From contig JAOTWF010000013.1 of NCBI GenBank assembly GCA_029863005.1, forward strand, positions 1 to 48,477: a DNA stretch of 48,477 bases, given 5' to 3'. The DNA is from Gammaproteobacteria bacterium. Lineage in GTDB: Bacteria > Pseudomonadota > Gammaproteobacteria > Acidiferrobacterales > Sulfurifustaceae. A program made the position numbers and the translations under genes. Positions 1 through 48,477 of the stretch are shown piece by piece (the first letter of the stretch is position 1; each line of letters starts with the position of its first letter). The notes beneath the pieces are model-generated. The model did no database searches, had not been told where the DNA came from, and worked only from the letters and a program-made list of their open reading frames with translations.

Positions 1-315
1 CGCAAGATGTATCGTGGTGCACTGCGCGCGATCCTGTCCGAGCTGTTGCGTCAGGGGCGGCTGGTCATGGTGGCTGATTTCAAAATCGATCAGCCCAAGA
101 CCCAAACGCTGGTCGAGAAACTCAAGAAACTCGACATGCCGGACGTGCTGATCATTACGGACGCGCAGGATAATAATTTGTCGCTGGCGGCCCGTAATCT
201 GCCGGATGTCGACGTGCGCTTGGTCGGAGCTGTCGATCCGGTGAGCTTGGTCCGGCACGAGAAAGTTATCCTGACACAGGGCGCGATCAAGAAGTTCGAG
301 GAGATGCTGGCATGA
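1..315 (+). CDS. rplD: 50S ribosomal protein L4, C-terminal part (cut by window start)
   Basis: The frame is open from the first base and encodes the C-terminal half of L4, an early-assembling 23S rRNA-binding protein of the large subunit. It opens with RKMYRGALRAIL and ends LVRHEKVILTQGAIKKFEEMLA-like, both matching E. coli L4 closely; DVLIITDAQDNNLSLAARNL is the conserved core. The start codon lies upstream of the window. In E. coli, L4 also represses its own S10 operon, whose leader is not visible here. The stop TGA overlaps the ATG of rplW, so the two genes are translationally linked. Confidence 0.97.
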   Translation, partial: RKMYRGALRAILSELLRQGRLVMVADFKIDQPKTQTLVEKLKKLDMPDVLIITDAQDNNLSLAARNLPDVDVRLVGAVDPVSLVRHEKVILTQGAIKKFEEMLA

Positions 316-680
316 GCGCGGCGGCGACGAAGAAGTCAGGTGCTCGCAGCGCTTCCACCGAGGGAACAGCGGGGAAGGCGGCCGTGAGCGATGAGAAACT
401 GTTTCAGGTGATTATCTCCCCGCATGTCTCCGAGAAGAGCACGCGGTTGGCTGACAAGGATCGGCAGATGGTTTTTGAAGTTCGCCGTGACGCCAGCAAG
501 CCGGTCATCAAGCTGGCGGTGGAGAAGATGTTCAATGTCCAGGTCGAGTCGGTGACGCTGACGAACGTCAAAGGTAAGCGCAAGCAGACGGGGCGCATGC
601 CGGGTCGCCGGCAGGATTGGAAGAAGGCTTACGTGCGCCTGAAACCGGGCCAGGACATCAATTTCGTCGGACAGCAATAA
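312..680 (+). CDS. rplW: 50S ribosomal protein L23
   Basis: L23 sits at the exit of the ribosomal tunnel and docks trigger factor and SRP. The core from about residue 25 (SDEKLFQVIISPHVSEKS) to the end (KKAYVRLKPGQDINFVG) matches the family. As drawn the protein is 122 residues, against about 100 in E. coli, with an Ala/Ser/Thr/Lys-rich N-terminal extension of about 24 residues. The ATG overlaps the rplD stop and has GAGGAG just upstream. An in-frame GTG at 384, preceded by GGGGAAGG at 371-378, would give the usual 98-residue protein, so the true start is uncertain. Confidence 0.95.
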   Translation: MSAAATKKSGARSASTEGTAGKAAVSDEKLFQVIISPHVSEKSTRLADKDRQMVFEVRRDASKPVIKLAVEKMFNVQVESVTLTNVKGKRKQTGRMPGRRQDWKKAYVRLKPGQDINFVGQQ

Positions 681-701
681 GGATTATCAGGAATTCAGAC
701 A

Positions 702-1538
702 ATGGCACTGGTCAAGATCAAACCGACGTCCCCGGGTTCCCGCGCTACGGTGCGGGTCAAGAGCCCCGGACTGCACAAAGGTGCGCCGCATGCCCCGTTG
801 CTTGAAAAGAAGCGGCGTGGCAGCGGACGAAACAATTATGGCCGCGTCACCACCCGTCACCAGGGCGGTGGCCACAAACAGCACTACCGTATCATCGATT
901 TCAAGCGCGACAAGGATAATGTTCCAGGGCGCATCGAACGTCTCGAGTACGATCCCAATCGTAGCGCCAATATTGCCCTGGTGCTGTATGCCGACGGCGA
1001 GCGCCGCTATATCATCGCCCCCAAGGGAGTGGAGGTCGGCGTGGAAATCCTGTCTGGTGCGGACGCCCCTATTAAACCGGGCAATTGCCTTCCGTTGCGA
1101 AATGTCCCGGTCGGCAGCACCGTGCATTGCGTCGAGCTCAAGCAGCGTGGCGGTGCCCAGCTCGCTCGTGCCGCCGGTTCCGGCATCCAGTTGGTCGCGC
1201 GCGAGGGCGATTACGCCCAGTTACGGCTGCGTTCGGGCGAAGTGCGCAAGGTGCATGTGGACTGTCGTGCCGTTATCGGCGAAGTCGGCAATGCCGAACA
1301 CAGCCTGCGCAAGCTTGGCAAGGCTGGCGCGTCACGCTGGCGCGGCATCCGTCCGACCGTGCGCGGCACTGCCATGAACCCGGTGGATCATCCCCACGGG
1401 GGGGGCGAGGGCCGCACCAAGGGCGGTCGTCACCCGGTCAGCCCATGGGGTACGCCGACCAAGGGCTACAAGACGCGCGCGAACAAGCGCACCAATTCTA
1501 TGATCATTCACCGGCGCAAGCTGAAAAAGGGGTTTTGA
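702..1538 (+). CDS. rplB: 50S ribosomal protein L2
   Basis: L2 is one of the largest and most conserved large-subunit proteins; it contacts 23S rRNA near the peptidyl transferase centre and helps join the subunits. The 278-residue length is close to the E. coli protein. Conserved blocks are visible throughout: [15 protein letters not shown] near residue 50, [14 protein letters not shown] near 85, and [17 protein letters not shown] near 225, which carries the functionally important histidine. It follows rplW in the standard S10-operon order and ends three bases before rpsS. Confidence 0.98.
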
Positions 1539-1541
1539 TCC

Positions 1542-1829
1542 GTGCCACGTTCAGTCAGGAAAGGACCGTATGTCGATACGCACCTCGCCACCAAGGTGGA
1601 CAAGGCGCGCATGGAAAGCAGCAAAAAGCCGATCAAGACTTGGTCGCGTCGCTCGACCATCACGCCGGATTTCGTGGGTCTCACGATCGCGGTGCACAAC
1701 GGGCGCCAGCATGTGCCGCTGCTGATCACCGAAAACATGGTCGGCCACAAGCTCGGCGAGTTCGCCGCGACCCGCACTTTCAAAGCGCACTCGGGTAATC
1801 GCAAAGTGACGACGGAAGAGACGAAATAA
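1542..1829 (+). CDS. rpsS: 30S ribosomal protein S19
   Basis: S19 is a small-subunit head protein that binds 16S rRNA with S13. The 95 residues carry the signature [18 protein letters not shown] at the start, then [22 protein letters not shown] and the [11 protein letters not shown] block near the end. It starts with GTG three bases after the rplB stop; starting later would remove the conserved N-terminus. It sits between rplB and rplV as in other bacteria. Confidence 0.97.
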
Positions 1830-1833
1830 CGCC

Positions 1834-2205
1834 ATGCAAGCGACCGCGATTCTCAAATATGTCCGGGTGTCCGCGCAAAAGGGACGTCTTGTAGCTGACC
1901 AAATACGCGGCCTGCCGGTGGCGCGCGCCTTGGAAGTGCTCCAGTTCAGCCCCAAGAAGGCGGCGGGACACGTGCGCAAGGTGTTGGAATCCGCCATCGC
2001 CAATGCCGAACACAACGAGGGGGCGGACGTGGATGAGCTCAAAGTGGCCACGATCCAGGTGGATGGTGGGCCGACGATGCGGCGTTTTCATTCTCGCGCC
2101 AAGGGGCGCGGCGTGCGTATCTTGAAGCGCACGAGCCACATTACCGTGATCGTGAGCGACGAGAAGAAAAAACCGACGCGCACAGCCAAGAAGGAGAAAA
2201 GCTGA
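1834..2205 (+). CDS. rplV: 50S ribosomal protein L22
   Basis: L22 lines the nascent-peptide exit tunnel with its beta-hairpin loop, near the site where macrolides bind. The 123-residue protein keeps the family core: [38 protein letters not shown] and [22 protein letters not shown]. About 15 residues rich in Lys and Thr follow the usual C-terminus, making it slightly longer than E. coli L22 (110 residues). Its stop overlaps the rpsC start by one base. Confidence 0.97.
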
Positions 2206-2888
2206 TGGGCCAGAAAGTCAATCCAATCGGATTCCGCATGGGGATCAGCCGTGACTGGACCGCCAAGTGGTATGCCGGCACCAAGACCTATACCCAGAAC
2301 CTGCTCTCGGATATTGCACTGCGTGATTATCTAAAGGAAAGGCTCAAAAACGCCGCACTCAGCACAATCGTGATCGAGCGCCCGGCGCAGAGCATCAACA
2401 TCACGGTGCATACGGCGCGACCCGGGATTGTCATCGGCAAGAAGGGCGAGGACATTGAAAAGCTGCGTCAGGAGCTGACCCGGCTTGCCGGCCGACCGGT
2501 GCAGTTGGCGGTGGAAGAGGTCCGACAGCCGGAACTGGATTCGCAATTGGTGGCCGAAAACATCGCCCAGCAGCTCGAGAAACGCATCATGTTCCGTCGC
2601 GCCATGAAGCGCGCCGTGACCAATGCCATGCGCCTGCGCGCGCTGGGCATCAAGATCATGGTCGCGGGGCGCCTGAACGGCGCAGAGATCGCGCGTACCG
2701 AATGGTATCGTGAGGGGCGTGTGCCACTGCACACGCTGCGCGCCGATATCGATTACGGTTTTGCCGAAGCCCATACAACCTATGGAAAAATCGGCGTGAA
2801 GGTCTGGATTTTCAAGGGTGAGGTCTTCGACCAGGACGCGCCGAAGAGCGAGGATGCCGAGGCCCAGAAGAAAGGGGCAATGGCCTGA
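2205..2888 (+). CDS. rpsC: 30S ribosomal protein S3
   Basis: S3 forms part of the mRNA entry channel and has helicase-like roles there. Family features are the start [24 protein letters not shown], a type-2 KH RNA-binding domain with a GxxG-type loop ([12 protein letters not shown], about residues 67-78), and the C-terminal domain with [21 protein letters not shown]. The 227-residue length is normal and the tail is acidic (SEDAEAQKK). Its ATG overlaps the rplV TGA by one base, suggesting coupled translation. Confidence 0.98.
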
Positions 2889-2905
2889 TTTAGGAATTGA
2901 TCGTT

Positions 2906-3316
2906 ATGCTGCAACCGAAACGGACGAAATATCGCAAACAGATGAAAGGCCGCAATCGCGGCTTGGCCCTGCGTGGCAATAAGGTCAGCTTCGGCGAGTA
3001 CGGTCTGAAGGCCACCACGCGCGGTCGTCTGACCTCGCGTCAGATCGAAGCCGCGCGACGCGCGTTGACGCATTTCATCAAACGTGGCGGCCGCGTCTGG
3101 ATCCGGGTGTTTCCGGACAAACCGGTTTCGAAGAAACCGCTGGAAGTCCGCATGGGCAGCGGCAAGGGCAACGTCGAGTATTGGGTGGCGCTAATCCAGC
3201 CGGGTGCTGTGTTGTATGAAATGGAAGGCATCAACGAGCAGGAGGCGCGCGCGGCGTTCAAGCTGGCCGCCGCCAAGCTCCCGGTCAGAACCGCGTTTGT
3301 GACCAGATCACTCTAG
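2906..3316 (+). CDS. rplP: 50S ribosomal protein L16
   Basis: L16 organises the A-site region of the large subunit. The start [19 protein letters not shown] is diagnostic, and the 136-residue length equals that of E. coli L16. The reading frame extends three codons upstream to a TTG, but ATG 2906 is chosen because it gives the conserved N-terminus and has AGGA at 2892-2895. [19 protein letters not shown] and [13 protein letters not shown] are conserved blocks. It lies between rpsC and rpmC as expected. Confidence 0.97.
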
Positions 3317-3327
3317 GCGGGACGACA

Positions 3328-3516
3328 ATGAAAGCAAAAGATTTTAGAGAGATGGACGCGGCTGCGCGCCAGAAGGAGATGACCGATATGCTGCGCGAGC
3401 AATTCAATCTGCGTATGCAGAAGGCAACCGGGCAGTTGGCCAACACGGCAAACCTAACTAAGGTGCGGCGCAACATCGCGCGCCTGCGCACGGTCATGAA
3501 TCAGAAGTCAGGATAA
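3328..3516 (+). CDS. rpmC: 50S ribosomal protein L29
   Basis: L29 is a small two-helix protein near the tunnel exit that helps form the SRP and trigger-factor docking site. The 62 residues start [18 protein letters not shown] and end with the conserved basic helix [15 protein letters not shown]. Length and position between rplP and rpsQ are standard, and the next gene begins five bases after its stop. Confidence 0.95.
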
Positions 3517-3520
3517 GGAC

Positions 3521-3787
3521 ATGAGCGAACAGACGAAAACCGCGCGCTCGGCCACGGGCCGTGTAATCAGCAACAAGATGAACAAGACGATTACCGTGCA
3601 GGTGGATCGCCGTATCCGGCATCCGCTGTACGGCAAGATCATCACGCGTCATTCCAAGCTGCACGCGCACGATGAAGGCAACGAGTGCAAGCAGGGCGAT
3701 CTGGTGGTCATCGAGGAATGCCGCCCGCTTTCCAAGACCAAGGCCTGGCGCCTGGTGAAGGTGCTGGAGCGAGCCCGGGAAGTCTGA
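3521..3787 (+). CDS. rpsQ: 30S ribosomal protein S17
   Basis: S17 is an OB-fold protein that binds 16S rRNA early in 30S assembly. Family motifs are [37 protein letters not shown] and [17 protein letters not shown]. The 88-residue length is typical. It is the last gene of the S10 operon; a strong promoter follows in the 87-base gap before rplN. Confidence 0.97.
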
Positions 3788-3801
3788 AAAGGGCCTGTTT
3801 T

Positions 3802-3830
3802 TTGGCTGAATTAAAGGCAAATGTTATAAT
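3802..3830 (+). promoter_or_regulatory. Sigma-70 promoter of the spc operon
   Basis: The gap between rpsQ and rplN holds a -35 element TTGGCT (3802-3807), a 17-base spacer and a consensus -10 TATAAT (3825-3830). The -10 is preceded by TG one base upstream, an extended -10. The position matches the known E. coli spc promoter ahead of rplN. Transcription would begin near 3837, giving a leader of about 38 bases. Confidence 0.75.
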
Positions 3831-3874
3831 CGCCCGTTTTTCTGGAATCGGGTGCGCAGTGTGGAGACAGGATA

Positions 3875-4243
3875 ATGATTCAGATGCAGAGCCTGCTGAT
3901 GGTGGCCGATAACAGCGGGGCTAAAACGGTGCAGTGCATCAAGGTGCTGGGGGGTTCCAAGCGCCGTTATGCCGGCATTGGTGACGTGATCAAGGTCAGC
4001 GTGAAGGAAGCGATTCCTCGCGGCAAAGTCAAAAAAGGTGATGTTTACGACGCCGTGATCGTGCGCACCCGCAAGGGCGTGCGTCGCACAGACGGGTCGG
4101 TGATTCGGTTCGACACCAATGCTGCGGTGTTGCTGGATAACAAGCGTGAGTTGATCGGGACCCGCATATTCGGCCCCGTGACACGTGAGCTGCGCAGCGA
4201 ACAATTCATGAAGATTATCTCGCTCGCGCCAGAAGTGCTTTAA
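3875..4243 (+). CDS. rplN: 50S ribosomal protein L14
   Basis: L14 is a conserved beta-barrel protein at the subunit interface and is the target of the silencing factor RsfS. The 122 residues run from [19 protein letters not shown] through [15 protein letters not shown] to [11 protein letters not shown], nearly colinear with E. coli L14. It is the first gene of the spc operon, and the promoter at 3802-3830 precedes it. Confidence 0.98.
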
Positions 4244-4252
4244 GGTAAAGAT

Positions 4253-4573
4253 ATGAAAAAGATTCGTAAGGGTGACAAGGTGGTAGTACTCGCGGGCCGC
4301 GACAAAGGCAAGCAGGGCACGGTGCTGCGTGTGCTCGACGACAGCCGCATACTGATTCAGAACGTCAACATGATCAAGCGTCACACCAAACCCAATCCCA
4401 ACAAAGGGGTAACCGGCGGTATCATCGACCGGGAAGCGCCGATTCATGTCTCCAACGTCGCGTTGTTCAACCCGGGAACGGGCAAGGGCGAGCGCGTGGG
4501 TATGCGTCTGATGCAGGATGGCAGCAAAGTCAGGTTTTTCAGGAAAAGCGGCGAAGTCGCCGATGTGAAATAG
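4253..4573 (+). CDS. rplX: 50S ribosomal protein L24
   Basis: L24 is an assembly-initiating large-subunit protein that binds the 5' end of 23S rRNA. The KOW motif is visible near the start ([23 protein letters not shown]), followed by [18 protein letters not shown] and [17 protein letters not shown]. The 106-residue length is typical. It starts nine bases after rplN. Confidence 0.97.
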
Positions 4574-4584
4574 GGTTAAGCGCC

Positions 4585-5124
4585 ATGACAAGACTTCAGG
4601 AACATTATCAGAAAAGCGTGAAGCCCGCGTTGCAGGCCAAGTTCGGTTATAAGAACGTGATGCAGGTCCCGCGAATCACCAAGATCACCCTCAACATGGG
4701 GGTCGGTGAGGCCATGGCCGACAAGAAAGTGATCGACCATGCCGCCAGCGACATGATGCTGATCAGCGGCCAGAAGCCGCAGATCACGCGCGCGCGCAAG
4801 TCGATCGCCAATTTCAAGGTGCGCGAGAACTGGCCGGTGGGCTGCAAGGTGACGCTTCGCGGTGCGCGCATGTATGAATTTCTGGATCGCCTCATCAGTG
4901 TCGCGATTCCACGCATTCGCGATTTCCGCGGACTGCCGTCACGATCATTCGACGGGCGCGGCAACTATTCGCTCGGCATCAAGGAACAGATTATTTTCCC
5001 CGAGATCGACTTCGACAAGGTCGACGCGATCCGGGGATTGGATATCACCATTGCCACCAACGCCAAGACGGACGCCGAAGCGCGGGAGCTCCTGGTGGCA
5101 TTTAATTTTCCACTGCGCAGCTGA
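4585..5124 (+). CDS. rplE: 50S ribosomal protein L5
   Basis: L5 binds 5S rRNA and the central protuberance and contacts P-site tRNA. The 179 residues include [11 protein letters not shown] near residue 33, [20 protein letters not shown], and [29 protein letters not shown], all family hallmarks. In E. coli, S8 represses the spc operon by binding near the start of this gene; I could not establish a matching fold here. Confidence 0.98.
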
Positions 5125-5133
5125 GGATTTCCG

Positions 5134-5439
5134 ATGGCCAAACAAAGCATGATTAACCGTGACCAGCGCCGTGGCGTGCTTGTTGCCAAGTACGCTGCCC
5201 GGCGCGCCGAGCTGCGTGCCAAGGTCAAGAACGTGAAGTTGTCCGAAGAGGAACGCCACATGGCCATGGTGGCGCTGCAGAAATTACCACGCGACTCGAG
5301 CTACATCCGTCGCCGTAATCGCTGCAGCCTAACCGGTCGTCCACGCGGTTACTACCGCAAGTTTGGCCTCTCACGCAGCAAGCTGCGCGAGATCATGATG
5401 CGCGGTGAAGTGCCGGGCGTGGTCAAGGCGAGCTGGTAA
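5134..5439 (+). CDS. rpsN: 30S ribosomal protein S14 (zinc-independent long form)
   Basis: S14 binds 16S rRNA in the head of the small subunit. The 101-residue length is that of the long, zinc-independent form. Only one cysteine remains in the C-terminal block ([21 protein letters not shown]), so the two CxxC pairs of the zinc-binding short form are absent. The start [10 protein letters not shown] is conserved. It lies in the standard spc order between rplE and rpsH. Confidence 0.97.
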
Positions 5440-5453
5440 GAGGAACTGAATTT

Positions 5454-5846
5454 ATGATGACCGATCCGATTGCCGATCTGCTGACCCGTATCCGCAACGG
5501 CCAACAGGCCGAAAAGGTGAGCGTGCGCATTCCCGCTTCCCGTCTCAAGTTGGCAGTGGCCAAGGTGTTGCAGGACGAGGGTTATATCGAGGCCTGCCGA
5601 GAAGTGACCGAGGACGGCCGGCCATTGCTCGAGATCGCCCTGAAATATCACGACGGTCAGCCGGTGATCGAGCGCCTGGAGCGCGCCAGTCGACCCGGAC
5701 TGCGACGTTACGCGGGCAAGCAGCGCCTTCCGCGCGTGGACGGTGGCATGGGGGTCGCAATCGTCTCGACCTCCCAGGGCATCATGTCCGACCGCGCCGC
5801 CCGCCAGGCAGGCCTCGGCGGTGAAATATTGTGCATCGTTTCCTGA
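5454..5846 (+). CDS. rpsH: 30S ribosomal protein S8
   Basis: S8 binds the central domain of 16S rRNA and, in E. coli, represses the spc operon. The 130 residues start [16 protein letters not shown] and end [17 protein letters not shown], both signatures. Two ATG codons lie in tandem at 5454 and 5457; either gives the conserved N-terminus. A purine-rich AGAGGAA lies just upstream. Confidence 0.97.
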
Positions 5847-5857
5847 GAGCATGAACC

Positions 5858-6391
5858 ATGTCGCGTATTGCTAATTATCCGGTGACTGTCCCAAGCGGCG
5901 TGCAGGTGGCGCTCGCGGGCGCCAAAGTCAGTGTGAAAGGACCCAAGGGGACCCTGGAACACGAGGCGCACCCACTGGTGAAAGTGATCCAGGAAGGCAG
6001 CCAGTTGAAGTTCAAGCGCACGAACGATTCGACGCTGGCGCGCGCTGTTTCCGGCACCACACGGGCGCTGGTGAACAACATGGTCAACGGGGTGACCCGA
6101 GGCTTCGAGAAGAAGCTCACTATTATCGGTGTCGGCTACCGCGTTGCAGTACAGGGCAAGAAACTAAACCTGACGCTCGGGTATTCACATCCGATCGTGT
6201 ACGACATCCCCAACGGGATCACGATCGAGGCGCAGGACCAGACCAATCTGTTGGTCAAGGGTGCCGACAAACAGCTCGTGGGCCAGGTGGCAGCAGAGAT
6301 TCGCGCCTTCCGTTCACCGGAGCCGTACAAGGGCAAAGGCGTGCGCTATGTCGATGAAACCATCGTGAGGAAGGAAGCCAAGAAGAAGTAG
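5858..6391 (+). CDS. rplF: 50S ribosomal protein L6
   Basis: L6 sits near the factor-binding site of the large subunit and has two similar domains. The 177 residues begin [15 protein letters not shown] and include [14 protein letters not shown] in domain 1. Domain 2 has [22 protein letters not shown], then the C-terminal signature [14 protein letters not shown]. Spacing to rpsH (11 bases) and rplR (17 bases) fits one operon. Confidence 0.98.
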
Positions 6392-6408
6392 TCGAGCAAC
6401 CGAGGAAT

Positions 6409-6765
6409 ATGAAAAAAGAGATCAATCCACGTCATCGCCGGGCGCTGCGCATCCGCCGCAAAATCGTTGGCCTGCAAGCCGAGCGCCTGTGCGTGCATCG
6501 CACGCCGCGTCATATCTATGCGCAAATCATCGACAAGACGGGCGAGAAGGTGCTGGCCGCCGCCTCCACGGTCGAGGCGGATGTGCGCAGTCAGATCAAG
6601 CATGGCGGCAATGTCGAGGCGGCCAAGCTGATCGGCAAACGCATTGCCGAGAAGGCAAAAACGGTGGGTATCACGCGCGTGGCGTTTGACCGCTCCGGCT
6701 TTAAGTACCACGGGCGTTTGAAGGCGCTGGCCGACGCTGCGCGCGAAAACGGTTTAGAATTCTGA
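6409..6765 (+). CDS. rplR: 50S ribosomal protein L18
   Basis: L18 binds 5S rRNA together with L5 in the central protuberance. The 118 residues carry [26 protein letters not shown]-type N-terminal sequence and the conserved C-terminus [23 protein letters not shown]. Length is within one residue of E. coli L18. It is preceded by GAGGAAT and followed closely by rpsE. Confidence 0.97.
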
Positions 6766-6775
6766 GGACGACACA

Positions 6776-7285
6776 TTGGCAGCTTTCAAAGATTCTGAAG
6801 CACGAGGCGACAACCTCCAGGAAAAACTCATCAGCGTTCGACGCGTGGCCAAGGTCGTCAAAGGCGGTCGCATTTTCGGCTTCTCGGCTCTCACCGTGGT
6901 CGGCGACGGCGCCGGTCGCATTGGGATTGGCCGCGGCAAGGCACGCGAAGTCCCGGCGGCAGTCACCAAGGCCATGGAAAACGCACGCCGCAACATGCTG
7001 AAGGTTCAGCTTAAAGGCCCCACCTTGCATCACGCGGTCACCGCCGCGCACGGCGCTTCCAAGGTCGTGATCAAGCCGGCCTCGGTGGGCACGGGCATCA
7101 TTGCAGGCGGCGCCATGCGTGCTGTGTTCGAGGTCGTGGGGGTGCAGGACGTGCTGGCCAAGTGTCTTGGTTCGCGCAACCCGGTGAACATGGTTCGCGC
7201 CACCATCAAGGGGCTGCGCGCGATGCATAGTCCGGAATCGGTCGCCCGCAAGCGCGGCAAGCGCGTGGAAGAGATTCTTGGTTAA
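6776..7285 (+). CDS. rpsE: 30S ribosomal protein S5 (TTG start)
   Basis: S5 helps form the mRNA entry tunnel and influences decoding fidelity. The 169-residue product contains an N-terminal dsRNA-binding-like domain ([28 protein letters not shown]) and the C-terminal S5 fold ([19 protein letters not shown]). The first codon is TTG at 6776, with GAGGAC at 6764-6769. This is the only start that keeps the full N-terminus, so a rare start codon on a very highly expressed gene is well supported. Confidence 0.95.
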
Positions 7286-7295
7286 GGAACAAATC

Positions 7296-7496
7296 ATGAC
7301 AGCCAATCCGAAAACCGGCAAGAAGTTGCGCGTGACCCTGCTGAAAAGCCCGTACGGCACCGGCAAGAGCCACATGGCCACGGTGCGCGGTCTTGGACTG
7401 CGTCGGCGGCATCACACGGTCGAGCTGGAGGACACTTCCGCCGTCCGCGGAATGATCAACAAGGTCGCCTATATGGTGAAGTGCGAGGAAATTTGA
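7296..7496 (+). CDS. rpmD: 50S ribosomal protein L30
   Basis: L30 is a small large-subunit protein. ATG 7296 is chosen, with AAGGAAC at 7284-7290 upstream; the frame opens earlier at 7278 but would then overlap the end of rpsE. The 66-residue product has [11 protein letters not shown], a 16-residue linker, [16 protein letters not shown], and ends [16 protein letters not shown] as in E. coli. It lies between rpsE and rplO as usual. Confidence 0.95.
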
Positions 7497-7498
7497 CG

Positions 7499-7933
7499 AT
7501 GCTACTGAATTCATTGAAGCCGGGTCGCGGCGCCAAGACCTCCCCTAAGCGATTGGGACGTGGCGGCGGTTCGGGCCTCGGCAAGACCTGTGGCAAGGGA
7601 CACAAGGGCCAGACGGCGCGTGCCGGGGGTTATCACAAGGTCGGCTTTGAAGGCGGCCAGATGCCAATCCAGCGGCGCCTGCCCAAGCGCGGTTTCCGTT
7701 CACACATGAAAGCCCTGACGGCGGAAGTGCGTTTGCAAGAGCTTGGAAAAATCGAGGATGCTGTCATCGATCTTGCCGCACTCAAGAGAGCTAACATTGT
7801 TCCCGCTGAAGCGGAGCAGGCGAAAGTTTATTTGTCCGGCACGTTGGAAAAGCCGGTGACGTTACGTGGAATCCGCTTGACCAAGGGCGCGCGTGATGCC
7901 GTGGCCAAGGCTGGCGGAAAAATTGAGGACTGA
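7499..7933 (+). CDS. rplO: 50S ribosomal protein L15
   Basis: L15 is a late-assembly large-subunit protein with an extended glycine-rich N-terminus. ATG 7499 gives 144 residues, equal to E. coli, starting [18 protein letters not shown] and continuing [25 protein letters not shown] at 7485-7490 is its ribosome-binding site. The stop overlaps the secY ATG by one base, the usual tight coupling of these two genes. Confidence 0.97.
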
Positions 7934-9279
7934 TGAGTAGCCCGACTGGCAGCTTCGGCGGTCTCGCGGGCCTCGGCAAGCTCACGGATCTGCGGCAACG
8001 GATCTTCTTCGTCCTGGGGGCATTGATTATTTACCGCATCGGGACCTACATCCCGGTGCCGGGCATCAACCCCGTGGCCCTGGCCCAGATGTTCGAAGGC
8101 ACGCAAAGCTCGATCGTCGGATTATTCAATATGTTCTCCGGCGGGGCCCTGGAGCGGTTCTCGTTGTTTGCCCTCGGGATCATGCCGTACATCTCGGCCT
8201 CGATCATCATGCAGCTGATGTCGTCGACGATACCGGCGCTGGAACAACTGAAGAAGGAAGGTGAAAGCGGTCGTCGCAAGATCACCCAGTACACCCGTTA
8301 CGGCACGGTGGTGCTGGCGACTTTTCAGGCGTTTGGTATCGCCATCGCCCTGGAGAGCCAGACATCGGCGGGTATGCCGGTGGTGGTAGCCCCGGGATTC
8401 GGTTTCAAGATGATTACGGTGATCTCGTTGGTGACCGGGACGATGTTTTTGATGTGGCTCGGCGAACAGATCACCGAGCGTGGAATCGGCAACGGCATCT
8501 CGATCCTGATCTTCGCAGGCATCGTGGCAGGATTGCCCGGAGCCATTGCGCATACGCTGGAACTGGCGAGTCGCGGCACGTTCAATCCGTTGTTCGTGTT
8601 AACGTTGTTTGCCATTGCGCTGGCGGTAACCGCCTTCGTGGTGTTTGTGGAGCGCGGCCAGCGGCGCATCACGGTGAATTACGCCAAGCGTCAGCAGGGG
8701 CGCCGGATGATGGCGGGGCAGACCAGCCATCTGCCGCTCAAGGTCAACATGGCGGGCGTGATTCCACCGATCTTCGCCTCGAGCATTATCCTGCTCCCGG
8801 CCACGGTCGTGAGCTGGTTTGGTCAGGCAGAGGGCATGGAATGGCTGCGCAACATTGCCACGACCCTGTCGCCCGGCCAGCCGATATACGTGATTTTGTA
8901 CGCTTCGGCGATCGTGTTTTTCTGTTTCTTTTACACCGCCCTGGTGTTCAACCCCAAGGAGACGGCGGAGAACCTGAAAAAGTCCGGGGCGTTCATCCCA
9001 GGGATACGTCCGGGTGAACAGACGGCCGGTTATATCGATGGGGTGATGTCGCGGCTAACCCTGGCTGGCGCGGCGTACGTGACACTGGTTTGCCTGCTGC
9101 CGGAGTTCATGATCGTGAAGTGGAACGTGCCATTTTATTTCGGGGGCACTTCCTTGCTGATCGTGGTGGTGGTGTGCATGGATTTCATGGCCCAGGTGCA
9201 GGCCCGGTTGATGTCGCACCAGTATGAGAGCCTGCTGAAGAAGGCGAATCTGACCGGCGGGATGGGTATCCCGCGTTAG
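7933..9279 (+). CDS. secY: Sec translocon channel subunit SecY
   Basis: SecY is the ten-helix protein-conducting channel of the inner membrane, working with SecE, SecG and SecA. The 448-residue protein shows many hydrophobic segments and family blocks: [22 protein letters not shown] at the start, [10 protein letters not shown] (helix 1/plug region), [27 protein letters not shown]-type loop ([11 protein letters not shown]), and [16 protein letters not shown] near residue 355. It will export, among others, the Sox, Tol and Pal proteins made here that carry Sec signals. rpmJ follows 31 bases downstream. Confidence 0.98.
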
Positions 9280-9310
9280 CAGGCATTTTGGCTGTATCAG
9301 GAGAAAAGCG

Positions 9311-9424
9311 ATGAAAGTAAGGGCGTCCGTCAAGAAAATGTGCCGTAACTGCAAGATTGTGCGGCGCAAACGCGTAGTGCGCGTAATTTGTTCCGATCCG
9401 ACCCACAAGCAGCGGCAGGGCTAG
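9311..9424 (+). CDS. rpmJ: 50S ribosomal protein L36 (zinc-binding form)
   Basis: This 37-residue gene lies between secY and rpsM, where L36 closes the spc operon. It reads [20 protein letters not shown] and continues to a TAG at 9422-9424. The zinc ligands C11, C14, C27 and H32 are all present, so this is the C+ form. The ribosome-binding site is AGGAGA at 9299-9304. Sequence, length and position together leave little doubt. Confidence 0.95.
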
Positions 9425-9513
9425 AAACTCTGCAAAAAGGTTGATTTTTCCTCAATAAATCAGTAACCTTGCGCGTTTTCTCGCAGGGGCAGGCAGCAGG
9501 AGACAGGCTCAAG
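9425..9513 (+). promoter_or_regulatory. Alpha-operon leader with stem-loop and weak promoter match
   Basis: The 89 bases between rpmJ and rpsM hold an imperfect stem-loop: AAGGTTGATTT (9437-9447) can pair with 9457-9470 leaving a three-base bulge. A weak -35 TTGATT (9441-9446) and -10 TAACCT (9464-9469) with a 17-base spacer overlap it. In E. coli the alpha operon is repressed by S4 binding a folded leader at this position. Whether this leader folds the same way is not shown. Confidence 0.35.
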
Positions 9514-9894
9514 ATGGCCCGAATTGCAGGCATCAATTTACCGAACCAGAAGCATGTCTGGATCGCGCTGACGTCGATTTACGGCATCGGCCACACCCGC
9601 GCGCGTGATATATGCACCGCCTCGGGTGTTTCGACGTCCACCAAGGTGAAGGATCTGACCGACGCGGAGGTCGACAAAATTCGGCTTGCGGTCGCGAAAG
9701 TGACGGTCGAGGGCGATCTGCGCCGGACCATGTCGATGAGTATCAAGCGTCTCATGGACCTCGGCACTTACCGCGGCATGCGTCACCGTCGGGGGCTGCC
9801 GGTACGGGGTCAACGCACCAAAACCAACGCCCGCACCCGTAAAGGACCGCGTAAAAGCGTAATCCGCGGCACGGGCAAGCCAACCAACGAATAA
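9514..9894 (+). CDS. rpsM: 30S ribosomal protein S13
   Basis: S13 sits in the head of the small subunit and touches L5 and the P-site tRNA across the interface. ATG 9514 is chosen because [19 protein letters not shown] is the conserved N-terminus and AGGAGA (9498-9503) precedes it; the frame runs further upstream without support. The C-terminal tail [20 protein letters not shown] is the tRNA-contacting basic region. The product has 126 residues. Confidence 0.97.
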
Positions 9895-9909
9895 TTCCAG
9901 ACAAGACTC

Positions 9910-10329
9910 ATGGCCAACAATCAAACCGCCGCCCCCGAAACTGCCGCCGCACCGGCCAAGGCCAAGAAGCGCGTGAAGAAAAGCGTGGCTGAAGGGATCG
10001 CCCATATCCACGCTTCGTTCAACAACACCATCATTTCCATCACCGACCGCCAGGGCAACGTGCTGTCGTGGTCAACCTGCGGCAATACGGGTTTCAAGGG
10101 TTCGCGCAAGAGTACGCCGTTCGCCGCCCAGGTATCGGCCGACAAAGCAGGGCGTGCGGCGCAAGAGTACGGAGTGCGCTCACTCGAAGTGCGCGTGAAG
10201 GGACCGGGCCCCGGTCGCGAATCTGCCGTGCGCGCACTGCATGCACTGGGATTCGAAATCGCCAACATCATCGACGTAACGGCGATGCCCCATAACGGTT
10301 GTCGCCCGGCCAAGCGGCGGCGAGTGTAA
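9910..10329 (+). CDS. rpsK: 30S ribosomal protein S11
   Basis: S11 lies on the platform of the small subunit near the mRNA exit. The 139 residues include an Ala/Lys-rich N-terminal stretch of about 20 residues, then [36 protein letters not shown] and the C-terminal signature [13 protein letters not shown]. It lies between rpsM and rpsD as in other gammaproteobacteria. Confidence 0.97.
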
Positions 10330-10353
10330 ATTCATAACGGAGAGATCTATCCA

Positions 10354-10980
10354 GTGGCACGTTACAACGATTCCAAATGCCGTCTCTGCCGACGCGAAGG
10401 CGGCAAGCTGTTCCTGAAAGGCGAAAAATGTTTCACCGAGAAATGCCCGGTCGAGAAACGGGCCTATGCTCCCGGCCAGCACGGCCAGCAGCGCAGCCGC
10501 CTGTCCGACTACGGCCGGCAGTTGCGCGAGAAGCAGAAGCTGCGCCGTATCTACGGGATTCTCGAGCGCCAGTTCGAGAATTATTACAAGGAAGCCGCGC
10601 GTCACAAGGGCTCAACCGGCGAGGACCTGCTGAAAATGCTCGAGTCCCGTTTGGACAACGTCGTTTTCCGTATGGGGTTCGGCGTTTCACGGTCCGAGGC
10701 GAGACAGTTGGTACGCCACAATGCCGTACGCGTGAACGGCCGGCGCGTCAACATCCCGTCATACCTGGTACGGCCGAACGATTTGATCGAAATCGCCACG
10801 TCGGCGCAGGAACAGTTGCGCATTAAGGCTGCGCTCGAAGCCGCCGGTCAGCGCGGCATACCGGAGTGGCTGGACGTAGACGTGAAGGCCATGAAGGGCA
10901 CGTTTAAGAGCGTGCCGGAACGCACAGACTTGCCATCGGATATCAACGAAAGTCTCGTCGTGGCGCTTTATTCAAAGTAA
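10354..10980 (+). CDS. rpsD: 30S ribosomal protein S4 (four-cysteine form, GTG start)
   Basis: S4 nucleates 30S assembly and, in E. coli, represses the alpha operon. The 208 residues match E. coli S4 along the whole length ([19 protein letters not shown], an S4 RNA-binding domain near 98-160, ending [10 protein letters not shown]). Unlike E. coli S4, residues C9, C12, C26 and C31 form a complete zinc-site pattern, the C+ type. Translation starts at GTG 10354 following GGAGAG at 10340-10345. Confidence 0.97.
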
Positions 10981-11012
10981 CGTAATCCGTATCTTTTACT
11001 GAGGACACTCTC

Positions 11013-12026
11013 ATGCAGAGTTCTGCAACTGAATTCCTGAAGCCTCGTCTGGTGGATGTGCAGACGCTGACCCCCAAGCATGCGAAAATCACGCTCGAGC
11101 CGCTCGAACGCGGTTTCGGCTACACACTCGGCAATGCACTCCGGCGTATTCTGCTGTCTTCCATGCCGGGCAGTGCCATTACCGAGGTGAAGATCGAAGG
11201 GGTACTACACGAATATTCCACCATCGAAGGCGTGCAAGAAGACGTGATTGAAATCCTGCTCAACCTCAAGACGGTGGCCCTGCGCATGCACGGTCGCGAG
11301 GAAGTCACGCTGACACTTGCCAAGAAGGGGCCCGGTATCGTCACGGCCGGTGACATCCAGCTGGAACACGACGTCGAAGTCGTGGATCCGAAGCACGTGA
11401 TCGCCACCCTGACCAAGGACGGTGTGCTGAACATGGAGCTCAAGGTCAATCGCGGTCGCGGCTACGAGCCGGTCACAGTGCGCACGGCTGGAACCGAGTC
11501 CCGTTCCATCGGCGTCATGCAGTTGGATGCCTCCTACAGCCCAATCCGCCGGGTGGCTTACACGGTAGATAATGCTCGTGTGGAACAACGAACTGACCTC
11601 GACAAGCTGATTCTCGACATCGAGACCAATGGGGCCATTAATCCGGAAGAAGCGGTACGTCGCGCGGCCAATATTCTTCAGGACCAGATTTCAATATTCG
11701 TCGATTTGAAGAGCCCCGAAACCAAAGTTGAAGAAAGGCGCGAACCCGAGATGGACCCGCTGCTGCTGCGACCGGTGGACGACCTGGAGCTCACCGTGCG
11801 GTCGGCAAACTGCCTCAAGGCCGAGAATATCTTTTACATTGGCGATCTCATTCAGCGGTCCGAATTTGAATTACTCAAGACTCCCAATCTCGGCAAGAAA
11901 TCCCTCACCGAAATCAAAGACGTTCTGGCTCAGCACGGCCTGTCGCTCGGCATGAAACTCGAAAATTGGCCGCCGGCGTCCCTCAAGGACAGGGAAACAA
12001 CACCCGAGATGGGCTCCGCTACCTAA
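11013..12026 (+). CDS. rpoA: RNA polymerase alpha subunit
   Basis: Alpha dimerises to start RNA polymerase assembly. Its C-terminal domain binds UP elements and activators. The 337-residue protein has the N-terminal dimerisation domain ([20 protein letters not shown] near residue 33) and, after a linker, the C-terminal domain with [17 protein letters not shown]. The latter includes the DNA-contacting arginine of the [11 protein letters not shown] motif, followed by [19 protein letters not shown]. It is the fourth gene of the alpha operon. Confidence 0.98.
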
Positions 12027-12047
12027 GCTAGCTTCAAGGGACTAATC

Positions 12048-12575
12048 ATGCGTCATCAGAAAAGCGGTCGTAAACTCAACCGCACCAGCAGTCACCGTGA
12101 AGCGATGTTCCGTAACATGGCGGTGTCCTTGTTGCGCCACGAGCAACTGATGACCACCTTGCCCAAGGCGAAAGAGTTGCGGCGTGTCGCCGAACCGTTG
12201 ATCACGTTAGGAAAACAAGCCACGCTCGCCAACCGCCGACTGGCCTATTCCCGCCTGCGCGACCGAGACATCGTGGGAAAACTGTTTGATGACCTGGGTG
12301 TGCGCTTCAAAGACCGCGCAGGCGGCTATTTGCGCATTCTCAAGACGGGTTATCGCCCTGGTGATGCGGCGCCCATGGCGCTGGTACAGCTGACCGAGAT
12401 GCGCGCCGCCGAGGGCGCGGACACGCAACCGTCTGCCAAGGCTGACGCGGCCCCGGAAGTTGAAGCGAAAAAGATTAAAGCCAAAAATGCCAAGGCGGCC
12501 AAGGGCAAGGCCAAGAAAAGCGCGCCCAAGAAGAAAGCCTCGAAGACCAAGTCGAAAACCAAATCATCCGACTGA
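12048..12575 (+). CDS. rplQ: 50S ribosomal protein L17 with long lysine/alanine-rich tail
   Basis: The first 118 or so residues are ordinary L17 ([42 protein letters not shown]). A tail of more than 50 residues follows, made almost only of Lys, Ala, Ser, Thr and Pro (for example [19 protein letters not shown]), so the protein is 175 residues against 127 in E. coli. The tail resembles histone-H1-like basic extensions. L17 ends the alpha operon and an intrinsic terminator follows 24 bases after the stop. Confidence 0.96.
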
Positions 12576-12599
12576 TTCCCCTGGTTAGGACTGAATATA

Positions 12600-12625
12600 A
12601 GCCGGGGTATCCCCGGCTTTTTATT
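12600..12625 (+). terminator. Intrinsic terminator of the alpha operon
   Basis: AGCCGGGG (12600-12607), a three-base loop and CCCCGGCT (12611-12618) form an 8-bp GC-rich stem, followed at once by a T-run and TTATT. It lies just after rplQ and ends the ribosomal protein gene run. Confidence 0.9.
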
Positions 12626-12823
12626 ATGTGCTGCTTCTCGCCCTGCCGGCCTACAGGTTGGCTGGGATCGACAAAATACGGCAAATGACCCGTAAGCGTA
12701 TTGCCCCCTCACCATAACTGTTTATTTTCAAAGACAAAAAAACAATCCGTATCTGGTATGTGGTTTGCACGCCTATACGTTTGGAGCTGGAATTTCCATT
12801 CAAGCGCGCAGGGATATATATCC

Positions 12824-14056
12824 ATGGCTATCGCAAAAAAGAAAATCAGTACTCTGGATCTCAAGCCAGGCATGTATGTCTCGCAGCTGGACCGTCCGTG
12901 GCGCGAAGCAGAAGTGCTTTTCCAGGGTTTTTACGTCAACTCCCTGGAGCAGATCGAAGAGCTGCGGAACAAATTCCGGTTTGTCTATGTGGATACCTGG
13001 CGCGATATCCCCCCGGGTAAAACCAAACTCGCCATCAAGGAAGACACCCTGGATGAAGAGTTAAGAAATCTCTGTGGCCATCCCAAGCGCGACAACGTAT
13101 ACAAAGATTCAACGAGCGTCGAAGAAGAACTTGTCATCGCGCAAGAGGTGCACAAGCAAGCCACGATCACCGTAGGCGAGATGATGCGGAACTTGCAGAT
13201 GGGACAAACGCTCAAGCTCGCCATGATCCATGACGTCGTCACCGGCCTGATGGAAAGCATTCTGCGCAATCCCGACGCATTTTCGTGGTTGATGCACTTG
13301 AAGAAAAAAGATACCTACAGCTATACCCATTCCATCGACACATGCGCCCTCGCCGTCACGTTCGGACGTCACCTCGGATTGCCGCATGAAAGCCTCATCA
13401 GTCTCGGCACCGGTGCGCTGCTGTTCGACGTGGGCAAAGTGAAGTTGCCCGAGGGCTTATTGAACAAGCCCGGGCGGTTGTCACCGGAAGAGTTTCAGAT
13501 CATGAAGAAGCATGTGGACTACGGCGTTGATATCGTCGGCACCATCAAAGGTAGTGGCATGGAGATGGTTGACATGGTCAGGGCCCACCATGAGCGATTT
13601 GACGGCAGCGGTTATCCGCTCGGCACAAGGGGATCTGACATCCCCCTGTTTGGCCGTATGGCAGGCATCCTGGATTGGTATGACGCCATCACCAGCAATC
13701 GTTCCTACCAGCAGGCGATTTCCCCTCACCAAGCGCTGCGAGTCCTGTATAACGCACGTGACAAGGCGTTCCAGGAGGAACTGGTGGAGCAGTTCATCCA
13801 GTGCCTCGGCGTATACCCGACCGGCAGCCTGGTGGAAATGATTAGCGGCGAGGTGGGTATCGTCATTGCACAGAACCGCGTGCGGAGATTACGTCCGAAG
13901 ATCATGCTGATCTTGAACCATAACAAGGTGGCCCTGGAAAATTTCGAAATCGTTGACTTAGACCGGGAGTTGCCTGGAAAGAACCTTGAAATTGCCAAAG
14001 TACTACCTCCCGGCGCTTATGGGATTAATCCGAAAGAATACTATCTCGGGGAATAA
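12824..14056 (+). CDS. DUF3391 + HD-GYP domain protein, HD motif changed to FD
   Basis: HD-GYP proteins hydrolyse cyclic di-GMP. The N-terminus (ISTLDLKPGMYVSQLDRPW) is the DUF3391 domain that often precedes HD-GYP domains. The HD-GYP domain spans about residues 160-360. Its first His (H169), later His residues (H230, H255, H256) and the GYP loop (residues 263-265) are present. The metal-binding HD pair reads F201-D202 instead of His-Asp, so enzyme activity is doubtful. ATG 12824 is chosen because it starts the DUF3391 domain and has AGGGA nine bases upstream; the 410-residue length is normal. A paralogue with an intact HD lies at 42456-43736. Confidence 0.9.
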   Translation: MAIAKKKISTLDLKPGMYVSQLDRPWREAEVLFQGFYVNSLEQIEELRNKFRFVYVDTWRDIPPGKTKLAIKEDTLDEELRNLCGHPKRDNVYKDSTSVEEELVIAQEVHKQATITVGEMMRNLQMGQTLKLAMIHDVVTGLMESILRNPDAFSWLMHLKKKDTYSYTHSIDTCALAVTFGRHLGLPHESLISLGTGALLFDVGKVKLPEGLLNKPGRLSPEEFQIMKKHVDYGVDIVGTIKGSGMEMVDMVRAHHERFDGSGYPLGTRGSDIPLFGRMAGILDWYDAITSNRSYQQAISPHQALRVLYNARDKAFQEELVEQFIQCLGVYPTGSLVEMISGEVGIVIAQNRVRRLRPKIMLILNHNKVALENFEIVDLDRELPGKNLEIAKVLPPGAYGINPKEYYLGE

Positions 14057-14145
14057 GATGGATTACAAATATTGTCTTGATTCCTGCCGCAGTCATGCAC
14101 CGCCCGCAGATGCCAGAATACTCGGTGTGCGGGCAGGAGCCACAT

Positions 14146-15453
14146 ATGAACTATTCCATGCATAAACAAGAACGTTCGATTTTTGTGGGCGAGCTGCAGC
14201 AGCACGTGGACCAGAGTCGTCGAGGCGGATCACTGCTGGGTGTATTGCTGATACATCTGCATCGCATTGTTGAACTCAACACCTCGTTTGGCTATCAAGC
14301 AGGTGATCGCCTGATTGCCACTGTACGTGATCGCATCGCGAAAATACTGCGCCCGCACGACAGTATTCATCGCATCGGTGATCACGATTTCGCACTGGTT
14401 TTGCCGTCACCCAAGAACGTGGGACATGCAAAACTGGCAGCCAACCGGATCGTGGATATCCTCGAAGAACCGTTTGAAATCGATGACAATTCCATCAAGG
14501 CACAGGCCGCCATAGGGATTTCCCTGTTTCCTGAGCACGCCCAGGATGCCGATGCGCTGCTGAGATTGGCGGACATCGCCTTGACGAACGCGATCAAGTC
14601 AAATAGTCCTATCATACTTTGTGCGGATGTGCGCGATAAAGACGCGGTTTCTTCTTTCATCATAGAGAGCGAGTTACGCCACGCGCTAATGAGCGATGAA
14701 TTCGTTCTTTATTATCAGCCCAAAATCAATCTGGCCACTCGCCAAGTTTGCGGGGCCGAAGCCCTGTCGCGCTGGAGAAATCCTGCCCGGGGGTTCGTCC
14801 CACCGGACGTTTTTATTCCGGTGGCCGAGCAGACGAATCTGATGTTGCCTTTCACGCTCTGGTCACTAAACCTGGCGTCCCGGCAATTCGGCGAGTTCCA
14901 CCGGCTTCACAAGCATTTTTCCGTGGCCGTGAACTTGTCGGCCACGGTCCTGTACGATGCCGATGTGGTGGATTTGATCCATCGCACCATCAAAATCTGG
15001 GGCATCCCGCCGGAGCAGCTGATATTGGAAGTGACGGAAAGCGCCATGATGGTGGACCCGAAAACCAGCCTGGAGACGCTGAGGCGATTTCACGATCTCG
15101 GCGTGAAGCTAGCCATCGACGACTTCGGGACCGGGTATTCATCGCTCGCCTATGTCAAGAAACTGCCGGTGGACGAGCTGAAAATTGACAAGTCTTTCGT
15201 CTTGAACATGGACAAAGATAAGGGCGATGCCATGATCGTACGCACCGTCATCGACATGGCACATAATTTTGAAATCGCCGTCACGGCCGAGGGTGTCGAG
15301 AGCCAGCCGATCCTCGAGCAATTGGGTGAGTTGGGTTGTGATTGCGCTCAGGGATTCCACATGGCCAAGCCGATGCCGGCCACGGACCTGATCAGATGGC
15401 TGCAGGAGTCGCCGTGGTCGTTGCATACCGGTACCCAGGCCATGGCCGGTTGA
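14146..15453 (+). CDS. Degenerate GGDEF + intact EAL domain protein (c-di-GMP phosphodiesterase)
   Basis: Residues 1-165 form a GGDEF-like domain whose signature reads GDHDF (78-82), so cyclase activity is unlikely and a GTP-sensing or structural role is possible. The EAL domain (about 172-420) keeps the catalytic set: E205 of EAL, N263, E295, D325-D326, K346 and E382. It should therefore degrade c-di-GMP. No membrane segment or sensor domain is seen. ATG 14146 is chosen because AGGAG lies six bases upstream; the frame is open to 14077. It follows the HD-GYP gene by 89 bases on the same strand, and the pair may be co-transcribed. Confidence 0.9.
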   Translation: MNYSMHKQERSIFVGELQQHVDQSRRGGSLLGVLLIHLHRIVELNTSFGYQAGDRLIATVRDRIAKILRPHDSIHRIGDHDFALVLPSPKNVGHAKLAANRIVDILEEPFEIDDNSIKAQAAIGISLFPEHAQDADALLRLADIALTNAIKSNSPIILCADVRDKDAVSSFIIESELRHALMSDEFVLYYQPKINLATRQVCGAEALSRWRNPARGFVPPDVFIPVAEQTNLMLPFTLWSLNLASRQFGEFHRLHKHFSVAVNLSATVLYDADVVDLIHRTIKIWGIPPEQLILEVTESAMMVDPKTSLETLRRFHDLGVKLAIDDFGTGYSSLAYVKKLPVDELKIDKSFVLNMDKDKGDAMIVRTVIDMAHNFEIAVTAEGVESQPILEQLGELGCDCAQGFHMAKPMPATDLIRWLQESPWSLHTGTQAMAG

Positions 15454-15540
15454 TCCTGAAGGAAACGGTTTCTCCAGTTATTTCTCGCTAAGGCGTTCGC
15501 TTGACGCTGAGTTAACTCTAGACGCACGCCGCCCGGCACA

Positions 15541-16296
15541 ATGAAAACTGCTAGTATTGCACCCGTGATCGTTCTGTTTACCGATTTCGGCCTTTCCGAT
15601 CCTTATGTCGGTCAACTGCACGCCGTATTTGCGCACGAGGCGCCGGGTGTGGCGGTTATCGATCTATTTCATTCGGTCCCTCCCTTTAATATCCGGGCCG
15701 GGGCCTATCTGTTATCGGCCTATTCTCGTGATTTTCCACCGGAAACGGTATTTGTCTGTGTGGTGGATCCGGGCGTAGGTAGCGCCCGCCGTCCGATTAT
15801 GTTCCGGGCGGACAAACGCTGGTATGTCGGCCCGGACAATGGTTTATTTGAGGTGGTGAAGCTCCATGCCCGCGAACATCAATGCCACGTGATCCGCTGG
15901 CGTCCGGCGAAATTGTCGGCGAGTTTCCATGGGCGTGACCTGTTTGCGCCGATCGCCGCACAACTCGTGCGTGGCGAGGTGCCGGAAGCCGACCCCGCCC
16001 AATTGACAACTCCGCCCGGTGCGTCCTGGCCGGAGGATCTGGCCGAGATAATCCATATAGATCATTACGGTAACGCGATTACCGGATTACGCGCGAAATC
16101 TGTTACCGCGACCCAGGAAATTTGGGCGGGTGGAGAAGTGATAAAATACGCGCGGGTTTTTTCGGAGGTGCCCCCAGGCCGGGTCTTCTGGTACGAGAAT
16201 GCTAACGGGCTTGTCGAGATCGCCATCCATGGCGATAGTGCGGCGGTGCGATTCGGCTTCAAGCCCGGTGACCCGGTCACGTTGTCCCATCCATGA
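15541..16296 (+). CDS. SAM hydroxide adenosyltransferase family protein (DUF62)
   Basis: This 251-residue protein belongs to the DUF62 family, related to fluorinase and chlorinase, whose characterised members hydrolyse S-adenosylmethionine to adenosine and methionine. The start IVLFTDFGLSDPYVGQLHAV and VVDPGVGSARRP are family blocks. The Asp-Arg-His residues of the hydrolase members can be placed at D76, R83/R84 and H130 (SFHGRDLFAP). The C-terminal domain includes IDHYGNAITGL. It lies between two c-di-GMP genes and ends seven bases before the next, so co-transcription is likely; a functional link is not evident. Confidence 0.88.
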   Translation: MKTASIAPVIVLFTDFGLSDPYVGQLHAVFAHEAPGVAVIDLFHSVPPFNIRAGAYLLSAYSRDFPPETVFVCVVDPGVGSARRPIMFRADKRWYVGPDNGLFEVVKLHAREHQCHVIRWRPAKLSASFHGRDLFAPIAAQLVRGEVPEADPAQLTTPPGASWPEDLAEIIHIDHYGNAITGLRAKSVTATQEIWAGGEVIKYARVFSEVPPGRVFWYENANGLVEIAIHGDSAAVRFGFKPGDPVTLSHP

Positions 16297-16303
16297 ATTT
16301 CTC

Positions 16304-18769
16304 ATGAAGGAATGGAGCCTACAGAAGCGAGTGCTGTTTCTGGCACTCGCCCCGCTCACGGTGGCCGTGCTGCTGTTGTCGCTGCACTTCACCAACGCCC
16401 GCATCCAGGATCTGGAGAATGCCCTGCGCAACCGCGGCCAGACCATCGCCACGCAGCTTGCCGCGATCAGTGAGGACGCGTTTCAGTCCGGTAACCGTCA
16501 GGTCCTCGCCCGGTTCGTGCAATCGACCCTGCAGGAAAAAAACGTGCTCTCGGTTACCGTCACCGATATGAAGGGAAAGGTCCTGGCACATGCTTCCGAG
16601 ACCACCGATAAAAGCAAGCCCCCGCCTTTGACCAAGAGTTCGCGTTACAAGCTTCTGGCGCCGGTTTATTACAGCGAGGGCGCCAAAGGGGTTTCAAAAG
16701 AACAGGCCGGTTGGGTGAGCGTTCAGCTGTCCAGCGCGGCACTGCAAACAGAGCAGAACAAAATAATGTATCAGAGCCTGCTTATCGTTTTCCTGGGGCT
16801 CGTGGTGACCATCGTGTTCGCCTTGCGCATGGCGCGGGGTGTGACACGTCCAGTGCTTTCTTTGACGCGGGCGGTGGACGAGATTAAAAACGGCGCGCTC
16901 GATTACCGAGTATCAACCCAATCGGGTGGCGAGGTGGGACGGCTGGAGGATGGCATCAATGCCATGGCAGCGGCCTTGCAGGAAGCACGTGAACGGGAGA
17001 AGAAGCTCGCCGAGGACGCGTTGTTTCTCGAAAAGGTGCGTGCCCAGGTGACGCTCGAGTCCATCGGCGACGGCGTCATCACCACCGATGCCACCGGACG
17101 CATCGTGTACATGAATCCGGTGGCGGAACAGTTCACTGAATGGAAGGGTGAAGATGCGCACGGGAAACCGTTGAGCGAAGTCTTCAAGATTTTTGACGAG
17201 GAATCCAACCGTCTCGAGGAATACCCGATTCATTACTGTCTCCAGGAAGGTCGTACCATCCGCCACGACAGCCATCACCTGCTGATGAGCCAAGAGGGCG
17301 GCAAGATCGAGATACAGGATTCGGCCGCGCCAATCCGAGACCGGGATGGGGCGATTCTGGGCGCGGTGGTGGTGTTCCATGACGTGACAGAAATCCAGAG
17401 CATGGCGCGACACATGGCCTTTCTCGCCTCGCGCGATCCGCTCACGGGGCTCCTCAACCGGCGAGAATTCGAATCGCGCCTGCAGCATGTGTTGAACAGT
17501 GCGCGCGCTGGCGAGCGCACACACGCGCTGCTTTACCTCGATCTTGATCAGTTCAAGATCGTGAACGACACCTGCGGACATGTCGCGGGGGATGAGTTGC
17601 TCAAGCAGCTGGCGAACCACCTGCAGAAGGAAATACGTGCAAGCGACATGCTGGCGCGCCTCGGGGGCGATGAGTTCGGTGTTATCCTCGAGGACTGTTC
17701 GATCGACAAGGCTGAGCAGATCGCTGATCTGCTGCGTCAGTCCGTCAAAGATTTCCGCTTCATGTGGGATAAAAGGGCGTTCGAAATCGGCGTATCCATC
17801 GGCTTGGTCCCAATTAGGCGCGACAGCGGCGGTTTGACTGAAGTTCTGAGCGCCGCCGATTCGGCCTGTTACATCGCCAAGGACCGTGGACGTAATCGCT
17901 TGCACATCTACCAGCCGGACGACCAGGCGTTTGCCGAGCGCCGTGGCGAAATGCAATGGGTGCACCGACTACGCGAGGGACTGGAAAACAACAGCTTTGA
18001 TCTATATTGCCAGGCCATCGTGCCACTGCGGGACGGCATTAAACATCCCGGGACTTTTCACGAAATCCTGGTACGTGTTCAGGACGAGGACCTTGTGCTG
18101 CCGGCGGCCTTCATCCCAGCGGCCGAGCGTTACCACTTGATGCCGTCTATTGATCGCTGGGTGATCCGCACGGTTTTCCCGATGCTGGAGAAATACCAGT
18201 CGCAGATTGGCAGGCAAGAGAAGGACGGAGGGGCACTGTTTGCCATCAATCTTTCCGGCCAATCTCTGGGGGATGAACAGTTCCTGGATTTTGTCATGCA
18301 GCAGTTCGTACAGCACCGGGTCGATCCTCAGACCATCTGTTTCGAGATCACCGAGACTGCCGCTATCGCTAACCTGACCCGTGCGCGTGATTTCATCGCG
18401 CGCTTCAAGCACTTGGGCTGCCGTTTCGCACTTGACGATTTTGGTTCGGGGCTTTCTTCGTTTGGCTATCTCAAGAGCTTGAGCGTGGATTATCTGAAGA
18501 TTGCCGGTGATTTCATCGAAGGCATGCTCGAGGACCCCCTGCATCGGGCTATGGTGGAAGCCATCAACCAGGTCGGTCACGTCATGGGGCTCATCACGAT
18601 CGCCGAATCGGTGGAAAGTCCGCTATTGATTGACAAGTTGTGCGAGATAGGTGTCGACCACGCACAGGGCCATGGCATTGATTCGCCGAAGCCACTCCAC
18701 CAAGTCCTGCAGTTGCCAGAGCAGGAATGGAATTCGGTGCGTACGCACGCTGGAAGGACGGGCGGTTGA
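16304..18769 (+). CDS. Membrane HAMP-PAS-GGDEF-EAL signalling protein
   Basis: The 821-residue protein has a transmembrane helix (about 10-29), a periplasmic sensor region (30-157), a second helix (158-177) and a HAMP linker (178-230). A PAS domain (about 240-365), GGDEF (368-535) and EAL (550-805) follow. The GGDEF signature is intact (454-458) and the product-inhibition site RxxD (R445-D448) sits five residues ahead of it. EAL reads E587-I-L but the metal and catalytic residues N649, E681, D711-D712, K732 and E768 are present, so both activities are possible. ATG 16304 is chosen because it gives a normal membrane start. The stop lies one base from the convergent uvrA stop, with no room for a terminator. 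Confidence 0.9.
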   Translation: MKEWSLQKRVLFLALAPLTVAVLLLSLHFTNARIQDLENALRNRGQTIATQLAAISEDAFQSGNRQVLARFVQSTLQEKNVLSVTVTDMKGKVLAHASETTDKSKPPPLTKSSRYKLLAPVYYSEGAKGVSKEQAGWVSVQLSSAALQTEQNKIMYQSLLIVFLGLVVTIVFALRMARGVTRPVLSLTRAVDEIKNGALDYRVSTQSGGEVGRLEDGINAMAAALQEAREREKKLAEDALFLEKVRAQVTLESIGDGVITTDATGRIVYMNPVAEQFTEWKGEDAHGKPLSEVFKIFDEESNRLEEYPIHYCLQEGRTIRHDSHHLLMSQEGGKIEIQDSAAPIRDRDGAILGAVVVFHDVTEIQSMARHMAFLASRDPLTGLLNRREFESRLQHVLNSARAGERTHALLYLDLDQFKIVNDTCGHVAGDELLKQLANHLQKEIRASDMLARLGGDEFGVILEDCSIDKAEQIADLLRQSVKDFRFMWDKRAFEIGVSIGLVPIRRDSGGLTEVLSAADSACYIAKDRGRNRLHIYQPDDQAFAERRGEMQWVHRLREGLENNSFDLYCQAIVPLRDGIKHPGTFHEILVRVQDEDLVLPAAFIPAAERYHLMPSIDRWVIRTVFPMLEKYQSQIGRQEKDGGALFAINLSGQSLGDEQFLDFVMQQFVQHRVDPQTICFEITETAAIANLTRARDFIARFKHLGCRFALDDFGSGLSSFGYLKSLSVDYLKIAGDFIEGMLEDPLHRAMVEAINQVGHVMGLITIAESVESPLLIDKLCEIGVDHAQGHGIDSPKPLHQVLQLPEQEWNSVRTHAGRTGG

Positions 18770-18770
18770 T

Positions 18771-21629
18771 CTAACTGGCGCGCTGCCGACGCGCCTCCGT
18801 TCGCGCGAGCACGTGTTTCAGGAATTCTCCGGTATGAGAGTCTGGCAGCATGGCGACTTCCTCGGGAGTCCCGATGGCCAGGATCCTTCCACCGCCATCA
18901 CCGCCTTCGGGGCCAAGATCGATGATCCAGTCCGCCGTCTTGATCACGTCAAGGTTGTGCTCAATCACCACTACCGTATTGCCGTGATCGCGCAGGCGGT
19001 TCAGCACCGCCAAGAGCTGCTGAATGTCGTGGAAATGCAGCCCAGTGGTGGGTTCATCCAGAATATATAAAGTCCGTCCGGTATCGCGCTTGGAAAGTTC
19101 TCGCGCCAGCTTGATGCGCTGGGCCTCGCCCCCGGACAGGGTGGTGGCGCTTTGTCCCAGCGTAATGTAGGACAGGCCAACATCGAGCAATGTGCGGAGC
19201 TTGTTGCTCACAGGCGGGATGGCGCTGAAAAACTCCGCCGCCGTCTCCACAGTCATGCCCAGCACCTCGTCGATTGTCTTGTCCTTGTAGCGAATATCGA
19301 GCGTCTCGCGGTTGTAACGCTTTCCGTGACACACGTCACAAGGCACGTAAATGTCCGGCAGAAAATGCATTTCCACTTTGATCAGCCCGTCGCCCTGGCA
19401 GGCCTCGCAGCGACCGCCGCGGACATTGAATGAAAACCGGCCGGGGGCGTAGCCGCGTTCGCGTGCCATGGGAGTAGCGGCGAACAGCTCGCGGATGGGC
19501 GTGAACAACCCGGTGTAGGTTGCGGGGTTGGAACGCGGGGTGCGTCCAATGGGCGACTGGTCGATGTCCACGACCTTGTCGAACTGTTCAAGGCCCTCGA
19601 TGGAACCACAGGGAGCGGGCTCGAGCGCGGAGCCATAGAGATGCTTGGCGACAGAGGCATACAGCGTGTCGTTGATGAGCGTGGACTTGCCGGAGCCGGA
19701 GACGCCAGTCACGCAAGTGAGGAGCCCTACCGGAATCGACGCCTCGATATTTTTCAGGTTGTTGCCCGTGGCGCCGCGTATCACGAGTTGGTGCGTGGAA
19801 TCGGGTGGCGTGCGTGTGGCCGGTACGGCGATTTTACGCTCACCACGCAGATAGGCGCCGGTAATTGACGCCGGATGCCGGATGATGTCTTCCGGCGTTC
19901 CCCGGGCTACCACTTCGCCGCCGTGGACACCCGCGCCCGGTCCGATGTCGAGCACAAAATCCGCAGCGCGGATAGCCTCTTCATCGTGCTCCACGACGAT
20001 CACGGTATTTCCCAGATCGCGCAAATGCCGCAGGGTGTCGAGCAGGCGCGCATTATCGCGCTGATGGAGTCCGATCGACGGTTCGTCCAGCACGTACAGG
20101 ACGCCGACCAACCCGGCGCCGATCTGGGAGGCCAGCCGTATGCGCTGCGCCTCGCCGCCGGAAAGCGTCTCGGCCGAGCGCGCGAGCGTCAGGTAATCTA
20201 GCCCGACGCTCACCAGGAATCCCAGGCGACTGGAGACCTCCTTGACGATCTTGGAAGCAATCTCACCACGGCTTCCCGACAAGCGAAGTCCCTGGAAGAA
20301 AACAAGCGCCGTGGCCACGGGCAGCCGAGTGATTTCGTGCAGCGCTTTTCCTTCCACAAACACGTGCCGCGCCTCGCGTTTCAGACGTGATCCTTCGCAG
20401 GTTTCACAGGGCTGCTGGCTGAGATATTTCGCCAGTTCCTCGCGCACCGCATTGGATTCGGATTCACGATAGCGACGTTCGAAGTTGGGGATGACGCCTT
20501 CGAAGGCATGTTTGCGCTTGGCACGCCGACCCTGGTCGCCAAAATAGGTAAAGGCAATCATTTCATCCCCGCTGCCATGCAGGATGACTTCCCTCACTTT
20601 TTTCGGCAGCTCCTCGAACGGCGTGTCGAGATGGAAGCGGTAATGTTTTGCCAGCGATTCCAGCATGTGGAAGTAAAAAGCATTGCGTTGATCCCAGCCG
20701 CGAATGGCGCCGGCCGGCAACGACAGCGTGGCATCGCTCACCACGCGCGTGGGATCGAAGAATTGGCGCATCCCGAGACCGTCGCAATCCGGACAGGCAC
20801 CGGCCGGGTTGTTGAAGGAAAACAACCTTGGCTCAAGCTCGGCCAAGCTGTATCCACAGTGCGGGCAGGCGTAGCGTGCCGAGAAGACAATTTCCTGCGT
20901 ACCGCTCCCGGCCTCGTCCAGCACGACCACCCGCACAAGGCCCTCACCAAGGTTAGCCGCAGTTTCGAAGGACTCCGCCAAGCGTTGCTCCTGTCCTTTT
21001 CGCACCACGACGCGGTCCACCACCACCTCGATGGTGTGCTTGAAATTCTTTTTCAGCGCCGGCGCTTCGTCCAGCGAGGTGACCACGCCATCGATACGTG
21101 CCCGGATATAGCCCTGCGCGCGCAGCCGTTCCAGGATATGCAGGTGTTCGCCCTTGCGCCCCTCGATCAGCGGTGCGACCAACATGAGCTTGGTGTCCTC
21201 GGGCAACGACATGACATGGTCGACCATCTGGCTCACGGTCTGGGCCGAGAGCGTGACCCCGTGTTCCGGACAGCACGGTTCTCCCACGCGCGCGTAGAGC
21301 AGGCGCAGGTAGTCGTAAATTTCCGTGACCGTGCCCACGGTAGAGCGTGGATTGTGCGAGGTGGACTTCTGTTCAATGGAGATCGCCGGGCTCAAGCCCT
21401 CGATCAGGTCCACGTCCGGTTTTTCCATCAGCGCCAGGAACTGGCGCGCGTAGGCCGACAGCGACTCGACGTAGCGGCGCTGTCCTTCGGCATACAGCGT
21501 GTCGAAGGCGAGCGACGACTTGCCGGAACCGGATAGTCCCGTGACCACGATGAGTTTGTCGCGTGGCAGGTCGACGTCGATATTTTTGAGATTGTGCGTG
21601 CGTGCGCCGCGAATACGGATGGTTTCCAT
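18771..21629 (-). CDS. uvrA: Excinuclease ABC subunit A
   Basis: UvrA is the damage-sensing ATPase of nucleotide excision repair and loads UvrB. The 952-residue protein has two ABC ATPase modules: Walker [10 protein letters not shown] at residues 31-39 and GVSGSGKST in the second half, each followed by an LSGGEAQR signature. Zinc modules are visible as [15 protein letters not shown] and [18 protein letters not shown]. The start [19 protein letters not shown] is the family start, although the frame is open 22 codons further. I found no CTG-N10-CAG LexA box upstream. Confidence 0.97.
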
Positions 21630-21707
21630 TACGGCCGTTTCATCTCCCGGCCGTTGCCTCGACGTAACGGCCGGTAAGTTGGGTTTAAAGGGCAATCAAA
21701 GGGCTAT

Positions 21708-21801
21708 CTGTTATTGCAGCGGCAGAGATCCATCTAAAAAGCAGATCCCAATAAACAGAATGGGGCCCTTAGCATAAGCTGTCTTGCCGCCGCAATAACA
21801 G
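21708..21801. repeat. Imperfect inverted repeat, 18-bp arms
   Basis: The left arm at 21708-21725 (CTGTTATTGCAGCGGCAG) and the right arm at 21784-21801 are reverse complements at 16 of 18 positions. A 58-base spacer separates them, and both mismatches would be G-U pairs in one RNA strand. It lies on the uvrA side of the intergenic region. Confidence 0.7.
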
Positions 21802-21818
21802 GCAATCTTAAGAAATTT

Positions 21819-21902
21819 TAGTATTGATCCGGCAATCCGAGAACCAGAGATGGCTTGTATACGTACCTTCGTTACAATTGCATCCTTGCCGGATCAATAC
21901 TA
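21819..21902. repeat. Perfect inverted repeat, 17-bp arms
   Basis: TAGTATTGATCCGGCAA (21819-21835) is the exact reverse complement of 21886-21902; the spacer is 50 bases. No target-site duplication flanks the pair, and the arms stop abruptly at mismatches on both sides. The right arm ends 34 bases before the first MFS start. Confidence 0.85.
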
Positions 21903-21936
21903 TACGCAAAAGAGCTGATTTTTCCCAATTCATATA

Positions 21937-23316
21937 ATGCTTTCCCGACAAGACCACATGTCACCAAGCGAGCGGCGCGCCACTGCTGGGCTGGCCAGCA
22001 TTTACGGCCTGCGAATGCTCGGGTTATTTTTAATTCTGCCCGTGTTCGCGGTTTACGCGGAACACCTCCCGGGCGGCGAAAATCACACTCTGATCGGCCT
22101 GGCATTGGGAGTTTATGGACTGGCCCAGGCACTGTTGCATTTGCCCTTTGGCATGGTTTCGGATCGTATCGGACGAAAAAGAGTCATTTATTTCGGGTTG
22201 GTGTTGTTCGCGCTGGGGAGCTTCATGGCTGCCGCGGCCGATGACATTTACATGGTCATCGTCGGGCGGACGATCCAGGGTGCCGGCGCCATCAACGCGG
22301 TGGTAACGGCGTTGCTGGCGGATCTGACACGCGAGGAACATCGCACCAAAGCGATGGCCGTGGTCGGTGGCACCATCGGACTGACCTTTGCGCTCTCTCT
22401 GGTTCTCGGTCCGGCCCTCTATCACTTGATCAGCATACCGGGGATTTTTGCGTTGACGGGCGTTCTGGCCCTGTTGGCGATGGTGGCGATTAAATTCATT
22501 GTTCCCAATCCGAAAGTCAGCCATTTCCATTCCGATGCCGAGGTGGTGCCGGCCAGCCTGCTCAGTGTATTGCGTGATGGCGAACTGGGGCGGCTGAACT
22601 TCGGGATTTTCGCGTTACACGTGGTGCAGATGGCAATGTTCATGGTGGTCCCGTTTGCGCTGCGGGAGACAGGCCAGCTCGATGCCAATCATCACTGGCA
22701 GGTTTATCTGCCGGTACTCGCCATCTCTGTCCTGCTCATGCTGCCGCTGATTTTCTACGGCGAGAAAAAGGCGAGAGTCAAGCCGGTCTTTGTTGGCTCC
22801 ATCGCGCTGATGCTTGTCATGCAGCTCGCTTTCATTCCCGCCATTCATCATTTCTGGGGTGTGGTCACGGTGCTGACGTTTTATTTTGTGGCCTTTAATG
22901 TGCTGGAGGCGAGCCTGCCCTCGCTGGTTACGAAAATTGCTCCGGCAAGCGCCAAAGGCACGGCCTTAGGTGTCTATAACACGTCCCAAGCGCTGGGCCT
23001 TTTTGTTGGCGGGGTGGCAGGAGGGTTGCTCTCGAATCACTTTGGTGCGGGAGCCGTGTTTGAATTTGGCGCTGTGCTGATTGGCGTTTGGTTGTATCTG
23101 GCGTATGGAATGAAAACACCCCCCGCCGTCAAAAATCTGATGTTTCATATCAGCGCCCTGACTATAGAAGAGGCGCAGCGCCTGGAGCGCGAGCTTTCGG
23201 CTGTCAAGGGTGTTGCCGAAGCCACTGTTATTGCCGATGAGGGGGTCGCCTATCTCAAGGTCGACCGTCGTTATTTTGATGAGCAGGCCCTGCGCCGTTT
23301 GTTACCCTCAACTTGA
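21937..23316 (+). CDS. MFS transporter of the YajR type
   Basis: The protein has 459 residues and about twelve hydrophobic helices. The MFS signature between helices 2 and 3 is GMVSDRIGRKRVI. The conserved motif of helix 4 (VGRTIQGAGAINAVVTALLADLT) marks a drug:H+ antiporter-like exporter. After the last helix, residues of about 385-459 form a soluble domain (LTIEEAQRLERELSAVKGV..ATV), the ferredoxin-like YAM domain typical of E. coli YajR. Its substrate is unknown. ATG 21937 overlaps a TATAAT; ATG 21958 is an alternative start. The order uvrA-MFS-ssb is also found in Pseudomonas. Confidence 0.88.
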   Translation: MLSRQDHMSPSERRATAGLASIYGLRMLGLFLILPVFAVYAEHLPGGENHTLIGLALGVYGLAQALLHLPFGMVSDRIGRKRVIYFGLVLFALGSFMAAAADDIYMVIVGRTIQGAGAINAVVTALLADLTREEHRTKAMAVVGGTIGLTFALSLVLGPALYHLISIPGIFALTGVLALLAMVAIKFIVPNPKVSHFHSDAEVVPASLLSVLRDGELGRLNFGIFALHVVQMAMFMVVPFALRETGQLDANHHWQVYLPVLAISVLLMLPLIFYGEKKARVKPVFVGSIALMLVMQLAFIPAIHHFWGVVTVLTFYFVAFNVLEASLPSLVTKIAPASAKGTALGVYNTSQALGLFVGGVAGGLLSNHFGAGAVFEFGAVLIGVWLYLAYGMKTPPAVKNLMFHISALTIEEAQRLERELSAVKGVAEATVIADEGVAYLKVDRRYFDEQALRRLLPST

Positions 23317-23430
23317 ATAGTGGCGGTACCGTGGAATGGTATTTTACAATTTTATCCCTTTAGAACATTTTTATAATCCGATGTATTACATGGATTCAAT
23401 CAGTGCTTTTTCTCGTGACTGGTAGTGGAA

Positions 23431-23459
23431 TTGTACCTGCATCAGAATCTGGCTATGAT
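23431..23459 (+). promoter_or_regulatory. Candidate promoter of ssb
   Basis: TTGTAC (23431-23436), a 17-base spacer and TATGAT (23454-23459) form a reasonable sigma-70 promoter about 78 bases before ssb. A second perfect -10, TATAAT, lies at 23372-23377 but lacks a good -35. No LexA box was recognised. Confidence 0.45.
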
Positions 23460-23474
23460 GATTCACCCTTAACT

Positions 23475-23521
23475 TCACGGAGAAACGGGTTCTTATCGGC
23501 ACAGGGCTCCGTGACTAACCC
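23475..23521 (+). promoter_or_regulatory. Structured ssb leader (stem-loop, possible pseudoknot)
   Basis: TCACGGAG (23475-23482) pairs exactly with CTCCGTGA (23507-23514). GGGTT inside the loop (23487-23491) can pair with AACCC (23517-23521) just outside the stem, an H-type pseudoknot. The structure ends four bases before the ssb ribosome-binding site GGAG (23525-23528). Confidence 0.5.
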
Positions 23522-23536
23522 ATTGGAGAAACAGGT

Positions 23537-24004
23537 ATGGCACGCGGTGTAAATAAGGTAATTTTAATCGGCAATCTGGGGCGTGACCCCGAAGTGCGTT
23601 ATTCCCCCAGCGGGTCCGCGGTGGCAAATATCACGTTGGCCACGTCGGAATCATGGAAGGACAAGAATTCCGGAGAAAAACAGGAGAAGACTGAATGGCA
23701 CCGGGTAGTGTTTTTCGGCCGGCTGGCGGAGATCGCCGGTGAATACTTGAAGAAAGGTTCGCAGGTGTATGTCGAGGGGCGTCTCCAGACACGCAAGTGG
23801 CAGGACAAGGAAGGGCATGATCGCTACACCACTGAAATCGTTGCGAACGAAATGCAGATGCTGGGGTCGCGAGGCGGCGCTGGGGTACCCAGCGGTGACA
23901 ATTTCAACCAGGATCAACCCGCCTCGGATAACAGCAGCGTATCAGCCGCCAAGAAGCCCAAAACCGCTGTAGCGGGGGATTTTGACGACGATATTCCTTT
24001 CTGA
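23537..24004 (+). CDS. ssb: Single-stranded DNA-binding protein
   Basis: SSB coats single-stranded DNA in replication, repair and recombination and recruits partners through its C-terminal tip. The 155-residue protein starts [22 protein letters not shown] and has the OB fold with [33 protein letters not shown] Gln/Asn/Ser-rich linker precedes the conserved acidic tip DFDDDIPF. It lies downstream of uvrA and the MFS gene. Its 220-base upstream gap carries its own promoter and a structured leader. Confidence 0.97.
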
Positions 24005-24018
24005 AAGGTGACCTTAGT

Positions 24019-24059
24019 GTGCGTGGAGGTGTGAGAATCGTTGTCTCGCATCTCCGCAC
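24019..24059 (+). terminator. Strong stem-loop after ssb (no T-run)
   Basis: Bases 24019-24036 pair with 24044-24059, giving about 16 bp with a two-base bulge and a seven-base loop. The stem starts 15 bases after the ssb stop. No T-run follows, so it may be a weak terminator or a 3'-end protecting hairpin. Confidence 0.5.
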
Positions 24060-24319
24060 CCGCCATATTTGAGGAAAGGTGGGTTTCGATTCGAATCTTG
24101 GGAGAAATACTGCAGAGAACGAAAAAGAGAGAACTGAAAACCAGCTAAGCAATAAGTGTCGCTAACAAAAATATTATAACTTAATGATTAACATAATAAA
24201 AATCTAAAATTATCTATTGGAGGAAGGGTAGACAACACGTTAAAGTGCGTTAAAGCGCGTTACTGAAAAAGTTTCTCAATCCCTAACCTGTCTCAGCAAT
24301 TATATGGCAGATAGTCCGT
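24060..24319. other. Gene-free region with AT-rich tract between convergent ssb and hinT
   Basis: No open frame here has family support. Bases of about 24155-24220 are strongly AT-rich in an otherwise GC-rich window. They are followed by a purine stretch GGAGGAAGGG (about 24220-24229) that has no start codon behind it, and by three 10-base direct repeats. Confidence 0.6.
24238..24267. repeat. Three 10-bp direct repeats beginning CGTTA
   Basis: CGTTAAAGTG (24238), CGTTAAAGCG (24248) and CGTTACTGAA (24258) lie end to end, so the CGTTA core recurs once per helical turn. The first two units differ at one base; the third keeps only the core. This is the spacing expected of an operator or iteron-like protein binding site. 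Confidence 0.6.
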
Positions 24320-24667
24320 TTAACCCGGCGGCCAGTGCATGTTTCGCCCACCAAGCAAGTGCATGTGGATATGGAACACTGACTGGCCGGCGTCGGCATT
24401 ACAGTTCATGACTGTCCGATAACCTGACTCGGACAGACCGGATTCCCTGGCGATGCGCACAGCAGCCTGCATCAGCTTGCCAATCAGATCGATATCGCCG
24501 CTGCTCAGATCATTGAGCGTGGCGATATGCTTTTTGGGGATTATCAGTACGTGGACTGGAGCCTGCGGATTGATATCCCTGAACGCCAGCACGTCTTTGT
24601 CCTGATATACCGTATCCGGCTTGATCTGTCCTGACACCATTTTGCAAAACAAGCATTCTGCTGTCAT
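24320..24667 (-). CDS. hinT: HIT family nucleotide-binding protein (HinT-like)
   Basis: HinT proteins hydrolyse purine nucleoside phosphoramidates and acyl-adenylates. The 115-residue product begins CLFCKMVSGQIKPDTVYQD and carries the histidine triad HIHMHLLGGR at 99-108, preceded by NADAGQSVFH, all typical of the PKCI/HINT branch. Start codon 24667 is preceded by AGGGGGAA on the minus strand; upstream codons of the frame have no support. It is convergent with ssb and divergent from the acidic protein gene. Confidence 0.93.
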   Translation of the reverse strand: MTAECLFCKMVSGQIKPDTVYQDKDVLAFRDINPQAPVHVLIIPKKHIATLNDLSSGDIDLIGKLMQAAVRIARESGLSESGYRTVMNCNADAGQSVFHIHMHLLGGRNMHWPPG

Positions 24668-24834
24668 ATTATTTCCCCCTGTTGTTCCCACTGCTACGAT
24701 GAGACGGGCCCGTGTGCGTCAGCATAGTGCGGTTACTTCCGGGAGAAAAGAGCAGGAGGGTTGACTGGCAGAGCGCAAAATGCCGTCTATATATTTTCTG
24801 AAGAGGGGTCTGTTATTTTGCGAGGGGATTGAAA

Positions 24835-25113
24835 ATGCCTATGTATGATGAGCCGGTGGTCGGGGCTGTATACGAAGACCTGGAGGAGGATGGCCGCACG
24901 TTCGAGGTCATTGCCTTTGATGAAAATGATGGCACGATTGAAATTCAGTACAGCGACGGTTCCACCGACAAGATGGATTTGGATGACTGGTACGGGATGG
25001 ATCTGGAACGACAGGAATCGGATGACGAGGAGGATGAAGTTGACAGCACCGAAGCTGACGATGATACGGATCTGGACGATGATGTGGAGCTGGATGACGA
25101 AGAAGAGGAATAA
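24835..25113 (+). CDS. Acidic DUF6763-like small protein
   Basis: The 92-residue protein has a compact N-terminal domain (EPVVGAVYEDLEEDGRTFEV, then IEIQYSDGSTDKMDLDDWYGMDLE). This matches what I recall of DUF6763, a small gammaproteobacterial family of unknown function. Roughly the last 35 residues are almost all Asp and Glu with a few Ser, Thr and Val. No signal or membrane segment is present. ATG 24835 has GAGGGG seven bases upstream. The tail could mimic DNA or bind cations or basic proteins; the function is unknown. Confidence 0.75.
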   Translation: MPMYDEPVVGAVYEDLEEDGRTFEVIAFDENDGTIEIQYSDGSTDKMDLDDWYGMDLERQESDDEEDEVDSTEADDDTDLDDDVELDDEEEE

Positions 25114-25187
25114 ACCACTGGCTCAAGGCCGCCATGGTAAATTATTTTCGCCACCGTGTTTTCGGCCATAATACTCAACAAAATACT

Positions 25188-25252
25188 CGGGCCGCCTTCC
25201 ATGGCCCGCAATGACTGTTAATGAGGCAACGATCCACCCGGACCGTTGCCTC
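25188..25252. terminator. Two stem-loops between convergent genes
   Basis: GAGGCAACG (25223-25231) pairs exactly with CGTTGCCTC (25244-25252), and three further bp close the loop after one mismatch. A smaller hairpin, CGGGCC/GGCCCG, lies at 25188-25208. They sit between the convergent DUF6763-like and HU-like genes, where a two-way terminator is expected, but no T-run follows on either strand. Confidence 0.5.
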
Positions 25253-25341
25253 GGGTTCGTGACTGTTGACGATCAGCCTGTCTGAACGACCATCGTTGAC
25301 ACACTGTTCTTGGAAACGCTTGAATTCCCGCGTTTTTCCAC

Positions 25342-25662
25342 TTACACCATGTCCTTCAGACTTTTCAGCGGCTGGCATTTGACCACGTTGCGTGCCGGTT
25401 TGGCCTTGAAAATAACCTCTTCCTTGGTAAATGGATTGATACCCTTGCGAGCTGGCACGGCGGGCTTGTAAACCATTTTGATCTTCATCAGGCCGACAAG
25501 ATTGAAAATGCCGGGGCCCTTTTTTAGATCGCGCTCAATGAGGCTGGTCAAGGTATCGAAAACCGCCACGACGTCTTTCCGCTTGAGGTTGGTTTTTTCC
25601 GCGATATGGGCGTAGATCTCGGACTTCGTGGTCGGTTTCTTTCCCGATTTGTTGTTTGCCAT
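25342..25662 (-). CDS. HU-family DNA-binding protein (divergent branch)
   Basis: HU-type proteins bend DNA and shape the nucleoid. The 106-residue product has a basic N-terminal lead (MANNKSGKKPTTKSEIYAHI) and the helical body AEKTNLKRKDVVAVFDTLTSLI. Its beta-arm region, MVYKPAVPARKGINPFTKEE, is followed by a tail (KAKPARNVVKCQPLKSL) unlike E. coli HU. I recognise this as the longer HU-like branch with the PARKGINPFTKEE signature rather than HupA/HupB or IHF. Start 25662 has AGGAG upstream on the minus strand. It is convergent with the acidic protein gene. Confidence 0.88.
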   Translation of the reverse strand: MANNKSGKKPTTKSEIYAHIAEKTNLKRKDVVAVFDTLTSLIERDLKKGPGIFNLVGLMKIKMVYKPAVPARKGINPFTKEEVIFKAKPARNVVKCQPLKSLKDMV

Positions 25663-25750
25663 GTAATACTCCTGAGTGGAATAGTGGTTAGAGGGGTTCC
25701 GTAAACGCGCATAATTTAGCGGAAAAAGCAGGGGGATAGAAGAGCAAAAT

Positions 25751-25773
25751 CCATTATTTCCCGGGAATAATGG
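25751..25773. repeat. Near-perfect palindrome with SmaI-type core
   Basis: CCATTAT (25751-25757) and ATAATGG (25767-25773) flank the self-complementary TCCCGGGA, with one extra T on the left side. It lies about 90 bases upstream of the HU-like gene and could be an operator. Confidence 0.7.
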
Positions 25774-26011
25774 AGTTTCCGCACTTCCCACGGAGGATCT
25801 CTCTTATATTTGCTTCCTCCGGCGCCCATGATGATTCCCCAAGTGCCACTGTGTGGCCCTTACGGGTCAGAGGGATATCGCCTGCTCTCAATTGGGTCGA
25901 TGCAATCCCTCCGGTGTCTAAATCCCGCTGAGGAATATCCTGGACTATTTGCTACAGGCTTGCACCAGTCAACAATGCTTTAAAAATAATGCGTTACAGG
26001 GGGTCCGCCTA

Positions 26012-26017
26012 TATAAT
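26012..26017 (+). promoter_or_regulatory. Candidate -10 element for fmdB operon
   Basis: A perfect TATAAT lies 66 bases before the fmdB start codon. No good -35 is visible 16-18 bases upstream, so an activator may be needed or the match may be chance. Confidence 0.35.
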
Positions 26018-26039
26018 TTGGCTTGTCTGGAATATTCAC

Positions 26040-26069
26040 CGCCCCCATACTTTGGGGGCGCATTTTTTT
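26040..26069 (+). terminator. Terminator-like hairpin in fmdB 5' leader (possible attenuator)
   Basis: CGCCCCC (26040-26046) pairs with GGGGGCG (26054-26060) around a seven-base loop, then CA and seven T residues (26063-26069) follow. This is a full intrinsic terminator pattern. The fmdB ribosome-binding site AGGAG starts two bases later (26071-26075), so the element sits inside the leader of the operon rather than after a gene. Confidence 0.7.
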
Positions 26070-26082
26070 CAGGAGAAGCGGT

Positions 26083-26385
26083 ATGCCGATTTACGAGTAT
26101 GAATGCGGGTCGTGTGGCCACCGGCTGGAAGCCATACAGAAGATGAGCGAACCGGTACTGAAGGACTGTCCGGCTTGTGGCGTGTCTGCGCTCAAGAAAC
26201 TGATTTCTGCAGCCGGGTTCCAGCTTAAAGGCAGTGGCTGGTACGTTACAGATTTCAAAGGCGGCGGGAAGGGTGAGAAGAAGGAAAAATCCGGATCATC
26301 GGATTCCACCTCCTCGGATTCCTCCCCTCCGAAAAAAAAGGCCAGTGGTGGTTGCGGAAGTGGCGGCTGCGGCTGCGCCCATTAA
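26083..26385 (+). CDS. FmdB-type zinc ribbon protein
   Basis: The family starts [16 protein letters not shown] and has a zinc ribbon with C8, C11, C29 and C32. After a Lys/Ser-rich linker the C-terminus is glycine- and cysteine-rich ([12 protein letters not shown]), possibly a second metal site. FmdB was named as a regulator of formamidase genes in Methylophilus, but the wider family is of unproven function. ATG 26083 is chosen over the upstream frame because of the conserved MPIYEYEC start and AGGAG at 26071. The order fmdB-DUF502-aspS is common in beta- and gammaproteobacteria. Confidence 0.92.
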
Positions 26386-26388
26386 GGC

Positions 26389-27030
26389 ATGATGGCGACG
26401 CTGCGACGTTATTTGGTGGCTGGGTTACTGATCTGGGTCCCGCTCGGCGTTACTTTGCTGATTGTGAAGTTCCTGGTGGATCTGATGGACCAAACCCTGC
26501 TGCTGCTTCCTTTAAGCATTCAGCCAGAAACTCTCCTGGGCTTCCGTATCCCGGGGCTGGGACTGGTGTTGACCGCCATCGTCGTCCTCGCGACCGGGAT
26601 AATCGCCACTAACCTCTTCGGCAAGCAACTGTTCACCATCGGCGAGCGGGTATTACAGCGCATCCCGCTGGTGCGATCGATTTACGCCTCGGTCAAGCAG
26701 GTCACGCAGAGCATGTTTTCCTCCGGCAAGTCGTTTCGCAAAGTGGTGCTGGTCGAATACCCCCGCAAGGGTATGTGGTCGCTGGCGTTCCAGACCGGGT
26801 CGGGAGCGAATGAGGTCCAGACTAAGACGGGACAGGAAATCGTCAACATTTTCATTCCCACCACACCGAATCCCACGTCCGGTTTTTTCCTCATGGTCCC
26901 CCGCGATGACGTGATTGAGCTCGACATGAACGTGGATCAGGGCCTTAAAATGCTGCTCTCTGTCGGGGTGGTGGTACCTGAGCATAATAAAGCCGCCCTT
27001 ACCGGTAAGCAGGCGCGCCAGGGATCCTAA
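26389..27030 (+). CDS. DUF502 family membrane protein
   Basis: The 213-residue protein has two N-terminal transmembrane segments (about 8-30 and 53-75), then a soluble part with PLVRSIYASVKQVTQSMFS, VVLVEYPRKGMWSLAFQTG and TPNPTSGFFLMVPRDDV. These are the conserved blocks of DUF502. The function is unknown. Two ATG codons lie in tandem (26389 and 26392). It starts three bases after fmdB and is followed by aspS, so the three are almost certainly co-transcribed. Confidence 0.93.
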   Translation: MMATLRRYLVAGLLIWVPLGVTLLIVKFLVDLMDQTLLLLPLSIQPETLLGFRIPGLGLVLTAIVVLATGIIATNLFGKQLFTIGERVLQRIPLVRSIYASVKQVTQSMFSSGKSFRKVVLVEYPRKGMWSLAFQTGSGANEVQTKTGQEIVNIFIPTTPNPTSGFFLMVPRDDVIELDMNVDQGLKMLLSVGVVVPEHNKAALTGKQARQGS

Positions 27031-27064
27031 CGCACCCCGTTTGTACTAGATAGCCAGATAAAAC

Positions 27065-28882
27065 ATGCGCAGTCATTATTGCGGCGAAATCATCGAATCC
27101 CATATCGGTCAGCGCGTCACCCTGTGTGGCTGGGCCCACAGCCGGCGTGACCACGGCGGCGTGATCTTCATCGATCTGCGCGACCGCGAAGGTGTGGTGC
27201 AGACGGTATTCGATCCCTCGAAAAAAGAACCTTTTTCCACCGCGGAGACGGTGCGTACGGAATTCGTGCTGCGCGTGCAGGGCAATGTGCGGGCGCGGCC
27301 GACCGGAACCGAAAATCCTCATCTGCATACCGGCAAAGTGGAGGTCGTCGCCGACACGATTGAAATTCTCAACCGCGCCGACCCCCTGCCATTCCAGCTC
27401 GACGAGGCCGAACTTTCCGAACCGGTGCGGCTCACCTACCGCTATCTCGATCTGCGGCGCGACATCATGCAGAAGAATCTGCGCTTGCGTCATCGGATTA
27501 CCCGGACGTTGCGCCGATTCCTGGAGGACCGGCATTTCACCGAAATCGAAACACCGATGCTTACCCGGTCCACGCCCGAAGGCGCCCGCGACTATCTCGT
27601 GCCTTCGCGCACGCATGCTGGCCATTTCTTCGCGCTGCCGCAATCCCCGCAGCTTTTCAAACAATTGCTGATGGTCGCGGGTTTCGAGCGCTACTTTCAG
27701 ATCACGCGCTGTTTCCGCGACGAGGACCTGCGCGCCGATCGCCAGCCGGAATTCACGCAGCTCGACGTCGAGACCTCGTTCCTGGATGAAAACGGCGTGA
27801 TGGGCCTGATGGAAGAGATGCTGCGTGCGCTGTTCAAGGATGTGCTCGGTGTCGATCTGCCCGATCCGATCCCGCGTTTAAGCTACGATGAGTCCGTGCG
27901 GCGCTACGGAACCGACCGGCCGGATCTGCGCGTACCGCTGGAACTGGTGGATGTTGGCGATCTGATGAAACAAGTGGAGTTCAAGGTTTTTGCCGGTCCG
28001 GCAAACAATCCTTCGGGTCGTGTCGCGGCCTTGCGCGTGCCCCGCTGCGGCGATTTACCGCGCAGTCAGATCGATGCCTACACGGCCTTTGTCGGGCTGT
28101 ATGGCGCCAAGGGTCTGGCGTATATCAAGGTCAACGATGCGGCGAAGGGACGAGAAGGGTTGCAATCGCCAATACTCAAATTCCTGCCGGACGCGGTCAT
28201 CGCGGGCATTCTGCAACGCACGAAGGCGCAAACGGGAGATCTGATCTTCTTCGGGGCGGACACTGCCAAGGTCGTCAATGATTCGCTCGGAGCGCTGCGC
28301 CTGAAATTGGGAGAGGACCTGAAACTCAGGCAGGAGGGTTGGAAAATTTTGTGGTTGGTGGATTTCCCGATGTTCGAGTACGACGCCGATGCCAAACGCT
28401 GGATGGCACTGCATCATCCGTTCACCTCCCCGAAGCCTGAAGACATGGAACGTGTCGACATCGACCCGGCCAATGTGAGGGCGCGCGCCTATGACATGGT
28501 ATTGAACGGCTCCGAGATTGGTGGCGGCTCAATCCGTATCCACCGTGTGGACGTGCAGGAAAAGGTCTTCGCCGCCCTTGGGATCGGCCCCGAGGAGGCG
28601 CGTGCCAAGTTCGGTTTTCTGCTCGATGCGCTCCGCTATGGTGCACCACCGCATGGTGGCATTGCCTTCGGTCTCGATCGCTTGTGTGCGCTCATGAGTG
28701 GCGTGGAGTCCATCCGCGACGTGATCGCCTTCCCCAAAACCCAGAAGGCCGCATGCCTCCTGACCGAGGCCCCGAGCACGGTGGACGAGATGCAGCTGCG
28801 CGAGTTGCATATCAAATTGCGCAAGCCCCCGGAAAAAACGACCGGCGAGGCAGCCGGTGTCTCCGCCGACGAAAAAATTTAA
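27065..28882 (+). CDS. aspS: Aspartyl-tRNA synthetase
   Basis: AspRS charges tRNA-Asp. The 605-residue class II enzyme has the N-terminal OB-fold anticodon-binding domain ([23 protein letters not shown]-type sequence from about residue 18) and motif 2 with [18 protein letters not shown]. The bacterial GAD insertion domain lies at about 280-420, and motif 3 near the end is [14 protein letters not shown]. Length and order are those of the bacterial type. Whether it also charges tRNA-Asn cannot be read from the sequence. It overlaps nudB by 26 bases. Confidence 0.97.
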
Positions 28883-29324
28883 ACGCCCGGAATCAGTCCT
28901 GGTGGTGGTTTATACCGGGACCGGAAAAGTATTATTGCTGCGGCGCGCCGACGATCCCGGTTTCTGGCAATCGGTGACGGGCAGCCTGCGTTGGGAGGAA
29001 ACAGAACCACGGCGGGCCGCCGCACGGGAACTTGAGGAAGAGACGGGGCTGGTGTCGTCAGCACTTCAAGCGACGGGAAGGGTGAATCGCTACACGATTC
29101 TGCCGCAATGGCGCCATCGCTATTCCCCCGAGGTGAACGAGAACTCGGAACATGTTTTTTATCTTGCGCTTCCCGACGTGTGCGAGATCGTATTAAATTC
29201 GAGTGAACATACGGAATACGGCTGGTATTCTTTCGATGCCGCGGCCGAGAAAGCCGCTTCCTGGAGTAACCGCGAGGCCATCCTGAAGCTGAAGGAAAAT
29301 GTCGAAGCCGGCCACGACGTTTGA
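28857..29324 (+). CDS. nudB: Nudix hydrolase, dihydroneopterin triphosphate pyrophosphatase type
   Basis: NudB removes pyrophosphate from dihydroneopterin triphosphate in folate synthesis. The 155-residue protein starts with [31 protein letters not shown], typical of NudB, and the Nudix box follows (G42 to L65, RELEEETGL). The spacing inside the box is one residue longer than the textbook consensus. It begins at GTG 28857, with GAGG six bases upstream, inside the end of aspS. aspS-nudB adjacency is common in gammaproteobacteria and supports the name. Confidence 0.88.
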
Positions 29325-29955
29325 ATGGGCAGAGTCCATCGTTCTTATCCACGGTCTGTGGTTCCCGGGCTGCCTCATGGCGTTGCTTGCGCGTCGTTTG
29401 CGTCGGCAGGGATTCAACGTCTGTTTCTTCTCCTATCCTTCCGTGCGGTCCGATTTCACTGCCAATGCGGCGCGGCTTTCGCGTTACCTCGAGACGCTCG
29501 ATGCCGATAGCGTGCATCTCGTGGGCCACAGTCTGGGAGGGATACTGATCCGCGCCCTGTTTCATCTTCACCCGCGGCAGAAACCGGGGCGCCTGGTGAC
29601 ACTCGGCGCGCCGCACGGCGGCAGTCAGGTCGCCGCCCATCTTAGTCAATATGGTTTCTGGCGCCGGGTGATGGGAAAAGAAATAGCTCAGCTGCTGGCG
29701 GCCGAGCCACAACAATGGTTGCCACCGCCGCGCGACATCGGTGCGATCTGCGGCACTCGTTCCTTCGGCATCGGGAGATTATTGGTGCGTCACTTGCCAA
29801 GGCCCAATGATGGCCTGCTGACGGTAAAGGAAAGCGCCTATCCTGCCGCCTACGAACATCTGGCCCTGCCGGTGTCGCATACCGGCATGCTGTTTTCGCG
29901 TACGGTCGCATGCCAGGTTGCCGCCTTTTTGAAGAATGGACGATTTGACCCTTGA
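29299..29955 (+). CDS. Alpha/beta hydrolase, lipase-like
   Basis: The 218-residue protein has the oxyanion-region IVLIHGLWFPG, the nucleophile elbow GHSLGG (serine near residue 77), APHGGS, and plausible acid and base residues in RPNDGLLTVKES and VSHTGML. It resembles PGAP1-like/esterase-lipase families; the substrate is unknown and no signal peptide is visible. It overlaps nudB by 26 bases and so belongs to the aspS operon. The next gene follows after 106 bases with its own likely promoter. Confidence 0.82.
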   Translation: MSKPATTFEWAESIVLIHGLWFPGCLMALLARRLRRQGFNVCFFSYPSVRSDFTANAARLSRYLETLDADSVHLVGHSLGGILIRALFHLHPRQKPGRLVTLGAPHGGSQVAAHLSQYGFWRRVMGKEIAQLLAAEPQQWLPPPRDIGAICGTRSFGIGRLLVRHLPRPNDGLLTVKESAYPAAYEHLALPVSHTGMLFSRTVACQVAAFLKNGRFDP

Positions 29956-29980
29956 ACAGCCATCATTTCCTTCCATGCGG

Positions 29981-30010
29981 TTGGGGGATGTCTGGGCCCG
30001 ATGTTACACT
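29981..30010 (+). promoter_or_regulatory. Candidate promoter of yebC-ruvCAB
   Basis: TTGGGG (29981-29986), an 18-base spacer and TACACT (30005-30010), with TG one base before the -10, form an extended -10 type promoter 52 bases upstream of yebC. The match is moderate. Confidence 0.4.
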
Positions 30011-30061
30011 TGAGCGCCGCCAGAGGGCGGAAAGACACCGTATTCCAATACAGGAACTTTC

Positions 30062-30811
30062 ATGGCCGGCCATTCGAAATGGGCCAATATCAAGCATCGC
30101 AAGGGAGTCCAGGACGCCCGGCGGGGCAAGATTTTCACCAAGCTGATCCGTGAAATCACTGTGGCCGCGCGCTCGGGGGGTGGGGGCGATCCCAAGCTCA
30201 ATCCGCGCCTGCGTACCGCCATGGACAAGGCGCTGGCCGCTAACATGACCAAGGAAACCATTGAGCGCGCTATCCTGCGCGGAACCGGCGAGCTTGAGGG
30301 GGCGCAATACGAGGAAGTCCACTACGAAGGTTATGGTCCGGCCGGGGTGGCGATCATGGTCGAGGGCACCACGGACAATCGCACCCGCACCGTCGGCGAA
30401 GTGCGCCACGCCTTCTCCAAGCATGGCGGCAACCTGGGGCAGGATGGTTCAGTCGCTTTCCTTTTTAACAAAACCGGGATACTCAGCTATCCCGTGGGGA
30501 CAAGCGAAGACAAGATCATGGAGGCGGCGCTCGAGGCCGGAGCCGATGACGTGATTGCGGACCCGGACGGTTCGATCGAGGTCCTGACTGCGCCCGAGAC
30601 GTTTCATGCTGTGGTCGAGGCCATGGAAAAACAGAGCTTGAAGCCCGAACACGCCGAGATCCAGCAGCGCGCCGCGACCACCGCCCCGGTCATGGGCGAG
30701 GACGCCGAAAAAATGCTGAAGCTTCTGGAAGCCCTGGAAGATCTGGACGACGTGCAGAATGTGTATTCGAATGCGGATTTTCCCGATGAGCTCTTGAAGC
30801 GGGCGAGTTGA
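30062..30811 (+). CDS. yebC: YebC/PmpR family protein
   Basis: The 249-residue protein starts [28 protein letters not shown], the diagnostic start of the family, and continues with [33 protein letters not shown] and [16 protein letters not shown]. Family members have been described as transcription regulators (PmpR) and, more recently, as factors that help ribosomes through difficult sequences. It precedes ruvC, as in many bacteria, and its stop overlaps the ruvC start. Confidence 0.96.
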
Positions 30812-31335
30812 TGCGAATTCTCGGCATCGATCCCGGTTCGCGTATTACCGGTTTCGGCGTGGTGCAGGTGTTGCGAAACGGGCAAATCGAATATATTGCC
30901 AGTGGTTGCGTGCGTGTCCCCCGGGGCGAGATTGCCGGACGGCTTAAGACAGTTTTTGACGGTGTATCGGAAATTATCCGTACTTATCAACCCACGGTAC
31001 TCGCCATTGAAAAGGTGTTCATGGCAAAAAACGCGGATTCCGCCCTTAAACTCGGGCAAGCGCGCGGCGCCGCCATTCTCGCCGGCGCCAACCAGATGCT
31101 CGACATCGCCGAGTACTCCGCCCTACAGATCAAGCGCACCGCCGTGGGCAAGGGCCACGCCGGCAAACAACAGGTACAACACATGGTTAAGGCGCTCCTG
31201 GCGCTCGGCACGGTCCCGAAGGCCGATGCCGCCGATGCCCTCGCTTGTGCCATTTGCCACGCGCATCATGCCGTGGGATTGCAGGCACTGCCGCGTCGCA
31301 AGTCGGGTCGCCGCCGGATGAGACGGGCCCCGTGA
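30811..31335 (+). CDS. ruvC: Holliday junction resolvase RuvC
   Basis: RuvC cuts Holliday junctions during recombination repair. The 174-residue protein carries the four catalytic acidic residues: D7 ([12 protein letters not shown]), E67 (AIEKVF), D139 and D142 (KADAADALA). ATG 30811 overlaps the yebC stop by one base. A basic tail ([13 protein letters not shown]) closes the protein. The next gene, ruvA, overlaps its stop. Confidence 0.96.
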
Positions 31336-31931
31336 TCGGACGCTTGCACGGCGTGCTGCTGCGTAAGGAGCCACCGGCTATGCTGGTGGACGTCAGCGGT
31401 GTGGCTTACGAACTGGAAGCCCCCATGACGACTTTTTACGAGTTGCCGGCGGTGGGCAATCAAGTGACGCTTTATACTCACTTGGTTATTCGTGAAGACG
31501 CACACCTGTTATATGGTTTCGTCCGCGAGACCCAACGGCGGTTGTTTCGCGACCTGCTCAAGGTCAACGGCGTGGGACCGCGCGTGGCCCTGGCGGTATT
31601 GTCGGGATTGCCAGATGAAGAATTCACGCGATGTGTGGCCGAAGAAGACATCACGCGACTTACCAAGGTTCCAGGAATCGGGCGCAAAACCGCCGAGCGT
31701 CTGGTAATCGAAATGCGCGACAAGTTGCCCAAGGATGTCCCGGTGCTGTCCACCCGTCCCGCTGCGGGGACCGGGGCCGCACCGTCCGATCCAGTCAGTG
31801 AAGCGGTCAGCGCGCTCGTGTCCCTGGGTTACAAACCGAACGAGGCCAGCCGTGCCGTGCGCGGTGTTTCCGCAAAGGGTTTGAATACAGAAGAAATCAT
31901 CCGACAGGCACTCAAAGGGATGGCCGGGTGA
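31332..31931 (+). CDS. ruvA: Holliday junction helicase subunit RuvA
   Basis: RuvA binds four-way junctions and guides the RuvB motor. The 199-residue protein starts at GTG 31332, overlapping the ruvC stop as GTGA, because [14 protein letters not shown] is the conserved N-terminus. Two helix-hairpin-helix motifs are visible ([19 protein letters not shown] and [19 protein letters not shown]). The C-terminal domain ([21 protein letters not shown]) binds RuvB. Confidence 0.96.
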
Positions 31932-32021
31932 GCTTGGGCGAGGGCGGAACAGAACATTCTCTATTGCACCCGTCCAGGCATGTCGGTACAAAGACAGGCC
32001 AAGGGAAATGACCATACTTAT

Positions 32022-33068
32022 ATGATTGAAATTGACCGACTGGTGTCTGCCCATGCGGCAGACGCGGCCGAAGAAACCGTTGAGATACGCCGGCTGCGCC
32101 CGGCTCGCCTCGCAGAATACGTGGGTCAGGAACCCATCCGGCGGCAGATGGAGATATTTATCGCCGCCGCCCGCGGGCGAGCCGAGGCGCTGGATCATGT
32201 TCTCCTGTTCGGCCCGCCAGGACTGGGGAAGACCACGCTGGCGCACATCGTGGCCAACGAAATGGGTGTGGGCCTGCGCCAAACTTCCGGACCGGTGCTG
32301 GAGCGCCCCGGCGATCTCGCGGCCATTCTGACCAATCTGCAGCCTAATGACGTGCTGTTCATCGATGAAATTCACCGCTTGAGCCCCATCGTGGAGGAGA
32401 TCCTTTATCCGGCGCTGGAGGACTACCAGCTTGACATTCTTATTGGCGAGGGTCCCGCGGCGCGTTCCATCAAGCTCGATCTCCCGCCATTCACCCTGGT
32501 GGGCGCGACCACGCGGGCGGGCCTTCTGACTTCGCCATTGCGCGACCGCTTCGGCATTGTCCACCGTCTCGAATTCTACAATCCGGAAGAACTGGCCCGC
32601 ATCGTTAATCGATCCGCTGGGATCCTCGACATGCACATCGAGCCAGACGCCGTGAAAGCGATTGCATGCCGCTCGCGTGGGACGCCGCGCATCGTCAACC
32701 GTCTGCTGCGGCGTGCGCGTGATTTTGCCCAGATCAAAGGCGATGGTCGACTGACCGGCGACATCGCCGAACTCGCACTAAACATGCTAGAAGTGGACCA
32801 GTGCGGATTCGATACGCTCGATCGCAAGCTGCTGCAAGCCGTTATCGAGAAATTTTCCGGCGGCCCAGTGGGAGTGGACAACTTGGCCGCGGCCATCGGC
32901 GAGGAGCGTGATACCATCGAGGATGTGATCGAACCGTTTCTGATCCAGCAAGGGTACCTGATGCGCACGCCGCGCGGACGCTTGGCCACGGCTGTGGCCT
33001 GGCGGCATTTTGGGTTGAATGCCCCGGCAGGCAGCGAGCGGCCGCAGCGGGATATTTTCGGAGAGTAG
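32022..33068 (+). CDS. ruvB: Holliday junction helicase motor RuvB
   Basis: RuvB is the AAA+ ATPase that drives branch migration. With ATG 32022 the protein has 348 residues, starts [10 protein letters not shown] like E. coli RuvB, and has Walker [10 protein letters not shown] at 64-72, Walker B FIDEIH, sensor 1 GATTRAG and a winged-helix C-terminus ([13 protein letters not shown]). The frame also opens at ATG 31980, which would add 14 residues; neither start has a strong ribosome-binding site. It lies 90 bases after ruvA, completing ruvCAB. Confidence 0.96.
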
Positions 33069-33081
33069 TAATCGACGGCGC

Positions 33082-33501
33082 GTGAGCAGAATATTTTCCA
33101 TTCCCATCCGGGTTTATTACGAGGATACGGACGCCGGTGCCGTGGTGTATTACGCGAACTATCTTAAATTCATGGAACGAGCCCGTACGGAATGGTTGCG
33201 CCAAATGGGTTTCGAGCAGGATGAACTTTCCCGTCGTGAGGGGATCCTGTTTGCCGTACGATCCGCCCACCTGGAATTCCTGAAGCCCGCACGCTTCAAC
33301 GATCTGCTGGAGGCGACGGTGCAGGTCATCCGCCGTGGAAAAGCCAGCATAACCTTTGGTCAGGAAATCCGGCGCGAGGAAATCACGCTCTGTGAGGGTG
33401 AAGTGAAAGTGGCCTGTCTCGATGCCGGGACGTTCGCTCCACGACCCATCCCTGAAATTCTTGGTTCAAAAATTGACACAGGTATCGCTACATGGACATA
33501 A
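33082..33501 (+). CDS. ybgC: Acyl-CoA thioesterase YbgC of the Tol-Pal cluster
   Basis: YbgC is a hot-dog-fold (4HBT) thioesterase encoded at the head of tol-pal operons; E. coli YbgC acts on acyl-CoA and interacts with acyl carrier protein. IRVYYEDTDAGAVVYYANYL carries the catalytic aspartate (D17), followed by FMERARTEWL. The start is taken as GTG 33082 because it matches the family start, although it has little Shine-Dalgarno sequence. The protein has 139 residues. It lies 13 bases after ruvB and overlaps tolQ by 10 bases. Confidence 0.93.
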   Translation: MSRIFSIPIRVYYEDTDAGAVVYYANYLKFMERARTEWLRQMGFEQDELSRREGILFAVRSAHLEFLKPARFNDLLEATVQVIRRGKASITFGQEIRREEITLCEGEVKVACLDAGTFAPRPIPEILGSKIDTGIATWT

Positions 33502-34187
33502 CCACAACCGAAGGCATCGCCCTGATATCGCTTGTTCGGAACGCCTCACTGCCGGTGCAACTGGTGATGCTGCTTCTCATGCTTGCCTCGGTGCTGTCCT
33601 GGACCATGATTTTTCGCAAATGGTTCGCGATCAAAAGCGCTGGCTATGTGGCCGACCGTTTCGAGGCGAAGTTCTGGTCTGGGGCCAACTTGAGTCATAT
33701 GTTCGCCGAACAATCGAAAAAAGATGCCAATGCCACCGGCATGGCGAGCATTTTCGTCGAGGGATTCCGCGAATACCGGCGTCTCAGCCAGCAATCCAAA
33801 ATCGAACCCACGGAGATCCTTGATGGTGTGCAACGCGCGATGCGCGTCGCGCTTTCACGCGAAATCGATTATCTCGAAACGCACCTTTCCTTCCTGGCCA
33901 CGGTCGGCTCGACCAGCCCCTATGTCGGCCTGTTCGGCACCGTGTGGGGAATCATGAATTCCTTCCGGTCGCTCGGGATGGTACAACAGGCCACCATCGC
34001 GCACGTGGCCCCGGGCATTGCCGAGGCCCTGATCGCCACGGCCATCGGCCTGTTTGCCGCTATTCCGGCGGTCATCGCCTATAATCGATATTCCAACAAA
34101 GTGGAGAGACTGGTGACACGCTACGAGATATTCATGGAGGAATTTTCCAGCATTCTTCAGCGCCAGGCCTATGCCTCGAGAGGGTAA
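33492..34187 (+). CDS. tolQ: Tol-Pal system proton channel subunit TolQ
   Basis: TolQ is an inner-membrane protein homologous to ExbB and MotA that, with TolR, uses the proton gradient to energise TolA during cell constriction. The 231 residues show an N-terminal helix (about 17-38), a long cytoplasmic loop and two further helices. VGSTSPYVGLFGTVWGIMNSF and GIAEALIATAIGLFAAIPAVIAYN are family signatures. ATG 33492 lies inside the end of ybgC. Confidence 0.96.
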   Translation: MDITTTEGIALISLVRNASLPVQLVMLLLMLASVLSWTMIFRKWFAIKSAGYVADRFEAKFWSGANLSHMFAEQSKKDANATGMASIFVEGFREYRRLSQQSKIEPTEILDGVQRAMRVALSREIDYLETHLSFLATVGSTSPYVGLFGTVWGIMNSFRSLGMVQQATIAHVAPGIAEALIATAIGLFAAIPAVIAYNRYSNKVERLVTRYEIFMEEFSSILQRQAYASRG

Positions 34188-34189
34188 TC

Positions 34190-34603
34190 GTGGAAGCCTA
34201 TCGCAAGCGTCACAAGAAACTCATGAGCGAAATTAATGTCGTACCCTACATCGACGTGATGTTGGTTCTGCTCGTGATTTTCATGATCACGGCCCCCCTG
34301 CTCTCGCAAGGCGTCAAGGTAGACCTGCCGAAGGCTGTCGCGAAGCCGGTGGAATCCCAGGACCAGGAAACACTGGTCGTGACGGTCGACCGCGAAGGGA
34401 GATATTTCCTCGATGATCGGCGAATTTCCACCGAAGAGTTGCGCAGGAAAGTGGCGGCGATCCTGCGCCTGCGGCCGCAAACGCCGGTGCTGGTGCGTGG
34501 TGACCGGTCGGCCAATTATGGCGATGTGGTCAAGGTGATGACCTTGTTGCAGTCTGCCGGCGCACCGAGCGTTGGATTGCTGACCGAACCGCCCGGAAAA
34601 TAG
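34190..34603 (+). CDS. tolR: Tol-Pal system proton channel subunit TolR (GTG start)
   Basis: TolR pairs with TolQ and TolA. The 137-residue protein has one transmembrane helix (INVVPYIDVMLVLLVIFMIT, about 15-35) with the essential proton-carrying aspartate at D22. A periplasmic domain follows, with VTVDREGRYFLDDRRIS and GDRSANYGDVVKVM. It starts at GTG 34190, two bases after tolQ. Confidence 0.95.
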   Translation: MEAYRKRHKKLMSEINVVPYIDVMLVLLVIFMITAPLLSQGVKVDLPKAVAKPVESQDQETLVVTVDREGRYFLDDRRISTEELRRKVAAILRLRPQTPVLVRGDRSANYGDVVKVMTLLQSAGAPSVGLLTEPPGK

Positions 34604-34604
34604 C

Positions 34605-35369
34605 GTGCTGCCGAAAAACTTACGTCAAAATCCGGGTAGGGTCCGGGCCATCATTTATGCCGTGCTGGTGCATGCGGTGGTAATCGGGATCGCCGTCATT
34701 GGCTTTCGCTGGACGGTGGATTCACCTTCCACGGATCAAGTTGTACAGGCCACGGCCGTGCCGGAGCCGCCGCCACGGAAAACCGAAAAAGTCGACAAGC
34801 GTGCCCAGGAAGAGGAGGCGGCGCGCCAGAAGGCCGAGGCGGAAAAACTACGCGAGGCGGAGCTGAAGAAAAAACAGGAGGAAGAGCTGGCCAAACAGCG
34901 CCAGGTAGCGGAGCGCAAGAAAAAAGAGGCTGAGGAGAAGGAAAAGGAAAAACAGAAACGCGCGGCCGAAGAGGAACGCCGGAAAGAGGACAAGCGCAGG
35001 CAACAGGCGGCGGAGCAAACGCTCCAGGAACAGCTGGCGGCGGAAGAAAAGGCGCGCCAGAGGGCGGCGTTTGCCGCGCGGTCAGCCACCGAAATCGACA
35101 AATACCGGTTGCTCATCCGCCAACGTGTCAGCCGCAGCTGGAACCGGCCGGTCGGCGTGGCCAAGGGCCTCAAGTGCGTCGTGCGCGTGCGCCTGACGCC
35201 CACGGGAGAAGTCGTCGCGGTTAATGTGGTACCATCAAGCGGCAATGCATTGTTCGACAGCTCGGTGGTGAATGCCGTGTACAAGGCGGCGCCCTTGCCA
35301 TTGCCCGAGGACCCGGCGCTGTTCGAGTATTTCCGTGAGATCGAATTTTTGTTCAATCCCGAAGAATAG
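34605..35369 (+). CDS. tolA: Tol-Pal system linker protein TolA (short form, GTG start)
   Basis: TolA spans the periplasm and links the TolQR motor to TolB and Pal. The 254 residues comprise an N-terminal membrane anchor (about 15-35) and a Lys/Glu/Ala-rich helical domain (about 58-155). A C-terminal globular domain (about 163-254, RQRVSRSWNRPVG..VRLTPTGEVVAV..SGNALFDSSVVNAVYKAAPLP) follows. The middle domain is much shorter than in E. coli TolA (421 residues). It starts at GTG 34605, one base after tolR. Confidence 0.93.
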   Translation: MLPKNLRQNPGRVRAIIYAVLVHAVVIGIAVIGFRWTVDSPSTDQVVQATAVPEPPPRKTEKVDKRAQEEEAARQKAEAEKLREAELKKKQEEELAKQRQVAERKKKEAEEKEKEKQKRAAEEERRKEDKRRQQAAEQTLQEQLAAEEKARQRAAFAARSATEIDKYRLLIRQRVSRSWNRPVGVAKGLKCVVRVRLTPTGEVVAVNVVPSSGNALFDSSVVNAVYKAAPLPLPEDPALFEYFREIEFLFNPEE

Positions 35370-35378
35370 GAAGCACGG

Positions 35379-36698
35379 TTGAGACGTTTTGACGCTAAAA
35401 AATTTATCCTGCTGCTGACGCTGTTGTGGCCGACTTTCGCCCACGCCATCCTGACCATTGAAATCACGCGCGGCGTGGATGTCGGCACGCCGATCGCCAT
35501 CGTTCCATTCGGGTGGGAAGGGCCGGTGCAGCTGCCGCAGAATATTTCCGATGTGATTGAAGCGGATCTGGCGCGCAGCGGCCGGTTTGCCGTGCTCCCG
35601 CGCCGTGACTTTGTCTCGTTGCCGCACGAAGACAAGGATGTGGTGTTTAAGGACTGGCGCATCCTCAAGGCCGAGGCCCTGGTGATCGGCAGTGTGCGCC
35701 AGGTGGCACCGGGAAAATACCAAGTGCAATTCAGGCTTTATGATGTGTTCAAGGGGTCCCAGATTACCGGCTTTCGGTATACCATAGGATCCGAAATGCT
35801 GCGTTCAGTGGCGCATCAAATCAGTGACATCATTTACGAAAAAATCACGGGCGAGCCCGGCGCGTTCAACACCCGGATCGCCTACGTAACGAAAGAGGAA
35901 CCGCCCGGCGTAAAGCCAATCTACAAGCTCCAGGTGGCGGATTCGGATGGCGTCAATCCACAGACGGTAGTGCGTTCACCGGAACCGTTGCTGTCGCCGG
36001 CCTGGTCGCCCGAGGGCAATCGCCTGGCCTATGTTTCATTTGAAGATAAACGTTCCAAGATTTATATCCAGAACCTGATCGATGGCCGGCGTGATCTGGT
36101 CGCGGAATACACCGGCATCAACGGCGCCCCAGCGTGGTCACCCGATGGCGGGAGTCTGGCCATGGCATTGTCGCGAGACGGAAATGCAGAGATCTATACC
36201 ATGCATCTTGGCAGCCGTTCACTTCGGCGGATGACTTATGATCAGGCCATTGATACGGAACCCGCATGGTCACCGGATGGTCGGGATATTGTTTTTACCT
36301 CTGATCGCGCCGGGACACCGCAAATCTACCGCATGAGCGCGTCTGGCGGGCCGGCGGAACGATTGACCTTCGATGGGGATTATAATGCCCGTGCCGCTTA
36401 TGCCGCGGATGGGAAGTCCATCTCGCTCGTGAGTCGAAATCAGGGGGGGTTCCGTATCGCGGTGCTAAGATTGGATAATCGTACGATGCAGGTGCTGACG
36501 GAGACGGTCCTTGATGAATCGCCCAGTTTTGCCCCCAACGGCCGTATGATTATCTATGCTACAGAAGTAAGGGGCCGCGGAGTGCTGGCCTCGGTCTCTG
36601 CAGATGGGCGCGTACGTCAGCTGTTCAAATTAGAGGAGGGTGATGTGCGTGAGCCCGCCTGGTCGCCTTACAACCGTGAACTGCAATACAAGGAGTGA
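35379..36698 (+). CDS. tolB: Tol-Pal system periplasmic beta-propeller TolB (TTG start)
   Basis: TolB is a periplasmic protein that binds Pal and TolA. The 439-residue precursor has a signal peptide (residues 1-23, FILLLTLLWPTFAHA), an N-terminal domain with VDVGTPIAIVPFGWEG, and a propeller made of repeats of the type PAWSPDGxxLA (four or five are readable). The start is TTG 35379; no ATG would keep the signal peptide. It lies nine bases after tolA and three before pal. Confidence 0.95.
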   Translation: MRRFDAKKFILLLTLLWPTFAHAILTIEITRGVDVGTPIAIVPFGWEGPVQLPQNISDVIEADLARSGRFAVLPRRDFVSLPHEDKDVVFKDWRILKAEALVIGSVRQVAPGKYQVQFRLYDVFKGSQITGFRYTIGSEMLRSVAHQISDIIYEKITGEPGAFNTRIAYVTKEEPPGVKPIYKLQVADSDGVNPQTVVRSPEPLLSPAWSPEGNRLAYVSFEDKRSKIYIQNLIDGRRDLVAEYTGINGAPAWSPDGGSLAMALSRDGNAEIYTMHLGSRSLRRMTYDQAIDTEPAWSPDGRDIVFTSDRAGTPQIYRMSASGGPAERLTFDGDYNARAAYAADGKSISLVSRNQGGFRIAVLRLDNRTMQVLTETVLDESPSFAPNGRMIIYATEVRGRGVLASVSADGRVRQLFKLEEGDVREPAWSPYNRELQYKE

Positions 36699-36701
36699 AA
36701 C

Positions 36702-37223
36702 ATGAAAAATAGGAAGCATCTCGTTGCATCGCTGCTCGTTGCTTTTATCCTCGCTGGCTGCGCCGGAGATAAGGCGGTGAAGCCTGCCGCCGGTGACAAG
36801 GATGCCGTACCGACACAGACGACACCGGCTGGTGGAGAGTTCGGCCCGTCAGGTGCTGCGCTGTCCGATCGTGAAAAGCAGAAACGCGCTGATCTCCTGT
36901 CACAACGCCGGGTGCACTTTGCGTTTGACAGCAGTGCCATCGATACTGAGGGACGCGCCATCGTCGAGGCGCATGCGGCCCATCTCGTGGCTAACCCGCA
37001 GCTCCGGTTGACGCTCGAAGGGAACTGCGACGAACGCGGAACACGTGAATACAATCTGGCGCTGGGTGAGAGGCGTGCACAGGCCGTCGAGCGTCTGATG
37101 AAGGTTTTGGGTGTCGCCGGTAACCGCATCAAGACGGTATCCTATGGCGAGGAAAAGCCGCTATGTCAGGAGCACAACGAATCCTGCTGGCGGCAAAACC
37201 GTCGCGCTGAAATCGCCTACTAA
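36702..37223 (+). CDS. pal: Peptidoglycan-associated lipoprotein Pal
   Basis: Pal anchors the outer membrane to peptidoglycan and is moved to the division site by Tol. The 173-residue precursor has a lipoprotein signal ending LAGC (lipidated C20), a Pro/Ala-rich linker, and an OmpA-type domain with VHFAFDSSAI, the peptidoglycan-binding CDERGTREYNLALGERRA, and RQNRRAEIAY. Besides C20 there are C109, C155 and C162; the last two are placed to form a disulfide. Confidence 0.96.
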   Translation: MKNRKHLVASLLVAFILAGCAGDKAVKPAAGDKDAVPTQTTPAGGEFGPSGAALSDREKQKRADLLSQRRVHFAFDSSAIDTEGRAIVEAHAAHLVANPQLRLTLEGNCDERGTREYNLALGERRAQAVERLMKVLGVAGNRIKTVSYGEEKPLCQEHNESCWRQNRRAEIAY

Positions 37224-37238
37224 TCCAGGCCAGCGATA

Positions 37239-38030
37239 GTGAAAGCTCCCCGGCGCTACGGAGTGTGGGCAGCAGGGGTGTGGTTGGCCACCCTGGCTGC
37301 TCCAGGGTGGGCGGCGGAAGCCTCCGCGGACGGACGCAGTCTTCCGCCGGTTGTGGAGCTGGGGGTCGGGGGCGCGCCTGCCACCTCGCCATCACGCGAG
37401 GCGCTGGCCGACCTATTGCAACAGCTTGAGTCGCTTCAGACGGAGTTGCGGCGCTTGCGGGGCCAGGTTGAGCTCCAGAACAACGAAATAGAGCGTCTGA
37501 AGGCGCGTCAACGCGACCTGCTGGCTGATATCGACCGCCGGGTGAGCGAGCTGGAGCGCCGCCCGGCTGTGGTGTCAGGTTCGGAGACGGTCCCCACGGC
37601 AGAAATCACGACATCCTCGGTGGCTGGAGGGGTGGCCTCATCGGCTCAGGAGCAGCAGGCCTACGAGGCCGCGTTCAACCTCATGAAGCAGGGGCATTAC
37701 GATCGTGCCACGAAGGATTTCCGCGATTTTCTCACCCAGTATCCGCAGAGTGCGCTGCGTGACAACGCCCAGTACTGGCTTGGCGAGGCCTATTACGTCG
37801 TGCGTGATTTTCGCAAGGCCTTGACGGAATTCACTCGCCTCATGAACGAGCATCCCAAAAGTCTGAAAGCGCCGGATGCCTTGCTCAAGATCGGCTACAG
37901 CCATTATGAGCTGGGAGACCGGGCTAAGGCACGCGACGTGCTTAACCAGGTGATCGCGCGATACCCGGGGCAGCCGGCCGCGAAGTCGGCGGAACAGCGA
38001 CTGGCGAAGATGAAAAAAGAAGGGCGTTAA
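37239..38030 (+). CDS. cpoB: Cell division coordinator CpoB (YbgF), GTG start
   Basis: CpoB links outer-membrane constriction by Tol-Pal to septal peptidoglycan synthesis. The 263-residue precursor has a signal peptide (cleavage near residue 26, APGWAA), a coiled-coil region (about 53-110, rich in Leu, Glu and Arg) and TPR repeats at the C-terminus (YEAAFNLMKQGHYDRATKDF, YWLGEAYYVVRDFRKALTEF, LLKIGYSHYELGDRAKARDV). It starts at GTG 37239, 15 bases after pal, closing the tol-pal cluster. Confidence 0.94.
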   Translation: MKAPRRYGVWAAGVWLATLAAPGWAAEASADGRSLPPVVELGVGGAPATSPSREALADLLQQLESLQTELRRLRGQVELQNNEIERLKARQRDLLADIDRRVSELERRPAVVSGSETVPTAEITTSSVAGGVASSAQEQQAYEAAFNLMKQGHYDRATKDFRDFLTQYPQSALRDNAQYWLGEAYYVVRDFRKALTEFTRLMNEHPKSLKAPDALLKIGYSHYELGDRAKARDVLNQVIARYPGQPAAKSAEQRLAKMKKEGR

Positions 38031-38033
38031 TTT

Positions 38034-38723
38034 GTGTCGTCGGCAAAATTGTCTCCCGCGAACTTCCGGCCGGGCTTGTCCAGCGAGCGGCTGCGAATCA
38101 CGGAAATCTTTTATTCCCTCCAAGGCGAAGCACGCACCGTGGGACACCCCACGGTGTTCATTCGCCTGACCGGTTGTCCGTTGCGGTGCGTGTACTGCGA
38201 TACTGAATACGCTTTCTACGGCGGGGAGTGGATGGAGCTTGGCGAGATTCTGAACCGCGCCGCCGAACACGCACCACGCTTTGTGACCGTGACAGGCGGT
38301 GAACCGTTGGCGCAACGCCCCTGTCGAGGATTGCTGTCTGCCCTGTGCAAACGCGGCTACCAGGTATCGCTCGAGACAGGTGGTGCGCTTGATATCTCCG
38401 ATATTGACCCGCGCGTGAGCATTGTGATGGATCTCAAGACTCCTGGCTCCGGGGAAGAGCATCGCAATCTTTACACCAACATCGAGCATCTCGCCGCGAA
38501 GGATCAAGTGAAGTTCGTAATCTGTGACCGTGCGGATTATGAATGGAGCCGCGCGAAATTTGCCGAGCACCGACTCGATGAGCGATGCGAAGTGCTGTTT
38601 TCCCCCAGTCATGGACAAGTGAATCCGACCGATCTTGCCGAATGGATACTGCAGGATCACCTGCCGGTGCGCATGCAGATACAACTGCACAAAATTCTTT
38701 GGAACGATGCCCGCGGGCGCTGA
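38034..38723 (+). CDS. queE: 7-carboxy-7-deazaguanine synthase (radical SAM)
   Basis: QueE makes 7-carboxy-7-deazaguanine in the queuosine pathway. The 229-residue protein starts [27 protein letters not shown]-like and has the iron-sulfur cluster cysteines C48, C52 and C55 ([14 protein letters not shown]), followed by the SAM-binding VTGGEPL. The likely start is GTG 38034, three bases after cpoB. It overlaps queC by 17 bases. queE-queC downstream of tol-pal is a common gammaproteobacterial order. Confidence 0.95.
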
Positions 38724-39396
38724 GTCCGGTAAGCAGGCGGTGGTGCTGGTTTCCGGCGGTCTCGATTCCGCCACGATGCTGGCGATCGCGCGCGCCGAGG
38801 GTTTTGCCTGTTACGCGCTAACCTTCGATTATGGCCAGCGGCACCGGGTCGAACTCGAGGCGGCACGCGCGATTGCCGCGAGACTGGGTGCGTTGGATCA
38901 TCGCGTCGTCAAACTCGACATCGGCTGGATGGGCGGTTCGGCGCTGACCGATCGCGCCATCGCTGTGCCGGAGATCCCGACCGAGGGAATTCCGGCGACC
39001 TACGTGCCAGCGCGCAACACGGTATTCCTGTCGATCGCCCTCGGCTGGGCCGAAGTGCTCGGCGCGCAGGATGTATTCATCGGCGTCAATGCGATCGATT
39101 ATTCGGGTTATCCCGACTGCCGCCCGGAATACATAGAGGCATTCGAGCGTCTGGCACGGATAGCCACCCGCGCCGGCGTCGAAAACCGGCCGATTAAGAT
39201 TCGCGCGCCACTGATTCAGATGCGCAAGGATGAGATCATCCGTACCGGCGTCGGATTGGGTGTGGATTTCGCGCTGACAATCTCATGCTACGATCCCGAC
39301 CCCGAGGGACGCGCCTGCGGTCGCTGTGATGCGTGTCGGCTGCGCCGTCAGGGCTTCGCCGGCGCTGGAATAGCGGACCCGACTCGTTATTTATAA
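38707..39396 (+). CDS. queC: 7-cyano-7-deazaguanine synthase
   Basis: QueC converts the QueE product into preQ0 with ATP and ammonia. The 229-residue protein has the PP-loop SGGLDSAT (16-23), [28 protein letters not shown] and a zinc site of four cysteines (C194, C204, C207, C210). ATG 38707 is chosen because upstream codons of the frame encode an unrelated cysteine-rich stretch lying over queE. preQ0 is also used for some DNA modifications, but no such genes are seen here. Confidence 0.96.
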
Positions 39397-39483
39397 CAAT
39401 AAAATCAACGATCACTGGTGATTTCCAGCGAACGCGGGCAAAATACCGTCCTCGCCGCGCTGCCACAGGCCAAGGCGGCATCA

Positions 39484-39540
39484 AGCGGACGCTGCGGCGG
39501 TCCGCTGCCGAAAGTGACCGACACGCTGTCAGCTCGGTCA
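39484..39540 (+). other. Two tandem stem-loops upstream of the YeeE/YedE gene
   Basis: AGCGGAC (39484-39490) pairs with GTCCGCT (39500-39506), and TGACCGA (39515-39521) with TCGGTCA (39534-39540), whose loop holds a further CTG/CAG pairing. They occupy the 155-base gap between queC and the transporter start. No T-run follows either, so a leader or processing role is as likely as termination. Confidence 0.45.
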
Positions 39541-39551
39541 GCGATAAACCG

Positions 39552-40769
39552 ATGATTGGGGGATTTATGGGTTTCACCGTACATAATGAAGTCTTGTTAC
39601 TGGTTTTTCTGGTCGCGCTTGTGATTGGAGCGGTCGGCAACAAAACCAATTTCTGCACCATGGGCGCGGTGTCCGACTGGGTGAACATGGGCGATACCGG
39701 ACGCATGCGGGCGTGGCTATTCGCCATTGCGATCGCGCTGACCGGCTTGTTGCTGTTCGAAATCATGGGCGCTGTGACGCTGCCGTCGGATAGCTTCCCC
39801 CCGTACCGTACGTCGAATTTCGCCTGGTTGCGTTACGTGCTCGGCGGTTTATTGTTCGGTGTTGGGATGACCCTCGGCAGCGGCTGCGGGCAGCGCACCA
39901 TGGTGCGTGTCGGTCAGGGAAATCTTAAATCCCTGGTCGTGCTGATCATCGCCGCCATTTGCGCGTACCTTATGCTATGGACCGATTTTTTCAGCATCGT
40001 CTTCATGAGCTGGATCAATCCGACCACCATCGAGCTGTCCAAGTACGGCATCCCGAGCCAGGAAATTGGTACCATCGTGGGTGGTGTCTTCAATATCAAG
40101 AACACCCAGCTGCTGCACTGGTTGATCGGCGGTGTCGTGGCGTTGACGCTGTTCGTTTTCATCTTCAAGTCACCCGATTTCCGCAGCCGTTTTGACAACT
40201 TTCTGGGTGGCGGCGTGATGGGACTGGCGGTAGTGGCCGGCTGGTATATTACCGGCGGCGCCCTGCGCGAGGCCTGGGAGGAGTATGCGGCGTTTGCGAC
40301 GACGATTCCGAGCCGCGTGGCGGTGCAGTCGTACACCTTTATCAGCCCGATGGGGGATACCGCTCGTTACCTGATGCAACCCGCGCAAACCACCATGATC
40401 AACTTCGGCGTAATGGCGTTGACCGGCGTTATCATCGGCTCGTTCCTTTACGCGATCTTCACACGCAAGTTCCGCATCGAATGGTTTGCGTCGAAATCTG
40501 ATTTTTTGAATCACGCCGTGGGCGGCTCGCTCATGGGATTTGGCGGTGTTCTCGCCATGGGTTGCACCATCGGGCAGGGCGTGACCGGAGTGTCCACGCT
40601 TGCCCTGGGTTCGGTGCTGGCGTTAGTATCAATCATATTCGGCAGTGCGCTGACAATGAAGGTCCAATACTACATGCTGGATGAACAGGGTTTCTGGCGG
40701 GCGCTGCACATGGGACTCGCGGACATGAAGCTTCTCCCGGCGTCTGGTGGAACCAAGACACCGGCGTAG
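39552..40769 (+). CDS. YeeE/YedE family sulfur-compound transporter
   Basis: YeeE/YedE proteins are inner-membrane transporters; characterised members such as TsuA take up thiosulfate through a line of conserved cysteines. This 405-residue protein is very hydrophobic, with about nine to ten helices. It keeps three key cysteines: C35 (GNKTNFCTMG), C112 (GSGCGQRT) and C338 (AMGCTIGQGVTG). The repeats around the first and last of these are similar, as expected of the pseudo-symmetric fold. The start is uncertain: ATG 39552 and ATG 39567 both precede the first helix. The gene fits the sulfur-oxidising theme of the right end. Confidence 0.88.
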   Translation: MIGGFMGFTVHNEVLLLVFLVALVIGAVGNKTNFCTMGAVSDWVNMGDTGRMRAWLFAIAIALTGLLLFEIMGAVTLPSDSFPPYRTSNFAWLRYVLGGLLFGVGMTLGSGCGQRTMVRVGQGNLKSLVVLIIAAICAYLMLWTDFFSIVFMSWINPTTIELSKYGIPSQEIGTIVGGVFNIKNTQLLHWLIGGVVALTLFVFIFKSPDFRSRFDNFLGGGVMGLAVVAGWYITGGALREAWEEYAAFATTIPSRVAVQSYTFISPMGDTARYLMQPAQTTMINFGVMALTGVIIGSFLYAIFTRKFRIEWFASKSDFLNHAVGGSLMGFGGVLAMGCTIGQGVTGVSTLALGSVLALVSIIFGSALTMKVQYYMLDEQGFWRALHMGLADMKLLPASGGTKTPA

Positions 40770-40886
40770 CGCGAAATTGGCTTACAAATCAGTTTTCGAA
40801 TTAGTTCACCAGGAGCCATGGCGCGGACCCAGGCGTGTCCTACAGGGACGAAAGTCTTGCGGAGTGCCCGCATGCGCTCAGCGGCT

Positions 40887-40915
40887 TTGACAGCCCCGCA
40901 TTGCGACCGGATAAT
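40887..40915 (+). promoter_or_regulatory. Strong promoter of tRNA-Lys
   Basis: A consensus -35 TTGACA (40887-40892), a 17-base spacer and -10 GATAAT (40910-40915, five of six) lie 39 bases before the tRNA. The sequence after the -10 (GCCGCCTCCCGC) is GC-rich, the kind of discriminator associated with growth-rate and ppGpp control of stable RNA. Confidence 0.75.
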
Positions 40916-40954
40916 GCCGCCTCCCGCAACGATGATCCCTCCGCATAATTTCAC

Positions 40955-41030
40955 GGGCCGTTAGCTCAGCCGGTAGAGCAGCTGGCTTTTAACCAGTTGG
41001 TCGCAGGTTCGACTCCTGCACGGCCCACCA
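40955..41030 (+). tRNA. tRNA-Lys (anticodon UUU)
   Basis: All four arms can be drawn. The acceptor stem GGGCCGT pairs with ACGGCCC and the D arm contains TAGCTCAGCCGGTAGAGCA. The anticodon stem GCTGG/CCAGT surrounds the loop CTTTTAA with anticodon TTT, and the T arm contains GCAGGTTCGACTCCTGC. The 3' CCA is encoded. The sequence closely follows E. coli tRNA-Lys. A strong promoter lies just upstream. Confidence 0.97.
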
Positions 41031-41105
41031 TTTACGCTTCATTGGCCTTCTCTCGAGGCGATATCAGGAATCATCTCATCGGCACATCTCCACTCAAGAG
41101 AAAAA

Positions 41106-41633
41106 ATGCAGCGACTCTTCTTTGCCTTGTGGCCTCCACTTGAGTTGAGCCGGAAATTATTCAGGCTCGGTGGCAATGTCTTGAAAGGAGGCGCCGGTCG
41201 GCACGTGGTGGCAGAAAATATTCATCTGACTTTAGCATTTCTCGGATCCGTCAATGCGACATTCCGGGAATGCGCCGAACTATCGGCCTCCAACGTGCAA
41301 GTAGACGCCTTTTCGTTGGATCTGGAGTGGTTAGGTTGTTGGCCAAAATCCGGCATACTTTGGGTTGGACCGGAACTTACGCCCAAGGCGTTGTGGCAAC
41401 TTGTACAGCAGTTGAATGCAGGCCTAGCCGGTTGTGGCCATGAAGCGGAGAAGAGGCCTTACGCAGCGCACCTGACGCTCGCGCGCAATGCGCGCCCATG
41501 TTTACCAGCGCGCGTTATAGATGCCCATCGGTGGGAGATAGACCGATTTTGTCTTGTCCAATCGCATACGCTTCGGGAAGGCGCGCGTTATGAAATTCTT
41601 CGTGAATGGAAACTCATAAAACCCACAACGTGA
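41106..41633 (+). CDS. thpR: RNA 2',3'-cyclic phosphodiesterase (LigT/ThpR)
   Basis: This 2H-phosphoesterase family opens 2',3'-cyclic phosphates and can join tRNA halves with a 2'-5' bond. The 175-residue protein starts MQRLFFALWPP and has the two catalytic HxTx motifs, HLTL at 40-43 and HLTL at 122-125 (AAHLTLARN). It lies 75 bases after the tRNA gene and is convergent with the Rieske fusion gene. Confidence 0.92.
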   Translation: MQRLFFALWPPLELSRKLFRLGGNVLKGGAGRHVVAENIHLTLAFLGSVNATFRECAELSASNVQVDAFSLDLEWLGCWPKSGILWVGPELTPKALWQLVQQLNAGLAGCGHEAEKRPYAAHLTLARNARPCLPARVIDAHRWEIDRFCLVQSHTLREGARYEILREWKLIKPTT

Positions 41634-41674
41634 AGTCTCGGTGCTGTTGTTAATCTATTATTGTAGTTCTATCA

Positions 41675-42301
41675 CTACCAGCGCGCGTAAAGCCGGCCGT
41701 TTTCCACTTTCGCCTCGAATCGTTTTAGGGGGCGATTTCCCTTTTCCACACACTCGCCGGACTTAATGTCGAAGGCCCAGTGATGCTTCGGGCAGGTGAG
41801 GCGAAAGCCGTCCAGCGCCAGGTGTGGGATATTGGTGACCTGATGTGGGCAACGGCTGTCGTATACATGAAAATCACCATTGTCCCGGTAGATGAAAAGG
41901 CTCCGCCCGTCGCTGTCACAGTAAGTGATCTTACTCTCGGGGATCTTGTCCACCGGTCGAACATCGTGCCAGCGTATTACTGCGCCCAGGTTCTCGGCGC
42001 GGAATTCCGGGATGTCCATGTCGAGCAGGATATCGATGGCCCACACGATCTTGGCCAACCCGAGCGCCGGGAACGCATGCAGAATGGCATCGAGGATTTC
42101 ATTGGGCGTGGCGCCCGCGTTCAGAGCTTGGGGAAGGTATTGGCGGAATCCGCCTTCGGTTTGGACCGCAATCTTGGTGATGACAGTGATCAGCATGCGG
42201 GTTTTGGGGTCGAGCGATTTACCCGTTTCCTTGAGAAACTTAAGATACGACTTCATCGCCTCGGGTCGGGCGCTGACCAAATAATTCAGAGCGTCGCTCA
42301 T
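41675..42301 (-). CDS. Carboxymuconolactone decarboxylase-like / Rieske [2Fe-2S] fusion
   Basis: The 208-residue protein joins two domains. Residues 1-105 resemble the carboxymuconolactone decarboxylase/AhpD fold (TRMLITVITKIAVQTEGGF, then QYLPQALNAGATPNEILDAI), but the CxxC of the AhpD peroxidases is absent. Residues 107-208 are a Rieske ferredoxin domain with the cluster ligands C151-P-H153 and, 16 residues on, C170-PK-H173. No signal peptide is seen, so it should act in the cytoplasm as an electron carrier or redox sensor. Start 42301 has GGAG upstream on the minus strand. It lies downstream of an HD-GYP gene, separated by 154 bases. Confidence 0.85.
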   Translation of the reverse strand: MSDALNYLVSARPEAMKSYLKFLKETGKSLDPKTRMLITVITKIAVQTEGGFRQYLPQALNAGATPNEILDAILHAFPALGLAKIVWAIDILLDMDIPEFRAENLGAVIRWHDVRPVDKIPESKITYCDSDGRSLFIYRDNGDFHVYDSRCPHQVTNIPHLALDGFRLTCPKHHWAFDIKSGECVEKGNRPLKRFEAKVENGRLYARW

Positions 42302-42434
42302 CCAGAATTCTCCTGTGCTTTGACGTTTAAATGAAAGGGAAAATGCTTTCCGCCGGTGATTATTATGCGCAGGGGACACGTGCCGCGCCAGCCGCCCATT
42401 TGGGCTAGACAGCGAATCGTGTGCTCGATGAGCA

Positions 42435-42463
42435 GGGCCTGAGATGCCCAGCCGTTCAGGCCC
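42435..42463 (-). terminator. Stem-loop over the HD-GYP stop codon
   Basis: GGGCCTGA (42435-42442) and TCAGGCCC (42456-42463) pair perfectly over 8 bp with a 13-base loop. The stop codon of the HD-GYP gene lies inside the stem. No T-run follows on the minus strand, so termination is uncertain. Confidence 0.35.
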
Positions 42464-43736
42464 CGAGCGGGATATATTTGGTGGGGATGACGCCGTGCTC
42501 GCCCGGCGGGAGGACCTTGCGAATCTCCAGTTTGGTGCTGCCTGTTTCGAGGGACGGGTCCATCAAGTCAATGACTTTAGATGGCGTATACGGTTGCTTG
42601 TCGGAGTTCAGCACCAATGCCACCTTGGGTCGCAGGCGCCGAGCACGGTTGATCGAGACGACCACCCCAATGCTGTTGTTACTGAGTTCGACCACGCTGC
42701 CGATGGGATAGATGCCCATGCACTGAATGAACTGCTCGACCAGTATCGGTTGAAAGTCTCGGCCGCGCCAGGAATACATCTTGTTCAGCGCATCGTGCGC
42801 GGATAGCCCGTTATGGTAGGAGCGGTCCGAGGTAATGGCGTCGTAGCAATCCACGATGGCCCCGACGGATCCAAACAGCCCGATCTCTTCGCCTTTGTAT
42901 CCCGCGGCATATCCCCCGCCACTGAAACGTTCATGATGGTAGCGTGCCACGTCGATTGCGATGGAGGGGATACCGTGTGTCTGTTCCAGGATCTCGACGC
43001 CGTGCGGGACATGGCTCTTCATGAGCGAAAATTCCTCGTCGGTCAGCTTGCCCGGTTTATTGATGATTTCATTCGGGACTTTCATTTTCCCGATGTCATG
43101 CAGCAAAGCGCCGATACCCAGTAGATTGAGTTCTACATCGGAAAGATCCAGATGCCGGCCGAAGGCCAGTGCCAACACACAGACCCGCAGACTGTGCAAG
43201 GCGGTGTATTCATCCTTGTCCTTGAGCTGATTGAGACACATGAGCGCGTCAGGATTGCGGATAACGCTGTCCACCATGTCCGCCACGACTTTCTTGGCCG
43301 CCGTGGTATTGATGCTGCGGCCGAGCCGGACATCGCCCATGATGTTGTAAACGGTTTCACGGGTTTCCGTGACAATTTCCCTGGCATGACCAAGCTCCTC
43401 CTCGAGGGTGGTGACGTCCTGATACCGGGGTGGACGCCGGTGTCCCGGTGTGAACCGGTCGAGCACCTTTTCCAGTTTGACGATGCGCTTTTCTTCCACT
43501 GCCGGCGCGGCCGCGGGCCGTGGTTTGTTGTTGGCGGGCCTGTGTTTCGGATTAATGAGATAGCTTTGCTCCGTGTCGATGAAGACGTGCTTGCAGTAAC
43601 GGGTAATTTGCTCGATCTGTTCATCGGACTCGATTTCGAATCCCTGGAACAGGAACGGCGTTTCGCGCCAATGACGATCCAGCTCGGAAACGTACATTCC
43701 CGGGCGCAGATCCTGAACGAAGATCTTCTTCTTCAT
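42456..43736 (-). CDS. DUF3391 + HD-GYP domain protein, GYP motif changed to GYA
   Basis: This is a paralogue of the HD-GYP protein at 12824-14056, with the same layout: DUF3391 domain (KKIFVQDLRPGMYVSELDRHW) and HD-GYP domain (about 170-375). The metal ligands are intact (H181, H213-D214, H242, H267, H268). The GYP loop, which in active enzymes helps bind c-di-GMP and partner GGDEF domains, reads GGGYAAG with Ala for Pro at 277. A Pro/Lys-rich linker (62-84) separates the domains. ATG 43736 gives 426 residues and starts the DUF3391 domain. It lies downstream of phosphoribulokinase on the same strand. Confidence 0.9.
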   Translation of the reverse strand: MKKKIFVQDLRPGMYVSELDRHWRETPFLFQGFEIESDEQIEQITRYCKHVFIDTEQSYLINPKHRPANNKPRPAAAPAVEEKRIVKLEKVLDRFTPGHRRPPRYQDVTTLEEELGHAREIVTETRETVYNIMGDVRLGRSINTTAAKKVVADMVDSVIRNPDALMCLNQLKDKDEYTALHSLRVCVLALAFGRHLDLSDVELNLLGIGALLHDIGKMKVPNEIINKPGKLTDEEFSLMKSHVPHGVEILEQTHGIPSIAIDVARYHHERFSGGGYAAGYKGEEIGLFGSVGAIVDCYDAITSDRSYHNGLSAHDALNKMYSWRGRDFQPILVEQFIQCMGIYPIGSVVELSNNSIGVVVSINRARRLRPKVALVLNSDKQPYTPSKVIDLMDPSLETGSTKLEIRKVLPPGEHGVIPTKYIPLGA

Positions 43737-43807
43737 ATTGTCTAAAGATAGCAGCAAGAAATGAGCCAGAGAGGCTTATTTTTCAGCTGGTAAAAACGGG
43801 GAAATAG

Positions 43808-44704
43808 CTAGGATTTCTTCTTCTTTTCCAGTAAATCGTGGATCAACGGCGTGAGGATGATCTCCATGGCAAAGCCCATTTTCCCCCCGGGAACGACAAT
43901 GGTATTGGGCCGTGACATGAATGAATCGTGGATCATGCTGAGAAAATAGGGGAAATCGACATTCTTGGGGTCGCGAAAGCGGATGACCACCAGGCTCTCA
44001 TCGAGAGTCGGAATATCGCGCGCGATGAAGGGGTTGGAAGTGTCCACCACCGCCACGCGCTGAAAGTTTACGTGCGAACGCGAGAATTGTGGGGTGATGT
44101 AGTGCACGTAATCGTACATGCGGCGCAAAATGGTGTCGACCACCGCCTCCGCCGAATAGCCACGCTCGGCGGTATCGCGGTGAATCTTCTGAATCCATTC
44201 GAGGTTGACGATCGGGACCACGCCGACGAGCAGGTCCACCCACTTGGCCACGTCCACCCCGGCTTTGGCATCCACCACGCCGCCGTGCAGGCCTTCATAG
44301 AACATGAGATCGGTATCGCGCGGGATGTCTTCCCAGGGAGTGAACTCGCCGGCTTTGAAGTTCGTATTGAGGCGCTTGTTTTGTTCCGCCGCCTCGCTGT
44401 CATTGTGTAAATAGTAACGCTTCTTCCCGCCGCCGGTTTCACCGTAAGCTTTGAACTGTTTCTCCAGTTCGTCGAAAAGATTGGCCTCCGGGCCGAAGTG
44501 GCTGAAACGATGATTGTCGCTGGCCTCCGCTTGTTTCATGGCCGCACGCATTTCCGCGCGGTTGAAGCGATGAAAACTATCGCCTTCGACAATGGCCGGA
44601 TTGATTTGCGCCCGCCGGAAGATATGCTCGAAGGCGCTTTTGACGGTGCTGGTGCCCGCGCCGCTCGAGCCGGTGATGGCAATAATCGGATGCTTCCTGG
44701 ACAT
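43808..44704 (-). CDS. prkB: Phosphoribulokinase (proteobacterial class I)
   Basis: Phosphoribulokinase makes ribulose 1,5-bisphosphate, the CO2 acceptor of the Calvin cycle. The 298-residue protein matches the octameric proteobacterial enzyme of Rhodobacter along its length. Walker A is GSSGAGTST (12-20), the catalytic aspartate is D42 (EGDSFHRFNRAEM), and FYEGLHGGVV, NLEWIQKIHRD and VVDTSNPFIARDIPT are also present. AAGGGG lies upstream of the ATG on the minus strand. RuBisCO is not in the window. The gene lies 99 bases downstream of soxB. Confidence 0.95.
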   Translation of the reverse strand: MSRKHPIIAITGSSGAGTSTVKSAFEHIFRRAQINPAIVEGDSFHRFNRAEMRAAMKQAEASDNHRFSHFGPEANLFDELEKQFKAYGETGGGKKRYYLHNDSEAAEQNKRLNTNFKAGEFTPWEDIPRDTDLMFYEGLHGGVVDAKAGVDVAKWVDLLVGVVPIVNLEWIQKIHRDTAERGYSAEAVVDTILRRMYDYVHYITPQFSRSHVNFQRVAVVDTSNPFIARDIPTLDESLVVIRFRDPKNVDFPYFLSMIHDSFMSRPNTIVVPGGKMGFAMEIILTPLIHDLLEKKKKS

Positions 44705-44803
44705 CGATGATAACCCCTTGGGCCGCTAAAGGCCGCACATTCTACCTCAGGGCATTCAGTGGTGACTACCAGGTGTTATGGCAGTCTACAGGTGCTCAAG
44801 CGA

Positions 44804-46543
44804 TTATACGGCGGTATACCCGGGGTTGCCGGACACACCCTTGATCTTTGGCGTATACGGGCGCTGGATGCTGACAGTTTTCTTGGAACGCAGATAGTCA
44901 GCGACCACATCCCAGACGGGGGTCCCGGGTTCAATCGGCTGGACGCTGGCCCAGCCGGCGACTTTGTATTTTTTCGCCGGATCAAGCGGCTTGCCTTTCA
45001 CTACCGCGTTCTGGATGCGTTTTCCGTGCAGCTTGTTGAGATCCAGCGTGTATTGCAGGCCGCCCACGCGTACCATGTCACCGCCTTGCTGGTAGTAGGG
45101 GTCGGGATGGAACAAGTTATCGGCGATGTCTTCCAGGACGACCTTGATCTGCTCGCCGGTGAGGTGATTGACTGTCGCCGTGGCATAAGTAATCGCCGTT
45201 TGGTCCATGAGATGTTCCATGGTGATGGCATCCCCCGGGAGCAGGGTCGTGCCCCAGCGAAACCCGGGCGAGAAAGCCATATCCGCGCCCTGCACCGCGA
45301 GCAAGGCCTCCACGATCAATTGATCGAACGTCCCGTTGAAATTGCCGCGCCGGTAGAGCAGTCCTTCGGTCACGGCGAGTTTTTCCGCCAGCTTGGCGGC
45401 GTACGGCGCCCGCACTTTTTCAATATGAGCGGACATATCCGCATCGGCGGGGAGGAGGTTGGCGAATACCGGCAGCAATTTGAAGCGGTAATCGGCCACT
45501 TTGCCGTTTTTGACATCGAGATCGAGCAGGGACAGGAACTTGCCGTTGGCGCCGGAGTTGATGACCAGCGTTTTGCCGCCGGGATTATTCACCAGTGACG
45601 GCGCCGGCATGGCGTCATGCGTATGTCCACCGACGATGACATCGATGCCGCGCACGCGGCTGGCCATTTTGAGATCCACGTCCATGCCATTGTGCGACAG
45701 TACGGCGACCACTTGCGCACCCTTTCCGCGCACTTCATCCACCATTTTCTGCATGCGGTCGTCGTTGATGCCGAAACTCCAATCCTCGAACATGTAACGC
45801 GGATTGGCGATCGGCGTATAAGGAAACGCCTGGCCGATAATGGCCACCGGAACCTTGTTGACCTCACGAATGACGTAGGGCTTGAAAATAAGCTCGCCCC
45901 ACGTGGCATCGGTAACGTTCTGTGCCACAAAATTAATATGGCCCTTCAAGTCCTTCTCGATGATCTCCTTCACGCGCTCGGCGCCGTAGGTGAATTCCCA
46001 GTGCCCGGTCATGACGTCCACGCCGAGCAGTTTTTGCGCATCCACCATGTCTTGTCCCTTGGTCCACAACGCCGTGGCGGAGCCCTGCCAGGTGTCGCCG
46101 CTGTCCAGCAGCAGCGAGCGGTCGGGCCGGCTGGCGCGCAGGTTCTTGACCAGGGTCGCGATGTGCGCATAACCGCCGATCTTGCCATATCGGCGCGCGG
46201 CGTCTTCGAAATTAATATAGGTAAGCGCGTGTGCCTCGATTGAGCCCGGCTTGATGCCGAAGTGCTTCAGCAGGGCCTCACCGACGAGATGCGGCGGTTT
46301 CCCGCGGGACGCCGCGACACCGATATTGATATTCGGTTCGCGGTAATAGGTCGGGATAAGTTGCGCGTGGGAATCACTCATGTGCAGCAACGTCACGTTA
46401 CCAAACGGTGGCACGTCGTAAAGGTTCTCCGGATTCCTGGTGTTGGCGTGCGCCTTGCGACCGATCGGTCCGCCTTCGAATACCAGGCCGGCGGCGGCGC
46501 CCATGGCAAGCAGTTGCAGAAATTCACGTCGGGACAGACTCAT
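44804..46543 (-). CDS. soxB: Sulfur-oxidation thiosulfohydrolase SoxB
   Basis: SoxB hydrolyses sulfate from the SoxY-bound sulfonate in the periplasm, using a dinuclear manganese site. The 579-residue precursor has a twin-arginine signal (SRREFLQLLAMGAAAGL). Metal and active-site blocks follow: D57 and H59 (HMSDSHAQL), LLDSGDTWQGS (145-154), TGHWEFTYG and GGHTHDA, then a C-terminal 5'-nucleotidase-like domain. Start 46543 is chosen because it begins the Tat signal. A terminator separates it from soxA upstream, so it needs its own promoter. Confidence 0.96.
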   Translation of the reverse strand: MSLSRREFLQLLAMGAAAGLVFEGGPIGRKAHANTRNPENLYDVPPFGNVTLLHMSDSHAQLIPTYYREPNINIGVAASRGKPPHLVGEALLKHFGIKPGSIEAHALTYINFEDAARRYGKIGGYAHIATLVKNLRASRPDRSLLLDSGDTWQGSATALWTKGQDMVDAQKLLGVDVMTGHWEFTYGAERVKEIIEKDLKGHINFVAQNVTDATWGELIFKPYVIREVNKVPVAIIGQAFPYTPIANPRYMFEDWSFGINDDRMQKMVDEVRGKGAQVVAVLSHNGMDVDLKMASRVRGIDVIVGGHTHDAMPAPSLVNNPGGKTLVINSGANGKFLSLLDLDVKNGKVADYRFKLLPVFANLLPADADMSAHIEKVRAPYAAKLAEKLAVTEGLLYRRGNFNGTFDQLIVEALLAVQGADMAFSPGFRWGTTLLPGDAITMEHLMDQTAITYATATVNHLTGEQIKVVLEDIADNLFHPDPYYQQGGDMVRVGGLQYTLDLNKLHGKRIQNAVVKGKPLDPAKKYKVAGWASVQPIEPGTPVWDVVADYLRSKKTVSIQRPYTPKIKGVSGNPGYTAV

Positions 46544-46645
46544 AGGTTTAGATGATCTCCAAAGGCAATCTGGCAATGAACAACATACATTCGGTGTCCA
46601 AACTTATTCTAAGACGCCCTGTAATTACAACATATTCCCCTATTG

Positions 46646-46680
46646 CAAAAAAAGAAAACCCGGCGTGAAAGCGCCGGGTT
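46646..46680 (-). terminator. Intrinsic terminator after soxA
   Basis: On the minus strand AACCCGGCG (complement of 46672-46680) pairs with CGCCGGGTT (complement of 46657-46665) over 9 bp with a six-base loop. It is followed by a T-rich run (complement of 46646-46658). It lies 20 bases after the soxA stop and before soxB, closing a soxYZA transcript. Confidence 0.88.
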
Positions 46681-46699
46681 GTTGTGCCTCATGCCATAG

Positions 46700-47569
46700 T
46701 TAGTTGCGCATGGCCGGCGCCGTCAGGGGCAGGCCGCTGCTATTGAAGGTCTCATAAAGCTGAAGATTATTGTAAATATCGCTGCCGTGCTTGAACGGCT
46801 TGGCGCGCACCTGCGAGTTGCAGGTCACGTAGCGGCGATGCAGGGTCTCAATCCGGGCCCAGGCAATACGCTGGGCCGGCCAACCCGTGGGATGGCCCAG
46901 CGCGGCGCTGAGCGGCTGGTTGCCGCCGAAGTTCCGGCCCGCCAAGTCCATATGGCAATGGGCGCAGGCGAAATTGAGTTGGCCGCGGCGCTGCCACCAG
47001 AATTTCTTGCCCTCTTCGTAGGCCTTGATCGCGCCCGGAGCGGAGATATCGATCTTGATGCGCTGCCCCTGTGACAGGCTGTAAAAAGCCGCCGTCACCT
47101 CGGCCAGCTGCACGCGCGCCTTGGTGTCCTTATCAAGGTCGGCCGTCAGGAATTGAAAGTCCTCGCCGTTGCGTTTTGCACAATCCATGATGTCCATTTC
47201 CGCGGTGCGGATCATCTTCGAGGACTCGTCCCAGTAAGGGTAGCCCTGGGCGATGTTCTTGCCGCCGTTCTTGAAGCAGCTGGCGAAGGTCTTGCCGTTC
47301 TTAAACGGCTTCTCCCACAGCTTCATTCCGTTGGTCAGGCCGAATTCGTAGGGCGGGAATTCGTTCATCAGATTCCATTGGTCCCGGTATTCTTCATTGC
47401 CAGGCAGGGCATAGAGGCCATTTGCGAATTCATCGAATGGCACGGTTGGAAATTTCTTCTTGAAAAATGCCTGGAATTGCTTGAGATCGGAAGCCGGATC
47501 GGCCATAACGGCCGGCAGTGCTCCGGCGACAAGACCCATAGCAACCAGAGTCAGTAGTATTTTTTTCAT
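46700..47569 (-). CDS. soxA: Sulfur-oxidation c-type cytochrome SoxA (mono-haem form)
   Basis: SoxA, with SoxX, oxidatively joins thiosulfate to the SoxY cysteine. The 289-residue precursor has a Sec signal (cleavage near residue 23, ALPAVMA). One haem motif is present, C202-AHC-H206. C250 in RRYVTCNSQVRAKP matches the haem-ligating, catalytic cysteine. In the region of the first haem of di-haem SoxA only single cysteines remain (C98, C130), as in the mono-haem type where they form a disulfide. AAGGAG precedes the ATG. The partner soxX is not in the window. Confidence 0.95.
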   Translation of the reverse strand: MKKILLTLVAMGLVAGALPAVMADPASDLKQFQAFFKKKFPTVPFDEFANGLYALPGNEEYRDQWNLMNEFPPYEFGLTNGMKLWEKPFKNGKTFASCFKNGGKNIAQGYPYWDESSKMIRTAEMDIMDCAKRNGEDFQFLTADLDKDTKARVQLAEVTAAFYSLSQGQRIKIDISAPGAIKAYEEGKKFWWQRRGQLNFACAHCHMDLAGRNFGGNQPLSAALGHPTGWPAQRIAWARIETLHRRYVTCNSQVRAKPFKHGSDIYNNLQLYETFNSSGLPLTAPAMRN

Positions 47570-47619
47570 CGCGGGTTCTCCTTTTGGTGAATTCACGGAC
47601 CGGGGTTAAACGGTGCTCC

Positions 47620-47943
47620 TTATGAGCCGACAGTGGCTTCCCCGCCACCGCTTTTCCCCTGATTGTCGCTCCAGTTGATCTTGATTTTATCTCCGGGTTT
47701 GGCGCCCTTCAGCTTGATTCCAATCAGCGGATCTTTCGACACCGCCGGACCGAGATCGGTGGATACGACTTCCTTGCCGTTCACGGAGAAAGTCAATTTC
47801 TGGATGTAGTGTGCCGGAACCTTCTTGCTCTTGTCCTTGGGGTCCGAGCGCAGCCCGGTTTCCATTGGATGGTCAACCAGCACCAGGACGTCGGTTACAC
47901 CGTCACGGGTTTTGGTCCGGATTTTCGTTGCAATGTCTGCCAT
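47620..47943 (-). CDS. soxZ: Thiosulfate oxidation carrier subunit SoxZ
   Basis: SoxZ forms the sulfur-carrier complex with SoxY. The 107-residue protein has an immunoglobulin-like fold and the family pattern: KIRTKTRDGVTDVLVLVDHPMETGLR, AHYIQKLTFSVNGKEVV and KPGDKIKINWSDNQGKSG. It has no signal peptide, as expected, since it is exported together with Tat-targeted SoxY. It lies between soxY and soxA on the same strand with gaps of about 50 bases. Confidence 0.96.
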   Translation of the reverse strand: MADIATKIRTKTRDGVTDVLVLVDHPMETGLRSDPKDKSKKVPAHYIQKLTFSVNGKEVVSTDLGPAVSKDPLIGIKLKGAKPGDKIKINWSDNQGKSGGGEATVGS

Positions 47944-47993
47944 GTCATTTTCCTCAGATATTTTCGTTTACCGTTTTCGTTATGACGTGAGGC

Positions 47994-48467
47994 TTACCCC
48001 CCACACCCGCCCGCCGTGACCTTGATGTTCTGCTTGGCCATGTGCAGCTTGCCACCGGCCTTGACGACGGCATACACGTCCGAGGTCGCGCCCATCTTCA
48101 TGCGGGCGGAGAAAAAGCCGCTGGCCCCGGCGAAACTGGCGTGCGCCACCAGGGGGCTCGGGTTCTTCTCGACGAACACGGCAATCTCTTCCACGTTCGG
48201 GAGATCGGCCGTGACCTGGACCTGGACCTGGGAGCTGTTCTCGGCCTGGGTCGGGGCCTTGATCTTGACCGCGGGCGATTCGCTCATCTCGTCGGTGCCA
48301 AAGAGGGCCTTGATCGCGGCCTTAAGCTCCTTGGACTCGAAGGCACCCTTGGGCCATTCGGCGGCAAAGGCCCAGGGGGCACGGAACAGGCCAACGCTGC
48401 CGGCGCCGAGCAGCACGGCGGTGGCAAGCGTGTTTTTGAGGAACAAACGGCGGGGATGGTGAGTCAC
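47994..48467 (-). CDS. soxY: Thiosulfate oxidation carrier subunit SoxY (GTG start)
   Basis: SoxY carries sulfur intermediates on the cysteine of its C-terminal swinging arm. The 157-residue precursor has a twin-arginine signal (PRRLFLKNTLATAVLLGAG, cleavage near residue 36, AFAA). It ends exactly in the diagnostic GGCGG. The start is GTG 48467, preceded on the minus strand by GGAGG at the very edge of the window. In many sulfur oxidisers soxX lies upstream; here that position falls outside the window. Confidence 0.96.
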   Translation of the reverse strand: MTHHPRRLFLKNTLATAVLLGAGSVGLFRAPWAFAAEWPKGAFESKELKAAIKALFGTDEMSESPAVKIKAPTQAENSSQVQVQVTADLPNVEEIAVFVEKNPSPLVAHASFAGASGFFSARMKMGATSDVYAVVKAGGKLHMAKQNIKVTAGGCGG

Positions 48468-48477
48468 GGGATCCTCC

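Follow-up and report, generated by a model that had tools for sequence, protein, structure and literature searches.

What does a small protein do in which a carboxymuconolactone decarboxylase (CMD) fold is joined to a Rieske iron–sulfur domain, and how is it connected with the sulfur oxidation genes that lie close to its own gene? The question is raised by a locus in a gammaproteobacterial genome of the Sulfurifustaceae (GenBank assembly GCA_029863005.1, contig JAOTWF010000013.1), of which a stretch of 48,477 nucleotides, termed the window, was analysed. Proteins of the AhpD type rely on a CxxC pair of cysteines and on a catalytic histidine. A first-pass annotation of the window, made from the sequence alone, held that the CxxC pair is missing from this fusion and that the Rieske cluster may have replaced thiol chemistry, giving a redox enzyme or a sensor that acts in sulfur or carbon metabolism. 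Here, we describe the protein family, the neighbourhoods of its genes and its distribution among genomes, and weigh the roles to which these point.

A conserved fusion of two known domains

The fusion gene and its neighbours in the window are listed in table 1; the motif AGGAGA is found shortly 5′ of the fusion-gene ATG.

Table 1. The CMD–Rieske fusion gene and neighbouring features, in window positions.
Feature	Position	Strand	Basis and remarks
LigT/2′-5′ RNA ligase family gene	41106..41633	(+)	Pfam; convergent downstream neighbour
CMD–Rieske fusion gene	41675..42301	(-)	ORF, Pfam, alignment; 208 aa + stop
C-terminal Rieske half, residues 107–208	41678..41983	(-)	Pfam, alignment, fold
N-terminal CMD-fold half, residues 1–106	41984..42301	(-)	Pfam, alignment, fold
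HD-GYP-type (DUF3391-HD) gene	42456..43757	(-)	Pfam; upstream neighbour
Phosphoribulokinase gene (prk)	43808..44704	(-)	NCBIfam NF011997, 499.9 bits; conserved neighbour
soxB	44804..46576	(-)	TIGR04486, 878.6 bits
Terminator-like hairpin and T run, between soxA and soxB	46657..46680	(-)	Consensus match only
soxA	46700..47596	(-)	TIGR04484, over cut-off
soxZ	47620..47943	(-)	TIGR04490, over cut-off
soxY	47994..48467	(-)	TIGR04488, over cut-off

Pfam family PF02627 (CMD) matches residues 13–92 of the product (E 2.8e-10; 40.5 bits against a cut-off of 23) and PF00355 (Rieske) matches residues 111–187 (E 2.6e-13; 50.1 bits against a cut-off of 20.3). Relatives were aligned as alignment A1, which holds 73 of 101 distinct long sequences, and both domains are present at E ≤ 0.001 in all 73, the window included. 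Because of this constancy, a chance open reading frame or an assembly join is excluded; the fusion, as the first-pass annotation had it, is a real and widely conserved family. No signal peptide or membrane segment was seen in the protein by eye.

The predicted structure agrees with this division. The full-length AlphaFold2 model has a mean pLDDT of 94.2, and residues 1–106 modelled alone reach 95.3. The top-ranked PDB matches of the N-terminal half are CMD-family proteins, such as 2af7 (Z 10.6, rmsd 3.4, 95 residues aligned) and 3d7i (Z 10.4, rmsd 3.1, 94 residues aligned), a Z score near 10 being moderate for this helical domain. Foldseek returned no match for this half at E ≤ 0.001, the best value of 0.006 being weak, and the CMD assignment draws more strength from sequence profiles, which find the CMD structures 2q0t (1e-7), 7y4r (1.9e-5) and 1vke (5.9e-5). 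Profile and fold searches thus agree, and the possibility that the N-terminal part might prove unrelated to CMD did not hold up; with PF02627 over its curated cut-off and a CMD fold, this half is a member of the CMD family. Membership of a subfamily is another matter. The PcaC model for 4-carboxymuconolactone decarboxylase (TIGR02425) scores 16.4 bits against a cut-off of 155.7, and the residues that define an AhpD alkylhydroperoxidase are substituted, with T48, G51 and Y55 standing in place of C, C and H.

The C-terminal half is a Rieske domain by its PF00355 score and its two cysteine and two histidine ligands, and among PDB structures it matches Rieske ferredoxins best (2qpz: Z 14.2, rmsd 3.4, 101 residues aligned). 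The ligands C151, H153, C170 and H173, earlier read as intact in the window, do not vary in any of the 73 sequences, and a third cysteine, C184, is kept in 72. If a cluster is bound, this half would be a one-electron carrier. It is not part of a Rieske non-haem oxygenase alpha subunit: the protein stops after the Rieske domain, and Pfam finds no C-terminal catalytic mononuclear-iron domain in it at E ≤ 0.01.

The CxxC pair is likewise missing throughout the alignment. In the register of the HMMER alignment to 1vke/1p8c, where T48, G51 and Y55 line up with the two cysteines and the histidine of TM1620, the first position is T in 70 sequences and S in three, the second is G in all 73, and the histidine position is Y in all 73. 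Around these substitutions the CMD half is well conserved. K43, G51, Q54, Y55, E68 and D71 are unvarying in the 73-sequence alignment, and a wider polar set is kept that consists of R35, K43, T48, R53, Q54, Y55, E68 and D71. The mean frequency of the majority residue over the 73 sequences is 0.794 in the CMD half and 0.668 in the Rieske half, and of the 51 positions that are at least 90% conserved both in the 73 sequences and in 20 copies from another class, 39 lie in the CMD half. Because it is the more conserved of the two, the CMD half is probably functional rather than a decayed scaffold, and the fusion would represent a CMD fold maintained under strong selection after the loss of its thiols. 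That the cluster replaces thiol chemistry does not follow from the missing pair: the same comparison suggests a working CMD half, and the CMD protein 2q0t also lacks CxxC in the aligned stretch.

Gene order in the window and in relatives

In the window, the terminator-like hairpin between soxA and soxB may separate soxYZA from the side that carries soxB, prk and the fusion gene; the consensus scan found 14 such sites against 8.0 expected. In the gap between the HD-GYP gene and the fusion gene, no terminator-like or promoter-like site is listed on the minus strand, a weak argument for co-transcription. Near the sox region, an ORF on the plus strand (39333–40769) encodes a sulfur-transport membrane protein like YeeE/TsuA, which matches Pfam Sulf_transp with an E value of 1.8e-60 and falls under the TsuA cut-offs.

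This arrangement recurs in the family of the window (f1): each of its 14 bearers has soxB on the contig and strand of the fusion gene and upstream of it; in one of these (G017), soxB is a fragment under the cut-off. The usual order is soxB–prk–(HD-GYP)–fusion with a convergent LigT gene. The HD-GYP gene is upstream of the fusion gene in several relatives in the family, and exceptions are the loci L087 and L088, in which prk immediately precedes the fusion gene. Two genomes without the fusion gene show the same neighbourhood. In G003, soxA–soxB–prk–HD-GYP is retained and is followed by genes that, by eye, resemble efflux genes. In G019 (L160:8031-10007) the fusion gene is missing and 9 bases separate the HD-GYP gene from the LigT gene; G019 has soxB and no dsrA over the cut-off. 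The fusion gene is therefore dispensable, since both genomes keep the sox neighbourhood without it.

In some other lineages the fusion gene is found beside dsr or sox genes. One case is a set of 14 Woeseiaceae-type loci that form a single clade, where cysG, the gene for sirohaem synthase, lies no more than about 119 bp upstream and overlaps the end of the fusion gene in some. In 13 of the 14, dsrA is at most 3.2 kb from the fusion gene on the opposite strand, and in 12 it is accompanied farther out by dsrBEFHCMKL, all on the opposite strand. These loci also carry a gene of the TauD family (2-oxoglutarate dioxygenase-like) between dsrA and cysG (L052:7279-8154 (+) and its homologues), and a homologue of it adjoins the fusion gene in L064. 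In two genomes of another family (f93), the fusion gene precedes a dsrA of the same orientation, by 0.9 kb in one and 4.6 kb in the other. Single cases are L064, in which dsr genes begin 2.7 kb from the fusion gene, L013, with soxB at 1.35 kb, and G336, with a divergent soxB at 338 bp.

Under a simple model, linkage to dsr or sox within 5 kb in 3 of 12 families has a chance probability of 6e-5 to 2e-4, a figure that includes the window's family, where the linkage was first noticed. When that family is dropped, 2 of 11 families are linked and the probability is 0.002 to 0.005. The test counts one trial per family, though as many as three genomes per family were examined. In most loci the neighbours of the fusion gene vary, and none of 20 loci from another class, several of them short, has a dsr or sox neighbour.

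A different neighbour is seen in 11 loci, mostly of divergent bearers (L073, L109, L110, L111, L115, L116, L117, L118, L119, L122 and L125). Here a small protein, by eye anchored in the membrane at its N-terminus, is encoded directly upstream of the fusion gene, often overlapping it or lying within about 11 bp. An ADYxGLFG-like motif is present in most of the 11, and the two copies scanned matched no Pfam family.

Distribution and co-occurrence with sulfur oxidation genes

A scan of GTDB genomes gave 103 candidate stretches, 75 of which are relatives with 55–90% identity, nearly all of full length. Among 96 related genomes, 20 carry the family at E ≤ 1e-50, 19 of them at full length and one (G014) from residue 46 onwards; some match at E ≤ 0.001 was present in 66 of the 96, and these were mostly Rieske-only or CMD-only and were excluded. 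The gene dsrA is over the cut-off in 16 of the 20 bearers versus 36 of the 76 others (p 0.011), and soxB in 17 of the 20 versus 39 of the 76 (p ~0.01). One bearer (G009) has a piece of dsrA at a contig end, and three (G014, G017 and G064) have none. Within the 20 genomes of the window's own family the contrast is weak: 11 of the 14 bearers have dsrA over the cut-off, as do 3 of the 6 non-bearers. Bearers were also taken from 50 of the 75 loci, those passed over being chiefly near copies; of these 50 genomes, 40 had dsrA over the cut-off, four had a partial dsrA or a dsrB-like match and six had none.

The wider class gives a divided picture. In a sample of 369 gammaproteobacterial genomes, scored at E ≤ 1e-50 for dsrA and E ≤ 1e-120 for soxB, 37 bear the fusion at E ≤ 1e-30. 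Near bearers, with at least 62% identity, number 20: dsrA is found in 18, soxB in 17 and either gene in 19 (the exception with neither is G269), compared with 99, 132 and 143, respectively, of 332 non-bearers. For dsrA this yields a Fisher p of 9.4e-8, which ignores relatedness, the 20 bearers belonging to 12 families. The other 17 bearers are divergent (the split, at 62%/60% identity, is post hoc, and G176, G305 and G406 are partial copies), and among them dsrA occurs in one, soxB in none and a RuBisCO-family match in one. Because the divergent bearers are nearly without dsrA and wholly without soxB, the family extends beyond sulfur oxidisers; conversely, Dsr does not need the fusion, since only 19 of the 118 class-sample genomes with dsrA carry it. 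In a tree of 100 rows, in which many deep forks are open, the bearers that lack dsr are clustered, requiring 8 changes versus 20.3 with shuffled labels.

Copies extend beyond the class. Among 165 genomes sampled across the phylum, they are present in 36 from another class, and dsrA was found in all three of the other-class bearers tested. We take these bearers to be, probably, Magnetococcia, and one of them to be Magnetococcus marinus MC-1. Closer to the window, the bearers include genomes matched to Sulfuricaulis limicola HA5, which is of the window's genus, and Sulfurifustis variabilis skN76, which is of its family; both have dsr and sox, and as cultured bearers they make the fusion open to testing. 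Thioalkalivibrio denitrificans is a further bearer.

Two further lines were abandoned. Phosphoribulokinase was dropped as a marker of autotrophy, given that NF011997 also matches E. coli, and its count (223 of 369) is unused. A search for a plasmid copy matched 27 records, of which one had at least 80% query coverage (Halorubrum, 23% identity); this match is spurious, because it overlaps two differently annotated genes.

Possible roles of the fusion protein

The reading that we favour, tentatively, is that the fusion protein transfers electrons as an optional accessory in cytoplasmic sulfur oxidation, its CMD half serving for docking or ligand binding. An electron-transfer role of this kind is suggested because a Rieske half, the polar set of the CMD half and an association with dsr and sox genes come together in one family. 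The product would be a soluble cytoplasmic redox protein, probably a homo-oligomer of the CMD type with one predicted Rieske [2Fe-2S] cluster per subunit, and would act as an optional accessory to reverse Dsr, alongside Sox. Its CMD half, without AhpD thiol chemistry, would form the docking or ligand site from its polar set, and the cluster would accept or hand on single electrons. The family is a conserved, predicted redox protein of bacteria behind the oxidative part of the sulfur cycle, and if it serves Dsr, it would give that route one more electron carrier. Weighing against this reading are the many dsrA genomes without the gene, the divergent bearers, the weak contrast in the window's family, the varied neighbours in most loci, the lack of dsr and sox neighbours in the other-class loci and the opposite orientation of the dsr genes in the Woeseiaceae-type loci.

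A bolder version, which we consider unlikely, makes the CMD–Rieske oligomer a component of cytoplasmic sulfur oxidation that has so far gone unrecognised, with C184 as a possible sulfur-holding thiol that would lie near the cluster. A sulfur-bearing partner or a small sulfur compound would dock in the remodelled CMD pocket (K43, T48, R53, Q54 and Y55), and electrons would exit via the Rieske cluster on a route beside DsrL and DsrMKJOP.

It is possible, if rather doubtful, that the protein has no special tie to sulfur and works as a redox enzyme or electron carrier of general use. Its frequency in sulfur oxidisers would then follow from lineage and from redox needs held in common, and the dsr and sox gene order would reflect co-regulation in some lineages only. 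The near absence of sulfur oxidation genes from the 17 divergent bearers fits such a generalist, as do the other neighbours and the upstream membrane-anchored protein in several of them, the 99 non-bearers that have dsrA without the fusion, and the weak dsrA contrast within the window's family. The enrichment of dsrA in nearer relatives and the recurrence of dsr or sox linkage in separate families are harder to accommodate. Together, co-occurrence and linkage carry the proposed connection with sulfur metabolism into several lineages beyond the window, and a role in carbon metabolism, suggested at the same time, found no specific support.

A redox or iron–sulfur sensor or regulator, acting through contacts with partners, is improbable. 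The protein is small, has a cluster domain and is encoded beside an HD-GYP gene in the window's family, but Pfam finds no DNA-binding or signalling domain in it, and the HD-GYP gene is not adjacent in L087 and L088; the sensor role proposed in the first-pass annotation is thus left with little support. Quite improbable is a role as ferredoxin to an oxygenase, of the Rieske or the TauD type, with the CMD half as a decarboxylase. This would suit the nearest solved relatives of the Rieske half, which are oxygenase ferredoxins, and the TauD-family gene near the fusion gene in L064 and the Woeseiaceae-type dsr loci; however, no oxygenase is found among the adjacent window genes scanned, and the PcaC and oxygenase-ferredoxin NCBIfam models are far under their cut-offs. 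An AhpD-like peroxidase or antioxidant protein is very improbable despite the shared fold, as other residues stand in for the histidine and the two CxxC cysteines in 73 of 73 sequences, and AhpD thiol chemistry is largely excluded by the absence of the cysteines.

Comparison with known systems

The architecture is fairly widespread, but no characterised example was found in the literature searched, and the doubt whether it might be common and already characterised is not borne out. The open-licence literature, outside which most subscription journals fall, yielded no description of a CMD–Rieske fusion. Papers that hold both domain names have titles on aromatic degradation and other unrelated subjects. 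CMD and Rieske are handled as separate proteins in the relevant passages of PMC7438803, PMC12628177, PMC11925935 and PMC11446756, the main text of PMC6397845 contains neither term, and in the available text of PMC13047784 Rieske appears only as PetAB. Both domains are known, and the family formed by their fusion is apparently undescribed.

The N-terminal half shares its fold with the single-repeat CMD/AhpD proteins (2af7, 3d7i, TM1620 (1vke/1p8c), lpg0406 (5dik) and RclX (7y4r)), together with the helix and 'AL..GA...EI' segment that follow the active-site position. Unlike these, the fusion has neither CxxC nor the catalytic histidine, carries an added Rieske domain and has its own unvarying set of K43, G51, Q54 and Y55. 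The two-repeat CMD protein 2q0t resembles the fusion in lacking CxxC in the aligned stretch, but has kept the histidine.

The C-terminal half has the fold of the soluble Rieske ferredoxins of oxygenases (2qpz, 5bok, 1vm9 and 1vck), with which it has the C-x-H and C-x-x-H ligands in common at approximately 19–25% identity. Unlike these ferredoxins, which serve aromatic oxygenases, it does not stand alone, it has the additional, nearly invariant C184, and the scanned neighbours of its gene in the window include no oxygenase.

Reverse Dsr (dsrABEFHCMKLJOPNR) is usual in the genomes of the nearer relatives and adjoins the fusion gene in several lineages, whereas most of the dsrA genomes sampled lack the fusion gene. 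In the sections of PMC5024460 that name the dsr genes of S. limicola and S. variabilis, the fusion is not among them. A last likeness concerns NirD, the Rieske-like small subunit of sirohaem nitrite reductase, which is the top NCBIfam match of the Rieske half (TIGR02378, 39.5 bits). The fusion is far under the equivalog-domain cut-off of 74.65 and differs from NirD in carrying a CMD half and, in the Woeseiaceae-type loci, in having dsr genes as neighbours; yet in those same loci it adjoins cysG and lies near dsrAB, which encodes a reductase of the sirohaem type, a setting that resembles that of NirD.
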